Notes: generated by a model from the letters alone, not told the origin. A stretch of 39,840 nucleotides of DNA from Phycisphaerae bacterium (GCA_030612705.1 JAUWNI010000026.1:1-39840); one strand, 5' to 3'; counted from the stretch's first letter, positions 1 through 39,840 are shown. Numbers and translations are program-made.

Positions 1-135
1 GTTTTCCCGGGTGGCCCCCACCCCGCCGCGCCGGCGTGCCAACCGCCAAATTTACGTCGCGCCCGACCCCCGGGTGGGCCGCTACAGTCTGTGGGCGCCG
101 CCGACTTTTGTGGCGGACTGACAAGGGCTGATTGA
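1..135. repeat. partial copy of dispersed palindromic repeat (family A)
   Basis: No gene is seen before position 136. Positions 56-124 carry a degenerate copy of the element found complete at 3071-3211: a palindromic core ending in GGCCGCTACA, followed by a tail ending TTTTGTGGCGGACTG. The left part is poorly conserved. The element ends about 12 bases before the start codon of the next gene, so it may lie within that gene's leader. Confidence 0.5.
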
Positions 136-762
136 ATGAGCACGATGATCAAGAACATATCGCATGAGCTAAAGGCTCACGTTCCGTTCACCATCTTCGG
201 CACGCTGACGGGCATCGTGATAATGGTCGTGATTGTATATATGCGGATTCCCGACGGCTTTTCACGCACCCTGTTCTGGACCTTGCACCCACTCCATGTT
301 TTCCTGAGCGCGCTGGTCACCGCGGGGATGTATCGGCTTCACAGCAAACCCAGACTCTGGGTGACCATCCTGATCGGGTATTGCGGCTCGATCGGCATCG
401 CCACTCTGAGCGATTCCGTCATTCCTTACGCGGGTGAGTATCTGCTCGACCTGCCCAACCGGGGTATACACTTCGGGTTTATAGAAAAATGGTGGCTGGT
501 CAACCCGCTGGCACTGCTCGGAATTGCCATAGCCTGTCTATGGCCGAAAACGAAGTTTCCACATGCCGGACACGTATTGTTGAGCACCTGGGCATCCCTG
601 TTCCACATGACGATGGCCCTGGGAGAGGAGTTGAGTGTCTTCACGATGGTGCTCATCGCCGTGTTCCTGTTCCTTGCGGTGTGGGTTCCCTGTTGCGCGA
701 GCGACATCATTTTCCCGCTGCTCTTCGCAAAAGGGAAAGTCGAGTCGGCCCCACATGCCTAA
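136..762 (+). CDS. conserved six-helix inner-membrane protein, function unknown
   Basis: This 208-residue protein has about six hydrophobic segments (near residues 15-38, 47-66, 73-93, 117-136, 145-162 and 168-190), so it is an integral membrane protein. Motifs that look conserved are HPLHVFLSALVTAGMYRLH near residue 52, EKWWLVNPLALLG near 117, and KFPHAGHVLLSTWASLFH near 140. Several histidines lie in or beside helices, which could mean metal or haem binding, but that is only inference. I recall similar unnamed proteins in other bacteria and no described function. The ATG at 136 is chosen because AAGGG lies eight bases upstream. There is no operon partner: the next gene is on the other strand. 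Confidence 0.8.
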   Translation: MSTMIKNISHELKAHVPFTIFGTLTGIVIMVVIVYMRIPDGFSRTLFWTLHPLHVFLSALVTAGMYRLHSKPRLWVTILIGYCGSIGIATLSDSVIPYAGEYLLDLPNRGIHFGFIEKWWLVNPLALLGIAIACLWPKTKFPHAGHVLLSTWASLFHMTMALGEELSVFTMVLIAVFLFLAVWVPCCASDIIFPLLFAKGKVESAPHA

Positions 763-1034
763 CGCGGATAATTCACCGCAGAGCACGCAGAGATCGCAGA
801 GACGTGATAGAAAAAAGCTTAGCGAAGCCGGCGCAGAAGGACAGGTGATGCACTCTGTCAAAACGAAACGCACTTGGATTCTGCCACAACTTCTGTCTCA
901 ACAACACTCTGCGCTCTCCGCGCTCTCCGCGGTATGAATAGTCCGGACTAACAGTCCGCCGTAAAAAAGTCGTTGCTGCTCGCGGACAGTAGCGGCCGGG
1001 ACCCAGCACCACCAAACCCATTAGCTTGCCCGCT
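763..1034. repeat. intergenic inverted repeat and repeat-element fragment
   Basis: This gap separates two convergent genes. The segment 775-792 (ACCGCAGAGCACGCAGAG) is matched in inverted orientation by 907-933, which reads GCGCTCTCCGCGCTCTCCGC with flanks, so the two arms enclose about 115 bases. Positions 943-1005 contain a broken family A element (ACAGTCCGCCGTAAAAAAGTC, then GTAGCGGCCGGGACCC). No selC tRNA gene or other RNA gene was recognised here, although selB is adjacent. Confidence 0.5.
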
Positions 1035-2972
1035 TTACCCCTTCGCCTTGGGACCCAGCACGCGATCGTCGCCTTCGCGTTTGGTGATGCCGGCGGCGTC
1101 GAGGCTTTCGACAATCGGAACGACGTACTTACGTGACGAATCCAGCAGCGTGCGGATGTCGGCGACGGTGACGCTGCCGCGCTCGCTGATCGCGGACGTC
1201 ACCAGCTTGACCAGCTCGGTCCAGCGGCTTTCGTGCAGCCAAATGTCGTTGGAGATGTAAACCAGCTTGCCGCGGGTGGCGGCGAGATTCAGCAACTCAC
1301 GGACGCGTTTCGGGTTTTTCGACGTGACGCAGTCGAGGTTCTTGACCGCCGGAGGCTGAAACCGGGCCGCTTCCAGTTCCGCCAGGATCGCCTCGAACAA
1401 ACGTTGATCGTCGGGCGACATCGCCCCGGCATGACCGAGCGGGACAACGTATCCGTCGGCGATGGCCACCTTCTCATTCGCGATGAGCCATTCGGCCAAC
1501 GCGGGCTGCAATTTCGGCGGGCAGGCCCGCGGCATCCAGGCCGGCCACTCACGTCGCGGCACGCCCGGTAAACGCGGGTTCGCCACCAGATGCTCCTTCA
1601 GTCGACGGCCGGCGTTCTCGGCGATGCCGACCAAGTGCGACGTGTGGATATAGACCGGCGTCGACGCGACCATCAGCGTCTCGATGCGACCCTCTTCGTC
1701 GAGCTGTCGGCAACGGGCGGCGACGCGTTCGGCCCTGGGTAAACCTGCCCGAGTCGCCAGGAGCTTATCGTCGCAGGGTCGCCATTCGTTGGCGCGGATA
1801 ACCTCTTCGAGCCGCTGCTTGACGCCCCTATCGAGCAAAGCCTGCAAGCCCTCGAGATGGGCCGGACGCTTTCCGGTCCACGGACGGGCGACGGGCCGTA
1901 GCACGCGTCCGCCGCCGAGTGTTCGACTGCCGCTTTCGTCACGGAGGATGAAGCGTTGCCCCCAGGTGACGACGATCGGCTCGTTGAGGAAGAGTTGTCC
2001 GAACTGCTCGCGGACGACCAATCCCGAGGGAGCCTCGCGCAGACGAAGCTCGGCGAGTACTTCGCTGGTGGCGGCGTGCAGACGCAGGCGGATGTTCTTT
2101 CGCAATATCTTGCCGGGCATGCGGACGGATGCCACCCAGACATCCATCCGACGCGTGGCTTCCAGATACCCCGGCGTGGCTAACTCGCAGCCGCGCCCGA
2201 CTTCATCGAGCGACACGCCGGCGAGGTTCACCGCCAAACGCATACGACCGGCGACCGCCTCGGCACCCTCGTAGTGGGTCTGCAAATCCCGGACGCGGAC
2301 GCGGCGGCCCGCGGGCCAGAGCTCAAGCTCGTCGTCGACCCGGACGGATCCATGGGCGAGCGATCCGGTCACGACCGTCCCGCGACCGGCGATGTTGAAA
2401 GCACGATCGATCGGCAGGCGAAACCATTGATAAGCCCCGTCCGTGGCACCTTTCCGGACGCGGGCCAGCTCGGCTAGAACGTCGCGCAGCTCGTCAACGC
2501 CGCGGCCGGTTTCGGCCGAAGTCCGGACGACGCGAACAGCCTCGATCCGGAGCGAATCGAGCAATTCGATAACCTCTTCCTCGACGGCGTCGCCCCACTC
2601 GTCATCGACCAGGTCCATCTTGGTCAGCGCGACGACGCAGCGATCGACGCCGAGCAGGCTGAGCACCTCGGCATGCTCGCGAGTCTGCGGCATAACCGAG
2701 TCGTCCGCGGCGACCACCAGCAGTGCCACGTCAACGCCGGTCGCGCCGGCGACCATGTTTCGAATAAAGCGTTCGTGCCCGGGAACGTCGACGAACCAGA
2801 TATCACACTCCTCGATTCGACTGTGGGCGAAACCGAGGTCGATGGTCATGCCGCGGGCCTTCTCCTCGGGCAGGCGGTCGGGATCAATGCCGGTCAACAC
2901 CAGCACTAGGCGGCTCTTGCCATGATCGATATGTCCGGCGGTGCCGACGACGATTTGGGGAGTATCGCTCAT
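1035..2972 (-). CDS. selB: selenocysteine-specific translation elongation factor SelB
   Basis: SelB is the GTPase that brings Sec-tRNA(Sec) to UGA codons followed by a SECIS hairpin. The G domain is at the N-terminus: the P-loop is GTAGHIDHGKS (residues 10-20; the usual last residue is T), switch I is RGMTIDLGFA, then DVPGHE and TKMD. The stretch TGIDPDRLPEEKARG is characteristic of SelB rather than EF-Tu. Translation-factor beta-barrel domains follow (about 175-400). The C-terminal part, about residues 400-645, fits the winged-helix repeats that bind SECIS RNA. The length of 645 is normal. The gene is alone on its strand and the ribosome binding site is weak. selA, selC and selD are not in the window. 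Its presence implies the genome makes selenoproteins. Confidence 0.95.
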   Translation of the reverse strand: MSDTPQIVVGTAGHIDHGKSRLVLVLTGIDPDRLPEEKARGMTIDLGFAHSRIEECDIWFVDVPGHERFIRNMVAGATGVDVALLVVAADDSVMPQTREHAEVLSLLGVDRCVVALTKMDLVDDEWGDAVEEEVIELLDSLRIEAVRVVRTSAETGRGVDELRDVLAELARVRKGATDGAYQWFRLPIDRAFNIAGRGTVVTGSLAHGSVRVDDELELWPAGRRVRVRDLQTHYEGAEAVAGRMRLAVNLAGVSLDEVGRGCELATPGYLEATRRMDVWVASVRMPGKILRKNIRLRLHAATSEVLAELRLREAPSGLVVREQFGQLFLNEPIVVTWGQRFILRDESGSRTLGGGRVLRPVARPWTGKRPAHLEGLQALLDRGVKQRLEEVIRANEWRPCDDKLLATRAGLPRAERVAARCRQLDEEGRIETLMVASTPVYIHTSHLVGIAENAGRRLKEHLVANPRLPGVPRREWPAWMPRACPPKLQPALAEWLIANEKVAIADGYVVPLGHAGAMSPDDQRLFEAILAELEAARFQPPAVKNLDCVTSKNPKRVRELLNLAATRGKLVYISNDIWLHESRWTELVKLVTSAISERGSVTVADIRTLLDSSRKYVVPIVESLDAAGITKREGDDRVLGPKAKG

Positions 2973-3070
2973 GGTTGTGCATTTTACGGAAGCAAACGGA
3001 GTGTGCCAGATAAAGTGATCGTTGTACGCTTGTCGGTGTGCATGAAGATCTCGCGGAGATATCGTCCCCT

Positions 3071-3211
3071 AGCAGTCCGCCTCAAAAGTCATGTAGCGGC
3101 CTGCGCCTCGCAGGCCGTACGCCCAAAGCGGCGTTTCCGGCCTATTACGGCCGGCGAGGCGCCGGCCGCTACGTCATTCCCGCCCCGTAGTGACTTTTGC
3201 GGCGGACTGCT
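3071..3211. repeat. complete MITE-like palindromic repeat (family A reference copy)
   Basis: This is a 141-bp element with terminal inverted repeats: 3071-3091 begins AGCAGTCCGCCTCAAAAGTC, and 3191-3211 is its reverse complement with one mismatch. Inside is a second inverted pair, GTAGCGGCC near 3093 and GGCCGCTAC near 3164, and a core sharing about 40 bases with the copy at 23857-23952. It holds no coding sequence. The structure resembles a non-autonomous mobile element or a large REP/BIME. Confidence 0.8.
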
Positions 3212-3235
3212 AGCGTATCCCGCGCGACACAGCAC

Positions 3236-3270
3236 ATAAAAACGCTGCGGGAGGGTTACTCCCGCAGCGT
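3236..3270 (-). terminator. rho-independent terminator of the dockerin-like gene
   Basis: A perfect 12-bp stem (ACGCTGCGGGAG, 3242-3253, pairing with 3259-3270) closes a five-base loop. On the minus strand it is followed directly by TTTTT (3238-3242). It lies about 50 bases past the stop codon of the exported protein gene at 3321-4304. Confidence 0.9.
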
Positions 3271-3320
3271 CGTGTGGTTACCGCCGACGTCCGAGGTCAA
3301 GGACGTCGTTAGCTCTGACC

Positions 3321-4304
3321 TTACGGCCAGTTGCAGTCATCGCCGTACTGGCTGAGCAGTTCGGCCAGGTCACCCAAGTCAACGTCGCCATCGCCCGGGA
3401 ACCAGTAGTCATACGGGTCGACGTCGCCGTCCAGGAGCGTGGCGCCAGTAGTCATGGGGTAGTTAGCCAATAACTGGGCCAGGTCGGCTAGATCGACGAT
3501 GCAGTCGAAGGGCAGTGCGATGTCGGCCGAGCAGTAGCGGCCGGAAGGACCCTGGTTGGGACATTGCACTTTGAACAGTTCCATGTAGAACTGGGCGAAC
3601 GGGACACCGCCAAACCAGTAGGTACCTTGGAAGCCAGTCTGGAGATTCGGATCGGTGAACAGGTTCGGATCGAAGAAGAGGTCGAATACGTTCTCGATAC
3701 CTGGAGCCGTTGGCGGGACCGCATTCGGATCGCCGGCGATCGACGGCCCCATCAGGGTGCCGGGTTGTGGCCAGACAAACCACTGCGCGTAGCCGAAGTC
3801 CACCAGGCCGTCGAGGTCCATGTCGCTACCGTCGATGATGAACGGATCGGTGGGCTCGACACCCCAGGTGTAGCCCCAGTACTCATCCGGCGGGTGAGTG
3901 GAGGTCGGAATGTTGTCGATCAGGAAGCCGACAATCGCGATTCTGCCCGTGCTTTCCCAGCCGTTTTCCTCGGCGTAGAACATGATTACCGCCCAGGCAT
4001 TACCGTACGAGTCCTGCGAGTTGGTAAACTCGGTGAACCCAAAGCCGCCGACAACGGCCGGACCGGCGATGTCGCCCCAGTCGAGGCCCAACTCGCCAAG
4101 GTCCATACCCCAGAAGTACCCTGACGATTGCGTCGAGGACCAGATCGGGGGCCCGTAGCGAGTGTCCGCGGTGGCCGGGGTCACTTGCCCGGTCTCCACG
4201 TTGTAGCTTAAATAACCCATACCGTTGATCGGTTGGATATCAACCCCGGCAAAAGCCGGTGCAGCTATCACGCAGATAGCTGCCACAATAAGTAAGCGCT
4301 TCAT
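3321..4304 (-). CDS. exported protein with dockerin-like C-terminal repeats
   Basis: The 327-residue product begins with a clear signal peptide, MKRLLIVAAICVIAAPAFAG, with likely cleavage after AFA. The central part has no domain I recognise; it is rich in aromatic, Gly and Asp residues, like a beta-rich secreted protein. The last 70 residues hold two Asp-rich calcium-loop-like units, CIVDLADLAQLLANYP and GDGDVDLGDLAELLSQYGDDC, resembling the dockerin type I/EF-hand-like tails common on secreted planctomycete proteins. The start at 4304 is chosen over an in-frame ATG 42 bases upstream because GGAGGA lies eight bases before it and the signal peptide begins there. It is monocistronic, with its own promoter and terminator. 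Its role is unknown. Confidence 0.85.
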   Translation of the reverse strand: MKRLLIVAAICVIAAPAFAGVDIQPINGMGYLSYNVETGQVTPATADTRYGPPIWSSTQSSGYFWGMDLGELGLDWGDIAGPAVVGGFGFTEFTNSQDSYGNAWAVIMFYAEENGWESTGRIAIVGFLIDNIPTSTHPPDEYWGYTWGVEPTDPFIIDGSDMDLDGLVDFGYAQWFVWPQPGTLMGPSIAGDPNAVPPTAPGIENVFDLFFDPNLFTDPNLQTGFQGTYWFGGVPFAQFYMELFKVQCPNQGPSGRYCSADIALPFDCIVDLADLAQLLANYPMTTGATLLDGDVDPYDYWFPGDGDVDLGDLAELLSQYGDDCNWP

Positions 4305-4750
4305 AATTTGTCCTCCGCATGGAAAGAAATTTTGAACGGCAACCACTCAGCCAGGGCATTCTACGAGGCCCGTCCCCGAGACGGTAAACCCCAATTTCCC
4401 TGCGCTAAAACGACTCAGTTAATTCATTGCGTGATCTGGCTCGCCTTTCCCTGGAGCTCTCCCAACTCCGATCAGGCCAACAAAGTTCCATCCGCACGTG
4501 CATCGCAGGTGATGTGATTTGTTGCTCCTGTACCCCTCGATTATCGAGAGAAGCTCAACGTGCGCATTAACCACAGTACCTAGCTACATAGTATTTCCCC
4601 CGCAACCACTTCCTGTCAAGAGGTTTTTTCTTTTCGGCCGGTTTTTCCACCCCGCATACCCAGTTCCCCAAATTTTCATCACGCAGAATTGCCTATTCCA
4701 CCGCAGCCCTCCCGGTGATAATAACCCGCTAAAATCGTGAATCGAGCGAT
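4305..4750. other. AT-richer leader region of the exported-protein gene
   Basis: No gene is supported here. The stretch is more AT-rich than the rest of the window. It carries the promoter proposed at 4590-4619 and about 280 bases of predicted leader for the minus-strand gene starting at 4304. Within that leader a hairpin (CTCGAT/ATCGAG near 4537-4553) is visible. I compared the leader with glycine and c-di-GMP riboswitch cores from memory and found no match. Confidence 0.4.
4590..4619 (-). promoter_or_regulatory. putative sigma-70 promoter for the exported dockerin-like gene
   Basis: On the minus strand there is an exact -35 box TTGACA (4614-4619). An 18-base spacer leads to AATACT (4590-4595) as a four-of-six -10 box; TACTAT slightly downstream is an alternative. 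The region is AT-rich, as expected for a promoter. The predicted leader to the start codon at 4304 is long, about 280 bases. Confidence 0.5.
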
Positions 4751-5087
4751 AATCAATGCACGTGACGCCGCGGGCCACCGCGGTAGACCTCATCGTCCAC
4801 CAAGCATCCCGTGGAGTCGACGCGTGGTACCTGCCCAGTACTCGCGATCCACGAGCATGTTCGACGATTCGGGGATCCGACGCCGATAGTGTGCATGACG
4901 GAATCGGCGGCCTTTCCCGTCATTCCGACCGCCCCGAGGGGGCACGGAGGAATCTTGCCGCGCCGGTCGAGTTGCTCGCGGACAGTAGCGGCCGGGCCCC
5001 GTACCGGCCGAGAACACGGGGAATACGCTCTTTTCCGACGACGTCCGGTACGGGGCCCGGACGCTACAGGGGTTTTGCGGCGGATTG
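4751..5087. repeat. repeat-bearing gap with family A copy
   Basis: No gene is seen. Positions 4976-5087 are a family A copy: CGCGGACAGTAGCGGCC, a pair of inverted CCCCGTACCGG / CCGGTACGGGG arms, then GGACGCTACAGGGGTTTTGCGGCGGATTG. The right end touches the stop codon of the 54-residue gene at 5088. Positions 4915-4965 hold a separate short motif, CGTCATTCCGACCGCCCCGAGG, partly echoed near 39626. Confidence 0.6.
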
Positions 5088-5252
5088 TTAATGGTCGCAA
5101 ACGTTCTGGCCGGCTTCCAAATCGCCTTTGATGTAATCCTCGACCGCTTTTCTCGGGTCGTCCCCGACGACGCCGATCACGACCTTTACGCCGGCCTGCT
5201 CGAGCAGCGCGACTGCTCCGCCGTCGCCTTTCCCGCTGACGATCGCGATCAC
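5088..5252 (-). CDS. 54-residue NifX-type C-terminal half protein
   Basis: This short gene starts with GTG at 5252, 15 bases past the stop of the full NifX-like gene, with AAGAGG about 11 bases upstream. The product starts MIAIVSGKGDGGAVALLEQA and ends EDYIKGDLEAGQNVCDH. That matches the second half of NifX/NifB-type dinitrogenase-cofactor-binding proteins (glycine turn, then [AV]xLLExAGxKV, then the helix before a Cys/His tail). The N-terminal beta strands are missing. The reading frame is clean and uses the same codons as its neighbours, so it may be a working mini-protein; a truncated paralogue is equally possible. The Cys-Asp-His end could bind metal, which is inference. The stop codon abuts a family A repeat. 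Confidence 0.6.
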   Translation of the reverse strand: MIAIVSGKGDGGAVALLEQAGVKVVIGVVGDDPRKAVEDYIKGDLEAGQNVCDH

Positions 5253-5267
5253 TATCCGCGCGGCCTC

Positions 5268-5576
5268 TTACAATTCAAGCCCGGCGAGCACGTCGCGGAT
5301 CTTGCCGGACGCATCCACCGGACGAATCCCGGCCGCCTGCATTGCCTGTACCGCCTTCGGTCCAAACTCACCCGCTACCGCGACCTGTACCCCGCGGTTG
5401 GAAAGCTCCTGCACCGCCGCCGGTCCAGATCCGCCGGCCATGTCGGCGGCGGGGTTGTTGAACCCCTCGAAGCTCAGGTCCTCGCTATTGACGATTAGAA
5501 ACCAGGGACACCGTGCGAAGCGATTTGATACCTCGGCGTCCAGTGAGTTTTCCGTTGCAGCCACACCAATCTTCAT
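5268..5576 (-). CDS. NifX/NifB-type dinitrogenase iron-molybdenum cofactor-like protein
   Basis: The 102-residue product (MKIGVAATENSLDAEVSNRF...) covers the whole NifX-type fold: the start motif with NSLDAEVSNRFARCPWFLIV, then the GGSGPAAVQEL turn, then VAGEFGPKAVQAMQAAGI. Such small proteins bind Fe-S or Fe-Mo type clusters. Stand-alone copies are common in anaerobes that do not fix nitrogen, so nitrogenase is not implied. The ATG at 5576 overlaps the TGA of the DUF89 gene by four bases (ATGA), pointing to coupled translation, so I prefer it to an in-frame start 30 bases upstream. It belongs to the cluster with the DUF89 protein and the ferredoxin. Confidence 0.85.
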   Translation of the reverse strand: MKIGVAATENSLDAEVSNRFARCPWFLIVNSEDLSFEGFNNPAADMAGGSGPAAVQELSNRGVQVAVAGEFGPKAVQAMQAAGIRPVDASGKIRDVLAGLEL

Positions 5577-6445
5577 ACGTTGTCTCCTCTCGTTTGCCCG
5601 CGGCAAAGCACCGCCTGCCCGACCTCACACTCGACATCGCGGGCGATCACCGGGCACTTCGCCTGAAACAGAAAAAAAATGTCATGATCCACATCGCTGA
5701 GCGTCTCGTAATTGCCCTGCCCTTTCGCGATCACCAGGTCCGCCTCGTTAAAAAGTTGACGGAATGATGGCGAACACAACTCCAGGATCGTCCCCGGCAC
5801 ATCGCTGCCATTGTCGACCAGCCTGACGAGCTCCGTCAAACCGGCAACTTTAGCGTCTTCGATTGTCGCATCGTTAATCACCGCTCGTCCTCGAACCGCC
5901 ACCGTGGTTCGTTCCATCGGCATTTGCTCGATCAGCAAACGGTCCAGCACGATCTCCCCCGCGTTGTCCGCCAGGAAAAGTATGTCTTTCGCCGATTCAA
6001 CCGCCGACCGAAAAGCCTCAAGCGCGTCGGCGTCGAGCGAATCGTGCATGGCACTTTCGATTGCGCTGGTGATTTCCTCTTTGCGCACCTCCGATTTGCA
6101 ACCGAGGTCGATGATGTTGCCCGCAATCGACAGACGGGCGGCGAGCGCGAACGGATCGTCGGCGGCGCGGACGCGCTCTTGCAGCGTCGGCAACAACGCC
6201 AACGCCTGCTCATTCGCCCACTGCTTGGCCTCGCGGTACGGATCGTCATTGCCCGTCACGGCGCGTAGCAGCCGGTGTATTTGCTGTCCCATCGCCGGCG
6301 GCGAGCGGTCAAACGACATCTCCGCCGCCAACCGCAACGTCTCGCGCACCACCCGCTCGTGGACCTCGGGGTCGCGGCTCACCAATCGGCTGGCATCCAG
6401 CGCTTGCCGGAGAAAACAGGGGATACACTCGAGATAGGTTCGCAT
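5573..6445 (-). CDS. DUF89 / ARMT1-like family protein
   Basis: The 290-residue protein starts MRTYLECIPCFLRQALDASR, with the N-terminal CxxC (C7, C10) seen in the prokaryotic DUF89 branch. It also has the core motifs FLADNAGEIVLDRLLIEQM (near residue 156) and RGRAVINDATIEDA (near 184), and later DLVIAKGQGNYETLSD. DUF89 proteins are metal-dependent phosphatases thought to remove damaged or unwanted phosphometabolites; the Asn-Asp of the DNAGE motif is the expected metal-site region. The prokaryotic CxxC form has no assigned substrate that I know of. It is translationally coupled to the NifX-like gene downstream and lies 165 bases past the ferredoxin gene. Confidence 0.9.
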   Translation of the reverse strand: MRTYLECIPCFLRQALDASRLVSRDPEVHERVVRETLRLAAEMSFDRSPPAMGQQIHRLLRAVTGNDDPYREAKQWANEQALALLPTLQERVRAADDPFALAARLSIAGNIIDLGCKSEVRKEEITSAIESAMHDSLDADALEAFRSAVESAKDILFLADNAGEIVLDRLLIEQMPMERTTVAVRGRAVINDATIEDAKVAGLTELVRLVDNGSDVPGTILELCSPSFRQLFNEADLVIAKGQGNYETLSDVDHDIFFLFQAKCPVIARDVECEVGQAVLCRGQTRGDNV

Positions 6446-6543
6446 TCGTCGTGTCCGAATCTTTCAAGATACGTTGCCGAACGTCGGCAACCGCGCCTTG
6501 TATATTGTCACACGTCATTTGACGGTTGCACATCGATCGAAAT

Positions 6544-6605
6544 GTGTGCCACTGTTCAAGAGCAGTGGCACACCAGCCTATCAATCGATGGCTGACAGAG
6601 CACTG
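6544..6605. repeat. short inverted repeat between ferredoxin and DUF89 genes
   Basis: GTGTGCCACTG (6544-6554) and CAGTGGCACAC (6563-6573) form a perfect 11-bp hairpin. The following ATCAATCGATGGCTGACAGAGCACTGG resembles the right end of the element at 7200-7353, so the two may be one family flanking the ferredoxin/DUF5320 pair. The motif CAAGAGCAGTGGCACACC recurs near 27923. Confidence 0.6.
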
Positions 6606-6610
6606 GTTCG

Positions 6611-6985
6611 TCAGATCAGCTTGATCGCGTCCGCGGGGCACTCTTGCACGCAGATTCCGCAGCCCCGGCACAAACCCGTGGTTACCTGGGCGGCCAGGGC
6701 GCCCATCGTAATCGCCTTCGTCGGACACGCCGGCTCGCACAAACCGCAGAGCATACACGCTTCGTCATCAATTATCGCGACGCTCCGCCTTTGACCGGCG
6801 TCAGGTTTCGCCGGCGAGCTCGCCGCTGTAGACGGCGCAGGCGCTGCGACCTGATCGGGGTCGCATCCCGTGCCCATGCCCGGGGCTTGACGCCGGCAGC
6901 GGTCCATCCCCCGGCCCATACCTTGTCCCCGACCGCGACCACGGCCGCCACCGCCACCCGATCCTCGTCCACTACCGCGTGGCAC
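6611..6985 (-). CDS. 2x[4Fe-4S] ferredoxin with Gly/Arg-rich N-terminus
   Basis: The 124-residue protein has two ferredoxin motifs in its C-terminal half: C77-x2-C80-x2-C83-x3-C87 followed by P, and C106-x2-C109-x2-C112-x3-C116 followed by P, each expected to hold one [4Fe-4S] cluster. Residues 1-40 are Gly/Arg-rich with two extra cysteines (C30, C41), reminiscent of the leader on small proteins in NifX/Mrp/DUF5320 clusters. The start is GTG at 6985, five bases after GAGGAG. It probably carries electrons for the neighbouring Fe-S/NifX-type proteins; that role is inferred from context only. Confidence 0.85.
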   Translation of the reverse strand: MPRGSGRGSGGGGGRGRGRGQGMGRGMDRCRRQAPGMGTGCDPDQVAAPAPSTAASSPAKPDAGQRRSVAIIDDEACMLCGLCEPACPTKAITMGALAAQVTTGLCRGCGICVQECPADAIKLI

Positions 6986-6987
6986 GT

Positions 6988-7182
6988 TTACTCCTCGTTC
7001 GCCTGGGCTGCTTCCAATTCCGCAATTCGCTTGCGCATATCCGAAAACGCCGCTTTATAGTACTCGACCTGCGTCATGAGCACCTGGGCCTCATCCCGCG
7101 GTGCCGGCGCTCCCGGTCATCGGTCCTTGTCCCATCGGTCCGGTTCGGGCTCCAGGGCCGGGCTGTTTTCTTCGTTCGGCAT
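6988..7182 (-). pseudogene. DUF5320-like small coiled-coil gene, frameshifted or with in-frame UGA
   Basis: Two reading frames carry the two halves of what looks like one DUF5320 protein. The N-terminal signature GPMGQGPMTG (7112-7141) lies in one frame, which stops at the TGA near 7094. The C-terminal coiled coil (EAQVLMTQVEYYKAAFSDMR, then KRIAELEAAQANEE) lies in another and ends with TAA at 6988, two bases before the ferredoxin start. The coiled-coil frame is also open back to an ATG at 7182, except for one UGA at 7117-7119. The simplest reading is a decayed gene with an indel and a lost Gly/Arg-rich middle. Readthrough of the UGA is the alternative, discussed in the findings. The last 29 residues, from an internal ATG, could still be made as a short helix. 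Confidence 0.5.
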
Positions 7183-7199
7183 CTCCAGGGCAATTCTAT

Positions 7200-7353
7200 C
7201 TAGTGCTCCGTCACACCTCAATTGATGGGTGGGTGGCCCATGGCTTTAGCCGTGGGGGATACGAATCGAAGCCCTATTCGTGTCCCCCACCTCTAAAGAG
7301 GTGGGCCACCCAATCAACGATGATCCATCGGATCAACTGTGGCAGAGCACTAG
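7200..7353. repeat. 154-bp palindromic element upstream of the ferredoxin cluster
   Basis: The ends are inverted copies: CTAGTGCTC (7200-7208) and GAGCACTAG (7345-7353). Inside, GGGTGGCCCATGGCTTTAGC with GTGGGGGATACGAAT on the left is mirrored on the right by ATTCGTGTCCCCCACCTCT and GTGGGCCACCC. No coding sequence is present. It marks the upstream border of the NifX-type cluster. The rest of the gap to 7641 shows only a second hairpin (next entry). Confidence 0.7.
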
Positions 7354-7461
7354 GCGTGTTGGTTGAGGCCATTGATCCGAACCGGTTACGCCACACCGTC
7401 GCCAAACCACACGAATTCACCGGCCCCTTGAACCCTTTGTGATCTGGATGCAGTCTTGCGA

Positions 7462-7510
7462 TAAAAGGAGGGTGCGGCCCCGATGGCGGGAGGGAATGCC
7501 CGGGGCCGCA
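7462..7510 (-). terminator. possible terminator of the motA-motB operon
   Basis: On the minus strand, TGCGGCCCCG and CGGGGCCGCA (arms at 7501-7510 and 7473-7482) make a strong stem with an 18-base loop. A TTTT run follows seven bases later (7462-7465). It lies about 130 bases past the motB stop. The large loop and displaced T run make it uncertain. Confidence 0.4.
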
Positions 7511-7641
7511 ACAGTATGGGAGCTACGATTTAAGAATAACGGATTCACAACCATGCCCGCTATTCGGGTTTCTAGGTACATCGCGAAACTGGTCGTTGAT
7601 CCGCACAACAGCACTTGCTATGGGGAAATAAGTGGGGACTG

Positions 7642-8361
7642 CTACGGCTGGAATTCATCCAAGGTCTGATCGACTTGAATCAGTTCGACCACGTCGTTCC
7701 TCTGCCGCTGCCCGGCGTCGGCTGAACTGCGCGTGATCGGCTGGGTGGTACCCGCGCCGACGATCTGGATACGTCGCACGTCGATTCCGTTCTCGATCAA
7801 CAACGCCGCCGCCGCCCGCGCCCGCTGGATCGAGAGGTCCATATGGTCTGTAAACGACGTTCCATCCACCGGCCGCTTGTTGCAGTATCCGCGGACCTCG
7901 ATCAGCGTCGTATAGCCGCATAATTGCTGAGCGTATTCGGCCACCCGAGCGGCTTCGGTTTCGCTCAGCTCGGCGGACAGCTCGGCGAAATGGAAGCGAC
8001 CGCCGGGCTGATAGTGGTTGGCGGGCCGAATGCTGGTGACCCGATCGCGCTTGCCGCGGGGGCCTTCGTCGCTGGTGTGACCGAAGTCATCGGCGTGAAC
8101 AGGCAGGACCAGGAAGGTCATCTCGTCGATATTCTTGGGGATGAGCACGTCTTCGGTGGGCAGGTATTGGGCGCCGCCGGAATACCCGAAGGCCTCTTTG
8201 ATGGCCTGCATGAAGTCCATCATTTTCTGGTCCTGCTTGATCTCGCTCATCGCCAACAGCAGGACGAAGAAGGTCAGCAGCAGGGTGACCATGTCGCCAT
8301 AGGTCACCATCCAGGCCGGCGCGCCGGCCGCTGCCGCTTCCTTCTTCTTCTTGACCGCCAT
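7642..8361 (-). CDS. motB: flagellar motor stator protein MotB
   Basis: The 239-residue protein has a lysine-rich start (MAVKKKKEA), then the MotB membrane helix VTYGDMVTLLLTFFVLLLAM, with D23 as the proton-carrying aspartate. A linker follows, then an OmpA-like peptidoglycan-binding domain over about residues 145-235 (SIQRARAAAALLIENGID, VGAGTTQP, RNDVVEL). With MotA it forms the ion-driven stator anchored to the cell wall. The gene follows motA by 32 bases on the same strand. Length and domain order are normal. Confidence 0.95.
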   Translation of the reverse strand: MAVKKKKEAAAAGAPAWMVTYGDMVTLLLTFFVLLLAMSEIKQDQKMMDFMQAIKEAFGYSGGAQYLPTEDVLIPKNIDEMTFLVLPVHADDFGHTSDEGPRGKRDRVTSIRPANHYQPGGRFHFAELSAELSETEAARVAEYAQQLCGYTTLIEVRGYCNKRPVDGTSFTDHMDLSIQRARAAAALLIENGIDVRRIQIVGAGTTQPITRSSADAGQRQRNDVVELIQVDQTLDEFQP

Positions 8362-8393
8362 CGCGCGATCTCCTGCGGGCCGGTCGAACGGCG

Positions 8394-9170
8394 TTACTCG
8401 GTCTCGGATTCAATGGCACTGCGTTGTTTGGCGTCGAGGAACGCGAGCATCTTCTGTTGGACAATGCGCGGGTTGTCGCCGGCCTGAATGCTCATCACGC
8501 CACGAATGATGAGCAACTTGGCGGAAATCTCCTGGTCGCTGCGCAGGGCCAGCTTGTCGGCGATCGGCATTGCGAACAGGTTCGCGATCAGCGAGCCGTA
8601 AAAGGTCGTGATCAGGGCCACGGCCATCGCCGGTCCCAGGCTTTCCGCGTCGCTCATGTTTTGCAGCATGATTACCAGGCCGATCAGTGTTCCGATCATG
8701 CCGAAGGCGGGCGCGTATTTGCCGATGTTGTCGAAGATGGCTTTACCCTTGGCGTGGCGTTCGACAATAGTTTCGACTTCCTGTTCCAGGGCGGTCTCGA
8801 TTACGGTCGGGTCCTGCCCGTCGATCGCCATCCGCAACCCTTGCGTCAGAAACGGATCGTAGTCGCCTTCCGTCAACTGGGATTCGAGACTCAGGATTCC
8901 ATCGCGGCGGGCGACCTCGGCCAGCTTGACCAGGGTCGTGACCGCCCGCACCGAGTCGAACGGCTTGGAGAAGAAGGCGTGGCGGGCAACCTTCATGATC
9001 TTGAGGATCTGCCCGAGCGGGAAGGAAATCATGACGGCCGCCGAGCAGCCCCCGATAACTACCGCCGCCGAAGCCGGGTCGAGGAAGGCCCCCAGGTCGG
9101 ATTTCATTAGGATGGCGGCGAGTATCAGCCCGCTGCCCATCACAATGCCGATAACGGTTGAAATATCCAT
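8394..9170 (-). CDS. motA: flagellar motor stator protein MotA
   Basis: The product (258 residues from MDISTVIGIVMGSGLILAAI) has the four helices of the MotA/PomA family: two near residues 5-22 and 32-55, and two near 140-200 (KYAPAFGMIGTLIGLVIMLQ, then GPAMAVALITTFYGSLIANL). The long cytoplasmic loop between them is the part that contacts the rotor. The start is set at ATG 9170, where PomA-type proteins begin; GTG at 9182, four codons upstream, is possible. It forms a two-gene operon with motB. No other flagellar gene is in the window. Confidence 0.95.
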   Translation of the reverse strand: MDISTVIGIVMGSGLILAAILMKSDLGAFLDPASAAVVIGGCSAAVMISFPLGQILKIMKVARHAFFSKPFDSVRAVTTLVKLAEVARRDGILSLESQLTEGDYDPFLTQGLRMAIDGQDPTVIETALEQEVETIVERHAKGKAIFDNIGKYAPAFGMIGTLIGLVIMLQNMSDAESLGPAMAVALITTFYGSLIANLFAMPIADKLALRSDQEISAKLLIIRGVMSIQAGDNPRIVQQKMLAFLDAKQRSAIESETE

Positions 9171-9287
9171 GACCGCTCGCACGTCTCGCTACGAACATGG
9201 TGCCGGTGACGTTTCGTCCCGGGCGGTGTACACACAACACCGCTGTTCGTATCGACCCGGCAAGTGGCCGCGTTGAATAGGAGCGAG

Positions 9288-10478
9288 TCAGTCCCCCGTG
9301 GTGTCCGGCGCGGGTCCGGAAATATCAGCTTCAGCGGCCGCGAGCTCCTGCTGGGCCAGTTGACGCTGCGATTCGAGCGTCAGGCCCTCCAGCGCGGCAC
9401 GCAGGTAGCCGGACGCCCGCCGTGGATCGTGCAGATAACGGCGGCAGATCAAACCGGTATAGAGGCGCACGGGCGCCACGTCGCCGGCGGTCGGATAGGC
9501 TTCCAGGAATCCCTCGTACGCCCGGACCGCCGCCTCGTACATCTGCGATTGAGCCAAATGGTTGCCGAGCTCCAGTTGCGCCGAGCGCGGCAACACGTGC
9601 CTGGCATCCAGCTCCAGTAATTGCTGATACAGACGCACGGCTTCGTCGAGGTCATGCTCGGAGATCCGGTCGAGAATGTCCTCGCGGAGCTGCTCCACCG
9701 GCGTGAGCTTCAGCGGCTCGAGCGGGCGTGACTCCATCTCCTCCATGACGATCGGCCGTGCCGGTCGCGGGCCGCCGAAATGCATCTCGCCGGTTATTCC
9801 GCCGCGGCGTTGCCAACGGCTCCACAGCGCCAGGAGGTCGAACTGGTTGCGCGCCAGCCCGCGGAACAACAACATCGCCAGCGCCACCAGCAGACCGAAC
9901 GCGTACCCGCCCAGATGCGCGGAAAAGCCGACGTTCGATTCCATCGCGCCGCGGTCGAGCGAGGGAGCGATAACGTTGTCCCACAGGATGATCTTAAAGA
10001 TGATGAAGAACATCGACGGAAGCTGGATCGTCGTGACGATCAGCAGCCATAGCAGGATCGTGATGTGCACGCGTGGGAACAGCACCAGGAACGCCGTCGT
10101 CACCGCCGCGATCGAGCCCGACGCTCCCACGAGCGGATTCGCGTTGGTGTAGGCGAAGATCCAGCCGGCAAACACCCCCCCGGCCAGGTAGAAAAGCACG
10201 TAGTTCAGCGAACCCATCCGGTCGCAGACCGCGTTGCCGAACACCCACAAAAACAGCATGTTGCCCGCCAGGTGCCCGAACCCACCGTGCCGAAACTGGT
10301 AGCTCAGGTATTCGTATAGCGTTGGCACCGAGGCGTGCAGCGGCGGAAGCAACTCGGCCACAAACGTGTTGTGAAACTGGTTGACGAGCAGATAGACCGC
10401 CACGTTCAGACCGACCAGCACCCAGTTACCCACCGGAGGCTTGCGTAGACGAATGTCCGTACCGATCGGAATCAACAT
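9288..10478 (-). CDS. rhomboid-family intramembrane serine protease with TPR-like tail
   Basis: The 396-residue protein starts with a rhomboid core. HGGFGHLAGNMLFLWVFGNA holds the conserved H64, H69 and N73. GASGSI contains the catalytic S120. SAHLGGYAFG contains the catalytic H188, giving the Ser-His dyad of intramembrane proteases. Six helices fit residues 17-210. Unusually there is a long cytoplasmic extension (about 215-396) with helix pairs such as DLDEAVRLYQQLLELDARHV and MYEAAVRAYEGFLEAYPTAG, resembling tetratricopeptide repeats. The substrate is unknown. It is separated from its neighbours by about 50 and 120 bases and may be transcribed with the zinc-ribbon gene upstream. Confidence 0.9.
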   Translation of the reverse strand: MLIPIGTDIRLRKPPVGNWVLVGLNVAVYLLVNQFHNTFVAELLPPLHASVPTLYEYLSYQFRHGGFGHLAGNMLFLWVFGNAVCDRMGSLNYVLFYLAGGVFAGWIFAYTNANPLVGASGSIAAVTTAFLVLFPRVHITILLWLLIVTTIQLPSMFFIIFKIILWDNVIAPSLDRGAMESNVGFSAHLGGYAFGLLVALAMLLFRGLARNQFDLLALWSRWQRRGGITGEMHFGGPRPARPIVMEEMESRPLEPLKLTPVEQLREDILDRISEHDLDEAVRLYQQLLELDARHVLPRSAQLELGNHLAQSQMYEAAVRAYEGFLEAYPTAGDVAPVRLYTGLICRRYLHDPRRASGYLRAALEGLTLESQRQLAQQELAAAEADISGPAPDTTGD

Positions 10479-10501
10479 GCTTTCCGACTGCTCCGCAATC
10501 T

Positions 10502-10520
10502 CACCGGCGGGACGCCGGTG
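10502..10520. repeat. perfect 8-bp hairpin between two genes
   Basis: CACCGGCG and CGCCGGTG around a GGA loop lie between the stop of the zinc-ribbon gene and the start of the rhomboid gene. There is no T run on either side, so it is not a standard terminator. It resembles a short REP-type hairpin. Confidence 0.5.
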
Positions 10521-10525
10521 CCACC

Positions 10526-12460
10526 CTAGGGGGTCGAGGATTTCCGCGGTCGGCGACGAGCCTCGTGCTCCGCGGCGCGCAGCAGTTTAGCTCTCATTGC
10601 CGATGAGAGCGAATCCGGCGGCGTGTTCAGCAAACGCGCCCGCAGTTGCGGACCGCCCGCCGCCAGCAAGTGCCCCCACAAATCCCAGTCGGGCGAGTTC
10701 CTCCCCGGCCGGCCGATCATCCGCTCATCGAGTTCCGCCGGCCAGCCGCTGGTCCAGCGGCCGCGCCGCGCGTCGAGCACGCCGAGCACCGAATATGCGA
10801 ACCCGCGGACCCACGCCGGTTGATCGGACGCCTCGCTCCACAAGTCCAATTGCGGCCGCAAGTGTTGTGCGTTACTTTCAGCCGCGATAATCATCGCCGC
10901 CGCCAACGCGGGATAATCCGGGTCGCGCTGCCCGGGATCCAGCAGTCCCTCGACCTGCGGTGTGCAACCCAGTTCCGCATCCATCCAGCGGTCGAGCATC
11001 GCACACACCGCTCCCCAACCCACCCCCAACTCTTGCAATAGATCCCGTTCGAGCTGCCGGCGCGGCGTCACAACGCGGCGTATAAGTTTCGGCGGCGCGG
11101 GGTACGCTTTGCGCGGGATTTTCAGCGAATCCGGCTCGGCGATCGCACTCGTACGTGCCCAATCCAATGCATCACGCACGGCCGGCCGCGAGAAATCCTC
11201 CGGGCTGTTTTCCGCCGACAGACCGTCGAACGATCGGCCGGCATGACGAGCCAGCGTCCAGGCGATTCGTTGTTGTGCCGCCGGCTTGCTTTTCGGCAGG
11301 ATTGACACCAGCGTCGCGATCATCCGTTGCCGGAGCGATTTGTATTGTGGCGCACACTGCGTCAGGACCATCGCGGCGGCGGCACGGGCCGATGGGGAAC
11401 CACGTTGCGACGCCCGGTCCAAGGCTCCGCGCGCCGCGCGTACTCGAAACTTGAATTCCAGGTCTTTCCGTCTGGGTGGCTTCGCGAGTTCGAACACCTC
11501 GACCGCGAAAACTTCGCCACGTTCCTGACCCAGCCAACTCCAGCTCTCCCAGTACGTCGCGAGCACATCGTCGATTACGGTGGCGTCAGACCGCTCAGCC
11601 AACCCGCGCAACGGCTCGGCCAGACGTTCGGCCGCGCGCCGCTCACTCGCCTGGATGGCATGCGCCTGACGACCGGGGCTGAGTTCGGCCACCCGCGTCA
11701 GAAACATCTGTCGTCGCAGGGCGGTTAGCCAGAGGGATGACAGTTCTTCAGCAACCTCGTCGCCGCCGAGTAAGGCACGGGCGACCAGCACTGTCTCACG
11801 CAGGCCTTCCTCGTTCTGAAGTTTCTTGAGTAGAGGGAGCCAGTGTTCTTCACCACCGCGGGCGAAGAGTTCGACCGCCGCCGCCCGGTTGCGAGTCTGT
11901 TGCCCACCGCCGACCCTCGCCGATTCCTCCACCCCGCGCGCCAGCTCGGGCAGCGCCGCCGACCCCAGGCTCAGCAGGGCCTCGAAAGCTTGCGTTCGAT
12001 CAGCGGCCGACTCGGCTTCGAGTAACTGCTTGACCCACTTCGATCCAACCGCGATGGGCTTGCGTGCCACCGCCGGCGCGCTCGCCGGATATTCGCCCCG
12101 CCGGATGCGACCCTCGTAAATCCGCACGCCGGAAAAGATCAGCGCCACCAACACCACCACTCCCAAACCCGTCACCGTCCACGCGCGGACCGAGACAAAT
12201 TGGAGTCGGCGGCGCAGCGGTAAGCGCTTGCCTGCCGCCGGATCGTAGTAGCAGTGCGGGCAGTACTCCGTCCCCGGGGCCATGTCCGCCCGGCACTTCG
12301 GGCATTTCCCCGCTACCTCGACATGTTGCGGGGATTCGCACACCGGAATCGGCACCGTAAACCCCATCCCACAAGCTGGACAACGCTTGCCCTGACCGGC
12401 GGTGTCATCCTCGGCCACCAACGTACGCTTGCAATGCGGGCAGCGGATTTTCAGAGGCAT
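10526..12460 (-). CDS. zinc-ribbon, single-helix membrane protein with HEAT-like helical repeats
   Basis: The 644-residue protein begins with two zinc-ribbon modules: CPHC...CPAC (residues 8-11 and 32-35, with KRCPACGMGF) and CPKC...CPHC (near residues 53-72, with TEYCPHCYYDP). One membrane helix follows (about 93-112, WTVTGLGVVVLVALIFSGV). The remaining 500 residues are Ala/Leu/Arg-rich helices with repeat-like pairs such as AFEALLSLGSAALPELARGV, consistent with HEAT-type repeats. No catalytic motif is visible. The architecture is frequent among planctomycete proteins of unknown role. Both zinc ribbons keep all cysteines, so the gene appears intact. It is first of a likely two-gene unit with the rhomboid gene. 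Confidence 0.8.
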   Translation of the reverse strand: MPLKIRCPHCKRTLVAEDDTAGQGKRCPACGMGFTVPIPVCESPQHVEVAGKCPKCRADMAPGTEYCPHCYYDPAAGKRLPLRRRLQFVSVRAWTVTGLGVVVLVALIFSGVRIYEGRIRRGEYPASAPAVARKPIAVGSKWVKQLLEAESAADRTQAFEALLSLGSAALPELARGVEESARVGGGQQTRNRAAAVELFARGGEEHWLPLLKKLQNEEGLRETVLVARALLGGDEVAEELSSLWLTALRRQMFLTRVAELSPGRQAHAIQASERRAAERLAEPLRGLAERSDATVIDDVLATYWESWSWLGQERGEVFAVEVFELAKPPRRKDLEFKFRVRAARGALDRASQRGSPSARAAAAMVLTQCAPQYKSLRQRMIATLVSILPKSKPAAQQRIAWTLARHAGRSFDGLSAENSPEDFSRPAVRDALDWARTSAIAEPDSLKIPRKAYPAPPKLIRRVVTPRRQLERDLLQELGVGWGAVCAMLDRWMDAELGCTPQVEGLLDPGQRDPDYPALAAAMIIAAESNAQHLRPQLDLWSEASDQPAWVRGFAYSVLGVLDARRGRWTSGWPAELDERMIGRPGRNSPDWDLWGHLLAAGGPQLRARLLNTPPDSLSSAMRAKLLRAAEHEARRRPRKSSTP

Positions 12461-12945
12461 GTCGTACTCGACCGTAGCCGTTTACACCCGTTTGGAAATC
12501 GTAGCGCCGAACCTCCGGGCCCGGCGTCGCGCGGCTTTCGCGAATGATTCTAAGTCATGCCGCGAGCATCAGGTAGGTTCCTTACGGAGTTTCCCTCGAA
12601 CGAAGTGGAAGGGATTGGAAAGGCTCACGTAACCTGTCGGGGTTTTCTTACGCGCGCGGTTGAAGTATCTTGGGCGTCTCACTCATGCGTTGAACAGCAC
12701 GACAGGTCAACATGTCCGATACCAACGCCGTCAAGTGGTTGCACACGCAACTGCTCCACGCTCAGTCCAAAGACATCTGCCACTGACGAAGACAGACCCC
12801 CGACACTCGAAGCCCGTTTGGGTGGCCCCCCTTGGACCCTCGGCCCCTCGGACCCTTGGACCCTTTGGTTACGGCCAAAGTCCGCGCTATGTCATGGCGG
12901 AGGTAGTTTTGTGACCGGCCAACTGCCGGCTTAGCCACGGGGGCC
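12461..12945. other. gap with no well-supported gene
   Basis: This 485-base stretch has no ORF with good support. A 24-codon frame at 12712-12786 (MSDTNAVKWLHTQLLHAQSK then DICH) starts six bases after AGG and has tidy codon use, so it could be a tiny gene or the 5' remnant of a broken one. Around 12828-12866 short CGGACCCTTGGACCC-like units are repeated. The segment near 12932 (TTAGCCACGGGGGCC) resembles part of the palindrome at 7200-7353. Confidence 0.4.
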
Positions 12946-13140
12946 TCACGAAAAGCGGGAGCAGGACGGGGTACTGCATCCCGAACCGCCACGGCCCCTC
13001 GTATGGGTGGCCGGTGCCGTTACCAGTCGCTCAACGTTCTTAACGCCGCACTTCGGGCAGCATATTTTCTGCCCGGCTCGCAGTACGAGTTCGTCGAATT
13101 CGTGATCGCAATCCCGGCAGCGATATGAGTAAATCGGCAT
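12946..13140 (-). CDS. FmdB-family zinc-ribbon protein
   Basis: The 64-residue protein starts MPIYSYRCRDCDHEFDELV, the standard opening of the FmdB/CxxC regulatory-protein family. The first CxxC (C8, C11) and the second (KICCPKCG, near residues 27-31) form one zinc ribbon. The tail is Gly/Ser/Cys-rich (GRGGSGCSTPSCSRFS), also usual. FmdB was named as a putative regulator of formamidase genes, but most members have no proven role. It stands alone between a gap and hemW. Confidence 0.85.
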   Translation of the reverse strand: MPIYSYRCRDCDHEFDELVLRAGQKICCPKCGVKNVERLVTAPATHTRGRGGSGCSTPSCSRFS

Positions 13141-13370
13141 GGTTCCGTATCAGCCTCCGCATGAAAGATTCTGTGGTGTGGTCGCCACTCTTAATATCGT
13201 CCCTCAAAACTCTCAATATACACTTTCATGATTATATTTCCCGCCTTTGTGGTGGCCATAATAAGTTTTCGTGTATCTTTCCCACAGGGCATGACGGTTC
13301 GGACGCCGACAATCAGAGCCCCGAGCGCACACTACGTTCGCGTAGGTGCCGGATAACCGTTCCGGGGCCG

Positions 13371-14513
13371 CTATAGGAAATCGGCCACCACCGTATCGGC
13401 TAATAAAAGCCCGGCCCGCGTCAGCCTCACCCGCTGATCCGTCACTTCGAGCAGCCCTGTTTCGCAATGCCGCCGCACTGCCTCGCTAAAGAAATCGACC
13501 GGATCCTGCCCATAACGCCGCTCGAAACGGCGGCGGTCAATCCCCTCGATCAGGCGCAGTTCGAGCATGGCCGTTTCACGAGCCCGCTGCTCAATCGAGC
13601 GACGTTCTTCCTCAACTCGCGGGCCGCGCCCCGCCAGGACCGCCTCGGTGTATCCCGCAACTTCGGCAACGTTCTTGTACCGCGCGCCGTCCACCAACCC
13701 CGCCGCCGACGGTCCGATGCCCAGGTACGGCTCGTTGTGCCAATAAACAAGGTTATGTCGGCATCGGTAGCCCGGACGGGAAAAGTTGCTGATCTCGTAA
13801 TGCACATAGCCGGCGTCCGACAGTGTGTCGATCGTTCGCTCGTACATCGCCGCGTCGAGGTCCTGATCGACCCGCGTAACCTTTCCCGCCTGAAGCTGGT
13901 CGTATAGCCGCGTCCCCGGCTCAAACGTCAGGCTGTAGCAGGATAGATGCTCGGGCTGCAATCCGATCGCTTGTTCAAGACTCGCCAGCCATGATTCCAG
14001 CGTCTGCCCCGGAATCGCGAAGATCAGATCCAGATTTACACACCCCAGACCCGCCTCGCGACAAACGGCGACCGTCTCAGCAACCTGTACCGGCCGATGG
14101 CCGCGCTCCAGCACGGCTAGTTCCGCTACGTCGAACGACTGCGCGCCGATCGACACACGGTTGACACCCGCCGAGACCAGCACCTTGGCGATCTCGGGCG
14201 TTACCGTTGCGGGATTGGCCTCGACCGTAAATTCGAGCTCGGCACCGGGTCGCGCCAGCGCCCGAAGCCGATCCAGCAGGCGGCCCAGCTCTTCCGGCGG
14301 CAACATCGTTGGAGTCCCACCCCCGACAAAAATCGTCTCCACCTCCAACGTTTGCCCGGCAACGTAACCATCAAGCTCGCGTAACAGCGCGTCCACCAGC
14401 GGGCCCACTATTCCCTCCACCGGCACGATCGAGTAAAAATCGCAATAGCCGCACAGTCGTCGGCAAAACGGAACGTGTACGTAAATGGCTCGAATCGGCT
14501 CGGTTATTGTCAT
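13371..14513 (-). CDS. hemW: HemW-type radical SAM haem chaperone / coproporphyrinogen oxidase-like protein
   Basis: The 380-residue product (from MTITEPIRAIYVHVPFC) has the radical-SAM cluster motif C17-x3-C21-x2-C24 in CRRLCGYCDFYS, preceded by YVHVPF as in HemN/HemW. Further family features are FVGGGTPTMLPPEEL (SAM-binding glycine motif), VEANPATVTPE, GVNRVSIGAQSFD and the C-terminal HemN-like region. The compact N-terminus fits HemW, which binds and delivers haem, better than true HemN, the anaerobic coproporphyrinogen dehydrogenase. ATG 14513 is preferred over an upstream in-frame ATG because the family motif begins there, although its ribosome site is weak. It diverges from the FHA gene 111 bases away. 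Confidence 0.9.
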   Translation of the reverse strand: MTITEPIRAIYVHVPFCRRLCGYCDFYSIVPVEGIVGPLVDALLRELDGYVAGQTLEVETIFVGGGTPTMLPPEELGRLLDRLRALARPGAELEFTVEANPATVTPEIAKVLVSAGVNRVSIGAQSFDVAELAVLERGHRPVQVAETVAVCREAGLGCVNLDLIFAIPGQTLESWLASLEQAIGLQPEHLSCYSLTFEPGTRLYDQLQAGKVTRVDQDLDAAMYERTIDTLSDAGYVHYEISNFSRPGYRCRHNLVYWHNEPYLGIGPSAAGLVDGARYKNVAEVAGYTEAVLAGRGPRVEEERRSIEQRARETAMLELRLIEGIDRRRFERRYGQDPVDFFSEAVRRHCETGLLEVTDQRVRLTRAGLLLADTVVADFL

Positions 14514-14624
14514 CGCGGCCCACTTTGCGTAGCATATCGGTGACGTAGCGAGCATTGATGATAGCAAGTTCGACCGGGCGTGACCGTAATTGGCCCGGCA
14601 AACGAGATGCAAAAGGAACTGAGC

Positions 14625-15116
14625 ATGGATGTCGTCCTGGTTATGTTCAAAGACGACGAGCGACGCGAGTTTCCCCTCGGCTCGAAAAAAACACTCCTCG
14701 GGCGCCGGCAGGACTGCGACCTACGCATCCCCACCCGTGATGTCTCACGCCGACACTGCGAGATCGGCCCCGGCGAGAAAAGAAGCGAACTGATCGTCCG
14801 CGATCTCGGTAGCTCCAACGGCACATTCGTAAACGACAAACGCATCGCCGAGGCCAAGCTCAAGCCGGGTGATCGGCTCACGATCGGTCCGGTCACCTTC
14901 GTCATCCGGATCAACGGGGAGCCCGCCGTCATCACACCCAAGGATGTCACCCCCGATTTGGAGAGAGCCGAGGAAGTCGTTATCCCGGTGCCGGCCGACG
15001 GCATCGACACGGACGACATTCTCGACCTGGGCGACATCGAATTCGACCTCGACGACCCCACCTCGGCCATCGAGGCCATGCTCGACGAAGAGGACGAGGA
15101 AGACAAAAAAAAGTAA
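14625..15116 (+). CDS. FHA-domain phosphothreonine-binding protein
   Basis: The 163-residue product (from MDVVLVMFKDDERREFPLGS) is a single forkhead-associated domain over residues 5-95 plus an acidic tail. The FHA signature is complete: GR at 26-27, SRRH at 41-44 and NGTF at 65-68. These residues bind phosphothreonine in partner proteins. The C-terminal 70 residues are Asp/Glu-rich and end EEDEEDKKK. The ATG at 14625 is chosen because AAGGA lies eight bases upstream; earlier in-frame ATGs at 14580 and 14607 lack one. It lies 51 bases before a membrane-anchored protein gene on the same strand, and the two probably form one unit. Confidence 0.9.
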   Translation: MDVVLVMFKDDERREFPLGSKKTLLGRRQDCDLRIPTRDVSRRHCEIGPGEKRSELIVRDLGSSNGTFVNDKRIAEAKLKPGDRLTIGPVTFVIRINGEPAVITPKDVTPDLERAEEVVIPVPADGIDTDDILDLGDIEFDLDDPTSAIEAMLDEEDEEDKKK

Positions 15117-15167
15117 CTTCCGACACACTCACGTATCCTCCGGCCACGTCAAGCGGAAAGGAATCCC

Positions 15168-15863
15168 TTGACCCCCTCCGAAGAAACCGCCCTCCGAAAC
15201 GCGGCTCGACCGCGGCGGCGACGACGGTTGCGCCTCATCTTGATACTCCTGCCGCTGGTGCTGTTCGCGGCGGTCTTGTATATGGGCGCCGCGATAACCT
15301 GCCGGCCGGCCTGGTACCAGCCGCTCTCGATCGACTATCAGCGACTCGAAGACGATAAGCGCGCCCAGCATCGGCTCGAGAACACGATCAGCGCCGCCCT
15401 GAACGACCGTCGGCCGGTTGTGATCGAGTTGGACGAGGCCCAGGTCAACCGCTGGATCGCCGCCCGCGACGAGCTTTGGCCGACCGAGGTACCCTCGATC
15501 GAGCCGTTCTCCCACCCGCAGGTCGTGCTCGAAAGCAGGAACCGCATCCGCCTGGCGGCTCAGGTCGAACATGCGGGCACGCAGGTCGTTCTCTCGGCGA
15601 TGTTCCACGTGGACTTGCAACCCGACGCCGTGGTTGTGACCTGGGACTCCGTGCAGGCCGGCACGTTGCCCACGCCGCGAGTGCTGCTCGAAAAAGCCGC
15701 CCGTAAGGTAGCTGGTTACGCGGACCTGCCCGACCAGGCCGTCGCCGACGGGCGGATAACGCTGCCGAACGAATGGCTGTGGCCCAACGGCAAGCGTCCC
15801 TTCCGAATCACCGGTTTTACAATTACCAGCGGCAAGCTGCGCGTCCAACTGGAGCCGTTGTAG
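15168..15863 (+). CDS. membrane-anchored protein of unknown function
   Basis: The 231-residue protein starts at a TTG codon five bases after AAAGGA. An Arg-rich cytoplasmic stretch (ARPRRRRRLR) precedes one hydrophobic segment (about residues 24-42, LILILLPLVLFAAVLYMGA). The remaining 185 residues should lie outside the inner membrane. They alternate polar and hydrophobic residues in a beta-rich pattern (VVIELDEAQVNRWIAARDEL; HVDLQPDAVVVTWDS), somewhat like lipid-transfer or AsmA-type folds, but I cannot assign a family. It follows the FHA gene by 51 bases. Near 15601 lies a sequence resembling a degenerate parS site (see rejected items). Confidence 0.75.
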   Translation: MTPSEETALRNAARPRRRRRLRLILILLPLVLFAAVLYMGAAITCRPAWYQPLSIDYQRLEDDKRAQHRLENTISAALNDRRPVVIELDEAQVNRWIAARDELWPTEVPSIEPFSHPQVVLESRNRIRLAAQVEHAGTQVVLSAMFHVDLQPDAVVVTWDSVQAGTLPTPRVLLEKAARKVAGYADLPDQAVADGRITLPNEWLWPNGKRPFRITGFTITSGKLRVQLEPL

Positions 15864-16408
15864 GGCATCATCGGCACGGACAACGACAACCGGACGTGTA
15901 ACAGTTAAGGTGGGCTTCGAGGGAGGATGTGGCGTCCGCCGCGAAAGTCATGTAGCGGCCGACCCCCGAGTCAGCCGATCCCGTGAGCGGCTATTTTCCC
16001 GTACTCTACGGCCGACACGGGGGGCGGCCGCTACATTTCTAGGCTTCCCCCCCCGCCTGAATTGCCGCGCACGCGTGGCAAACATTATTTTACGACAGGT
16101 AGACGCAACCGCTCACGGCGCTACTATTCTATAACCTTGTCTAAGAAACCGCTCTAGAGCGGTTTTCACGAGTCTGTAGCGGCCCGCGCCCCGCGCGGCC
16201 GGCACTTGTCCACAGACGTCTACGGCCGCGCGGGGCGTGGGTCACTACACTTTGTCGATACACTCTCTAGAGCATTTTCAGTTTAAGTGTAGCGTCCGTG
16301 CCCGGTACCGGATGTAGTATCATCGAAGTACCTACGGCCGACAGGGGCGTCGACCGTTACAGGGAAAGTGATAACACTCTAGCCCGTGCAGTAACCGAGG
16401 TTGCAGTA
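15864..16408. repeat. repeat-rich gap with three palindromic elements
   Basis: No gene is seen. Three GTAGCG-type palindromes follow one another: 15938-16040 (GTCCGCCGCGAAAGTCATGT ... GGCGGCCGCTACA, a family A copy), 16176-16252 (GTAGCGGCCCGCGCCCCGCG mirrored by CGCGGGGCGTGGGTCACTAC) and 16290-16361 (GTGTAGCGTCCGTGCCC ... GGGGCGTCGACCGTTAC). Between them is the hairpin at 16146-16166. A short GTAGCAGTCCGCCACAAGAG fragment also lies at 17346, after the next gene. Confidence 0.7.
16146..16166 (+). terminator. palindromic hairpin with T run, possible terminator
   Basis: AAACCGCTCTAGAGCGGTTT is a perfect palindrome followed by one more T on the plus strand, and it reads similarly in the other direction. 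It lies 280 bases past the membrane-protein gene, so its link to that transcript is uncertain. A related CTCTAGAGCATTTTCAG sequence follows at 16264. Confidence 0.4.
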
Positions 16409-17347
16409 ATGAGCACGCCCGAAAAAGAACTCGCACAGCGGATCAGAGAATTTCGGCGGCGACACTTCGGGCCGCGCGGCAAGGACGAGTTCGCCCGCCG
16501 ACTTGGCCTGACCCGCAAGGAATACGACCGCTTCGAAGCCGGTAAACTCCCCCCGGGCGAGTTGATGGTCCGCATGTGCGAGATCACCGGCGAGGATCTG
16601 CAATGGCTCCTCACCGGCGTCAGTTCACGCGGCACCGTCGTCATTAGCGGCACCCGCAACCGCCATCAAAACCTGCTCACACAAATCGCCCAAGCGCTCG
16701 AGGCCCGACCCACGCTCGCCGCTCCGCTCGAAGCCTTTCTCGAGCTACTGTTACGCGGCGAAGATGCCCGGCGACAAACCGTGCTCGAGCTGCCCGAATC
16801 GCCACCCAACAACTTGATCCCCTTGTTCGCCCGAAACGAATGGCCCGACGAGTTGCCCGATCCCGATGGCCCCGGCAGCGGACGAATGCTCGCCCCGATT
16901 CTGTCAAAGAAATCGCTGGCAATTGCCGAACGTGCGCCGGCCGGCCTGTCCGAACCCGCCATGGAGTACGGTTCCGAACCCCTTCGCAACGCCACTCTGC
17001 TGATTCTGCCCGATGCAGCCGGAGCAACACGCCGCTTCGTGCAAAGCCATGAAGTCGCTCGTTGCTTCCCGGCGGCTTTCGGCGTGGTGCTGGACGACGA
17101 TACGATGGAGCCGATGTTTACTGCCGGGGATGCGCTGTTAGTGACCGTCGGCGCGGGGCCGCAAATCGGCCGGCCGGCACTGTGCAAATTCGCGGACAGC
17201 GCCGACGACCGCTGCCGCATCTGGCTCGGCGAGGATGAGCAGAATGTACAGCTCGGCCGCGTTTCCGACGGGCAGCACGAGCAGATGCCGCGCGCCCGGT
17301 TCCGCTGGGCGCTCGAAGTGTTGTACCGGGTCGCCTCGGCCGCGTAG
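16409..17347 (+). CDS. XRE-type helix-turn-helix regulator with S24/LexA-like C-terminal domain
   Basis: The 312-residue product (from MSTPEKELAQRIREFRRRHF) has an N-terminal helix-turn-helix of the XRE kind: RGKDEFARRLGLTRKEYDRFEAGKL, ending in LQWLLTG. The C-terminal 85 residues resemble the S24 fold of LexA and phage repressors: DDDTMEPMFTAGDALLVTV aligns with GDSMEPT..GD. The expected catalytic serine is threonine (T232), and no clear general-base lysine follows (K260 is the only candidate). So it is probably a ligand- or dimer-sensing domain rather than an active self-cleaving one. The start is supported by GAGG eight bases upstream. It precedes aroA by 55 bases. Its target is unknown; a phage-repressor origin is possible. 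Confidence 0.75.
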   Translation: MSTPEKELAQRIREFRRRHFGPRGKDEFARRLGLTRKEYDRFEAGKLPPGELMVRMCEITGEDLQWLLTGVSSRGTVVISGTRNRHQNLLTQIAQALEARPTLAAPLEAFLELLLRGEDARRQTVLELPESPPNNLIPLFARNEWPDELPDPDGPGSGRMLAPILSKKSLAIAERAPAGLSEPAMEYGSEPLRNATLLILPDAAGATRRFVQSHEVARCFPAAFGVVLDDDTMEPMFTAGDALLVTVGAGPQIGRPALCKFADSADDRCRIWLGEDEQNVQLGRVSDGQHEQMPRARFRWALEVLYRVASAA

Positions 17348-17402
17348 CAGTCCGCCACAAGAGTGTAGCGCCGGACTTCTAAGCCAACTGGAGGACTAGG
17401 CC

Positions 17403-18713
17403 GTGCTGATCGAACAAAGCGCCGCTGGCGTGAAAATCCATCCGGTCGGGCCGGTCGAGGCCGTCGTGTGCCCCCCCGGCTCCAAGAGTCTGATCAATCG
17501 CTATCTACTCTGCACATCGCTCGCCGACGGGCAAAGCACGCTGCGCGGCGCGGCGCTGTCGGACGATGCCTTGCGGATGATCGAAGGCCTGCGGGAACTG
17601 GAGATTCGCGTCGAGTTGCGCGAAGATGCAAACGTCATCGAAGTCCACGGTTGTCACGGGCAGATACCCGCTACCAGTGCTGAGATCGACGCGGGTAGCG
17701 CCGGCACCGCGATGCGCTTTCTGACGGCGCTGGCGTGTCTCGGCCACGGGAGCTACCGGCTGAACGGTTCGCCGCGGATGCGCGAACGGCCGATCGCCCA
17801 GCTCGTCGGGGCGTTACAGGAGATCGGCGGCGCGCTCGGGTACGACGGGGCGGAGGGTTATCCCCCGCTGACGATGGCCGCTCGTGGTTTGGCGGGCGGA
17901 AAGGTGGTCTTCAACTCGCCGCCGTCGAGCCAGTTCGTCAGCGCCCTGCTGATGGTCGCGCCGTACGCCGCCCGCGACGTCCTGATCCGCATCAAAGGCG
18001 AAGTGATCAGCCAACCCTACATAGATATGACGATCAAGGTGATGCGCTCGCTCGGCGTCGAGGTGCTCGCCTCGGACAATGCCGACCGCTTCGTCGTCGC
18101 CAGCACGCAGCGCTACGCGGCCAAGGAAATCCTGATCGAGCCCGACGCCAGCGCCGCGACGTACTTCTGGGCGGCGGCGGCAATCACCGGCGGCCACGTC
18201 CGCGTCACCGGCCTGAGCCGTCAGAGCGTGCAAGGCGACGTCGGTTTCGTCGAGGTGCTTGAACGCATGGGTTGTCGGGTCGATGCGGGCGATGACTTTC
18301 TTGGCATTCAGGGTCCGCCGCCCGGCTCGCTGCGCGGAATCGACGTCGACCTCAACGCCATGCCCGACGCCGCCCAGACGCTTGCGGTGGTTGCGCTATT
18401 CGCCGACGGTCCGACCCGCATTAGTCACATCGCCAACTTGCGGATCAAGGAAACCGATCGGTTGGCGGCGCTCGAAAGCGAACTGATACGCCTCGGCGCG
18501 CGGGTCGAAATGACCGAGGAAGGCCTGACGATCACGCCGCCCGATCAGATTACCCCCGCCACGATCGAGACCTACGACGACCATCGCATGGTGATGAGCT
18601 TCGCGCTGGCCGGTCTGGCCGCGGACGGAATCGTCATCAAGAACGCCGACAGCGTTTCCAAGAGCTTTCCAGATTTCTTCGAAACACTCGCCACACTCGA
18701 ACCGGCAAAGTAG
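17403..18713 (+). CDS. aroA: 3-phosphoshikimate 1-carboxyvinyltransferase (EPSP synthase)
   Basis: AroA joins phosphoenolpyruvate to shikimate-3-phosphate, the sixth step of the shikimate pathway to aromatic amino acids. The 436-residue sequence has all family marks: PPGSKSLINRYL (K28 binds the substrate), GSAGTAMRFLTAL near residue 98, GSPRMRERPI near 121, the RIKETDRLAALESEL motif near residue 347 and YDDHRMVMSFALAG near residue 396. Length is normal. It starts with GTG at 17403, eight bases after GGAGG. No other aro gene is nearby. A terminator follows at 18741. Confidence 0.97.
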   Translation: MLIEQSAAGVKIHPVGPVEAVVCPPGSKSLINRYLLCTSLADGQSTLRGAALSDDALRMIEGLRELEIRVELREDANVIEVHGCHGQIPATSAEIDAGSAGTAMRFLTALACLGHGSYRLNGSPRMRERPIAQLVGALQEIGGALGYDGAEGYPPLTMAARGLAGGKVVFNSPPSSQFVSALLMVAPYAARDVLIRIKGEVISQPYIDMTIKVMRSLGVEVLASDNADRFVVASTQRYAAKEILIEPDASAATYFWAAAAITGGHVRVTGLSRQSVQGDVGFVEVLERMGCRVDAGDDFLGIQGPPPGSLRGIDVDLNAMPDAAQTLAVVALFADGPTRISHIANLRIKETDRLAALESELIRLGARVEMTEEGLTITPPDQITPATIETYDDHRMVMSFALAGLAADGIVIKNADSVSKSFPDFFETLATLEPAK

Positions 18714-18740
18714 CACACGCTCTTGGAAGGCGCTGATCGC

Positions 18741-18765
18741 CGCTTTCTACTTCAGAAAGCGTTTT
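18741..18765 (+). terminator. rho-independent terminator of aroA
   Basis: CGCTTTCT (18741-18748) and AGAAAGCG (18754-18761) form an eight-bp stem with a five-base loop, followed by TTTT. It sits 28 bases past the aroA stop and just before the stop of the convergent MEMO-family gene. Confidence 0.85.
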
Positions 18766-19636
18766 ACGCCTCATTCGACCGTGTGAAAACACCCGCCTCG
18801 TAACCTACGGAGTTTGTGGGGTGGCTTCCCTCCGCTAACTCAAGATCCGCACTCGTGGTGTGCTCCAGCTCTACATAACCATCCGCACCCAGCTCTCGCA
18901 TGGCTGCAATGGCCGCCGCTACCGCTCCAGCACCGCAGGCATTGTGATTCGTTGCCGCCTCGGGAACGACGGCGCCGGCGTCCAGTGCCGCGACCAGGTC
19001 GACAAATCGCCGATCGTTCACCTCTTTCGCCCAGCGGATGCCCTCCGCGCCGCGGCCGTGTGGCTCAAAGCCGAACGCGGGTCCGTAATGTGTCAGATCA
19101 GTGGATGCCAGGACAACGACTTTTCGATCCAAATCGCCGACTTCCGCGGCACAAAACCGCCCAACCTCCTCCGAGAAAGGCCCGGGCCGGACGCCGATCG
19201 GCAGGATCTTGACGACGCCGATAATGTGTTGAATCAACGGCAACTGGACTTCGATCGAATGCTCGTAAGCATGGCCCGCCGGATTGACCGCTATATGCTC
19301 ACTTTGCGAGATCCGCTTGGCCAACTCCTCATCCACGTGCAGCGATCCCAGCGGCGTCTGCCAGGTTCCGGACGGGAAGAGACTGGCGTGGTTGGCGTCC
19401 AACGAGTGGACCGCGCCGAAGATAACGATTGTTTCCGGCTTAACGCCGGCAATTGCCCCCATGCTCAATAACGCGGTCGGACCGCTGAAGACCCAGCCGG
19501 CGTGTGGGACAACCGCACCCAGCGCGATACCCGTGAAATCCACGGGCCGTGTCATCTCATCGAGCATTTGCAGACATTCCGCCTCACCGGCCGGGTAAAA
19601 TCGGCCCGCGAATGCCGCCTGCCGGGTCGCTGACAT
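18764..19636 (-). CDS. MEMO1-family protein (AmmeMemoRadiSam system protein B-like)
   Basis: The 290-residue protein has the family opening RQAAFAGRFYPAGEAECLQM and the conserved motifs VVPHAGWVFSGPTALLSMGA (near 43), VIFGAVHSLDANHASLFP (near 70), EHSIEVQLPLIQHI (near 123), STDLTHYGP (near 178) and NHNACGAGAVAAAI (near 232). The conserved histidines and the Asn-Cys-Gly stretch match the Memo fold, related to extradiol dioxygenases. In prokaryotes it often appears with an AMMECR1 domain and a radical-SAM protein, but neither is seen here. The start codon lies four bases past the parB stop, with GGAG overlapping that stop, so it is coupled to parB. Confidence 0.9.
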   Translation of the reverse strand: MSATRQAAFAGRFYPAGEAECLQMLDEMTRPVDFTGIALGAVVPHAGWVFSGPTALLSMGAIAGVKPETIVIFGAVHSLDANHASLFPSGTWQTPLGSLHVDEELAKRISQSEHIAVNPAGHAYEHSIEVQLPLIQHIIGVVKILPIGVRPGPFSEEVGRFCAAEVGDLDRKVVVLASTDLTHYGPAFGFEPHGRGAEGIRWAKEVNDRRFVDLVAALDAGAVVPEAATNHNACGAGAVAAAIAAMRELGADGYVELEHTTSADLELAEGSHPTNSVGYEAGVFTRSNEA

Positions 19637-19640
19637 GGAA

Positions 19641-20576
19641 CTACTCCATGAGAGAGCGGCCGCCTATCTTATCCGCGATGCGGTCGAACTCTTCGAGGGA
19701 ATTGTAGCGGATCACCAGTCGGCCGGAGTTCTTTTTCTTGCCGGGGAGCAGTCTGACCGGCAAGCCGATCGCCTTGCTCATGGCCTGCTCGAGATTGGAA
19801 AGATGAGTGTCTGCTCCGCGAGGCGGTTGTGGGGCACATTGCTCCGTTTCGGCCGGTTCCTTGGCCAGGAGCTCGACCTGCCTGACCGAGAGGTTTCGCC
19901 GCAGCGCCATGCGTGCGACGGCTAGTTGTCGTTGTGGATTACTGATGCCCGCGATGGCTCGGGCCTGCCCCATACCAAGCTCGCCGGCAGAGATCAGGGC
20001 CTGGACTTCCTTATCTAACTTCAGCAGGCGCAGATAGTTAACAACATTTGCCCGGCTTTCGCCCAGGCGAGTAGCAAGGACGTCGACCGCTATGTCAAGT
20101 ATGTCAATAAGCTGTTGATAAGCTGTCGCCCGTTCGAGTGGGCCGAGGTCTTCGCGTTGGAGATTCTCGATCAGCGCCAACTCAAACGCTTCGTGGTCGC
20201 TAAGATCACGGACGATGGCCGGGATTGTTTCGAGTTCGGCGATCGCGGCGGCGCGCCAGCGGCGTTCGCCCGCTACCAGCTCGAACTTATTCTCGCCGAC
20301 ACTTCTGACAATCACCGGTTGCAGGATGCCGCTCTGGCGTACAGAGGCGGCGAGCTCGTCAAGCGTGGTCTGTTCGATGTTGAAGCGCGGCTGTTTCGGG
20401 TTGGGGCGGACTTGATCGAGCGGCAGTTCGCGGATGACCGTAATGTTCGACCGCGAGTCGGTCGGAGTTTCAGTCGCGGTATGGACGGCAGCGCTGCGCT
20501 GGCGGAAGGGGGCGTTAGTGCGGGGGCCGATGATCGCGCTAAGCCCCTTGCCAAGCCGCGGCGTTGATTTCGACAT
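19641..20576 (-). CDS. parB: ParB/Spo0J-family chromosome partitioning protein
   Basis: The 311-residue product starts MSKSTPRLGKGLSAIIGP, the usual ParB opening, and the start is fixed by AAGGAG six bases upstream. The CTPase/nuclease-like fold covers about residues 45-135, with GERRWRAA near residue 104 and ENLQREDL near 139 as hallmark motifs. The helix-turn-helix DNA-binding part follows (RLGESRANVVNYLRLLKLD; GMGQARAIAGI). The C-terminal dimerisation region is residues 265-311. ParB binds parS and slides along DNA as a CTP clamp to drive origin segregation. No parA gene precedes it in this window, which is unusual. The next gene, for the MEMO-family protein, is coupled. Confidence 0.95.
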   Translation of the reverse strand: MSKSTPRLGKGLSAIIGPRTNAPFRQRSAAVHTATETPTDSRSNITVIRELPLDQVRPNPKQPRFNIEQTTLDELAASVRQSGILQPVIVRSVGENKFELVAGERRWRAAAIAELETIPAIVRDLSDHEAFELALIENLQREDLGPLERATAYQQLIDILDIAVDVLATRLGESRANVVNYLRLLKLDKEVQALISAGELGMGQARAIAGISNPQRQLAVARMALRRNLSVRQVELLAKEPAETEQCAPQPPRGADTHLSNLEQAMSKAIGLPVRLLPGKKKNSGRLVIRYNSLEEFDRIADKIGGRSLME

Positions 20577-20789
20577 GAATCGCTCCTTGCTGCGGTTTGA
20601 GAATACGCAGTCGCGTACGTAGCTGTCAAGCCGAGTTTGGACGGACATTTTCACGGTACACGGTCGGAATGACACTCAGGCGTCACCCGCTTTCGTGATG
20701 CTCGCCCGTGCCGGACGCGATTCTTGTTCCCCTGGACGGAACAACGCGGGTAGAATGGTGTGCGGACTCGCAGATGCAGGGAGACTGAT

Positions 20790-21722
20790 ATGCTTCGCTC
20801 ATTAATGATCGTTATCGCCGGGTTGTGTTTGACTGCTTCGGCCGTGGCTCAAACGCAGCCGATCCAGTGGATCTCGAACGTCAACCAGGGGGTGTCAAAG
20901 GCCAAGCGGGATGGCTTGCCGATCATGTTTTACGTAGCCGGCTCGAGCAAGGGCGACGATTTGAAAGACGCTCAGCAGGCCGCGTTTCGCGACCCGCTGG
21001 TCGGCAGCCTGGCCCGCGCGCGGTTCGTCACGATTCGGATCTCGCGCTCGACGCAGAACAAGCAGATCCTCGAGCAGCTCGGCGCCCCGACCGAGTTCGG
21101 CAATTACCTGCTGTTCGCGACACCGCGGATGGAAATGATCGGCTCGATCCCGCCGGGGCAGGTGGCTGATGCCGGGACGCTGGCCCGGCAGATGACGGCG
21201 ATGTTCCGCAAGTTTCGCAAGCAGTTGTTCGAGCGCGAACTGAAGCCGAAGCTGGAGAGCAAGGAGACGCCCGTCAACGAGATAACCAAGGCGCTCAAAA
21301 CAATCGAGAAATACTTGATACTCGAGGCGGACGAGAGCGTGGCGGGGTTGCTGAAGAACGGCGGGCTCAGCGCGAACGTTAAGAAGCAGGTCTACGGCAC
21401 GCTGGCGACGTTGTCGACGTCGAAGAGCGTAAAGGCGCTGCTCGAAGCCGCGCCGAGTGATAAGCTGGCGCAGCGTTCGTTGGGGCGTTGCACGCCGGGC
21501 GGGGCGGAGGAATTGTTGCCGGCGCTGGATTCGGAGAACGATGACGAGTTTGTGATCGCGTACGAGGCGATGGTGAAGATCTGCAAGCTCGGGAAGAAGA
21601 AGTCGCGCGGATTCTGGAACGGGAAAAACGAGCGGCTGATCTACGACGAGCTCGACCGCGTGGATCAGGGTGTCCGCAAAGCCTCCCAGCGGTGGAAGGA
21701 AAAGTACGAGGCGTATCGGTAG
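20790..21722 (+). CDS. secreted thioredoxin-fold-like protein with helical C-terminal region
   Basis: The 310-residue protein has a signal peptide, MLRSLMIVIAGLCLTASAVA, likely cut after AVA, so it is periplasmic. Residues 25-130 (QWISNVNQGVSKAKRDGLPI, then MFYVAGS, FRDPLVGSLARARFVTIRIS and FATPRMEMIGSIPPGQ) resemble a thioredoxin-like fold of the DUF255/YyaL or thioredoxin_7 kind, but the CxxC active site is absent. The C-terminal half is helical (KSVKALLEAAPSDKLAQRSL) and may be HEAT-like. The start at 20790 is supported by GGGAGA about seven bases upstream. A GC-rich hairpin (CCCCGAAC/GTTCGGGG, 21734-21761) follows the stop. Function is unknown. Confidence 0.7.
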   Translation: MLRSLMIVIAGLCLTASAVAQTQPIQWISNVNQGVSKAKRDGLPIMFYVAGSSKGDDLKDAQQAAFRDPLVGSLARARFVTIRISRSTQNKQILEQLGAPTEFGNYLLFATPRMEMIGSIPPGQVADAGTLARQMTAMFRKFRKQLFERELKPKLESKETPVNEITKALKTIEKYLILEADESVAGLLKNGGLSANVKKQVYGTLATLSTSKSVKALLEAAPSDKLAQRSLGRCTPGGAEELLPALDSENDDEFVIAYEAMVKICKLGKKKSRGFWNGKNERLIYDELDRVDQGVRKASQRWKEKYEAYR

Positions 21723-21808
21723 AAAGCGACGAGCCCCGAACATGCTTGCGCGCGTTCGGGGACATACCAATAGCCGCGGGGCGGAACGAGAAAGAGGTGA
21801 TAATCGGC

Positions 21809-21859
21809 GGCTGTCCCTATTTATCCTATTTAACCCCAGGTGGCTGTCCCTATTTATCC
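21809..21859. repeat. 18-bp direct repeat upstream of the exonuclease gene
   Basis: GGCTGTCCCTATTTATCC occurs exactly twice, at 21809-21826 and 21842-21859, separated by 15 bases. The second copy abuts the AAGGAG of the exonuclease gene. I recall similar 'GGTGGCTGTCCCTATTTAT' strings as dispersed repeats near transposon-like loci in many bacteria. They may mark the left border of an acquired segment. Confidence 0.7.
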
Positions 21860-21875
21860 AAGGAGTAACACCGAT

Positions 21876-23177
21876 ATGGCAGTCGATGTCGAGTTCGCCG
21901 TGGTCGATGTTGAAACAACGGGTTTTTCTCCGGCGAAGAACGATCGCGTAGTCGAGATTGCCATCGTGCGCCTGGACAATCGTGGGCGAGTTCTTGACGA
22001 GTACGTGACATTGGTCAATCCACGCCGGGACGCCGGCCCCACCCATATACACGGCATTTCCGCGCGACAGTTGCGGCTTGCGCCTGAGTTCACGGACGTT
22101 GTAGGAGACGTCTTGCAACGTCTCGCAGGGGCGGTTTTTACCGCACACAATGTCCGCTTTGACATGACTTTTGTCAGATCAGAGATAGAGCGAGCGGGTG
22201 TCGCGACCCCGACTTTTCCGCACCTTTGCACTATGCGGCTCGCACGTGCAGCCGATGCGAGTATTCCAAGTCGCAGGCTCGGCCAAGTCTGCGAGCACTA
22301 TGGGATTACGATTCCGCACGCGCATTCGGCCGTGCATGACGCACGTGCTACCGCATTGCTGCTGTTTGCGTGTATCCGAAGGCTTCAGGGCGCCAAGTCG
22401 GTTTCACCATCCGACCTCGATGCTCTCGGAGTTGCGGGAGTACTGATGATAAAGAGCCATTGGCCGGCCATGCCTTCGACTGGTATAACATGCCGACGAG
22501 AGGAAGCTACGGCTCGGAGTGAAAACGGGCCATCCTACATTTCGCGTTTGTTGGCAAAGCTTCCGCCAGCGAATGACGCGACGCCGGAAATGGACGAGTA
22601 CATGGGCCTTCTTGATAGAGTGCTGGAGGACCGGCGCGTTACCGCCGAGGAGGCGTACGCGCTTGCATCGATCGCTAGCGAACTCGGCATTGCTCGTGAT
22701 CAAGCGATCGCCGCACACGAACAATACGTTGCTGATCTCACGCGCGTGGCGCTGGCGGACGGAATTCTGACAGAGACCGAGCGAAAGGATCTGAATGACG
22801 TTCGACACCTGCTTAACGTGTCGGGAGAGCGACTCGCTTCAATGCTTGCTGATGCAGCAATGTGCCAATCAGGACATGCGGCCACCCGTACAACTGCTGC
22901 AATACCGAGTGCAAGGAGTCTCAAGGGAAAGACGATCTGTTTCACGGGCCAACTAGGCTGCTCTATCAACGGTGATCCTGTGACGCGCGCACGCGCTGAG
23001 AGGATTGCCACGCAAAAAGGAATGGTGGTCAAAGGAAACGTGACGAAGAAGCTCGATTACTTGGTGACGGCAGACCCCGACTCGATGTCCGGAAAGGCTG
23101 GAAAGGCAAAGCGATATGGCGTGCGAATCATCGCCGAAGCCGTGTTCTGGCAGATGGTGGGCGTGAGCACAGATTAG
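21876..23177 (+). CDS. DnaQ-type 3'-5' exonuclease with TerB-like middle and C-terminal BRCT domain
   Basis: The 433-residue product starts MAVDVEFAVVDVETTGFSPA. Residues 5-170 are a DEDD exonuclease: D11/E13 in VVDVETTGF, then HNVRFDMTFV, then HSAVHDARATALL. The middle (about 235-320, LEDRRVTAEEAYALASIASE, LADGILTETERKDL) resembles the helical TerB-type acidic module. Residues 348-433 are a BRCT domain (SLKGKTICFTGQL, KKLDYLVTADP), as at the end of NAD-dependent DNA ligases. This combination suggests DNA repair or processing. The start follows AAGGAG by ten bases. Codons use more A/T at third positions than the neighbours, so recent acquisition is likely. A small hypothetical gene follows 118 bases later. 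Confidence 0.85.
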   Translation: MAVDVEFAVVDVETTGFSPAKNDRVVEIAIVRLDNRGRVLDEYVTLVNPRRDAGPTHIHGISARQLRLAPEFTDVVGDVLQRLAGAVFTAHNVRFDMTFVRSEIERAGVATPTFPHLCTMRLARAADASIPSRRLGQVCEHYGITIPHAHSAVHDARATALLLFACIRRLQGAKSVSPSDLDALGVAGVLMIKSHWPAMPSTGITCRREEATARSENGPSYISRLLAKLPPANDATPEMDEYMGLLDRVLEDRRVTAEEAYALASIASELGIARDQAIAAHEQYVADLTRVALADGILTETERKDLNDVRHLLNVSGERLASMLADAAMCQSGHAATRTTAAIPSARSLKGKTICFTGQLGCSINGDPVTRARAERIATQKGMVVKGNVTKKLDYLVTADPDSMSGKAGKAKRYGVRIIAEAVFWQMVGVSTD

Positions 23178-23295
23178 AAAGTGGGCCGTCATCGCCTTAG
23201 ACGGCATCCCCAACAAGATGCCGGTCGGCGACACTCCGCTTCTGCTTCTCCGGTTGTCGCCTCTATTCGAGCAAACATAGTGGTGGGAGGTAACC

Positions 23296-23820
23296 ATGGC
23301 GCACGAACCAAGCCTATTCGGAAAGACCTTCGATCAGCAGTTGGAGGTCGCTGGTGACACAATCGCAGATCGAGACATCTCTCCCAATCGGAGGATTCCG
23401 GGGGAAATCGTATTTGAGCCAGTTCTCAATGGTGTTCGCGTGACCGCACGTGACAAAGATCACAGGGTGCTGTGGGGCTTCATCGGTTCCGAGGGAATGC
23501 TAAGACATACTCACTACCCTGTCGGCGTCTACGAAACGCTTCGAACGCTCCTATCCGAGGAGCTTAAGAAGCACAACCTCCCAACGTCTGAAGAAGTAGA
23601 CCCATTGCAAGCTGCCAAGCAGGCCATGTCGGCCCTTCGGGACACCATTGATAAACTGAGAGACGCGATCACCGTCAAGAAAGTGTCGAAAGCCACGATG
23701 GAGCGTGCCAAGGCCATCGTCAGCATTGCGAATGATGCCAATCGGATGATCTGTCTGGAAACATCATCCTTCAAAGGGGTCAAAGGGCAGGGTGAACAAG
23801 CGGATGCAGGCGACGTTTGA
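23296..23820 (+). CDS. hypothetical protein in an acquired-looking block
   Basis: The 174-residue protein starts at ATG 23296, five bases after GGGAGG. No domain is recognised. The first 95 residues look like a small alpha/beta domain (RIPGEIVFEPVLNGVRVTAR, DKDHRVLWGFIGSEGMLRHT), and residues 95-150 are helical and Lys-rich (KQAMSALRDTIDKLRDAITV). No signal peptide or membrane helix is seen. Base use is less GC-rich than in the housekeeping genes and similar to the exonuclease gene just upstream, so the two may have arrived together and may act together. Confidence 0.7.
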   Translation: MAHEPSLFGKTFDQQLEVAGDTIADRDISPNRRIPGEIVFEPVLNGVRVTARDKDHRVLWGFIGSEGMLRHTHYPVGVYETLRTLLSEELKKHNLPTSEEVDPLQAAKQAMSALRDTIDKLRDAITVKKVSKATMERAKAIVSIANDANRMICLETSSFKGVKGQGEQADAGDV

Positions 23821-23856
23821 GTAGCGTATGATGCGTCTTGACGCATCAAGTTGACT

Positions 23857-23952
23857 GTAGCGGCCGACCCCGGTGTCGGCCGTAATTGGTCGGAAACGCC
23901 GCTTTGGGCGTACGGCCCGCGAGGCGCGGGCCGCTACATGACTTTTTTGGCG
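23857..23952. repeat. family A palindromic repeat overlapping the end of the C26 hydrolase gene
   Basis: GTAGCGGCCGACCCCGGTGT on the left and CGCGGGCCGCTACATGACTT on the right enclose a core (GGAAACGCCGCTTTGGGCGT) shared in inverted orientation with the copy at 3071-3211. The right part, TACATGACTTTTTTGGCGGCC, runs into the minus-strand gene that ends at 23934 and provides its last codons. Confidence 0.8.
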
Positions 23953-24671
23953 GCCTCGTCGACCAGGGCGGCGAAGAGGTCCAGGTGTTCCGCCCGGTCC
24001 AGCAGGTCTTCCGGATGCCACTGCACCGTGAGTAGAAAGCGTTCGTCGTAGTCTTCCGAGGCCTCGATCACGCCGTCGGCCGAGACGGCGACCGTTCGCA
24101 GGCCGGTCCCCGGGTGTTCGCCGTCCACGATCTGATGGTGTCGACTGCTGACCTCCAGGCGGGCGCCGCCGACGATTTGCGCCAGCCGAGTGTCGGGTTC
24201 GATCAGCACGTCGTGAAAGGCGTTTTCCTCGTTGGCGTGGTGATGGCAGACCGCCGGCGAGAGGTCCAGGTCGTCAACGTGCTGGATCAGTCGGCCGCCG
24301 CGGGCCACGTGCGCGACCTGGTGGCCGAGACACGAGCCGAAGATCGGCAACTTTTGCTCATCAGCCCGGCGGAAGAAATCCAGCTCGAACCGGTCGCGGC
24401 GGGGATGTATGAGGTGTGTGCGCGCGTGCGGCTGTTGGCCGAAGCGCCGCGGGTCCAGGTCGTAGCCGCCGGTGAACATGAGGCCGTCGCAGCGTGCGAG
24501 AATCTCGTCGAGCAGCGCGTCGTCCCATTCGGGTGGGACGGGGATCATGTACGGCAGTCCGCCGACGGCGAAGACCGCGTCGGAATACCCGGCCAGCAGG
24601 TATGACTGAGGTCGCTGGGGGTTCTCATCGTTCAGGTTGAAGTTGCTGGTGATGCCGATTACGGGTCGCAT
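23934..24671 (-). CDS. gamma-glutamyl-gamma-aminobutyrate hydrolase-like class-I amidotransferase (peptidase C26)
   Basis: The 245-residue protein opens MRPVIGITSNFNLNDENPQR and has the C26/PuuD features: FTGGYDLDPRRFGQ (near 66), the nucleophile elbow FGSCLGHQ with C114, and QWHPED with H219 and E221 forming the rest of the triad. Such enzymes hydrolyse gamma-glutamyl amides, for example gamma-Glu-GABA in putrescine breakdown. The elbow here is GSCLGHQ rather than the usual GxCRGMQ, so the substrate may differ. The start follows GGAG by five bases. The last residues, AAKKVM and the stop, are encoded within a family A repeat, so the original C-terminus was probably replaced. Confidence 0.85.
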   Translation of the reverse strand: MRPVIGITSNFNLNDENPQRPQSYLLAGYSDAVFAVGGLPYMIPVPPEWDDALLDEILARCDGLMFTGGYDLDPRRFGQQPHARTHLIHPRRDRFELDFFRRADEQKLPIFGSCLGHQVAHVARGGRLIQHVDDLDLSPAVCHHHANEENAFHDVLIEPDTRLAQIVGGARLEVSSRHHQIVDGEHPGTGLRTVAVSADGVIEASEDYDERFLLTVQWHPEDLLDRAEHLDLFAALVDEAAKKVM

Positions 24672-25132
24672 GGTTTCTCCGCGTGTCGGCCGCGTCGCGG
24701 GGGACGCCGGGTTAATCCGAATCGGGTGTGACTATTTCTGGTGGCAGAGCGAAGTCTTTGGAATGGCGCGAGCCGTGCCGACACACACGCGATTCGGGGT
24801 GGCACGGTCTGGCCTCGCCCGAATCAGTCCGCGCCCGTGGAAAGCCCGTCCCGGCGAGGACAGGCCGTGGTTTGCAACAGGGGCGTAACGTCGCGGCCGA
24901 GTAGCCACGGCCTGTCGTCGCGTCGACGTTTTCCGCCTGTCACGAGCCACCCAACGCGACGACAGACCGTGCCACCCCGGTCACCACCAAATATGGTCAC
25001 ACCGTCCGAATCCGGGAGCCGGGGTCGTTGCACGCCGCTGCTCGGGGTGTATAGTAACGCCGAGGTTGGGTAGGCGTGGTCCCGATCGTCCGATCGGGTC
25101 GGCGATTTCATATTCTTTCGATTTGGTGACAC
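24672..25132. repeat. gap dominated by a 279-bp inverted-repeat element
   Basis: No gene is seen. An outer imperfect inverted pair lies at 24725-24744 (GGTGTGACTATTTCTGGTGG) and 24984-25003. An exact inner 16-base pair lies at 24796-24811 (GGGGTGGCACGGTCTG) and 24963-24978. A shorter inner CCACGGCCTG pair sits around the centre. The element separates a minus-strand gene from plus-strand bamA, so it lies in a divergent promoter region. Confidence 0.7.
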
Positions 25133-27487
25133 GTGCAATTTCGGGGAAATCAAGCCCGCTCACGGTGGTCGGAGTATTCGACGGCCCTCTGCGCGCTGCT
25201 CATCGGCTCGTGGCTCGCGATTCCAGCCGATGGCCAGCAGGAAGCCACCGAGGGTATGGCCATCAAGCGGGTCGAAATCCAGGGGCTGAACACGATCAAC
25301 GAAGGATTCGTTCGGCGGATCATCAAGACCCGCGCCGGCCAGAACTACGTTCGCCGCCAGGTGCGGGAGGACGTTCGCGAGCTATGGCGCACGCGCAAGT
25401 TTCTGAACGTTTTCGCGGACACGTCGGTCGAGGACGGCCAGGTGGTGGTGACGCTGCGGTTGCAGGAGCGGCCGGAGATTCTGTCGGTCGAGATTGACGG
25501 CAACAAGCGTTTCTCCGACACGGACTTGTTCAAGGAGCTCAGTTTCTTCGCCGGCAGCGTACTCGACATGTTCGAGATCAACCGCGGGCTCGAGAACATT
25601 CTCCAGAAATATAAGGAGAAGGGTTACTACTATGCCGAGGTCGAGCTCGACGAGCGGGCCCTGGCTGATGAAGCGCGTGTGATTTACCGCATCACCGAGG
25701 GGCCGCGCGTCAAGGTTCGCAGAATTCGGCTTGAAGGCGTGCATTCCTATCCCGAGCCGCGTTTGCGGCTGATGGTCCGCACGCAGACGTACCTGTGGAT
25801 TCTCCGCGTGGGAGCTTTGGACGAGGAACGGACCGACCGCGACGCCCGCGAATTGCAGACTTTTTACCGCAACGAGGGTTACCTCGACGCCCGGGTCGGC
25901 TACCGGCTCGACTTCGACACGATCTCTCGCGAGGATCTCACCGTCGTCTTCGTGATCGAGGAAGGCCCGCGTTATCACATCAAGGATTTTCGCATCCGCG
26001 GCAACGAGGCCTTCGACACCGAACGCATCCGCTCGGTCATGCAGCTCCAGCACGGAGATATTCTGCGCGACGAGACGCTGCGCCTGGACGTGAAACAGAT
26101 CACGGATCTCTACGGCGAGATCGGCTACGTCAGCGCCCGGATCAATACCAGCTACGACTTTCTCGACGAGCCGGGCGTTATCCTGCTCAACGTCGATGTG
26201 GTCGAGAATCAGCGTTCGCGCTTTGGCCGGATCACCGTTCGCGGCAACACGCGCACCAAGGACGAGGTGGTCCGCCGCGAGCTGCGTTTTTATCCCGGGG
26301 AGGATTATGACACCGTCGAGGCCAGTCGGGCCGAACGCCGCCTGCTCGACACCGCCTTGTTCAACCGCGCGACGATCACGCCGCTGGAGGACATCGGCGG
26401 TTTTCGCGAGGCGCTGGTCGAGGTCGAAGAGGCCGACACCGTGAACTTCCTGGTCGGCGTCGGCGTCAGCACCGACAGCGGCGTGCTGGGCTCCTTGACG
26501 ATTAACAACCGCAACTTCGACTTGTTCGACTGGCCGCGCACCTGGGGCGAGTTCTTCCGCGGGCAGGCGTTACGCGGCGATGGGCAGCGGCTCGGCTTCT
26601 CGGCCGAACCCGGAACCAAGGTCAGCCGCTTCCGGATCAGCTTCACCGAGCCCTACTTGCTCGATCGGCCCCTGCGTTACGACTTTTCGGTCTATCTGTT
26701 CCAGCGCGGGCGGCAGTCGTACAACGAGGAGCGGCTGGGGATCACCACGTCGCTGAGCAAGCGTTTTGAGACCGGTCCGCTGGATGGGTGGGCGGTCGAG
26801 GGCGCGCTGCGCGTCGAGGGGATCGAGATCAACGACCTGCGACCACTGGTCGCCAACGACATCCGCGACGCCAAGGGCAACAGTTTTTTGACCAGCGTGA
26901 AGGGGACCATCGTTCGTGATACAACCGACAGTCGGCTGGTCCCCACCGAAGGCTATCGCTTGACCGTCGGTTGGGAGCAGGTCGGCGCGCTCGGCGGCGA
27001 CTACGACTTCGGCAAGCCCTCCGCCAGCATTAGCTGGTATAAAACCGTGCGGACCGACGTCTTTGATCGCAAAAGCGTCCTGGCCGCGCGAACCGACATC
27101 GCCTATATCGTCGGCGACGCACCCGTTTTCGAGCGTTATTACGGCGGCGGGTTCGGCTCGATCCGCGGGTTCGATTTCCACGGCATTTCACCCCGCGCCG
27201 GGCTCTTTGAAGACCGCGTCGGCGGCAAGTTCATCCTACTCACCGGAGCAGAGTATTCCGTCCCGATCTACGGCAAAAATATCCGCGGCGTGAGCTTCAT
27301 CGACATGGGCACCGTCGAGGAGGAATTCGAGATCACCTCCTGGCGGGTCGCGGTCGGTTTCGGCCTGCGCGTCACCGTGCAGTTCTTCGGCCCGGTCCCG
27401 ATCGTCCTCGATTTCGGCTTCCCGATCGCCAAGGGCGATGGCGACGACACTCGCGTCTTCAACTTCTCGTTCGGAGCGTCGTTCTGA
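25133..27487 (+). CDS. bamA: outer membrane protein assembly factor BamA (Omp85 family)
   Basis: The 784-residue protein has a signal peptide (CALLIGSWLAIPADGQ, cleaved near residue 35). About five POTRA domains follow over residues 43-435 (IKRVEIQGLNTINEGFVRRI; ILSVEIDGNKRFSDTDLFKE; VKVRRIRLEGVHSYPEPRLR; YHIKDFRIRGNEAFDTERIR; FGRITVRGNTRTKDEVVRRE). A 16-strand barrel covers about 445-784, with the YGGGFGSIRGFDF lid-type motif near residue 672 and a final aromatic residue (FNFSFGASF). It inserts beta-barrel proteins into the outer membrane. The start is GTG at 25133, with only a weak ribosome site; no better in-frame start keeps the signal peptide. No ompH/skp or lpx gene follows, unlike in proteobacteria. 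Confidence 0.95.
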   Translation: MQFRGNQARSRWSEYSTALCALLIGSWLAIPADGQQEATEGMAIKRVEIQGLNTINEGFVRRIIKTRAGQNYVRRQVREDVRELWRTRKFLNVFADTSVEDGQVVVTLRLQERPEILSVEIDGNKRFSDTDLFKELSFFAGSVLDMFEINRGLENILQKYKEKGYYYAEVELDERALADEARVIYRITEGPRVKVRRIRLEGVHSYPEPRLRLMVRTQTYLWILRVGALDEERTDRDARELQTFYRNEGYLDARVGYRLDFDTISREDLTVVFVIEEGPRYHIKDFRIRGNEAFDTERIRSVMQLQHGDILRDETLRLDVKQITDLYGEIGYVSARINTSYDFLDEPGVILLNVDVVENQRSRFGRITVRGNTRTKDEVVRRELRFYPGEDYDTVEASRAERRLLDTALFNRATITPLEDIGGFREALVEVEEADTVNFLVGVGVSTDSGVLGSLTINNRNFDLFDWPRTWGEFFRGQALRGDGQRLGFSAEPGTKVSRFRISFTEPYLLDRPLRYDFSVYLFQRGRQSYNEERLGITTSLSKRFETGPLDGWAVEGALRVEGIEINDLRPLVANDIRDAKGNSFLTSVKGTIVRDTTDSRLVPTEGYRLTVGWEQVGALGGDYDFGKPSASISWYKTVRTDVFDRKSVLAARTDIAYIVGDAPVFERYYGGGFGSIRGFDFHGISPRAGLFEDRVGGKFILLTGAEYSVPIYGKNIRGVSFIDMGTVEEEFEITSWRVAVGFGLRVTVQFFGPVPIVLDFGFPIAKGDGDDTRVFNFSFGASF

Positions 27488-27576
27488 CCGCCCGGGCGTC
27501 GGGTTCGGGGTTGAACCGCCAAGGCGCCAAGAGCGCCAAGGTGGCGGAGGGTTCAGGGTTCGGGACGTAGAAGATT

Positions 27577-27873
27577 GTCGGGTCAATGACCCGACCTACA
27601 CGGCTGCGCTAACAGACGGGGCACCCGCTCTGCCTACGTAGTCGTGCCCAAGACCTTCGCGATGCAATCGACTTCTTGCTGAGTCAGTTTCTTCTTAGTT
27701 CGAGTGGCGAAGTCTGAGGCACATTTGGGTAGCGCTCTTTCGATATCTGCCTCCGAGACACCCAGAACCGCCGCCGCCTCGCCAAGCGTGTAGAGCTTTT
27801 GTATGGCCATGTCGTTGTCCTTTCCGGGCACCAGCCTTCGATCCCGTGCGTCGGGTCATCGACCCGACCTACA
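27577..27873. repeat. pair of GTCGGGTCA..TGACCCGAC hairpins flanking a small gene
   Basis: GTCGGGTCAATGACCCGACC (27577-27596, followed by TACA) and GTCGGGTCATCGACCCGACC (27850-27869, followed by TACA) are near-identical hairpins on either side of the 57-codon gene at 27634-27810. A third motif, AACCGCCAAGGCGCCAAG, lies near 27514. The pair suggests that the small gene and its hairpins may have moved together. Confidence 0.6.
27634..27810 (-). CDS. 58-residue helix-turn-helix-like small protein
   Basis: The product starts MAIQKLYTLGEAAAVLGVSE; the ATG at 27810 is chosen because AAGGA lies about nine bases upstream. YTLGEAAAVLGVSEADIERAL resembles the recognition-helix region of MerR/excisionase-type proteins, although the usual Arg/Trp after it is absent. 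The C-terminal half is Lys-rich with a second helix (KKKLTQQEVDCIAKVLG). It may be a small DNA-binding protein or an antitoxin-like protein; no toxin gene is next to it. It is flanked by two GTCGGGTCA hairpins. Confidence 0.6.
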   Translation of the reverse strand: MAIQKLYTLGEAAAVLGVSEADIERALPKCASDFATRTKKKLTQQEVDCIAKVLGTTT

Positions 27874-28059
27874 TGGCTGCTTTCAAGCAGTGCCCTTCGG
27901 GGACCTTTCGAGGTCGCACTGCTCAAGAGCAGTGGCACACCGTTAGTGCCACCCGCCGTTTCAGGATGCCCTGACCAGACGGCTGCGGCGAGTGATTAAA
28001 CGGGGCGTGTCGGCGTGACACGCGTACTCAGACACACCGGGGCAACCCCGGACAACGTG

Positions 28060-28632
28060 TTAGCTGCGTCGGCGCAGGCCGATGGCCAGCGCGCCGAGCA
28101 CGAGCAGCGCTGCCGTCCCCGGCTCGGGGATCAGCTCGAACGTGAAGTGGTCGAGCAACCACGTGACCTCCGGGTCATCGGAGACGTTGCTGAAGCGGAC
28201 GCTGGCGATCCCGTTTGCCGTCACGCCCAGGTACGTCTCGGACATGGTGGAGGCGGACGCCAGCAGGTTCCCGGTTGCCCCCGGCCCGTCGAAGGCCTCG
28301 ATCTTGACGCCATTTCCTGCCATCCCGAAGTCGATCCACGCCCCGGCCAAGGTGGCATCGGGCGTGAAGTCGGCGATGATCACCGACGTGTAATAGGGGA
28401 TCTCGGCGATGCCCTGCGGCTCATTCGGGAAAAGCGGCAAGGTGGCGGTTCTCAGCAGGACCTGGCCGTCCTGGGGCGAGAAAACGACGCCCTGGGCGGC
28501 GTACTGGTTCGAGATGACCGTGTCATCCGGCAACCCCAGATCGTCGAAGATCAGCACCGTATCCGCGTAGCCGATCGACACACACAAGGCGACGGTGACC
28601 GCCGCGGCGGTCTTCAACAGTGGCCGCTTCAT
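28060..28632 (-). CDS. exported PEP-CTERM sorted protein
   Basis: The 190-residue protein has a signal peptide (MKRPLLKTAAAVTVALCVSI, cut near GYA). A beta-rich body includes SNQYAAQGVVFSP and FDGPGATGNLLASASTMSET, resembling carbohydrate-binding or NPCBM-like secreted domains. It ends with the PEP-CTERM sorting signal: IPEPG, a hydrophobic helix (TAALLVLGALAIGL) and the basic end RRRS. PEP-CTERM proteins are processed by exosortase, usually in bacteria that make exopolysaccharide. No exosortase gene is in the window. GGAGGGG lies just upstream of the ATG. Confidence 0.9.
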   Translation of the reverse strand: MKRPLLKTAAAVTVALCVSIGYADTVLIFDDLGLPDDTVISNQYAAQGVVFSPQDGQVLLRTATLPLFPNEPQGIAEIPYYTSVIIADFTPDATLAGAWIDFGMAGNGVKIEAFDGPGATGNLLASASTMSETYLGVTANGIASVRFSNVSDDPEVTWLLDHFTFELIPEPGTAALLVLGALAIGLRRRS

Positions 28633-29102
28633 CGCTAACCCCTCCTTCTAGCCGAGATTTCCCAGATCACCGTGTCCGACGACGACGCCGGACCGTGTTC
28701 GCCCATTGTACAGCGCCCCCCCCGTTGATCTATCCTGTTTTCGAGTTTCTTCCGGTCTTCCGGGCTGAAACGAGCCCCTCCTTGCGTGCCCAAGGGGCTT
28801 TTCGGCCACGTTTCTTGTGATGGGCGCAGGACATCCCCGTAGATTGTCGCAACGGGGACCAGTTTGAGCGACCTGTTGGTTCATCCCGAGGGTATCAAGC
28901 CAACCGCAGTTTCGCGTAGTCGCCCGATGCGTTCCAGGGCTCTATGCCCCAATCGTCGCGCTGGCGGTTTCGCTCCACGGGCCCTTTTCGCCGCGCGTGG
29001 ATTCCCAGCGGAGCATGTATTGCGCGACCTTGTTGGCGTCGGTGACTGTCTGCCTTGTCACTTTGTTACCTTGTCACCTTGTCACCTTGTCACCTCGCAG
29101 CC
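28633..29102. other. leader region and repeat-bearing gap
   Basis: No gene is supported. A hairpin (AGCCCCT 28773-28779, AGGGGCT 28793-28799) followed by TTTT on the plus strand looks like a terminator, but no plus-strand gene precedes it within 1 kb; a small RNA ending there is possible. On the minus strand the same hairpin would lie about 150 bases upstream of the PEP-CTERM gene. No recognised riboswitch matches. Confidence 0.4.
29054..29093 (+). repeat. 8-bp tandem repeat, five copies
   Basis: CTTGTCAC is repeated five times (29054-29061, a variant TTTGTTAC at 29062-29069, then three exact copies to 29093). It ends just before the stop of the downstream minus-strand gene at 29103. Confidence 0.9.
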
Positions 29103-29792
29103 TCACGCGCCCGTCGTCACCACGTAAACATCCGAATACTCGCCGACCGGCAGGTCGTTGTCGCGGTAGCGCAGCCGGTAGCGGCGTTCCTCGGGCTGGC
29201 CGGGCACCAGCGGCGGGCGGTTGTCGAGGTAGGGCGAGAAGCCGTCGAACGCCAGGTAGGTCCAGGTCGTCTCGGCCGCGCGCTGGCTCTCGACGTCCAC
29301 GCCGTCGTGGCCGGCTTTGACGAACGTGATCCGGACCTCGTGCTTGGGCAGCGCCTCGGCCCTACCGTCGGGCTTGACCAGCCCCGTGCCGACCTGCTCG
29401 GCCCCGATGATGCCCAGGTCCTCGCCGATCACCTCGGTATAGTTGGGATGGGCCTTGATCCGCAGCACCAGGTCGCGCGTGCGGCGGATGATGCCGGGGG
29501 CCACCACGGTGGGCGGCGTGAGCACCGGCACGGTTGGCACGCCGGGCGTCGGCAGGCCGGGCGAGCCGTACAGCTCCAGGTTCTTGAAATCGACCCACTC
29601 GCGCTGCTCGGCCTTGTAGATCGCCACGCCGTTGACCGCGAACTCCACCATGGCGCTGTCGTCGGCGACGCTGGTCAGGTCGCCGGGGCTCAGGTCGAGC
29701 GTGGCCGCGTAGCCGGGTATCTTGGTATTAAAATTGTTGAACCAGGGCAACAGCTCGTCTTCGCGTGCCGGCAGCCAGTCGCTCTTCGCCAT
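29103..29792 (-). CDS. conserved hypothetical protein with fibronectin III-like C-terminal strands
   Basis: The 229-residue product starts MAKSDWLPAREDELLPWFNN, an opening I recall from a family of unnamed proteins in Planctomycetota and Bacteroidota. ATG 29792 is fixed by GGAGG five bases upstream. The N-terminal half is helical. A Pro-rich linker (GLPTPGVPTVPVLTPPTVV) follows near residue 90. The last 90 residues look like an Ig/FnIII fold (HEVRITFVKAGHDGVDVESQ; RRYRLRYRDNDLPVGEYSDV). No signal peptide is seen. The 21-bp minisatellite lies upstream, outside the coding region by this start. Confidence 0.75.
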   Translation of the reverse strand: MAKSDWLPAREDELLPWFNNFNTKIPGYAATLDLSPGDLTSVADDSAMVEFAVNGVAIYKAEQREWVDFKNLELYGSPGLPTPGVPTVPVLTPPTVVAPGIIRRTRDLVLRIKAHPNYTEVIGEDLGIIGAEQVGTGLVKPDGRAEALPKHEVRITFVKAGHDGVDVESQRAAETTWTYLAFDGFSPYLDNRPPLVPGQPEERRYRLRYRDNDLPVGEYSDVYVVTTGA

Positions 29793-29961
29793 CGTTTCCT
29801 CCCGCGGGCAGCCCCGCTCATATGAAGTTTCTGAAGTGTGCCCGAGCGTCCCCACGAATGCTGGACCCCGGTTATCCGGACCTATCATACGCCCGCGCGC
29901 CCCCGCCGCAATCCCCCAGGGTCTCCTGGACGGCTCCGCCGGCACTCCTGGATCCTCCGCC
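29793..29961. other. gap before the minisatellite
   Basis: This short gap holds no supported gene. It carries the ribosome binding site and presumably the promoter of the minus-strand gene starting at 29792; no clear -35/-10 pair was found. Confidence 0.4.
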
Positions 29962-30150
29962 GGGCCCGCCGGAAGCGTCGCCGGGGCCAGCAGAAGCGTC
30001 GCTGGGGCCAACGGAAGCACCGCTGGGGCCAACGGAAGCGTCGCCGGGGCCAACGGAAGCGTCGCCGGGGCCAACGGAAGCGTCGCCGGGGCCAGCGGAA
30101 GCGTCGTTGGGGCCAACGGAAGCGTCGCCGGGGCCAACGGAAGCGTCGCT
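29962..30150. repeat. 21-bp minisatellite, nine copies
   Basis: Nine head-to-tail units of 21 bases fill 29962-30150. The commonest unit starts GGGGCCAACGG and ends AAGCGTCGCC; most differences are CC/CT/TT at the unit end and AAC/AGC inside. Because 21 is divisible by three, all frames stay open and encode seven-residue repeats (for example GPTEASP on the plus strand). No frame has a credible start, so I treat it as non-coding or a relic. It lies between the genes at 29792 and 30283. Confidence 0.9.
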
Positions 30151-30282
30151 GGCGGTCGAAAACGGCCCGGAAGGGGTCAGAAACGGGGTATGGGGCTGCT
30201 TGTACCCGAGCAGCCCTTCGACGGCTGGAGCGACATCGTGCAGGTGACGGCAAGCCCGTGAACGCAGCAGCACCAGCAGCTT

Positions 30283-31677
30283 TTACCGCAGCGCTTCCGC
30301 CCACAGCTCGATATAGCCCATCGTCCCTTGCCAGCCGAGATGTTGTCGAAGGGGACGGCAATCCCGCCACGCTTCGGCCTTGTCGGTGACGTGTTGGGAA
30401 CGATCGACAGCGTGTATCTCGGCGACTACCTGCCGCTCCTTGAAGCGGTTGATGAGGAAGTGGAAGCGGCACATCTTCGCTGCGGAGGGGGTCTGGCTAT
30501 CGCGCTGAGCCGTTGCGTTGGCCCGGTGCATGTCGCCGAAAGATGCAAACCGTGCGAGGTCGTCGCCGACCACTCCTTTGCAGATCTGGCAGTCGCACAC
30601 GTTGGCGAAGAAGTCCGCCGGGGTTGTGATACCCACATCTTGAAAGCAGCGTTGGATGTCGGGCACGCCTACGCGCTTGCTGATGGGCGGGAGATAGTAC
30701 CGCACGGTCGGGGCGACGGCCCCGATGACTTGCGCGACGGGCTTTCTCTCGCCGTAGCCGACCCCGTGGCTGATCCCGGTCAGGCCGTCGTGCGCCAGAA
30801 GAAGGCTGAAGTAACCCCCGTGGAGGTTGTAAACATCCATCTTGCCGCTCAGGCCACGCACGATGCTGCGGAACGCCACGAGCCTGTCGAGCGGCGCATC
30901 CAGTTCGTCGAAACCATCGAACCACAGCCAAACGCCCGCCGCCTTGGTCTTGGGAAGCTCATCAATCAGGTATTTGACATACGCCGCGTCGCTCAGGATC
31001 GAGCCGCTGGCGCACACCACGGCGTGGACCGGCACGACCGGATTCAGCGCCGCCGTGCGGCTGGCAAGGTCGATCGCCGTCTCCAGTCCTTCATCGACCC
31101 AGTCGTGGTGGACGAAGAAGTACGGGGCGAAGACGGCGGCTGGCTGACCCTCGCCCTCAAAGCTGCGCATCAAGTCGTCCTCGGAGAGAATTTCTTCGAT
31201 TCGCTTGAGTTGGTAATCGACCACACCCTGACACAGTTTGTCACGGTCCGCAGGCTCAATGGCCGGGGCGTCGATCGCCGTGCAGGCCAGCCCGTCGTTC
31301 ACGGCGGCACGAAAGTCCGGACCAAGCTTGTCGGCTAACGCCATGTACGACCTCTTGACGGCCTTGATCTTCTTCTTCGAGCCGCGCTTCTCCAACCGCT
31401 CAGATTTGAGCGCTTCCAGGTCGTTCCGCTTCCGCCCAGTCTCGGGATCGATGTATGGGCCGAAGCAGTACGTCATTGGGTCCAGATAAAACGGCAACGC
31501 CCTTGGATCCCGCTTGTTCTTTAGGGCGAAGATGAGGCTGCATGTCGCGGCTGGGGTGATCTCCATCAGATTGCCACCGAACATGATGCCGTCCAGACTC
31601 TGCGCGAGCTTTTGGAAGTATGCTTTCTCGGCGTGTGAGCCGATACGAAGGACCACCTTTGGCGGCGGGATACTCAT
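30283..31677 (-). CDS. TGT-like (queuine/archaeosine tRNA-guanine transglycosylase-type) protein in a defence-like operon
   Basis: The 464-residue protein starts MSIPPPKVVLRIGSHAEKAY. Near its end C361-x-C363-x2-C366 (VCDCQIC) and H406 (CRFHFLINRF) match the zinc site CxCxxC...H of tRNA-guanine transglycosylases. The middle alternates strand and helix motifs (VWLWFDGFDELDAPLDRLVA; LTGISHGVGYGERKPVAQVI) as expected for a TIM barrel. TGT-like enzymes swap guanine for 7-deazaguanine; DpdA of the dpd defence cluster does so in DNA. I have not identified the catalytic aspartates, so catalysis is unproven. The start overlaps the stop of the nuclease-like gene by four bases (ATGA). It is the last gene of the operon. 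Confidence 0.6.
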   Translation of the reverse strand: MSIPPPKVVLRIGSHAEKAYFQKLAQSLDGIMFGGNLMEITPAATCSLIFALKNKRDPRALPFYLDPMTYCFGPYIDPETGRKRNDLEALKSERLEKRGSKKKIKAVKRSYMALADKLGPDFRAAVNDGLACTAIDAPAIEPADRDKLCQGVVDYQLKRIEEILSEDDLMRSFEGEGQPAAVFAPYFFVHHDWVDEGLETAIDLASRTAALNPVVPVHAVVCASGSILSDAAYVKYLIDELPKTKAAGVWLWFDGFDELDAPLDRLVAFRSIVRGLSGKMDVYNLHGGYFSLLLAHDGLTGISHGVGYGERKPVAQVIGAVAPTVRYYLPPISKRVGVPDIQRCFQDVGITTPADFFANVCDCQICKGVVGDDLARFASFGDMHRANATAQRDSQTPSAAKMCRFHFLINRFKERQVVAEIHAVDRSQHVTDKAEAWRDCRPLRQHLGWQGTMGYIELWAEALR

Positions 31678-32090
31678 GGTCGTTGCTCCTGCATCAACCG
31701 AACATAGAAATCCCGATAGCTCGGCATGACCACCGTCGATTGTTGGGCCTCCAGCAGCACCACGCAGCGCGGCCCGGGATGTACACCAATCAGCCCCAGG
31801 CCGTGCCGCTCAAGTAGCGGCCGTTCCACACGCTCAGCAGCGCGCATCGGCAGGGCAAGGTACACGAGGTCCGCGCAGAGCTGATAGATCAATGCCTGCT
31901 CAAAGGCCCGCGTCCAGCGAGCAAGCTTGAGTTCGACGGCGGTCGTCGTGTTCTTTGTCGCGGCGTAGCCGTACAAGTCCATGCTGTACTCAAAGAACTG
32001 CACCTCTGGGCGCTGCCGCCGGTAGCCGCGCCGGCGCAGGCTGCCGCTCACGGGATCGAGCAGGGCAGATTCTCTAAGAAAGGTCGGCAT
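31674..32090 (-). CDS. small PD-(D/E)XK nuclease-like protein
   Basis: The 138-residue protein has the restriction-endonuclease fold pattern: D38 in YSMDLYGYA, then E53-x-K55 in TTAVELKLARW after about 14 residues. A following helix has a conserved-type Gln (AFEQALIYQLCADLVYLALP). This resembles DUF2161-like and phage or defence PD-(D/E)XK proteins. DNA cleavage or a structural role is inferred. It overlaps the membrane-protein gene by 17 bases upstream and the TGT-like gene by four bases downstream, so all three are coupled. Confidence 0.6.
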   Translation of the reverse strand: MPTFLRESALLDPVSGSLRRRGYRRQRPEVQFFEYSMDLYGYAATKNTTTAVELKLARWTRAFEQALIYQLCADLVYLALPMRAAERVERPLLERHGLGLIGVHPGPRCVVLLEAQQSTVVMPSYRDFYVRLMQEQRP

Positions 32091-32691
32091 TCTTCTCCTT
32101 CAATACCTCGAACCGGTTGATTGAGATCACGACTCGAAGGGCGAAGAACGCGCTTGTGGCGAGACATCCTACAACTATCGCGAATGCGGTCACGAAGGGC
32201 CAATCACCGCCAATCACCAGCATCCCACCTTTGATGCTGACCGCCGCAAGGACAAACGCACCCGAGACGATGCCCGCCACAATTGTCGACACACGGAGCC
32301 AGCGCAGGTATCGCGTGATGCACGAGTCAGCGGCATCAAGGGACCGCAGTGATTTCATTAGAATAACGTCAGATTTGACGAAGTCTCGCACGGCATTCAG
32401 CAGCTTTCCCTCACCGAGTTTTGTGATCTTTGCTACTCTGCTGGGCTCGGTGCCCCCAGGCAGTATCAGTTTGGAAATGTCAACAGAGTTTGCGAGCGTT
32501 AAGATCGGCTCGAACTTTTCCGCGAGCGAAACAGCGATGGCCCGCAGAAGGCCCTTACGCAGGTCCTTGATCTCATCCTGCGGTTGCTTGCCAAACTTCG
32601 ACTCGCCGCCTAGTTTGAAAACGATCAGCCACATGAAGCCGCATACGGGCCCGTGAATCGCAAGGCTCCACGTAGCAAGATCGCCAATCAA
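32074..32691 (-). CDS. multi-helix membrane protein of unknown function
   Basis: The 205-residue protein has three predicted membrane segments: residues 8-26 (SLAIHGPVCGFMWLIVFKLG), about 134-157 (VSTIVAGIVSGAFVLAAVSI) and about 165-190 (WPFVTAFAIVVGCLATSAFF). A cytosolic stretch between them (30-130) is Lys/Asp-rich. The start is TTG at 32691, overlapping the stop of the SocA-like gene; a later start is possible. Small membrane proteins are frequent toxins or effectors in anti-phage and toxin-antitoxin loci, which is the best guess here. Confidence 0.6.
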   Translation of the reverse strand: MIGDLATWSLAIHGPVCGFMWLIVFKLGGESKFGKQPQDEIKDLRKGLLRAIAVSLAEKFEPILTLANSVDISKLILPGGTEPSRVAKITKLGEGKLLNAVRDFVKSDVILMKSLRSLDAADSCITRYLRWLRVSTIVAGIVSGAFVLAAVSIKGGMLVIGGDWPFVTAFAIVVGCLATSAFFALRVVISINRFEVLKEKNADLS

Positions 32692-33416
32692 TGGAGCTGA
32701 CCCTTTCGCAAGACGTTATCCCGAATCTCCGACTCGCTCGTCCAGCCGTCGGCCTCGTACTTGGTGTACACGTGGTACAGTAAGTCTTGCAGCGAGTAGT
32801 TCGCGAACTTCGACTTGATCTTGCGGATGCCGTCGGCGAATGGCTTGGACTCCGGCTTCTCCAACATCTCTTTCGCCAACTTGAGGCCCTTGTCGGTCAG
32901 CGTGAAGCGGCGCTCCTCGAACGTGTCGGCGGTCGAAGCCTCGGCCCGCGAGGTGACGTGTTGGAACGGGGGGGCGTCGTCACCCATGAGCTGCTCGAAC
33001 GACAGCTCCTCAAGCTCGACGGCCTCAGCCTCGGTCGCCTCGCCCTGAACCTCGCTCTGGATCAACCCTAGGTTCTCCAGCAACTCCAGTTCATCGTACA
33101 GCTTCGGCGAGTACGGCCCGGCCTTGTAGGGCTTGAACTCAAAGCTGTTATCAACCTCCTCAATACCCGCTTCCTTCCAAAGCAGGAACAGGAGCTTCTG
33201 GAGCCGGGTGATGCCGCCGATGCCCTTCTTAGAGATGCTTGGCCCGTCTAACCCCAGGAGGAGCAGCAACAGCCGCTGCTTGGACACCGTCGGTACGTTC
33301 GCGTTCGGTGCTGTCGGCATGAATGTGGGCTCCGCAAACATCGTGCCGCCCAGGGTCGGGGTGGCACTGATCGGCTGAGTCTTCGAACCCAGCAATTCGG
33401 TCTCGGCCCACGACAT
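32688..33416 (-). CDS. SocA/Panacea-like (DUF4065-related) protein
   Basis: The 242-residue protein carries KGIGGITRLQKLLFLLWKEA (near 62) and PYKAGPYSPKLYDELELLEN (near 95), followed by LGLI, the pattern of the SocA/Panacea antitoxin-related domain: LQKLLFLL, then PxxxGP and a short helix before LxxLG. The C-terminal part is charged and winged-helix-like (RRFTLTDKGLKLAKEMLE). Such domains act as antitoxins or as phage-interacting proteins. ATG 33416 is favoured by GGAG nine bases upstream. It starts 37 bases past the stop of the methyltransferase remnant, and its own stop overlaps the membrane-protein start. Confidence 0.65.
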   Translation of the reverse strand: MSWAETELLGSKTQPISATPTLGGTMFAEPTFMPTAPNANVPTVSKQRLLLLLLGLDGPSISKKGIGGITRLQKLLFLLWKEAGIEEVDNSFEFKPYKAGPYSPKLYDELELLENLGLIQSEVQGEATEAEAVELEELSFEQLMGDDAPPFQHVTSRAEASTADTFEERRFTLTDKGLKLAKEMLEKPESKPFADGIRKIKSKFANYSLQDLLYHVYTKYEADGWTSESEIRDNVLRKGQLH

Positions 33417-33453
33417 GATGGCGGGCTCCACAAAGTCAGTCAAGCCCAAAGAG

Positions 33454-33893
33454 CTACATCTTCTGCACGTGCTGCTCATCCAGGATTTCCTGCACGGTGA
33501 TGAGCTTGATGATCCGTCCGCTCTTCTTGTGGAACGCCACGCACTCGGCCTCGGCGTCGGCGGTGTAGCCGAAGGCGACGAAGAAGCCGCGCTGGCGTTC
33601 CTCGCGCGCCATGACGGCCTCGAACTGGTCGATGTCGGGCCGACCGACCTTGTCCACCTGCTTGACCTGGATCGGGAACCAGTCGCCCGCGAACATGCTG
33701 GCGGTCTGCCCCTCCTTGGTTTCCGCGTCGTAGGGCTTGCTGCCGACGGGGAAGATGCGCCCGTCGATGCCCATGTCTCCCACTTGCACCTTGTTGGGGA
33801 TCCCGCCCAGCGCGATGACTGCCCAGTTCTCGAACGGCAGCGGCAGGCGGTGGGGCTAATGTCGATGCCGATCCACTGCCGGCCGACTGTCCC
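33454..33893 (-). pseudogene. C-terminal remnant of a fused DNA methyltransferase-endonuclease
   Basis: Positions 33454-33855 stay open and encode LPLPFENWAVIALGGIPNK followed by QVGDMGIDGRIFPVG, FPIQVKQVDKVGRPDIDQFE, MAREERQRGFFVAFG and the end ILDEQHVQKM: an Mrr-like endonuclease domain. A stop codon and a frame change occur at 33848-33858. The preceding GRQWIGIDISPTACR (33848-33893), the end of the methyltransferase fold, lies in a different frame, so about 60 residues between them appear deleted. No start codon is credible. It is the counterpart of the N-terminal piece at 35684-36031. Confidence 0.75.
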
Positions 33894-33941
33894 CGCAGAG
33901 TTGGTAACTGCCCCGGCCGAATCCGACCTGGGAAAATCCGG

Positions 33942-34523
33942 TCAGGACTTTTTCATGCGATCCACGAGCGCCCGCCAGTTCTCGCACGACCACAGGAGCG
34001 AAGGCGGCATATTGTCCACAGCCTTACTTTCCCTGCACATCGAAGCCAGCTTCTTTGCCGCATCAGTCGCGTCGCTGCCGTGTCTCACGCGCGGGCCCTC
34101 TTTGGATTCATCCGTGTTTCCGGTTGTCAGGAATTCGATCCAGTTCTCGATGCGGTCTTTGGGAAGGATGAACACAACGCGATCGAAGTCTTCGCGTGTG
34201 ATTCCCGACTTCTCCGCTTCCTTCCAGAACTTATCCTTAAGCGCATCGCCGTCATCACAGTTGTCGTCACAGTCGGACCATACCATGAGCGTCGTATCGC
34301 CACCGGCGACGAGACAAAGCCTGAGCTGGCCGGGCATCGCAGCAATAACCCCTTTCCTGCCGCCGCAGGACTCTATCCGCACGCAGTTCGTTCCTGCAGG
34401 CCGAATCCAGCCCGGTTTCAGCGTTCTCATCAGCTTATTAATAAAGACCGCGTCGATGCTAGCGCCTTTCACGCCTTCACAGAGACAAACGATTTCCGTC
34501 CTACTCCTACTCCTACTCGCCAC
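33942..34523 (-). CDS. TOPRIM-like partner of the adjacent ATPase
   Basis: The 193-residue product starts at GTG 34523, overlapping the ATPase stop by 11 bases, with AGGGGG seven bases upstream. TEIVCLCEGVKGASIDAVFI has the E16-G17 of a TOPRIM motif, and MVWSDCDDNCDDGDALKDKF has the D84, D86, D87 cluster typical of the metal site. ENWIEFL near residue 126 is like the E[AN]W motif in RloB/DUF3226- and DUF4276-type proteins. TOPRIM proteins next to AAA ATPases form OLD-, PARIS- and Gabija-like defence pairs. The direct PARIS AriB (DUF4435) match is not established. Confidence 0.65.
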   Translation of the reverse strand: MASRSRSRTEIVCLCEGVKGASIDAVFINKLMRTLKPGWIRPAGTNCVRIESCGGRKGVIAAMPGQLRLCLVAGGDTTLMVWSDCDDNCDDGDALKDKFWKEAEKSGITREDFDRVVFILPKDRIENWIEFLTTGNTDESKEGPRVRHGSDATDAAKKLASMCRESKAVDNMPPSLLWSCENWRALVDRMKKS

Positions 34524-35628
34524 AAGCCCACCCCCTCGCGATCGCTTCACCGGCGCCCATGCCTTCCGGCACCTTGAGCGGCCCGATCCGAGTCGGGGAG
34601 GTGTGATTGTCTCGCCAGAGGTACCGCCCATTCGCTTCCCCGCTGTTGCTGAGGATTTCCGGGTGATGCGAGATCAGCACAAGTTGGTGCTTGTCGTCCA
34701 GCAGTTCGCGCATCGAAAGCACCCACGGCTGAAGCTCCGGCAGGCCAACGAAGTTGTCCGGCTCGTCGAGCATCACCGTCCTCGCGGCGCCCGTCTCCAG
34801 CGCCGCCCGCACCATGTAGAGTCCGATCAGCGCCCGCTCCCCGTCGGAAAGCCGATCAAAGAATAGAAGCGTTGGCTTGTCCGCCTCATTTTCGAACCGA
34901 AGCTGAAGTGCCTTCGTGTTCATCCCGGCATCCACCAGCTTGAACGATCGAAAGTCCGGCCAGACCTCCTGCAGCGCATCCCGCAGCGCGTCGGTCCACT
35001 GCTGCTCTTGTGCCAGTGAGCGATACCACGACGTAAGGTTCGTTATGGACAAGTCCGGATGCCGCGTCTCGGCTTTGCTCTCCCTCTCCATGCCGCGCGG
35101 ATTGGGGCGAAGAATCAACAGTTTCGCGATCTCATCTTGGAATAGTTCCAGCTTGGCGAGTTTGACGCTGCGCGGTTCAATGGCCGCCAGCGCCGCTTGT
35201 CGCCAGTCAAGCGGGAAAGAGGCTTTCGTACCATCGGCCTTTTCGAATTCCACGCCTTCCAAGTCCCGTTTGAACAGCAGCCTTCCGTCGCAATCGGCCT
35301 GTTCCTTGATGATCCGGGGCTTCTCGAAATCCGCCTTCTGCTCAACGTGCAGTACGTAGTCGAAATCATGCCCGTCCACTCTCAACCCGAGTTCGAATTC
35401 CTCGACAGTGCTGTCGAGCCATTCGGTGAACTCCAGTTCACGGACGTCTAGCTCGCCCGTCCCGCCGAGCAATGCGTCACCGGTCCCGAGGTTCCGCAGC
35501 AAGCGCAGCACATCGAACACCGAGCTTTTGCCCGCGCCGTTGGGTCCGCACAATACGGCAAACGAGTCAAACTCCGCTTTGAAATTCACCAGGCAACGGA
35601 AGTTGTTCACATACAGTCGTGTGATCAT
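34513..35628 (-). CDS. AAA/SMC-type ATPase (OLD/AriA-like)
   Basis: The 371-residue protein has the Walker A motif CGPNGAGKSS (near residue 27) right after MITRLYVNNFRCLVNFKAEF, the start shared by AAA15/AAA21/RecF-type ATPases. The ABC-like signature is LSDGERALIGLYMV, the Walker B is TVMLDEPDNF, and the H-loop is LISHHPEIL. A helical insert separates the two halves, where larger SMC-like ATPases have a coiled coil. Length fits the OLD/AriA ATPase class. It is followed by a TOPRIM-like gene overlapping by 11 bases, so the two are a unit. Upstream, AGGA lies about eight bases before the ATG. Confidence 0.8.
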   Translation of the reverse strand: MITRLYVNNFRCLVNFKAEFDSFAVLCGPNGAGKSSVFDVLRLLRNLGTGDALLGGTGELDVRELEFTEWLDSTVEEFELGLRVDGHDFDYVLHVEQKADFEKPRIIKEQADCDGRLLFKRDLEGVEFEKADGTKASFPLDWRQAALAAIEPRSVKLAKLELFQDEIAKLLILRPNPRGMERESKAETRHPDLSITNLTSWYRSLAQEQQWTDALRDALQEVWPDFRSFKLVDAGMNTKALQLRFENEADKPTLLFFDRLSDGERALIGLYMVRAALETGAARTVMLDEPDNFVGLPELQPWVLSMRELLDDKHQLVLISHHPEILSNSGEANGRYLWRDNHTSPTRIGPLKVPEGMGAGEAIARGWACGE

Positions 35629-35683
35629 GCCAATATCCTATATCGGTTCCGAGTGTACGTCGACCATTCCCGTGGCGGTGGCG

Positions 35684-36031
35684 CCAGTCGCAGTGGTAGT
35701 AGAAGCTGCCGGTCTTCTTGAGCACGCGAGCAAGCTCGACGCAGCGCGGGCGCATGTAGTCGATGTAGGCCTGCGTGCTGGCGTGGCGGTCTTCGAACGC
35801 CCGCTTCTCCTTGGTCTCGCCCCAGAAGACCTCGTAGTTGCGGTTGCTGTTGAACGGCGGGTCGATGTAGATCAGGTCCACGCAAGCATCGGGCAGCTTG
35901 GCGAGTTGGTCCAGGCAGTCGCCGCAATACACGATGCGCGTATCGAGCAGCGCCGACGGCCGCGCCGCGCACTTCGGCGGCGCGGCAGGCTTCGCGGGCC
36001 GTGCTTTCTTTGACGGACGTTTGCCGGCCAT
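35684..36031 (-). pseudogene. N-terminal remnant of a DNA (N4/N6) methyltransferase
   Basis: The 116 codons from ATG 36031 encode a Lys/Pro/Ala-rich leader and LLDTRIVYCGDCLDQLAKLP, DLIYIDPPFNSNRNYEVFWG (catalytic motif IV, DPPF) and VLKKTGSFYYHCDW. The homology stops at CDW (35684). The frame goes on through unrelated residues into the ATPase start. In this family CDW is normally followed by HxxHYVKV and the rest of the enzyme, which is missing. The DPPF motif is kept, but the SAM-binding FxGxG region is not, so the fragment should be inactive. Confidence 0.75.
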
Positions 36032-36093
36032 AGCGGACAGTGTACGCAAGCAGGAGGCAAGACGGCAAGGCGATGAGGAACACCGGCTGCAAA

Positions 36094-36363
36094 CCTTGCT
36101 GTTACCCACATTCCCCGGATCGGCCGAGACGCGCCGAAAGCCTTGTCCTGTAGGGACATCTGAGCGTAGCCCAGCACGAAGTGCTGGGAATACGGCCACC
36201 CCGGACGAAGCGAGTCCCGTAGGGACGATTGAAAGCCGTCGGTTCAGTCGTCCCTACGGGACTCGCCGTCGTTTTCAACGCGCGGTTCCCAGCACTTCGT
36301 GCTGGGCTACATTCAAAACATCCCTACGGGATAGGCCCGAGGAGAATGTGGGTAACAGCAAGG
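36094..36363. repeat. nested palindromic element with 20-bp terminal inverted repeats
   Basis: CCTTGCTGTTACCCACATTC (36094-36113) is exactly mirrored by 36344-36363. Inside are two further inverted pairs: TAGCCCAGCACGAAGTGCTG with its mirror CAGCACTTCGTGCTGGGCTA, and GAGTCCCGTAGGGACGATT with its mirror AATCGTCCCTACGGGACTC. There is no coding sequence. The element lies just upstream of the broken methyltransferase start at 36031. The gap from 36364 to 36489 shows no gene. Confidence 0.8.
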
Positions 36364-36489
36364 CTGCAAACCGGTGCCACATCCTGAACCCTGAACCCTA
36401 CGTCCGCCACGGGGGGCGGACGCTACACTCTGAACCCTCGGTCAAATTGGCGTCTTGGCGTCTTGGCGGTTCAGTTCAGCGATTCTCTA

Positions 36490-37158
36490 TCAGCCGTGGT
36501 AACCGATCAGCCGGCCGAAGTTCGGGCGGCGGACTTCACGGTTTTCGCCGACCATCGTTGGACGCGCGAAGCTCCCGATGGGGCCGCGTCGTCGAGTGTA
36601 GTGCACGATGCGCGGCTGTGGATGGTGCAAGCAACGAGCAGTGATCGCTTCGGGCTCGAAGACGATTTCGAACAGCGAGCCCATCGAGACTTCAAATCGG
36701 TCGCAGGTGTTCAGGACCAGCCGCTCCGGGTCGTTGGCCGGCCACCAGCCGAAGTGCGGCAGATACAGGGCCGTGCGAATGATCGACAGCAGCGGCGAGG
36801 CATGGCCGAACACCGCCGCACGGGGTTCGTCGCGCCTGAGCCAGCGTGCCAGCCAGCGCGCGCTGCGTTCGTTGACTTGATAGAGCTGCTCGGTGTGGTG
36901 CCACTCTTTCAGGTCGCTATCGACTTGTACCGGCAAGTTCAAAGCGTCGGCCGCCAACGCGGCGGTCTGCAAGGTGCGCGCCAGTGGCGAAGCGTACAAC
37001 GTCGTCGGCGAGAGGCGGCGCAGCAGCGGCACGACCTGCTTGACCTGGTGGATGCCGATGCTTGAGAGCGGCGGACCGGGCGGTTCGTCCACGGCTTTGC
37101 GCTGCGAATATTCGGGCAAGCCGTGCCGGATCAACAGTAGCCGCCGGGTTTGCGTCAT
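36490..37158 (-). CDS. histidine phosphatase (phosphoglycerate-mutase-like) family protein
   Basis: The 222-residue product begins MTQTRRLLLIRHGLPEYSQR, with the RHG catalytic motif near residue 11. Other family residues are the SSIGIHQVKQVVPLL helix, YASPLARTLQTAALAA, the acid/base region DLKEWHHTEQLYQV and AVFGHASPLLSII with the second catalytic His. The last 60 residues are an unusual extension (CLHHPQPRIVHYTRRRG). ATG 37158 overlaps the lipoprotein stop (ATGA), fixing the start. Likely substrates include phosphorylated metabolites or phosphoproteins. It is the last gene of the TssA operon. Confidence 0.9.
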   Translation of the reverse strand: MTQTRRLLLIRHGLPEYSQRKAVDEPPGPPLSSIGIHQVKQVVPLLRRLSPTTLYASPLARTLQTAALAADALNLPVQVDSDLKEWHHTEQLYQVNERSARWLARWLRRDEPRAAVFGHASPLLSIIRTALYLPHFGWWPANDPERLVLNTCDRFEVSMGSLFEIVFEPEAITARCLHHPQPRIVHYTRRRGPIGSFARPTMVGENREVRRPNFGRLIGYHG

Positions 37159-37877
37159 GGTGCTTTCAGTCTCGTTTTCCGCGTCTCTCGGCTGTCGCTG
37201 TCCGGTTGCGTGGTTGGCGGCTGCGGTAGCATCTTTATGCCGGGCTGCAAACGTACGCGCACCTCCTCGACCAGCCGCTGGGGGTCGGCGTGGACGCTCT
37301 CGGCGGCGAGCCGGCCGCTCTTTAGATCGTCCAACACCCGGCGGAGTCCGCGGGCCATCCGCTGGAATGCGGCCGGCAGCCGTGGATCGTACCCGGGTCC
37401 GGGGTCGTAGCGCCAATCGCCGTCCGTTAGCACCAGTTGGGCGCGGTGTACCGGTATTCGCTCATCGATGGTGAACGTGACGGTTGCCGTGTCGCCCTCG
37501 ACACGTTCGTCGACCAGCTCGACATAGCGGCTGAAGATATCCAGATGGGCACCCCACTGTGATTGATCGATCGACTGCGACAGTCCGAGCGCGAACTCAT
37601 CGCGAACGTAGTTACACAACAATTTGTTGGCGTGCAGAAACTCATCGACCGCCATCAACGTCTTGACGACCTCATGGACCCGCTCGGGCACGATCAATTC
37701 GTTCAAGACCTGGTAGGAGCCGCTGTCGCGGGCGGCGATCACACGCTCGATCGTGGCGCGTGGCGAGCGAACATTTGCACTATCCGGCGGCGACGTTCGT
37801 TCACAAGCCGAACAACCCAAGCCGACGGCGGCCAGGAGCAAGAGCCGTGATTGCGTTGAACCTCTGGGGAATGTCAA
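37155..37877 (-). CDS. putative lipoprotein in a TssA-linked operon
   Basis: The 240-residue protein starts MTFPRGSTQSRLLLLAAVGL and continues GCSACERTSP. A hydrophobic stretch ends in Cys, so a lipoprotein signal (LGC or CSAC) is likely, though the lipobox is imperfect. The mature part has no recognised domain; VELVDERVEGDTATVTFTID with the residues after it looks like an NTF2/DUF-type small fold, and GGDWRYDPGPGYDPR-type residues follow. TTG at 37877 is preceded by GAGG six bases upstream, and the gene starts three bases past the TssA stop. Its stop overlaps the phosphatase start. TssJ is the T6SS lipoprotein, but this sequence does not look like TssJ. Confidence 0.75.
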   Translation of the reverse strand: MTFPRGSTQSRLLLLAAVGLGCSACERTSPPDSANVRSPRATIERVIAARDSGSYQVLNELIVPERVHEVVKTLMAVDEFLHANKLLCNYVRDEFALGLSQSIDQSQWGAHLDIFSRYVELVDERVEGDTATVTFTIDERIPVHRAQLVLTDGDWRYDPGPGYDPRLPAAFQRMARGLRRVLDDLKSGRLAAESVHADPQRLVEEVRVRLQPGIKMLPQPPTTQPDSDSRETRKTRLKAP

Positions 37878-37880
37878 TGG

Positions 37881-39464
37881 TTACCTCGCCCCTTTCGCAC
37901 CGGCGGCTTCGAGCTTGAGGGCCTTGGCCGGATCAAGTCGGCAGAGTCGCGCGAAGACCTCGGCGTTACGTTTGACGTCTTCCGGCGTAGGTTTGGGTTT
38001 TGCCTTTCGCAGGCAGGAATAGAGATCGCCGAGCGCCCGGGCGGCCAGGTCGGGTTCCCATTCCTCGAGCTGGTACTGCTCGATCACGGATTCGAGCCCC
38101 TCGAGCAGCGACCCGGCCAGTGCGAGTTTGTTCATGTCCAGGCAGAAACCCGCCAACGCGAGCTGCGCCCGGAAGCGCTGGCGGCGGCCGGCTGATTCGT
38201 CCATGGCTCGCGAGAGACGCGCGACCGCGTCCTCGCCCTTCGCTTCGGCCAGCAGCTTGCGGGCCTCGTCGATGGCTTTTGCGAGCGCGTCGCCCCCCGC
38301 CGCTCCGCCGCCGCCGCCGCCACCCCCGAACTGTCCGGCAACCTCGTTCAGCCAGGCTTTGGTGGCGCCGTCGGCAAACGGGGTGCCGTCCTTGAAGGTG
38401 AGATTGAAGATCTCCGGGAGACGTCCTTGTAGGGCGACGGTTTCGAGCGCGACGGCGTCGTGGGCCGCCTTGAACGCCGGGCCCTGCCCGTTGGCCGCCA
38501 AAGCCACATACCGTTGCATATCCAGCCAGAGGGGCGTGGTGGCGAACTGTCCCTCGGCGTCGGTCAGTAACTGCGGCCAATTCCCACTCGACGCGAGGTT
38601 CTCAAAGAATTGACGGCGCGCCGGCGGGGGACCCGGGATGATGCCGTCCTTGGGCGGAGCGGCGAGCCCGCCGAAGTGCACCGCCCGCATCAGCCGATAC
38701 CCGCGCGCGTCCTTGTTGTCCTGGGCAAGCAGATACTTCGCAACCTTCACCACCGCCTGGACGGCTTGGGTGGCGGAACTGAATGTGTCCGGGACAGCGG
38801 CGGCGACAGGAGCGGCGGCGGGCGCCGCCGGTGCCGCGGCGGGGGCGCCTTCCGTCGGCGCGGGCTCTGCTCCGACCAGCGGGCCGACCTTCTCCTTAAG
38901 TGCCTTAAACGCTCGCACTATGGGCAGCATGTTGGGTGTGTCCGGTTGCGAGGCAAACGCCGTCGCCACCGCCTCATCGAGTTTGGCAACCGCGTCGGCA
39001 CATGCGTGCACTGCTTCCTTTTCGTTGTCGGTCGGATGTTTCGCGGCTTGCCCCGCTTTCAGCTCGACCAGCGGCAGGATTTTGTCGGCGATGTATTGCA
39101 GCGCGTTATATCGCCCGTGCGGCGGCTTGACCTTGGGGAAGCAGCCTTCCCAAAAAGTTGTCAGGAATTCGCGATAGGCCTCGAAGGCGGCGGCCAGGCC
39201 GGCGTAACCCTCGTTCTCGAACAGCCCGAGGGTCAGATACGTCATCACCAGCAGGTCTTTGGACTTGGTTTTGAGAATCTCGGTGGCTAGCTCGACGACG
39301 ACGTTCCACTCGACTTCCTCCCCGGTCAGCGCGCCGATGCGGTCCATCTGCGCTTGGAGGCTTTCGAATATTTCCTCGTAACGAACCGGATCGCCCACCG
39401 GGGCGGCTTCACTGATCGGCTCTTTGCCCAGGGCCACGATTTGCTCATGCCGCTCGCTGTCCAT
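37881..39464 (-). CDS. tssA: type VI secretion TssA-like (ImpA/VasJ) protein
   Basis: The 527-residue product starts MDSERHEQIVALGKEPISEA; ATG 39464 has GGGAGGA six bases upstream. The N-terminal ImpA-type domain is clear: PVGDPVRYEEIFESLQAQMD near residue 24, TKSKDLLVMTYLTLGLFENE, and the GLAAAFEAYREFLTTFWEGC / FPKVKPP pattern. An Ala/Pro-rich hinge lies near 205-235, and a VasJ-like C-terminal domain follows from about 245, with a Gly-rich stretch before the last 110 residues. TssA organises baseplate and tail-sheath assembly in type VI secretion. No other tss gene is in the window; upstream sequence is repeat-rich. It leads an operon with a lipoprotein and a phosphatase. Confidence 0.85.
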   Translation of the reverse strand: MDSERHEQIVALGKEPISEAAPVGDPVRYEEIFESLQAQMDRIGALTGEEVEWNVVVELATEILKTKSKDLLVMTYLTLGLFENEGYAGLAAAFEAYREFLTTFWEGCFPKVKPPHGRYNALQYIADKILPLVELKAGQAAKHPTDNEKEAVHACADAVAKLDEAVATAFASQPDTPNMLPIVRAFKALKEKVGPLVGAEPAPTEGAPAAAPAAPAAAPVAAAVPDTFSSATQAVQAVVKVAKYLLAQDNKDARGYRLMRAVHFGGLAAPPKDGIIPGPPPARRQFFENLASSGNWPQLLTDAEGQFATTPLWLDMQRYVALAANGQGPAFKAAHDAVALETVALQGRLPEIFNLTFKDGTPFADGATKAWLNEVAGQFGGGGGGGGAAGGDALAKAIDEARKLLAEAKGEDAVARLSRAMDESAGRRQRFRAQLALAGFCLDMNKLALAGSLLEGLESVIEQYQLEEWEPDLAARALGDLYSCLRKAKPKPTPEDVKRNAEVFARLCRLDPAKALKLEAAGAKGAR

Positions 39465-39840
39465 GCCATGTCCTCCCTCGATTTGGGTCCGCGCCTCCAC
39501 GATGTGTACAGGCTGTGCCCGCTCGGCCGCCACAACCGCTCATAACAATAGAAGGATCGGCGCGTTTCGGCAACGGTGCGGATCAGAGTTCGGGGTTCGG
39601 AGTAACGTCAGTGGCTTTGGCACGCTGTCATTCCGAGCATTTCACCGGCGTTGCCGGCCATGGGTGAAAGAAACTACTTTTAGAAAGTACGCGTTTAGCC
39701 TTCTGATAGTCCCGGAGGGACGAAAGATAGTAGCCCAGGGCGTGAGCCCTGGGGTAAGGGAGCGTATTGTGCCGAAAGCCCCGGAGGGGCGGCAGAGACG
39801 CGGCGCGTGTCGGGAACTCTCTGTCGCCCCTCCGGGGCTC
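39465..39840. repeat. palindromic repeats upstream of tssA
   Basis: No gene is seen between the tssA start and the window end. AGCCCCGGAGGGGCG (39777-39791) and CGCCCCTCCGGGGCT (39825-39839) form an inverted pair around GGCAGAGA and TCTCTGTC. Upstream a shorter hairpin, CCCAGGG CGTGAG CCCTGGG (39734-39753), and TAGTCCCGGAGGGACGAAAG are related. These look like a family similar to the elements at 36094-36363. No clear promoter for tssA was recognised. Confidence 0.6.

Follow-up and report, generated by a model that had tools for sequence, protein, structure and literature searches.

Gene content of the locus

The window, the whole 39,840-nucleotide stretch of Phycisphaerae bacterium DNA that was analysed, carries eight segments on its minus strand between positions 30283 and 36031. 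Reading of the open reading frames (ORFs) revealed all eight on this one strand and with the coordinates that an initial annotation had given them. In reading direction they are:

35680..36031, minus strand: N-terminal remnant of an N6/N4 MTase-Mrr fusion gene (90% identical to the L102 protein); outside the quartet
34513..35628, minus strand: AAA_15/AAA_21 (OLD/RecF-like) ATPase, 371 aa, with Pfam and PADLOC matches; outside the quartet
33942..34523, minus strand: TOPRIM-like partner of the ATPase, probable GTG start at 34523, E...DxD recognised by eye; outside the quartet
33457..33930, minus strand: C-terminal remnant of the MTase-Mrr gene (GRQWIGIDISPTACR plus Mrr_cat, 3.4e-6); outside the quartet
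32688..33320, minus strand: SocA/Panacea-like protein, 210 aa from the ATG at 33320, ORF reaching 33479; likely antitoxin/regulator
32074..32691, minus strand: membrane protein, 205 aa, TTG start at 32691; likely exchangeable toxin/effector
31674..32090, minus strand: PD-(D/E)XK nuclease-like protein, 138 aa; E29, D38, E53-x-K55, Q65
30283..31677, minus strand: TGT-fold protein, 464 aa; zinc motif C361, C363, C366, H406; D66 (IDPxT)

The last four genes, all on the minus strand at 30283-33320 and read in the order SocA, membrane protein, PD-(D/E)XK protein and TGT-like protein, form an operon, the quartet. Overlaps of 4-17 bases had been claimed for them; we found 4 bases between the SocA and membrane genes, 17 between the membrane and nuclease genes and 4 between the nuclease and TGT genes, which is the pattern of translationally coupled genes. 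The SocA gene probably starts at the ATG at 33320; since its homologues place the start there, the overlap of the longer ORF with the upstream Mrr remnant is regarded as spurious.

A broken MTase-Mrr gene and an ATPase/TOPRIM-like module

Intact MTase-Mrr relatives are each encoded by one ORF of roughly 500-600 aa, and a paralogue in the window's own genome (G000:C59) has an open frame of 555 aa. Alignment with these sequences showed that the two remnants represent the two ends of one MTase-Mrr gene. The N-terminal remnant is 90% identical to the intact 521-aa L102 protein as far as 'FYYHCDW', where homology ends; it restarts at 'GRQWIGIDISPTACR', and what lies in between, about residues 124-340, is missing. 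The C-terminal remnant shares 72% of its residues with the C-terminus of the intact gene and matches Pfam Mrr_cat (3.4e-6). The gene is frameshifted, and because it lacks its middle and shows a further gap, it is dead.

The ATPase and TOPRIM-like genes occupy the gap left by the missing middle. The ATPase matched Pfam AAA_21 (1.8e-12) and PADLOC PDC-M25A (8.8e-21), and the TOPRIM-like protein had no match in Pfam, PADLOC or NCBIfam. A likeness to PARIS and OLD-type ATPase and TOPRIM pairs concerns this neighbouring module and not the quartet; the module differs from them in that the partner of the ATPase matches no AriB (DUF4435, by which PARIS is recognised) or OLD model in Pfam or PADLOC. 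The pair recurs in four other genomes (L096-L099; ATPase 67-82%, TOPRIM-like protein 54-65% identical), in stretches, some of them ended by contig edges, where neither an MTase-Mrr gene nor the quartet was found, and is therefore best seen as an independent module. It was not seen at any other quartet locus read. Judged by these comparisons, the first four segments are the debris of a dead MTase-Mrr gene, broken by a mobile ATPase and TOPRIM-like pair, together with that pair. The initial view of all eight genes as one series forming a single defence or modification system, to which their common strand and small spacing had lent credit, was rejected as scarcely tenable, given a frameshifted MTase-Mrr gene without its middle and an ATPase/TOPRIM-like pair that stands without it in four genomes and is absent from the other quartet loci read.

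Distribution and conservation of the quartet

Related loci were searched with two subfamily alignments, the broad family alignment being too diverse. Reading of the neighbouring genes revealed the complete series SocA-TM-PD-(D/E)XK-TGT, in one order and on one strand, at 20 loci (window, L010-L013, L015-L017, L027-L029, L032, L034, L036, L037, L039, L041, L043, L046 and L064), with the membrane gene assigned by position and TM helices in L016, L032 and L064 and the TGT gene cut by the contig end in L034. The hosts are Planctomycetota, Acidobacteriota, a Gammaproteobacterium MAG and an Arthrobacter plasmid (names as in the records; contamination of MAGs is possible), and the loci reach down to about 20-25% protein identity. 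The grouping of these four genes is far beyond chance. Their homologues do adjoin in other genomes, and the proposal that the four are a conserved unit in unrelated hosts has held. SocA, nuclease and TGT genes lie together without a recognisable membrane gene at four loci (L030, L033, L045, L063). L014, L031, L038 and L040 are incomplete, which contig ends account for in L014, L031 and L040, and L035 is a divergent nuclease and TGT pair. Standalone distant TGT-like proteins in Acidobacteriota have no quartet neighbours.

Among 298 genomes of the class, 9 contain a TGT-like homologue, as do 10 of the 392 examined for the phylum; both counts include the genome of the window. When 84,980 species genomes were scanned, the Gammaproteobacterium MAG, two MAGs of Acidobacteriota and more Planctomycetota joined the set. 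Outside Planctomycetota the system is rare: in a set of 398 genomes of Pseudomonadota only the seed itself carries it. Most copies are chromosomal; two lie on plasmids, Haloarcula marismortui pNG400 (L063, without the membrane gene) and Arthrobacter sp. AK-1 pSI-1 (L064, complete), and one quartet copy is on a recombinase-carrying element. Two virus-collection contigs carry homologues of the system, and phage records returned none for either of two TGT queries.

The pairwise identities of the TGT, SocA and nuclease proteins co-vary across 23 loci (r 0.87-0.92), a correlation reached by none of 2000 permutations. In the tree, the Gammaproteobacterium and Acidobacteriota copies fall with the Planctomycetota copies, which is consistent with horizontal transfer.

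The SocA-like protein and the exchangeable membrane gene

The SocA protein of the window matched the Pfam model SocA_Panacea below the cut-off (E 0.015, 16.6 bits). Matching homologues gave E-values of 2.9e-5 to 0.019, sub-threshold in four of five scanned, and the best score was 25.4 bits (L063) against a curated cut-off of 25.7. For a defence function, a Panacea score under the Pfam cut-off is a point against. The PADLOC model PDC-M19A was matched by three proteins, with an E-value of 3.5e-12 for the window SocA, and NCBI names the Haloarcula homologue a 'SocA domain-containing' antitoxin. The toxins that Panacea antitoxins neutralise include some that depolarise membranes (PMC8832971), and the domain has been proposed to have a sensory role (PMC10440598). 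The SocA-like protein is likely to be an antitoxin or regulator.

Hydropathy analysis of the membrane protein indicated a pair of TM helices on the C-terminal side, perhaps one more near the N-terminus, and two to three segments in its homologues; it has no Pfam family. Comparison with the nearest relative (L041) showed 75% identical aa for SocA, 83% for the nuclease and 75% for the TGT-like protein, versus 22% for the membrane protein. DNA identity to L041 is 78-80% over 33336-32702 and 32093-30289 and stops at both borders of the membrane gene. Of the four proteins, it is the membrane protein that diverges most in 178 of 190 locus pairs. The dN/dS values against L041 (SocA 0.23, nuclease 0.10, TGT-like 0.19) indicate purifying selection on the other three proteins. 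In a tightly matched antitoxin and toxin, the contrast between 75% identity for SocA and 22% for its presumed toxin partner would be odd, and it speaks against a defence reading.

Directly after the TGT gene of L014, L030 and L045 lies a gene whose product has SIR2 motifs. In L030 and L045 this gene is accompanied by SocA and nuclease genes and the membrane gene is absent; the L014 contig starts inside the TGT gene, so that presence of the membrane gene is not readable there. All three proteins keep the GAG, N/D (LNWD) and H (LHGS) motifs and match SIR2 models (Pfam SIR2_2 2.4e-5 in L045, SIR2_2 5e-4 in L014, SIR2 8e-4 in L030; PADLOC Aga_SIR2 about 9e-8). Immune operons typically exchange membrane proteins and SIR2 NADase-type proteins in their effector slots. 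The membrane gene is an exchangeable cassette, likely for an effector, that can be replaced by SIR2, and its exchange between close operons gives direct access to the way in which such systems switch effectors. L033 and the Haloarcula locus L063 carry no recognisable effector, which also counts against a defence reading.

In its arrangement the quartet resembles PanAT pairs of a Panacea (DUF4065) antitoxin with a membrane or other toxin (PMC8832971, PMC10440598), in which a Panacea-like gene is directly followed by an overlapping small membrane-protein gene and partners are swapped. Known PanAT loci have two or three genes, whereas the quartet adds the nuclease and TGT folds and has a Panacea match below the Pfam cut-off. 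The operon might be a plain plasmid or chromosome addiction module of Panacea antitoxin and toxin, in which the nuclease and TGT-like proteins would serve as accessory regulators and immunity would not be the role. Known toxin-antitoxin pairs do join Panacea to membrane toxins (PMC8832971), and there are two plasmid copies and one on the recombinase-carrying element. Nevertheless, addiction needs less than four genes that are strictly kept and include two enzyme folds, most copies are chromosomal and the variable part is the toxin rather than the core, and we regard this explanation as unlikely.

Predicted folds of the nuclease-like and TGT-like proteins

The initial annotation had called the two proteins PD-(D/E)XK-like and TGT-like, and structure prediction recovered both folds. 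The AlphaFold2 model of the nuclease-like protein (pLDDT 93, pTM 0.88) was most similar in Foldseek to 3dnx (MmcB-like), followed by SfsA, NucS/EndoMS and HindIII; 2vld, 5gke and 2e52 are among the matching folds. The fold and the E...D...ExK(...Q) motif place the protein in the PD-(D/E)XK superfamily; E29, D38, E53, K55 and Q65 are invariant in two alignments and kept in both plasmid copies. One nuclease homologue matched the MmcB-like Pfam model below its cut-off.

The AlphaFold2 model of the TGT-like protein (pLDDT 77.9, pTM 0.82) displayed the (beta/alpha)8 fold of the TGT superfamily. In Foldseek searches against the PDB all 46 matches with E <= 0.001 were tRNA-guanine transglycosylases, at about 10% identity and with TM-scores mostly of 0.41-0.46 (query) and 0.49-0.55 (target). 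Sequence searches did not reach this family: Pfam PF01702 (TGT) matched none of 13 family members at E <= 1, a PDB sequence search with the protein or its profile found no relatives, and PHROGs gave only weak, chance-like matches. By hhalign the alignment to canonical TGT was weak (probability 6%, E 0.006) and informative for the zinc motif alone, where it placed CxCxxC in register. The Cys3-His zinc site, C-x-C-x-x-C...H, is kept in the window and in all aligned quartet relatives except Arthrobacter L064. D66 of the IDPxT motif is kept in all aligned members but L043 and, matched by strand order, is the probable counterpart of the catalytic D102. The TGT nucleophile, D280 of Z. mobilis TGT, lies on the last barrel strand. 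It is present in canonical TGT (GVDLFDC) and in the DpdA-like protein of one host (SFDNTSP, L062). The corresponding strand of the window protein reads GISHGVGYGE, and no aligned quartet relative has an Asp there; the strand was matched by its order rather than by superposing structures, and the model has low confidence in this part (residues 307-337). The active site may have been relocated.

The TGT-type fold, the zinc motif and a nuclease that may act with the TGT-like protein recall Dpd and phage DpdA (PMC6884629), from which the quartet differs by a TGT-like protein that has no nucleophile Asp and is unrecognised by the TGT Pfam model. A restriction-modification system can be constructed from these parts, in which the TGT-like protein, as DpdA does, would put 7-deazaguanine into host DNA, the PD-(D/E)XK protein would cut unmodified DNA and the SocA and membrane genes would be a back-up toxin pair. 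The TGT fold with its zinc site, a D66 that could match D102 and the adjoining nuclease gene agree with this. So does the preQ0 synthesis gene QueC, found in 17 of 17 and five of five quartet genomes searched; its presence says little, however, because QueC also occurs in 12 of 14 control genomes, and it was dropped as an uninformative, near-universal sign of deazaguanine use. The missing Asp in every relative aligned makes DpdA-like DNA modification doubtful, no preQ0, deazaguanine or DpdB/DpdC-like genes were seen in the operon or beside any copy inspected, and the viral structure library held no close DpdA match. The hint at such modification in the initial annotation is not supported by these results, and restriction-modification was ranked lower rather than discarded and is unlikely.

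TGTs recognise the anticodon loop of tRNA, and the fold search at E <= 0.001 yielded TGT structures only. The TGT-fold protein could hence bind the anticodon region of tRNA, with the PD-(D/E)XK protein cutting it or sensing damage, so that translation stops on infection. This is less probable still: PD-(D/E)XK enzymes act mostly on DNA, and the nearest nuclease folds are MmcB-like, SfsA and NucS/EndoMS.

A proposed role in defence

The four genes are very likely an immune or toxin-antitoxin system of a kind not yet described. The quartet at 30283-33320 is best explained as a horizontally spread defence operon of toxin-antitoxin or abortive-infection type, made up of a core and an effector that can be swapped; we give this reading a probability of roughly 0.6. 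It is based on the kept gene order, the co-variation, the two folds with the nuclease motif and zinc site, the cassette exchange, the plasmid copies and the defence genes near some loci. Each mechanistic step is less likely than this role as a whole. The PD-(D/E)XK and TGT-fold proteins would form a nucleic-acid recognition and cleavage module, perhaps as a complex, in which the TGT fold would bind nucleic acid or a base and the small nuclease would supply the cut. The Panacea-like protein may silence the toxic effector (membrane-perturbing in the window, of SIR2 NADase type elsewhere) and couple it to this module. Invading nucleic acid or a protein of the invader might then be the trigger that frees the effector, whose presumed toxicity would stop the cell and confer anti-phage immunity. 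A bolder version, which we consider possible but rather doubtful, is a new class of immunity in which a TGT-fold protein without its transglycosylase nucleophile would sense nucleic acid or a base and guide a small PD-(D/E)XK nuclease, and a Panacea-like switch would free the plugged-in toxin, be it membrane protein or SIR2 NADase.

TGT-family proteins occur in known defence operons. Cap10 is essential to the anti-phage operon of type IV CBASS and binds a partner protein there at an N-terminus that carries a deazaguanine modification (PMC11996544). Neither the CD-NTase nor the QueC-like Cap9 of type IV CBASS was seen in the quartet loci read, and the TGT-like protein has no PADLOC match. BREX-related capture (BRC) operons likewise include a TGT homologue (PMC12839542); the quartet shows no PglZ, HerA/FtsK, BrxC or GNAT. 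PADLOC-DB 2.0 yielded no match for the membrane, nuclease and TGT-like proteins (E up to 1 for the window, up to 0.01 for selected homologues). The TGT-like family is named by none of the Pfam, PADLOC, NCBIfam and PHROGs models searched, and the nuclease and membrane families of the window by none in Pfam, PADLOC and NCBIfam. Open full-text papers, a set mostly without subscription papers and preprints and thus leaving a prior description possible, contained no description of the four-gene combination. Each part belongs to a known kind; what is new within the libraries and open papers searched is their combination, a TGT that lacks the nucleophile and an effector that plugs in.

The quartet is thus a compact operon, undescribed in the family and defence libraries searched, that ranges from Planctomycetota to an archaeal plasmid. 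As a defence operon it would be the second case, after Cap10 in CBASS, of a TGT fold turned to use in immunity, and it would widen the theme of Panacea antitoxins, known from pairs, to a machine of four genes into which effectors are plugged. Among the loci chosen for inspection, restriction or Abi-type defence genes lie close to the quartet genes in L028, L029, L030 and L046; these neighbours comprise an Mrr-type IV enzyme with HsdR, a type III-like enzyme, AbiD with HsdS, and a defence-type reverse transcriptase.

Interrupted MTase-Mrr gene

A two-gene module, encoding an ATPase (34513-35628, minus strand) and a TOPRIM-like protein (33942-34523, minus strand), interrupts a fused MTase-Mrr gene at 33457-36031 of the window. 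The same module is present in four other genomes (loci L096-L099). No match for the TOPRIM-like partner was found among the Pfam, PADLOC and NCBIfam models, and the two genes may represent an undescribed OLD/PARIS-like pair. A further genome from the order (G031, locus L100) also has the MTase-Mrr gene in a broken state, with pieces of 142 aa and 136 aa.

Further TGT-like proteins and a rearranged operon copy

A second TGT-like protein is encoded in the quartet host G274 (locus L062). It displays the motifs SFDNTSP and CDCSSC, is adjoined by a ThyX-like gene and is likely a DpdA-type enzyme with retained nucleophile Asp.

The operon copy on an IMG/VR contig (L045) is rearranged and borne by a mobile element: TGT and SIR2 share one strand, nuclease and SocA lie on the opposite strand, and the copy has a repressor-like gene on one side and a gene for a large serine recombinase on the other.

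Distant standalone TGT-like proteins of about 400 aa were detected in 8 of 297 Acidobacteriota genomes (L074-L081). They constitute an unnamed TGT-like family with the motif VDPKT...PYF and, in some members, CxCxxC. Quartet genes are absent from their neighbourhood, and several adjoin apparent thiolase genes.

Other elements of the window

29958-30149: tandem array of nine copies of a GC-rich 21-base unit, close to the TGT-like gene on its 3' side
39708-39753, minus strand: Acido-Lenti-1 RNA (Rfam match, 62.6 bits)
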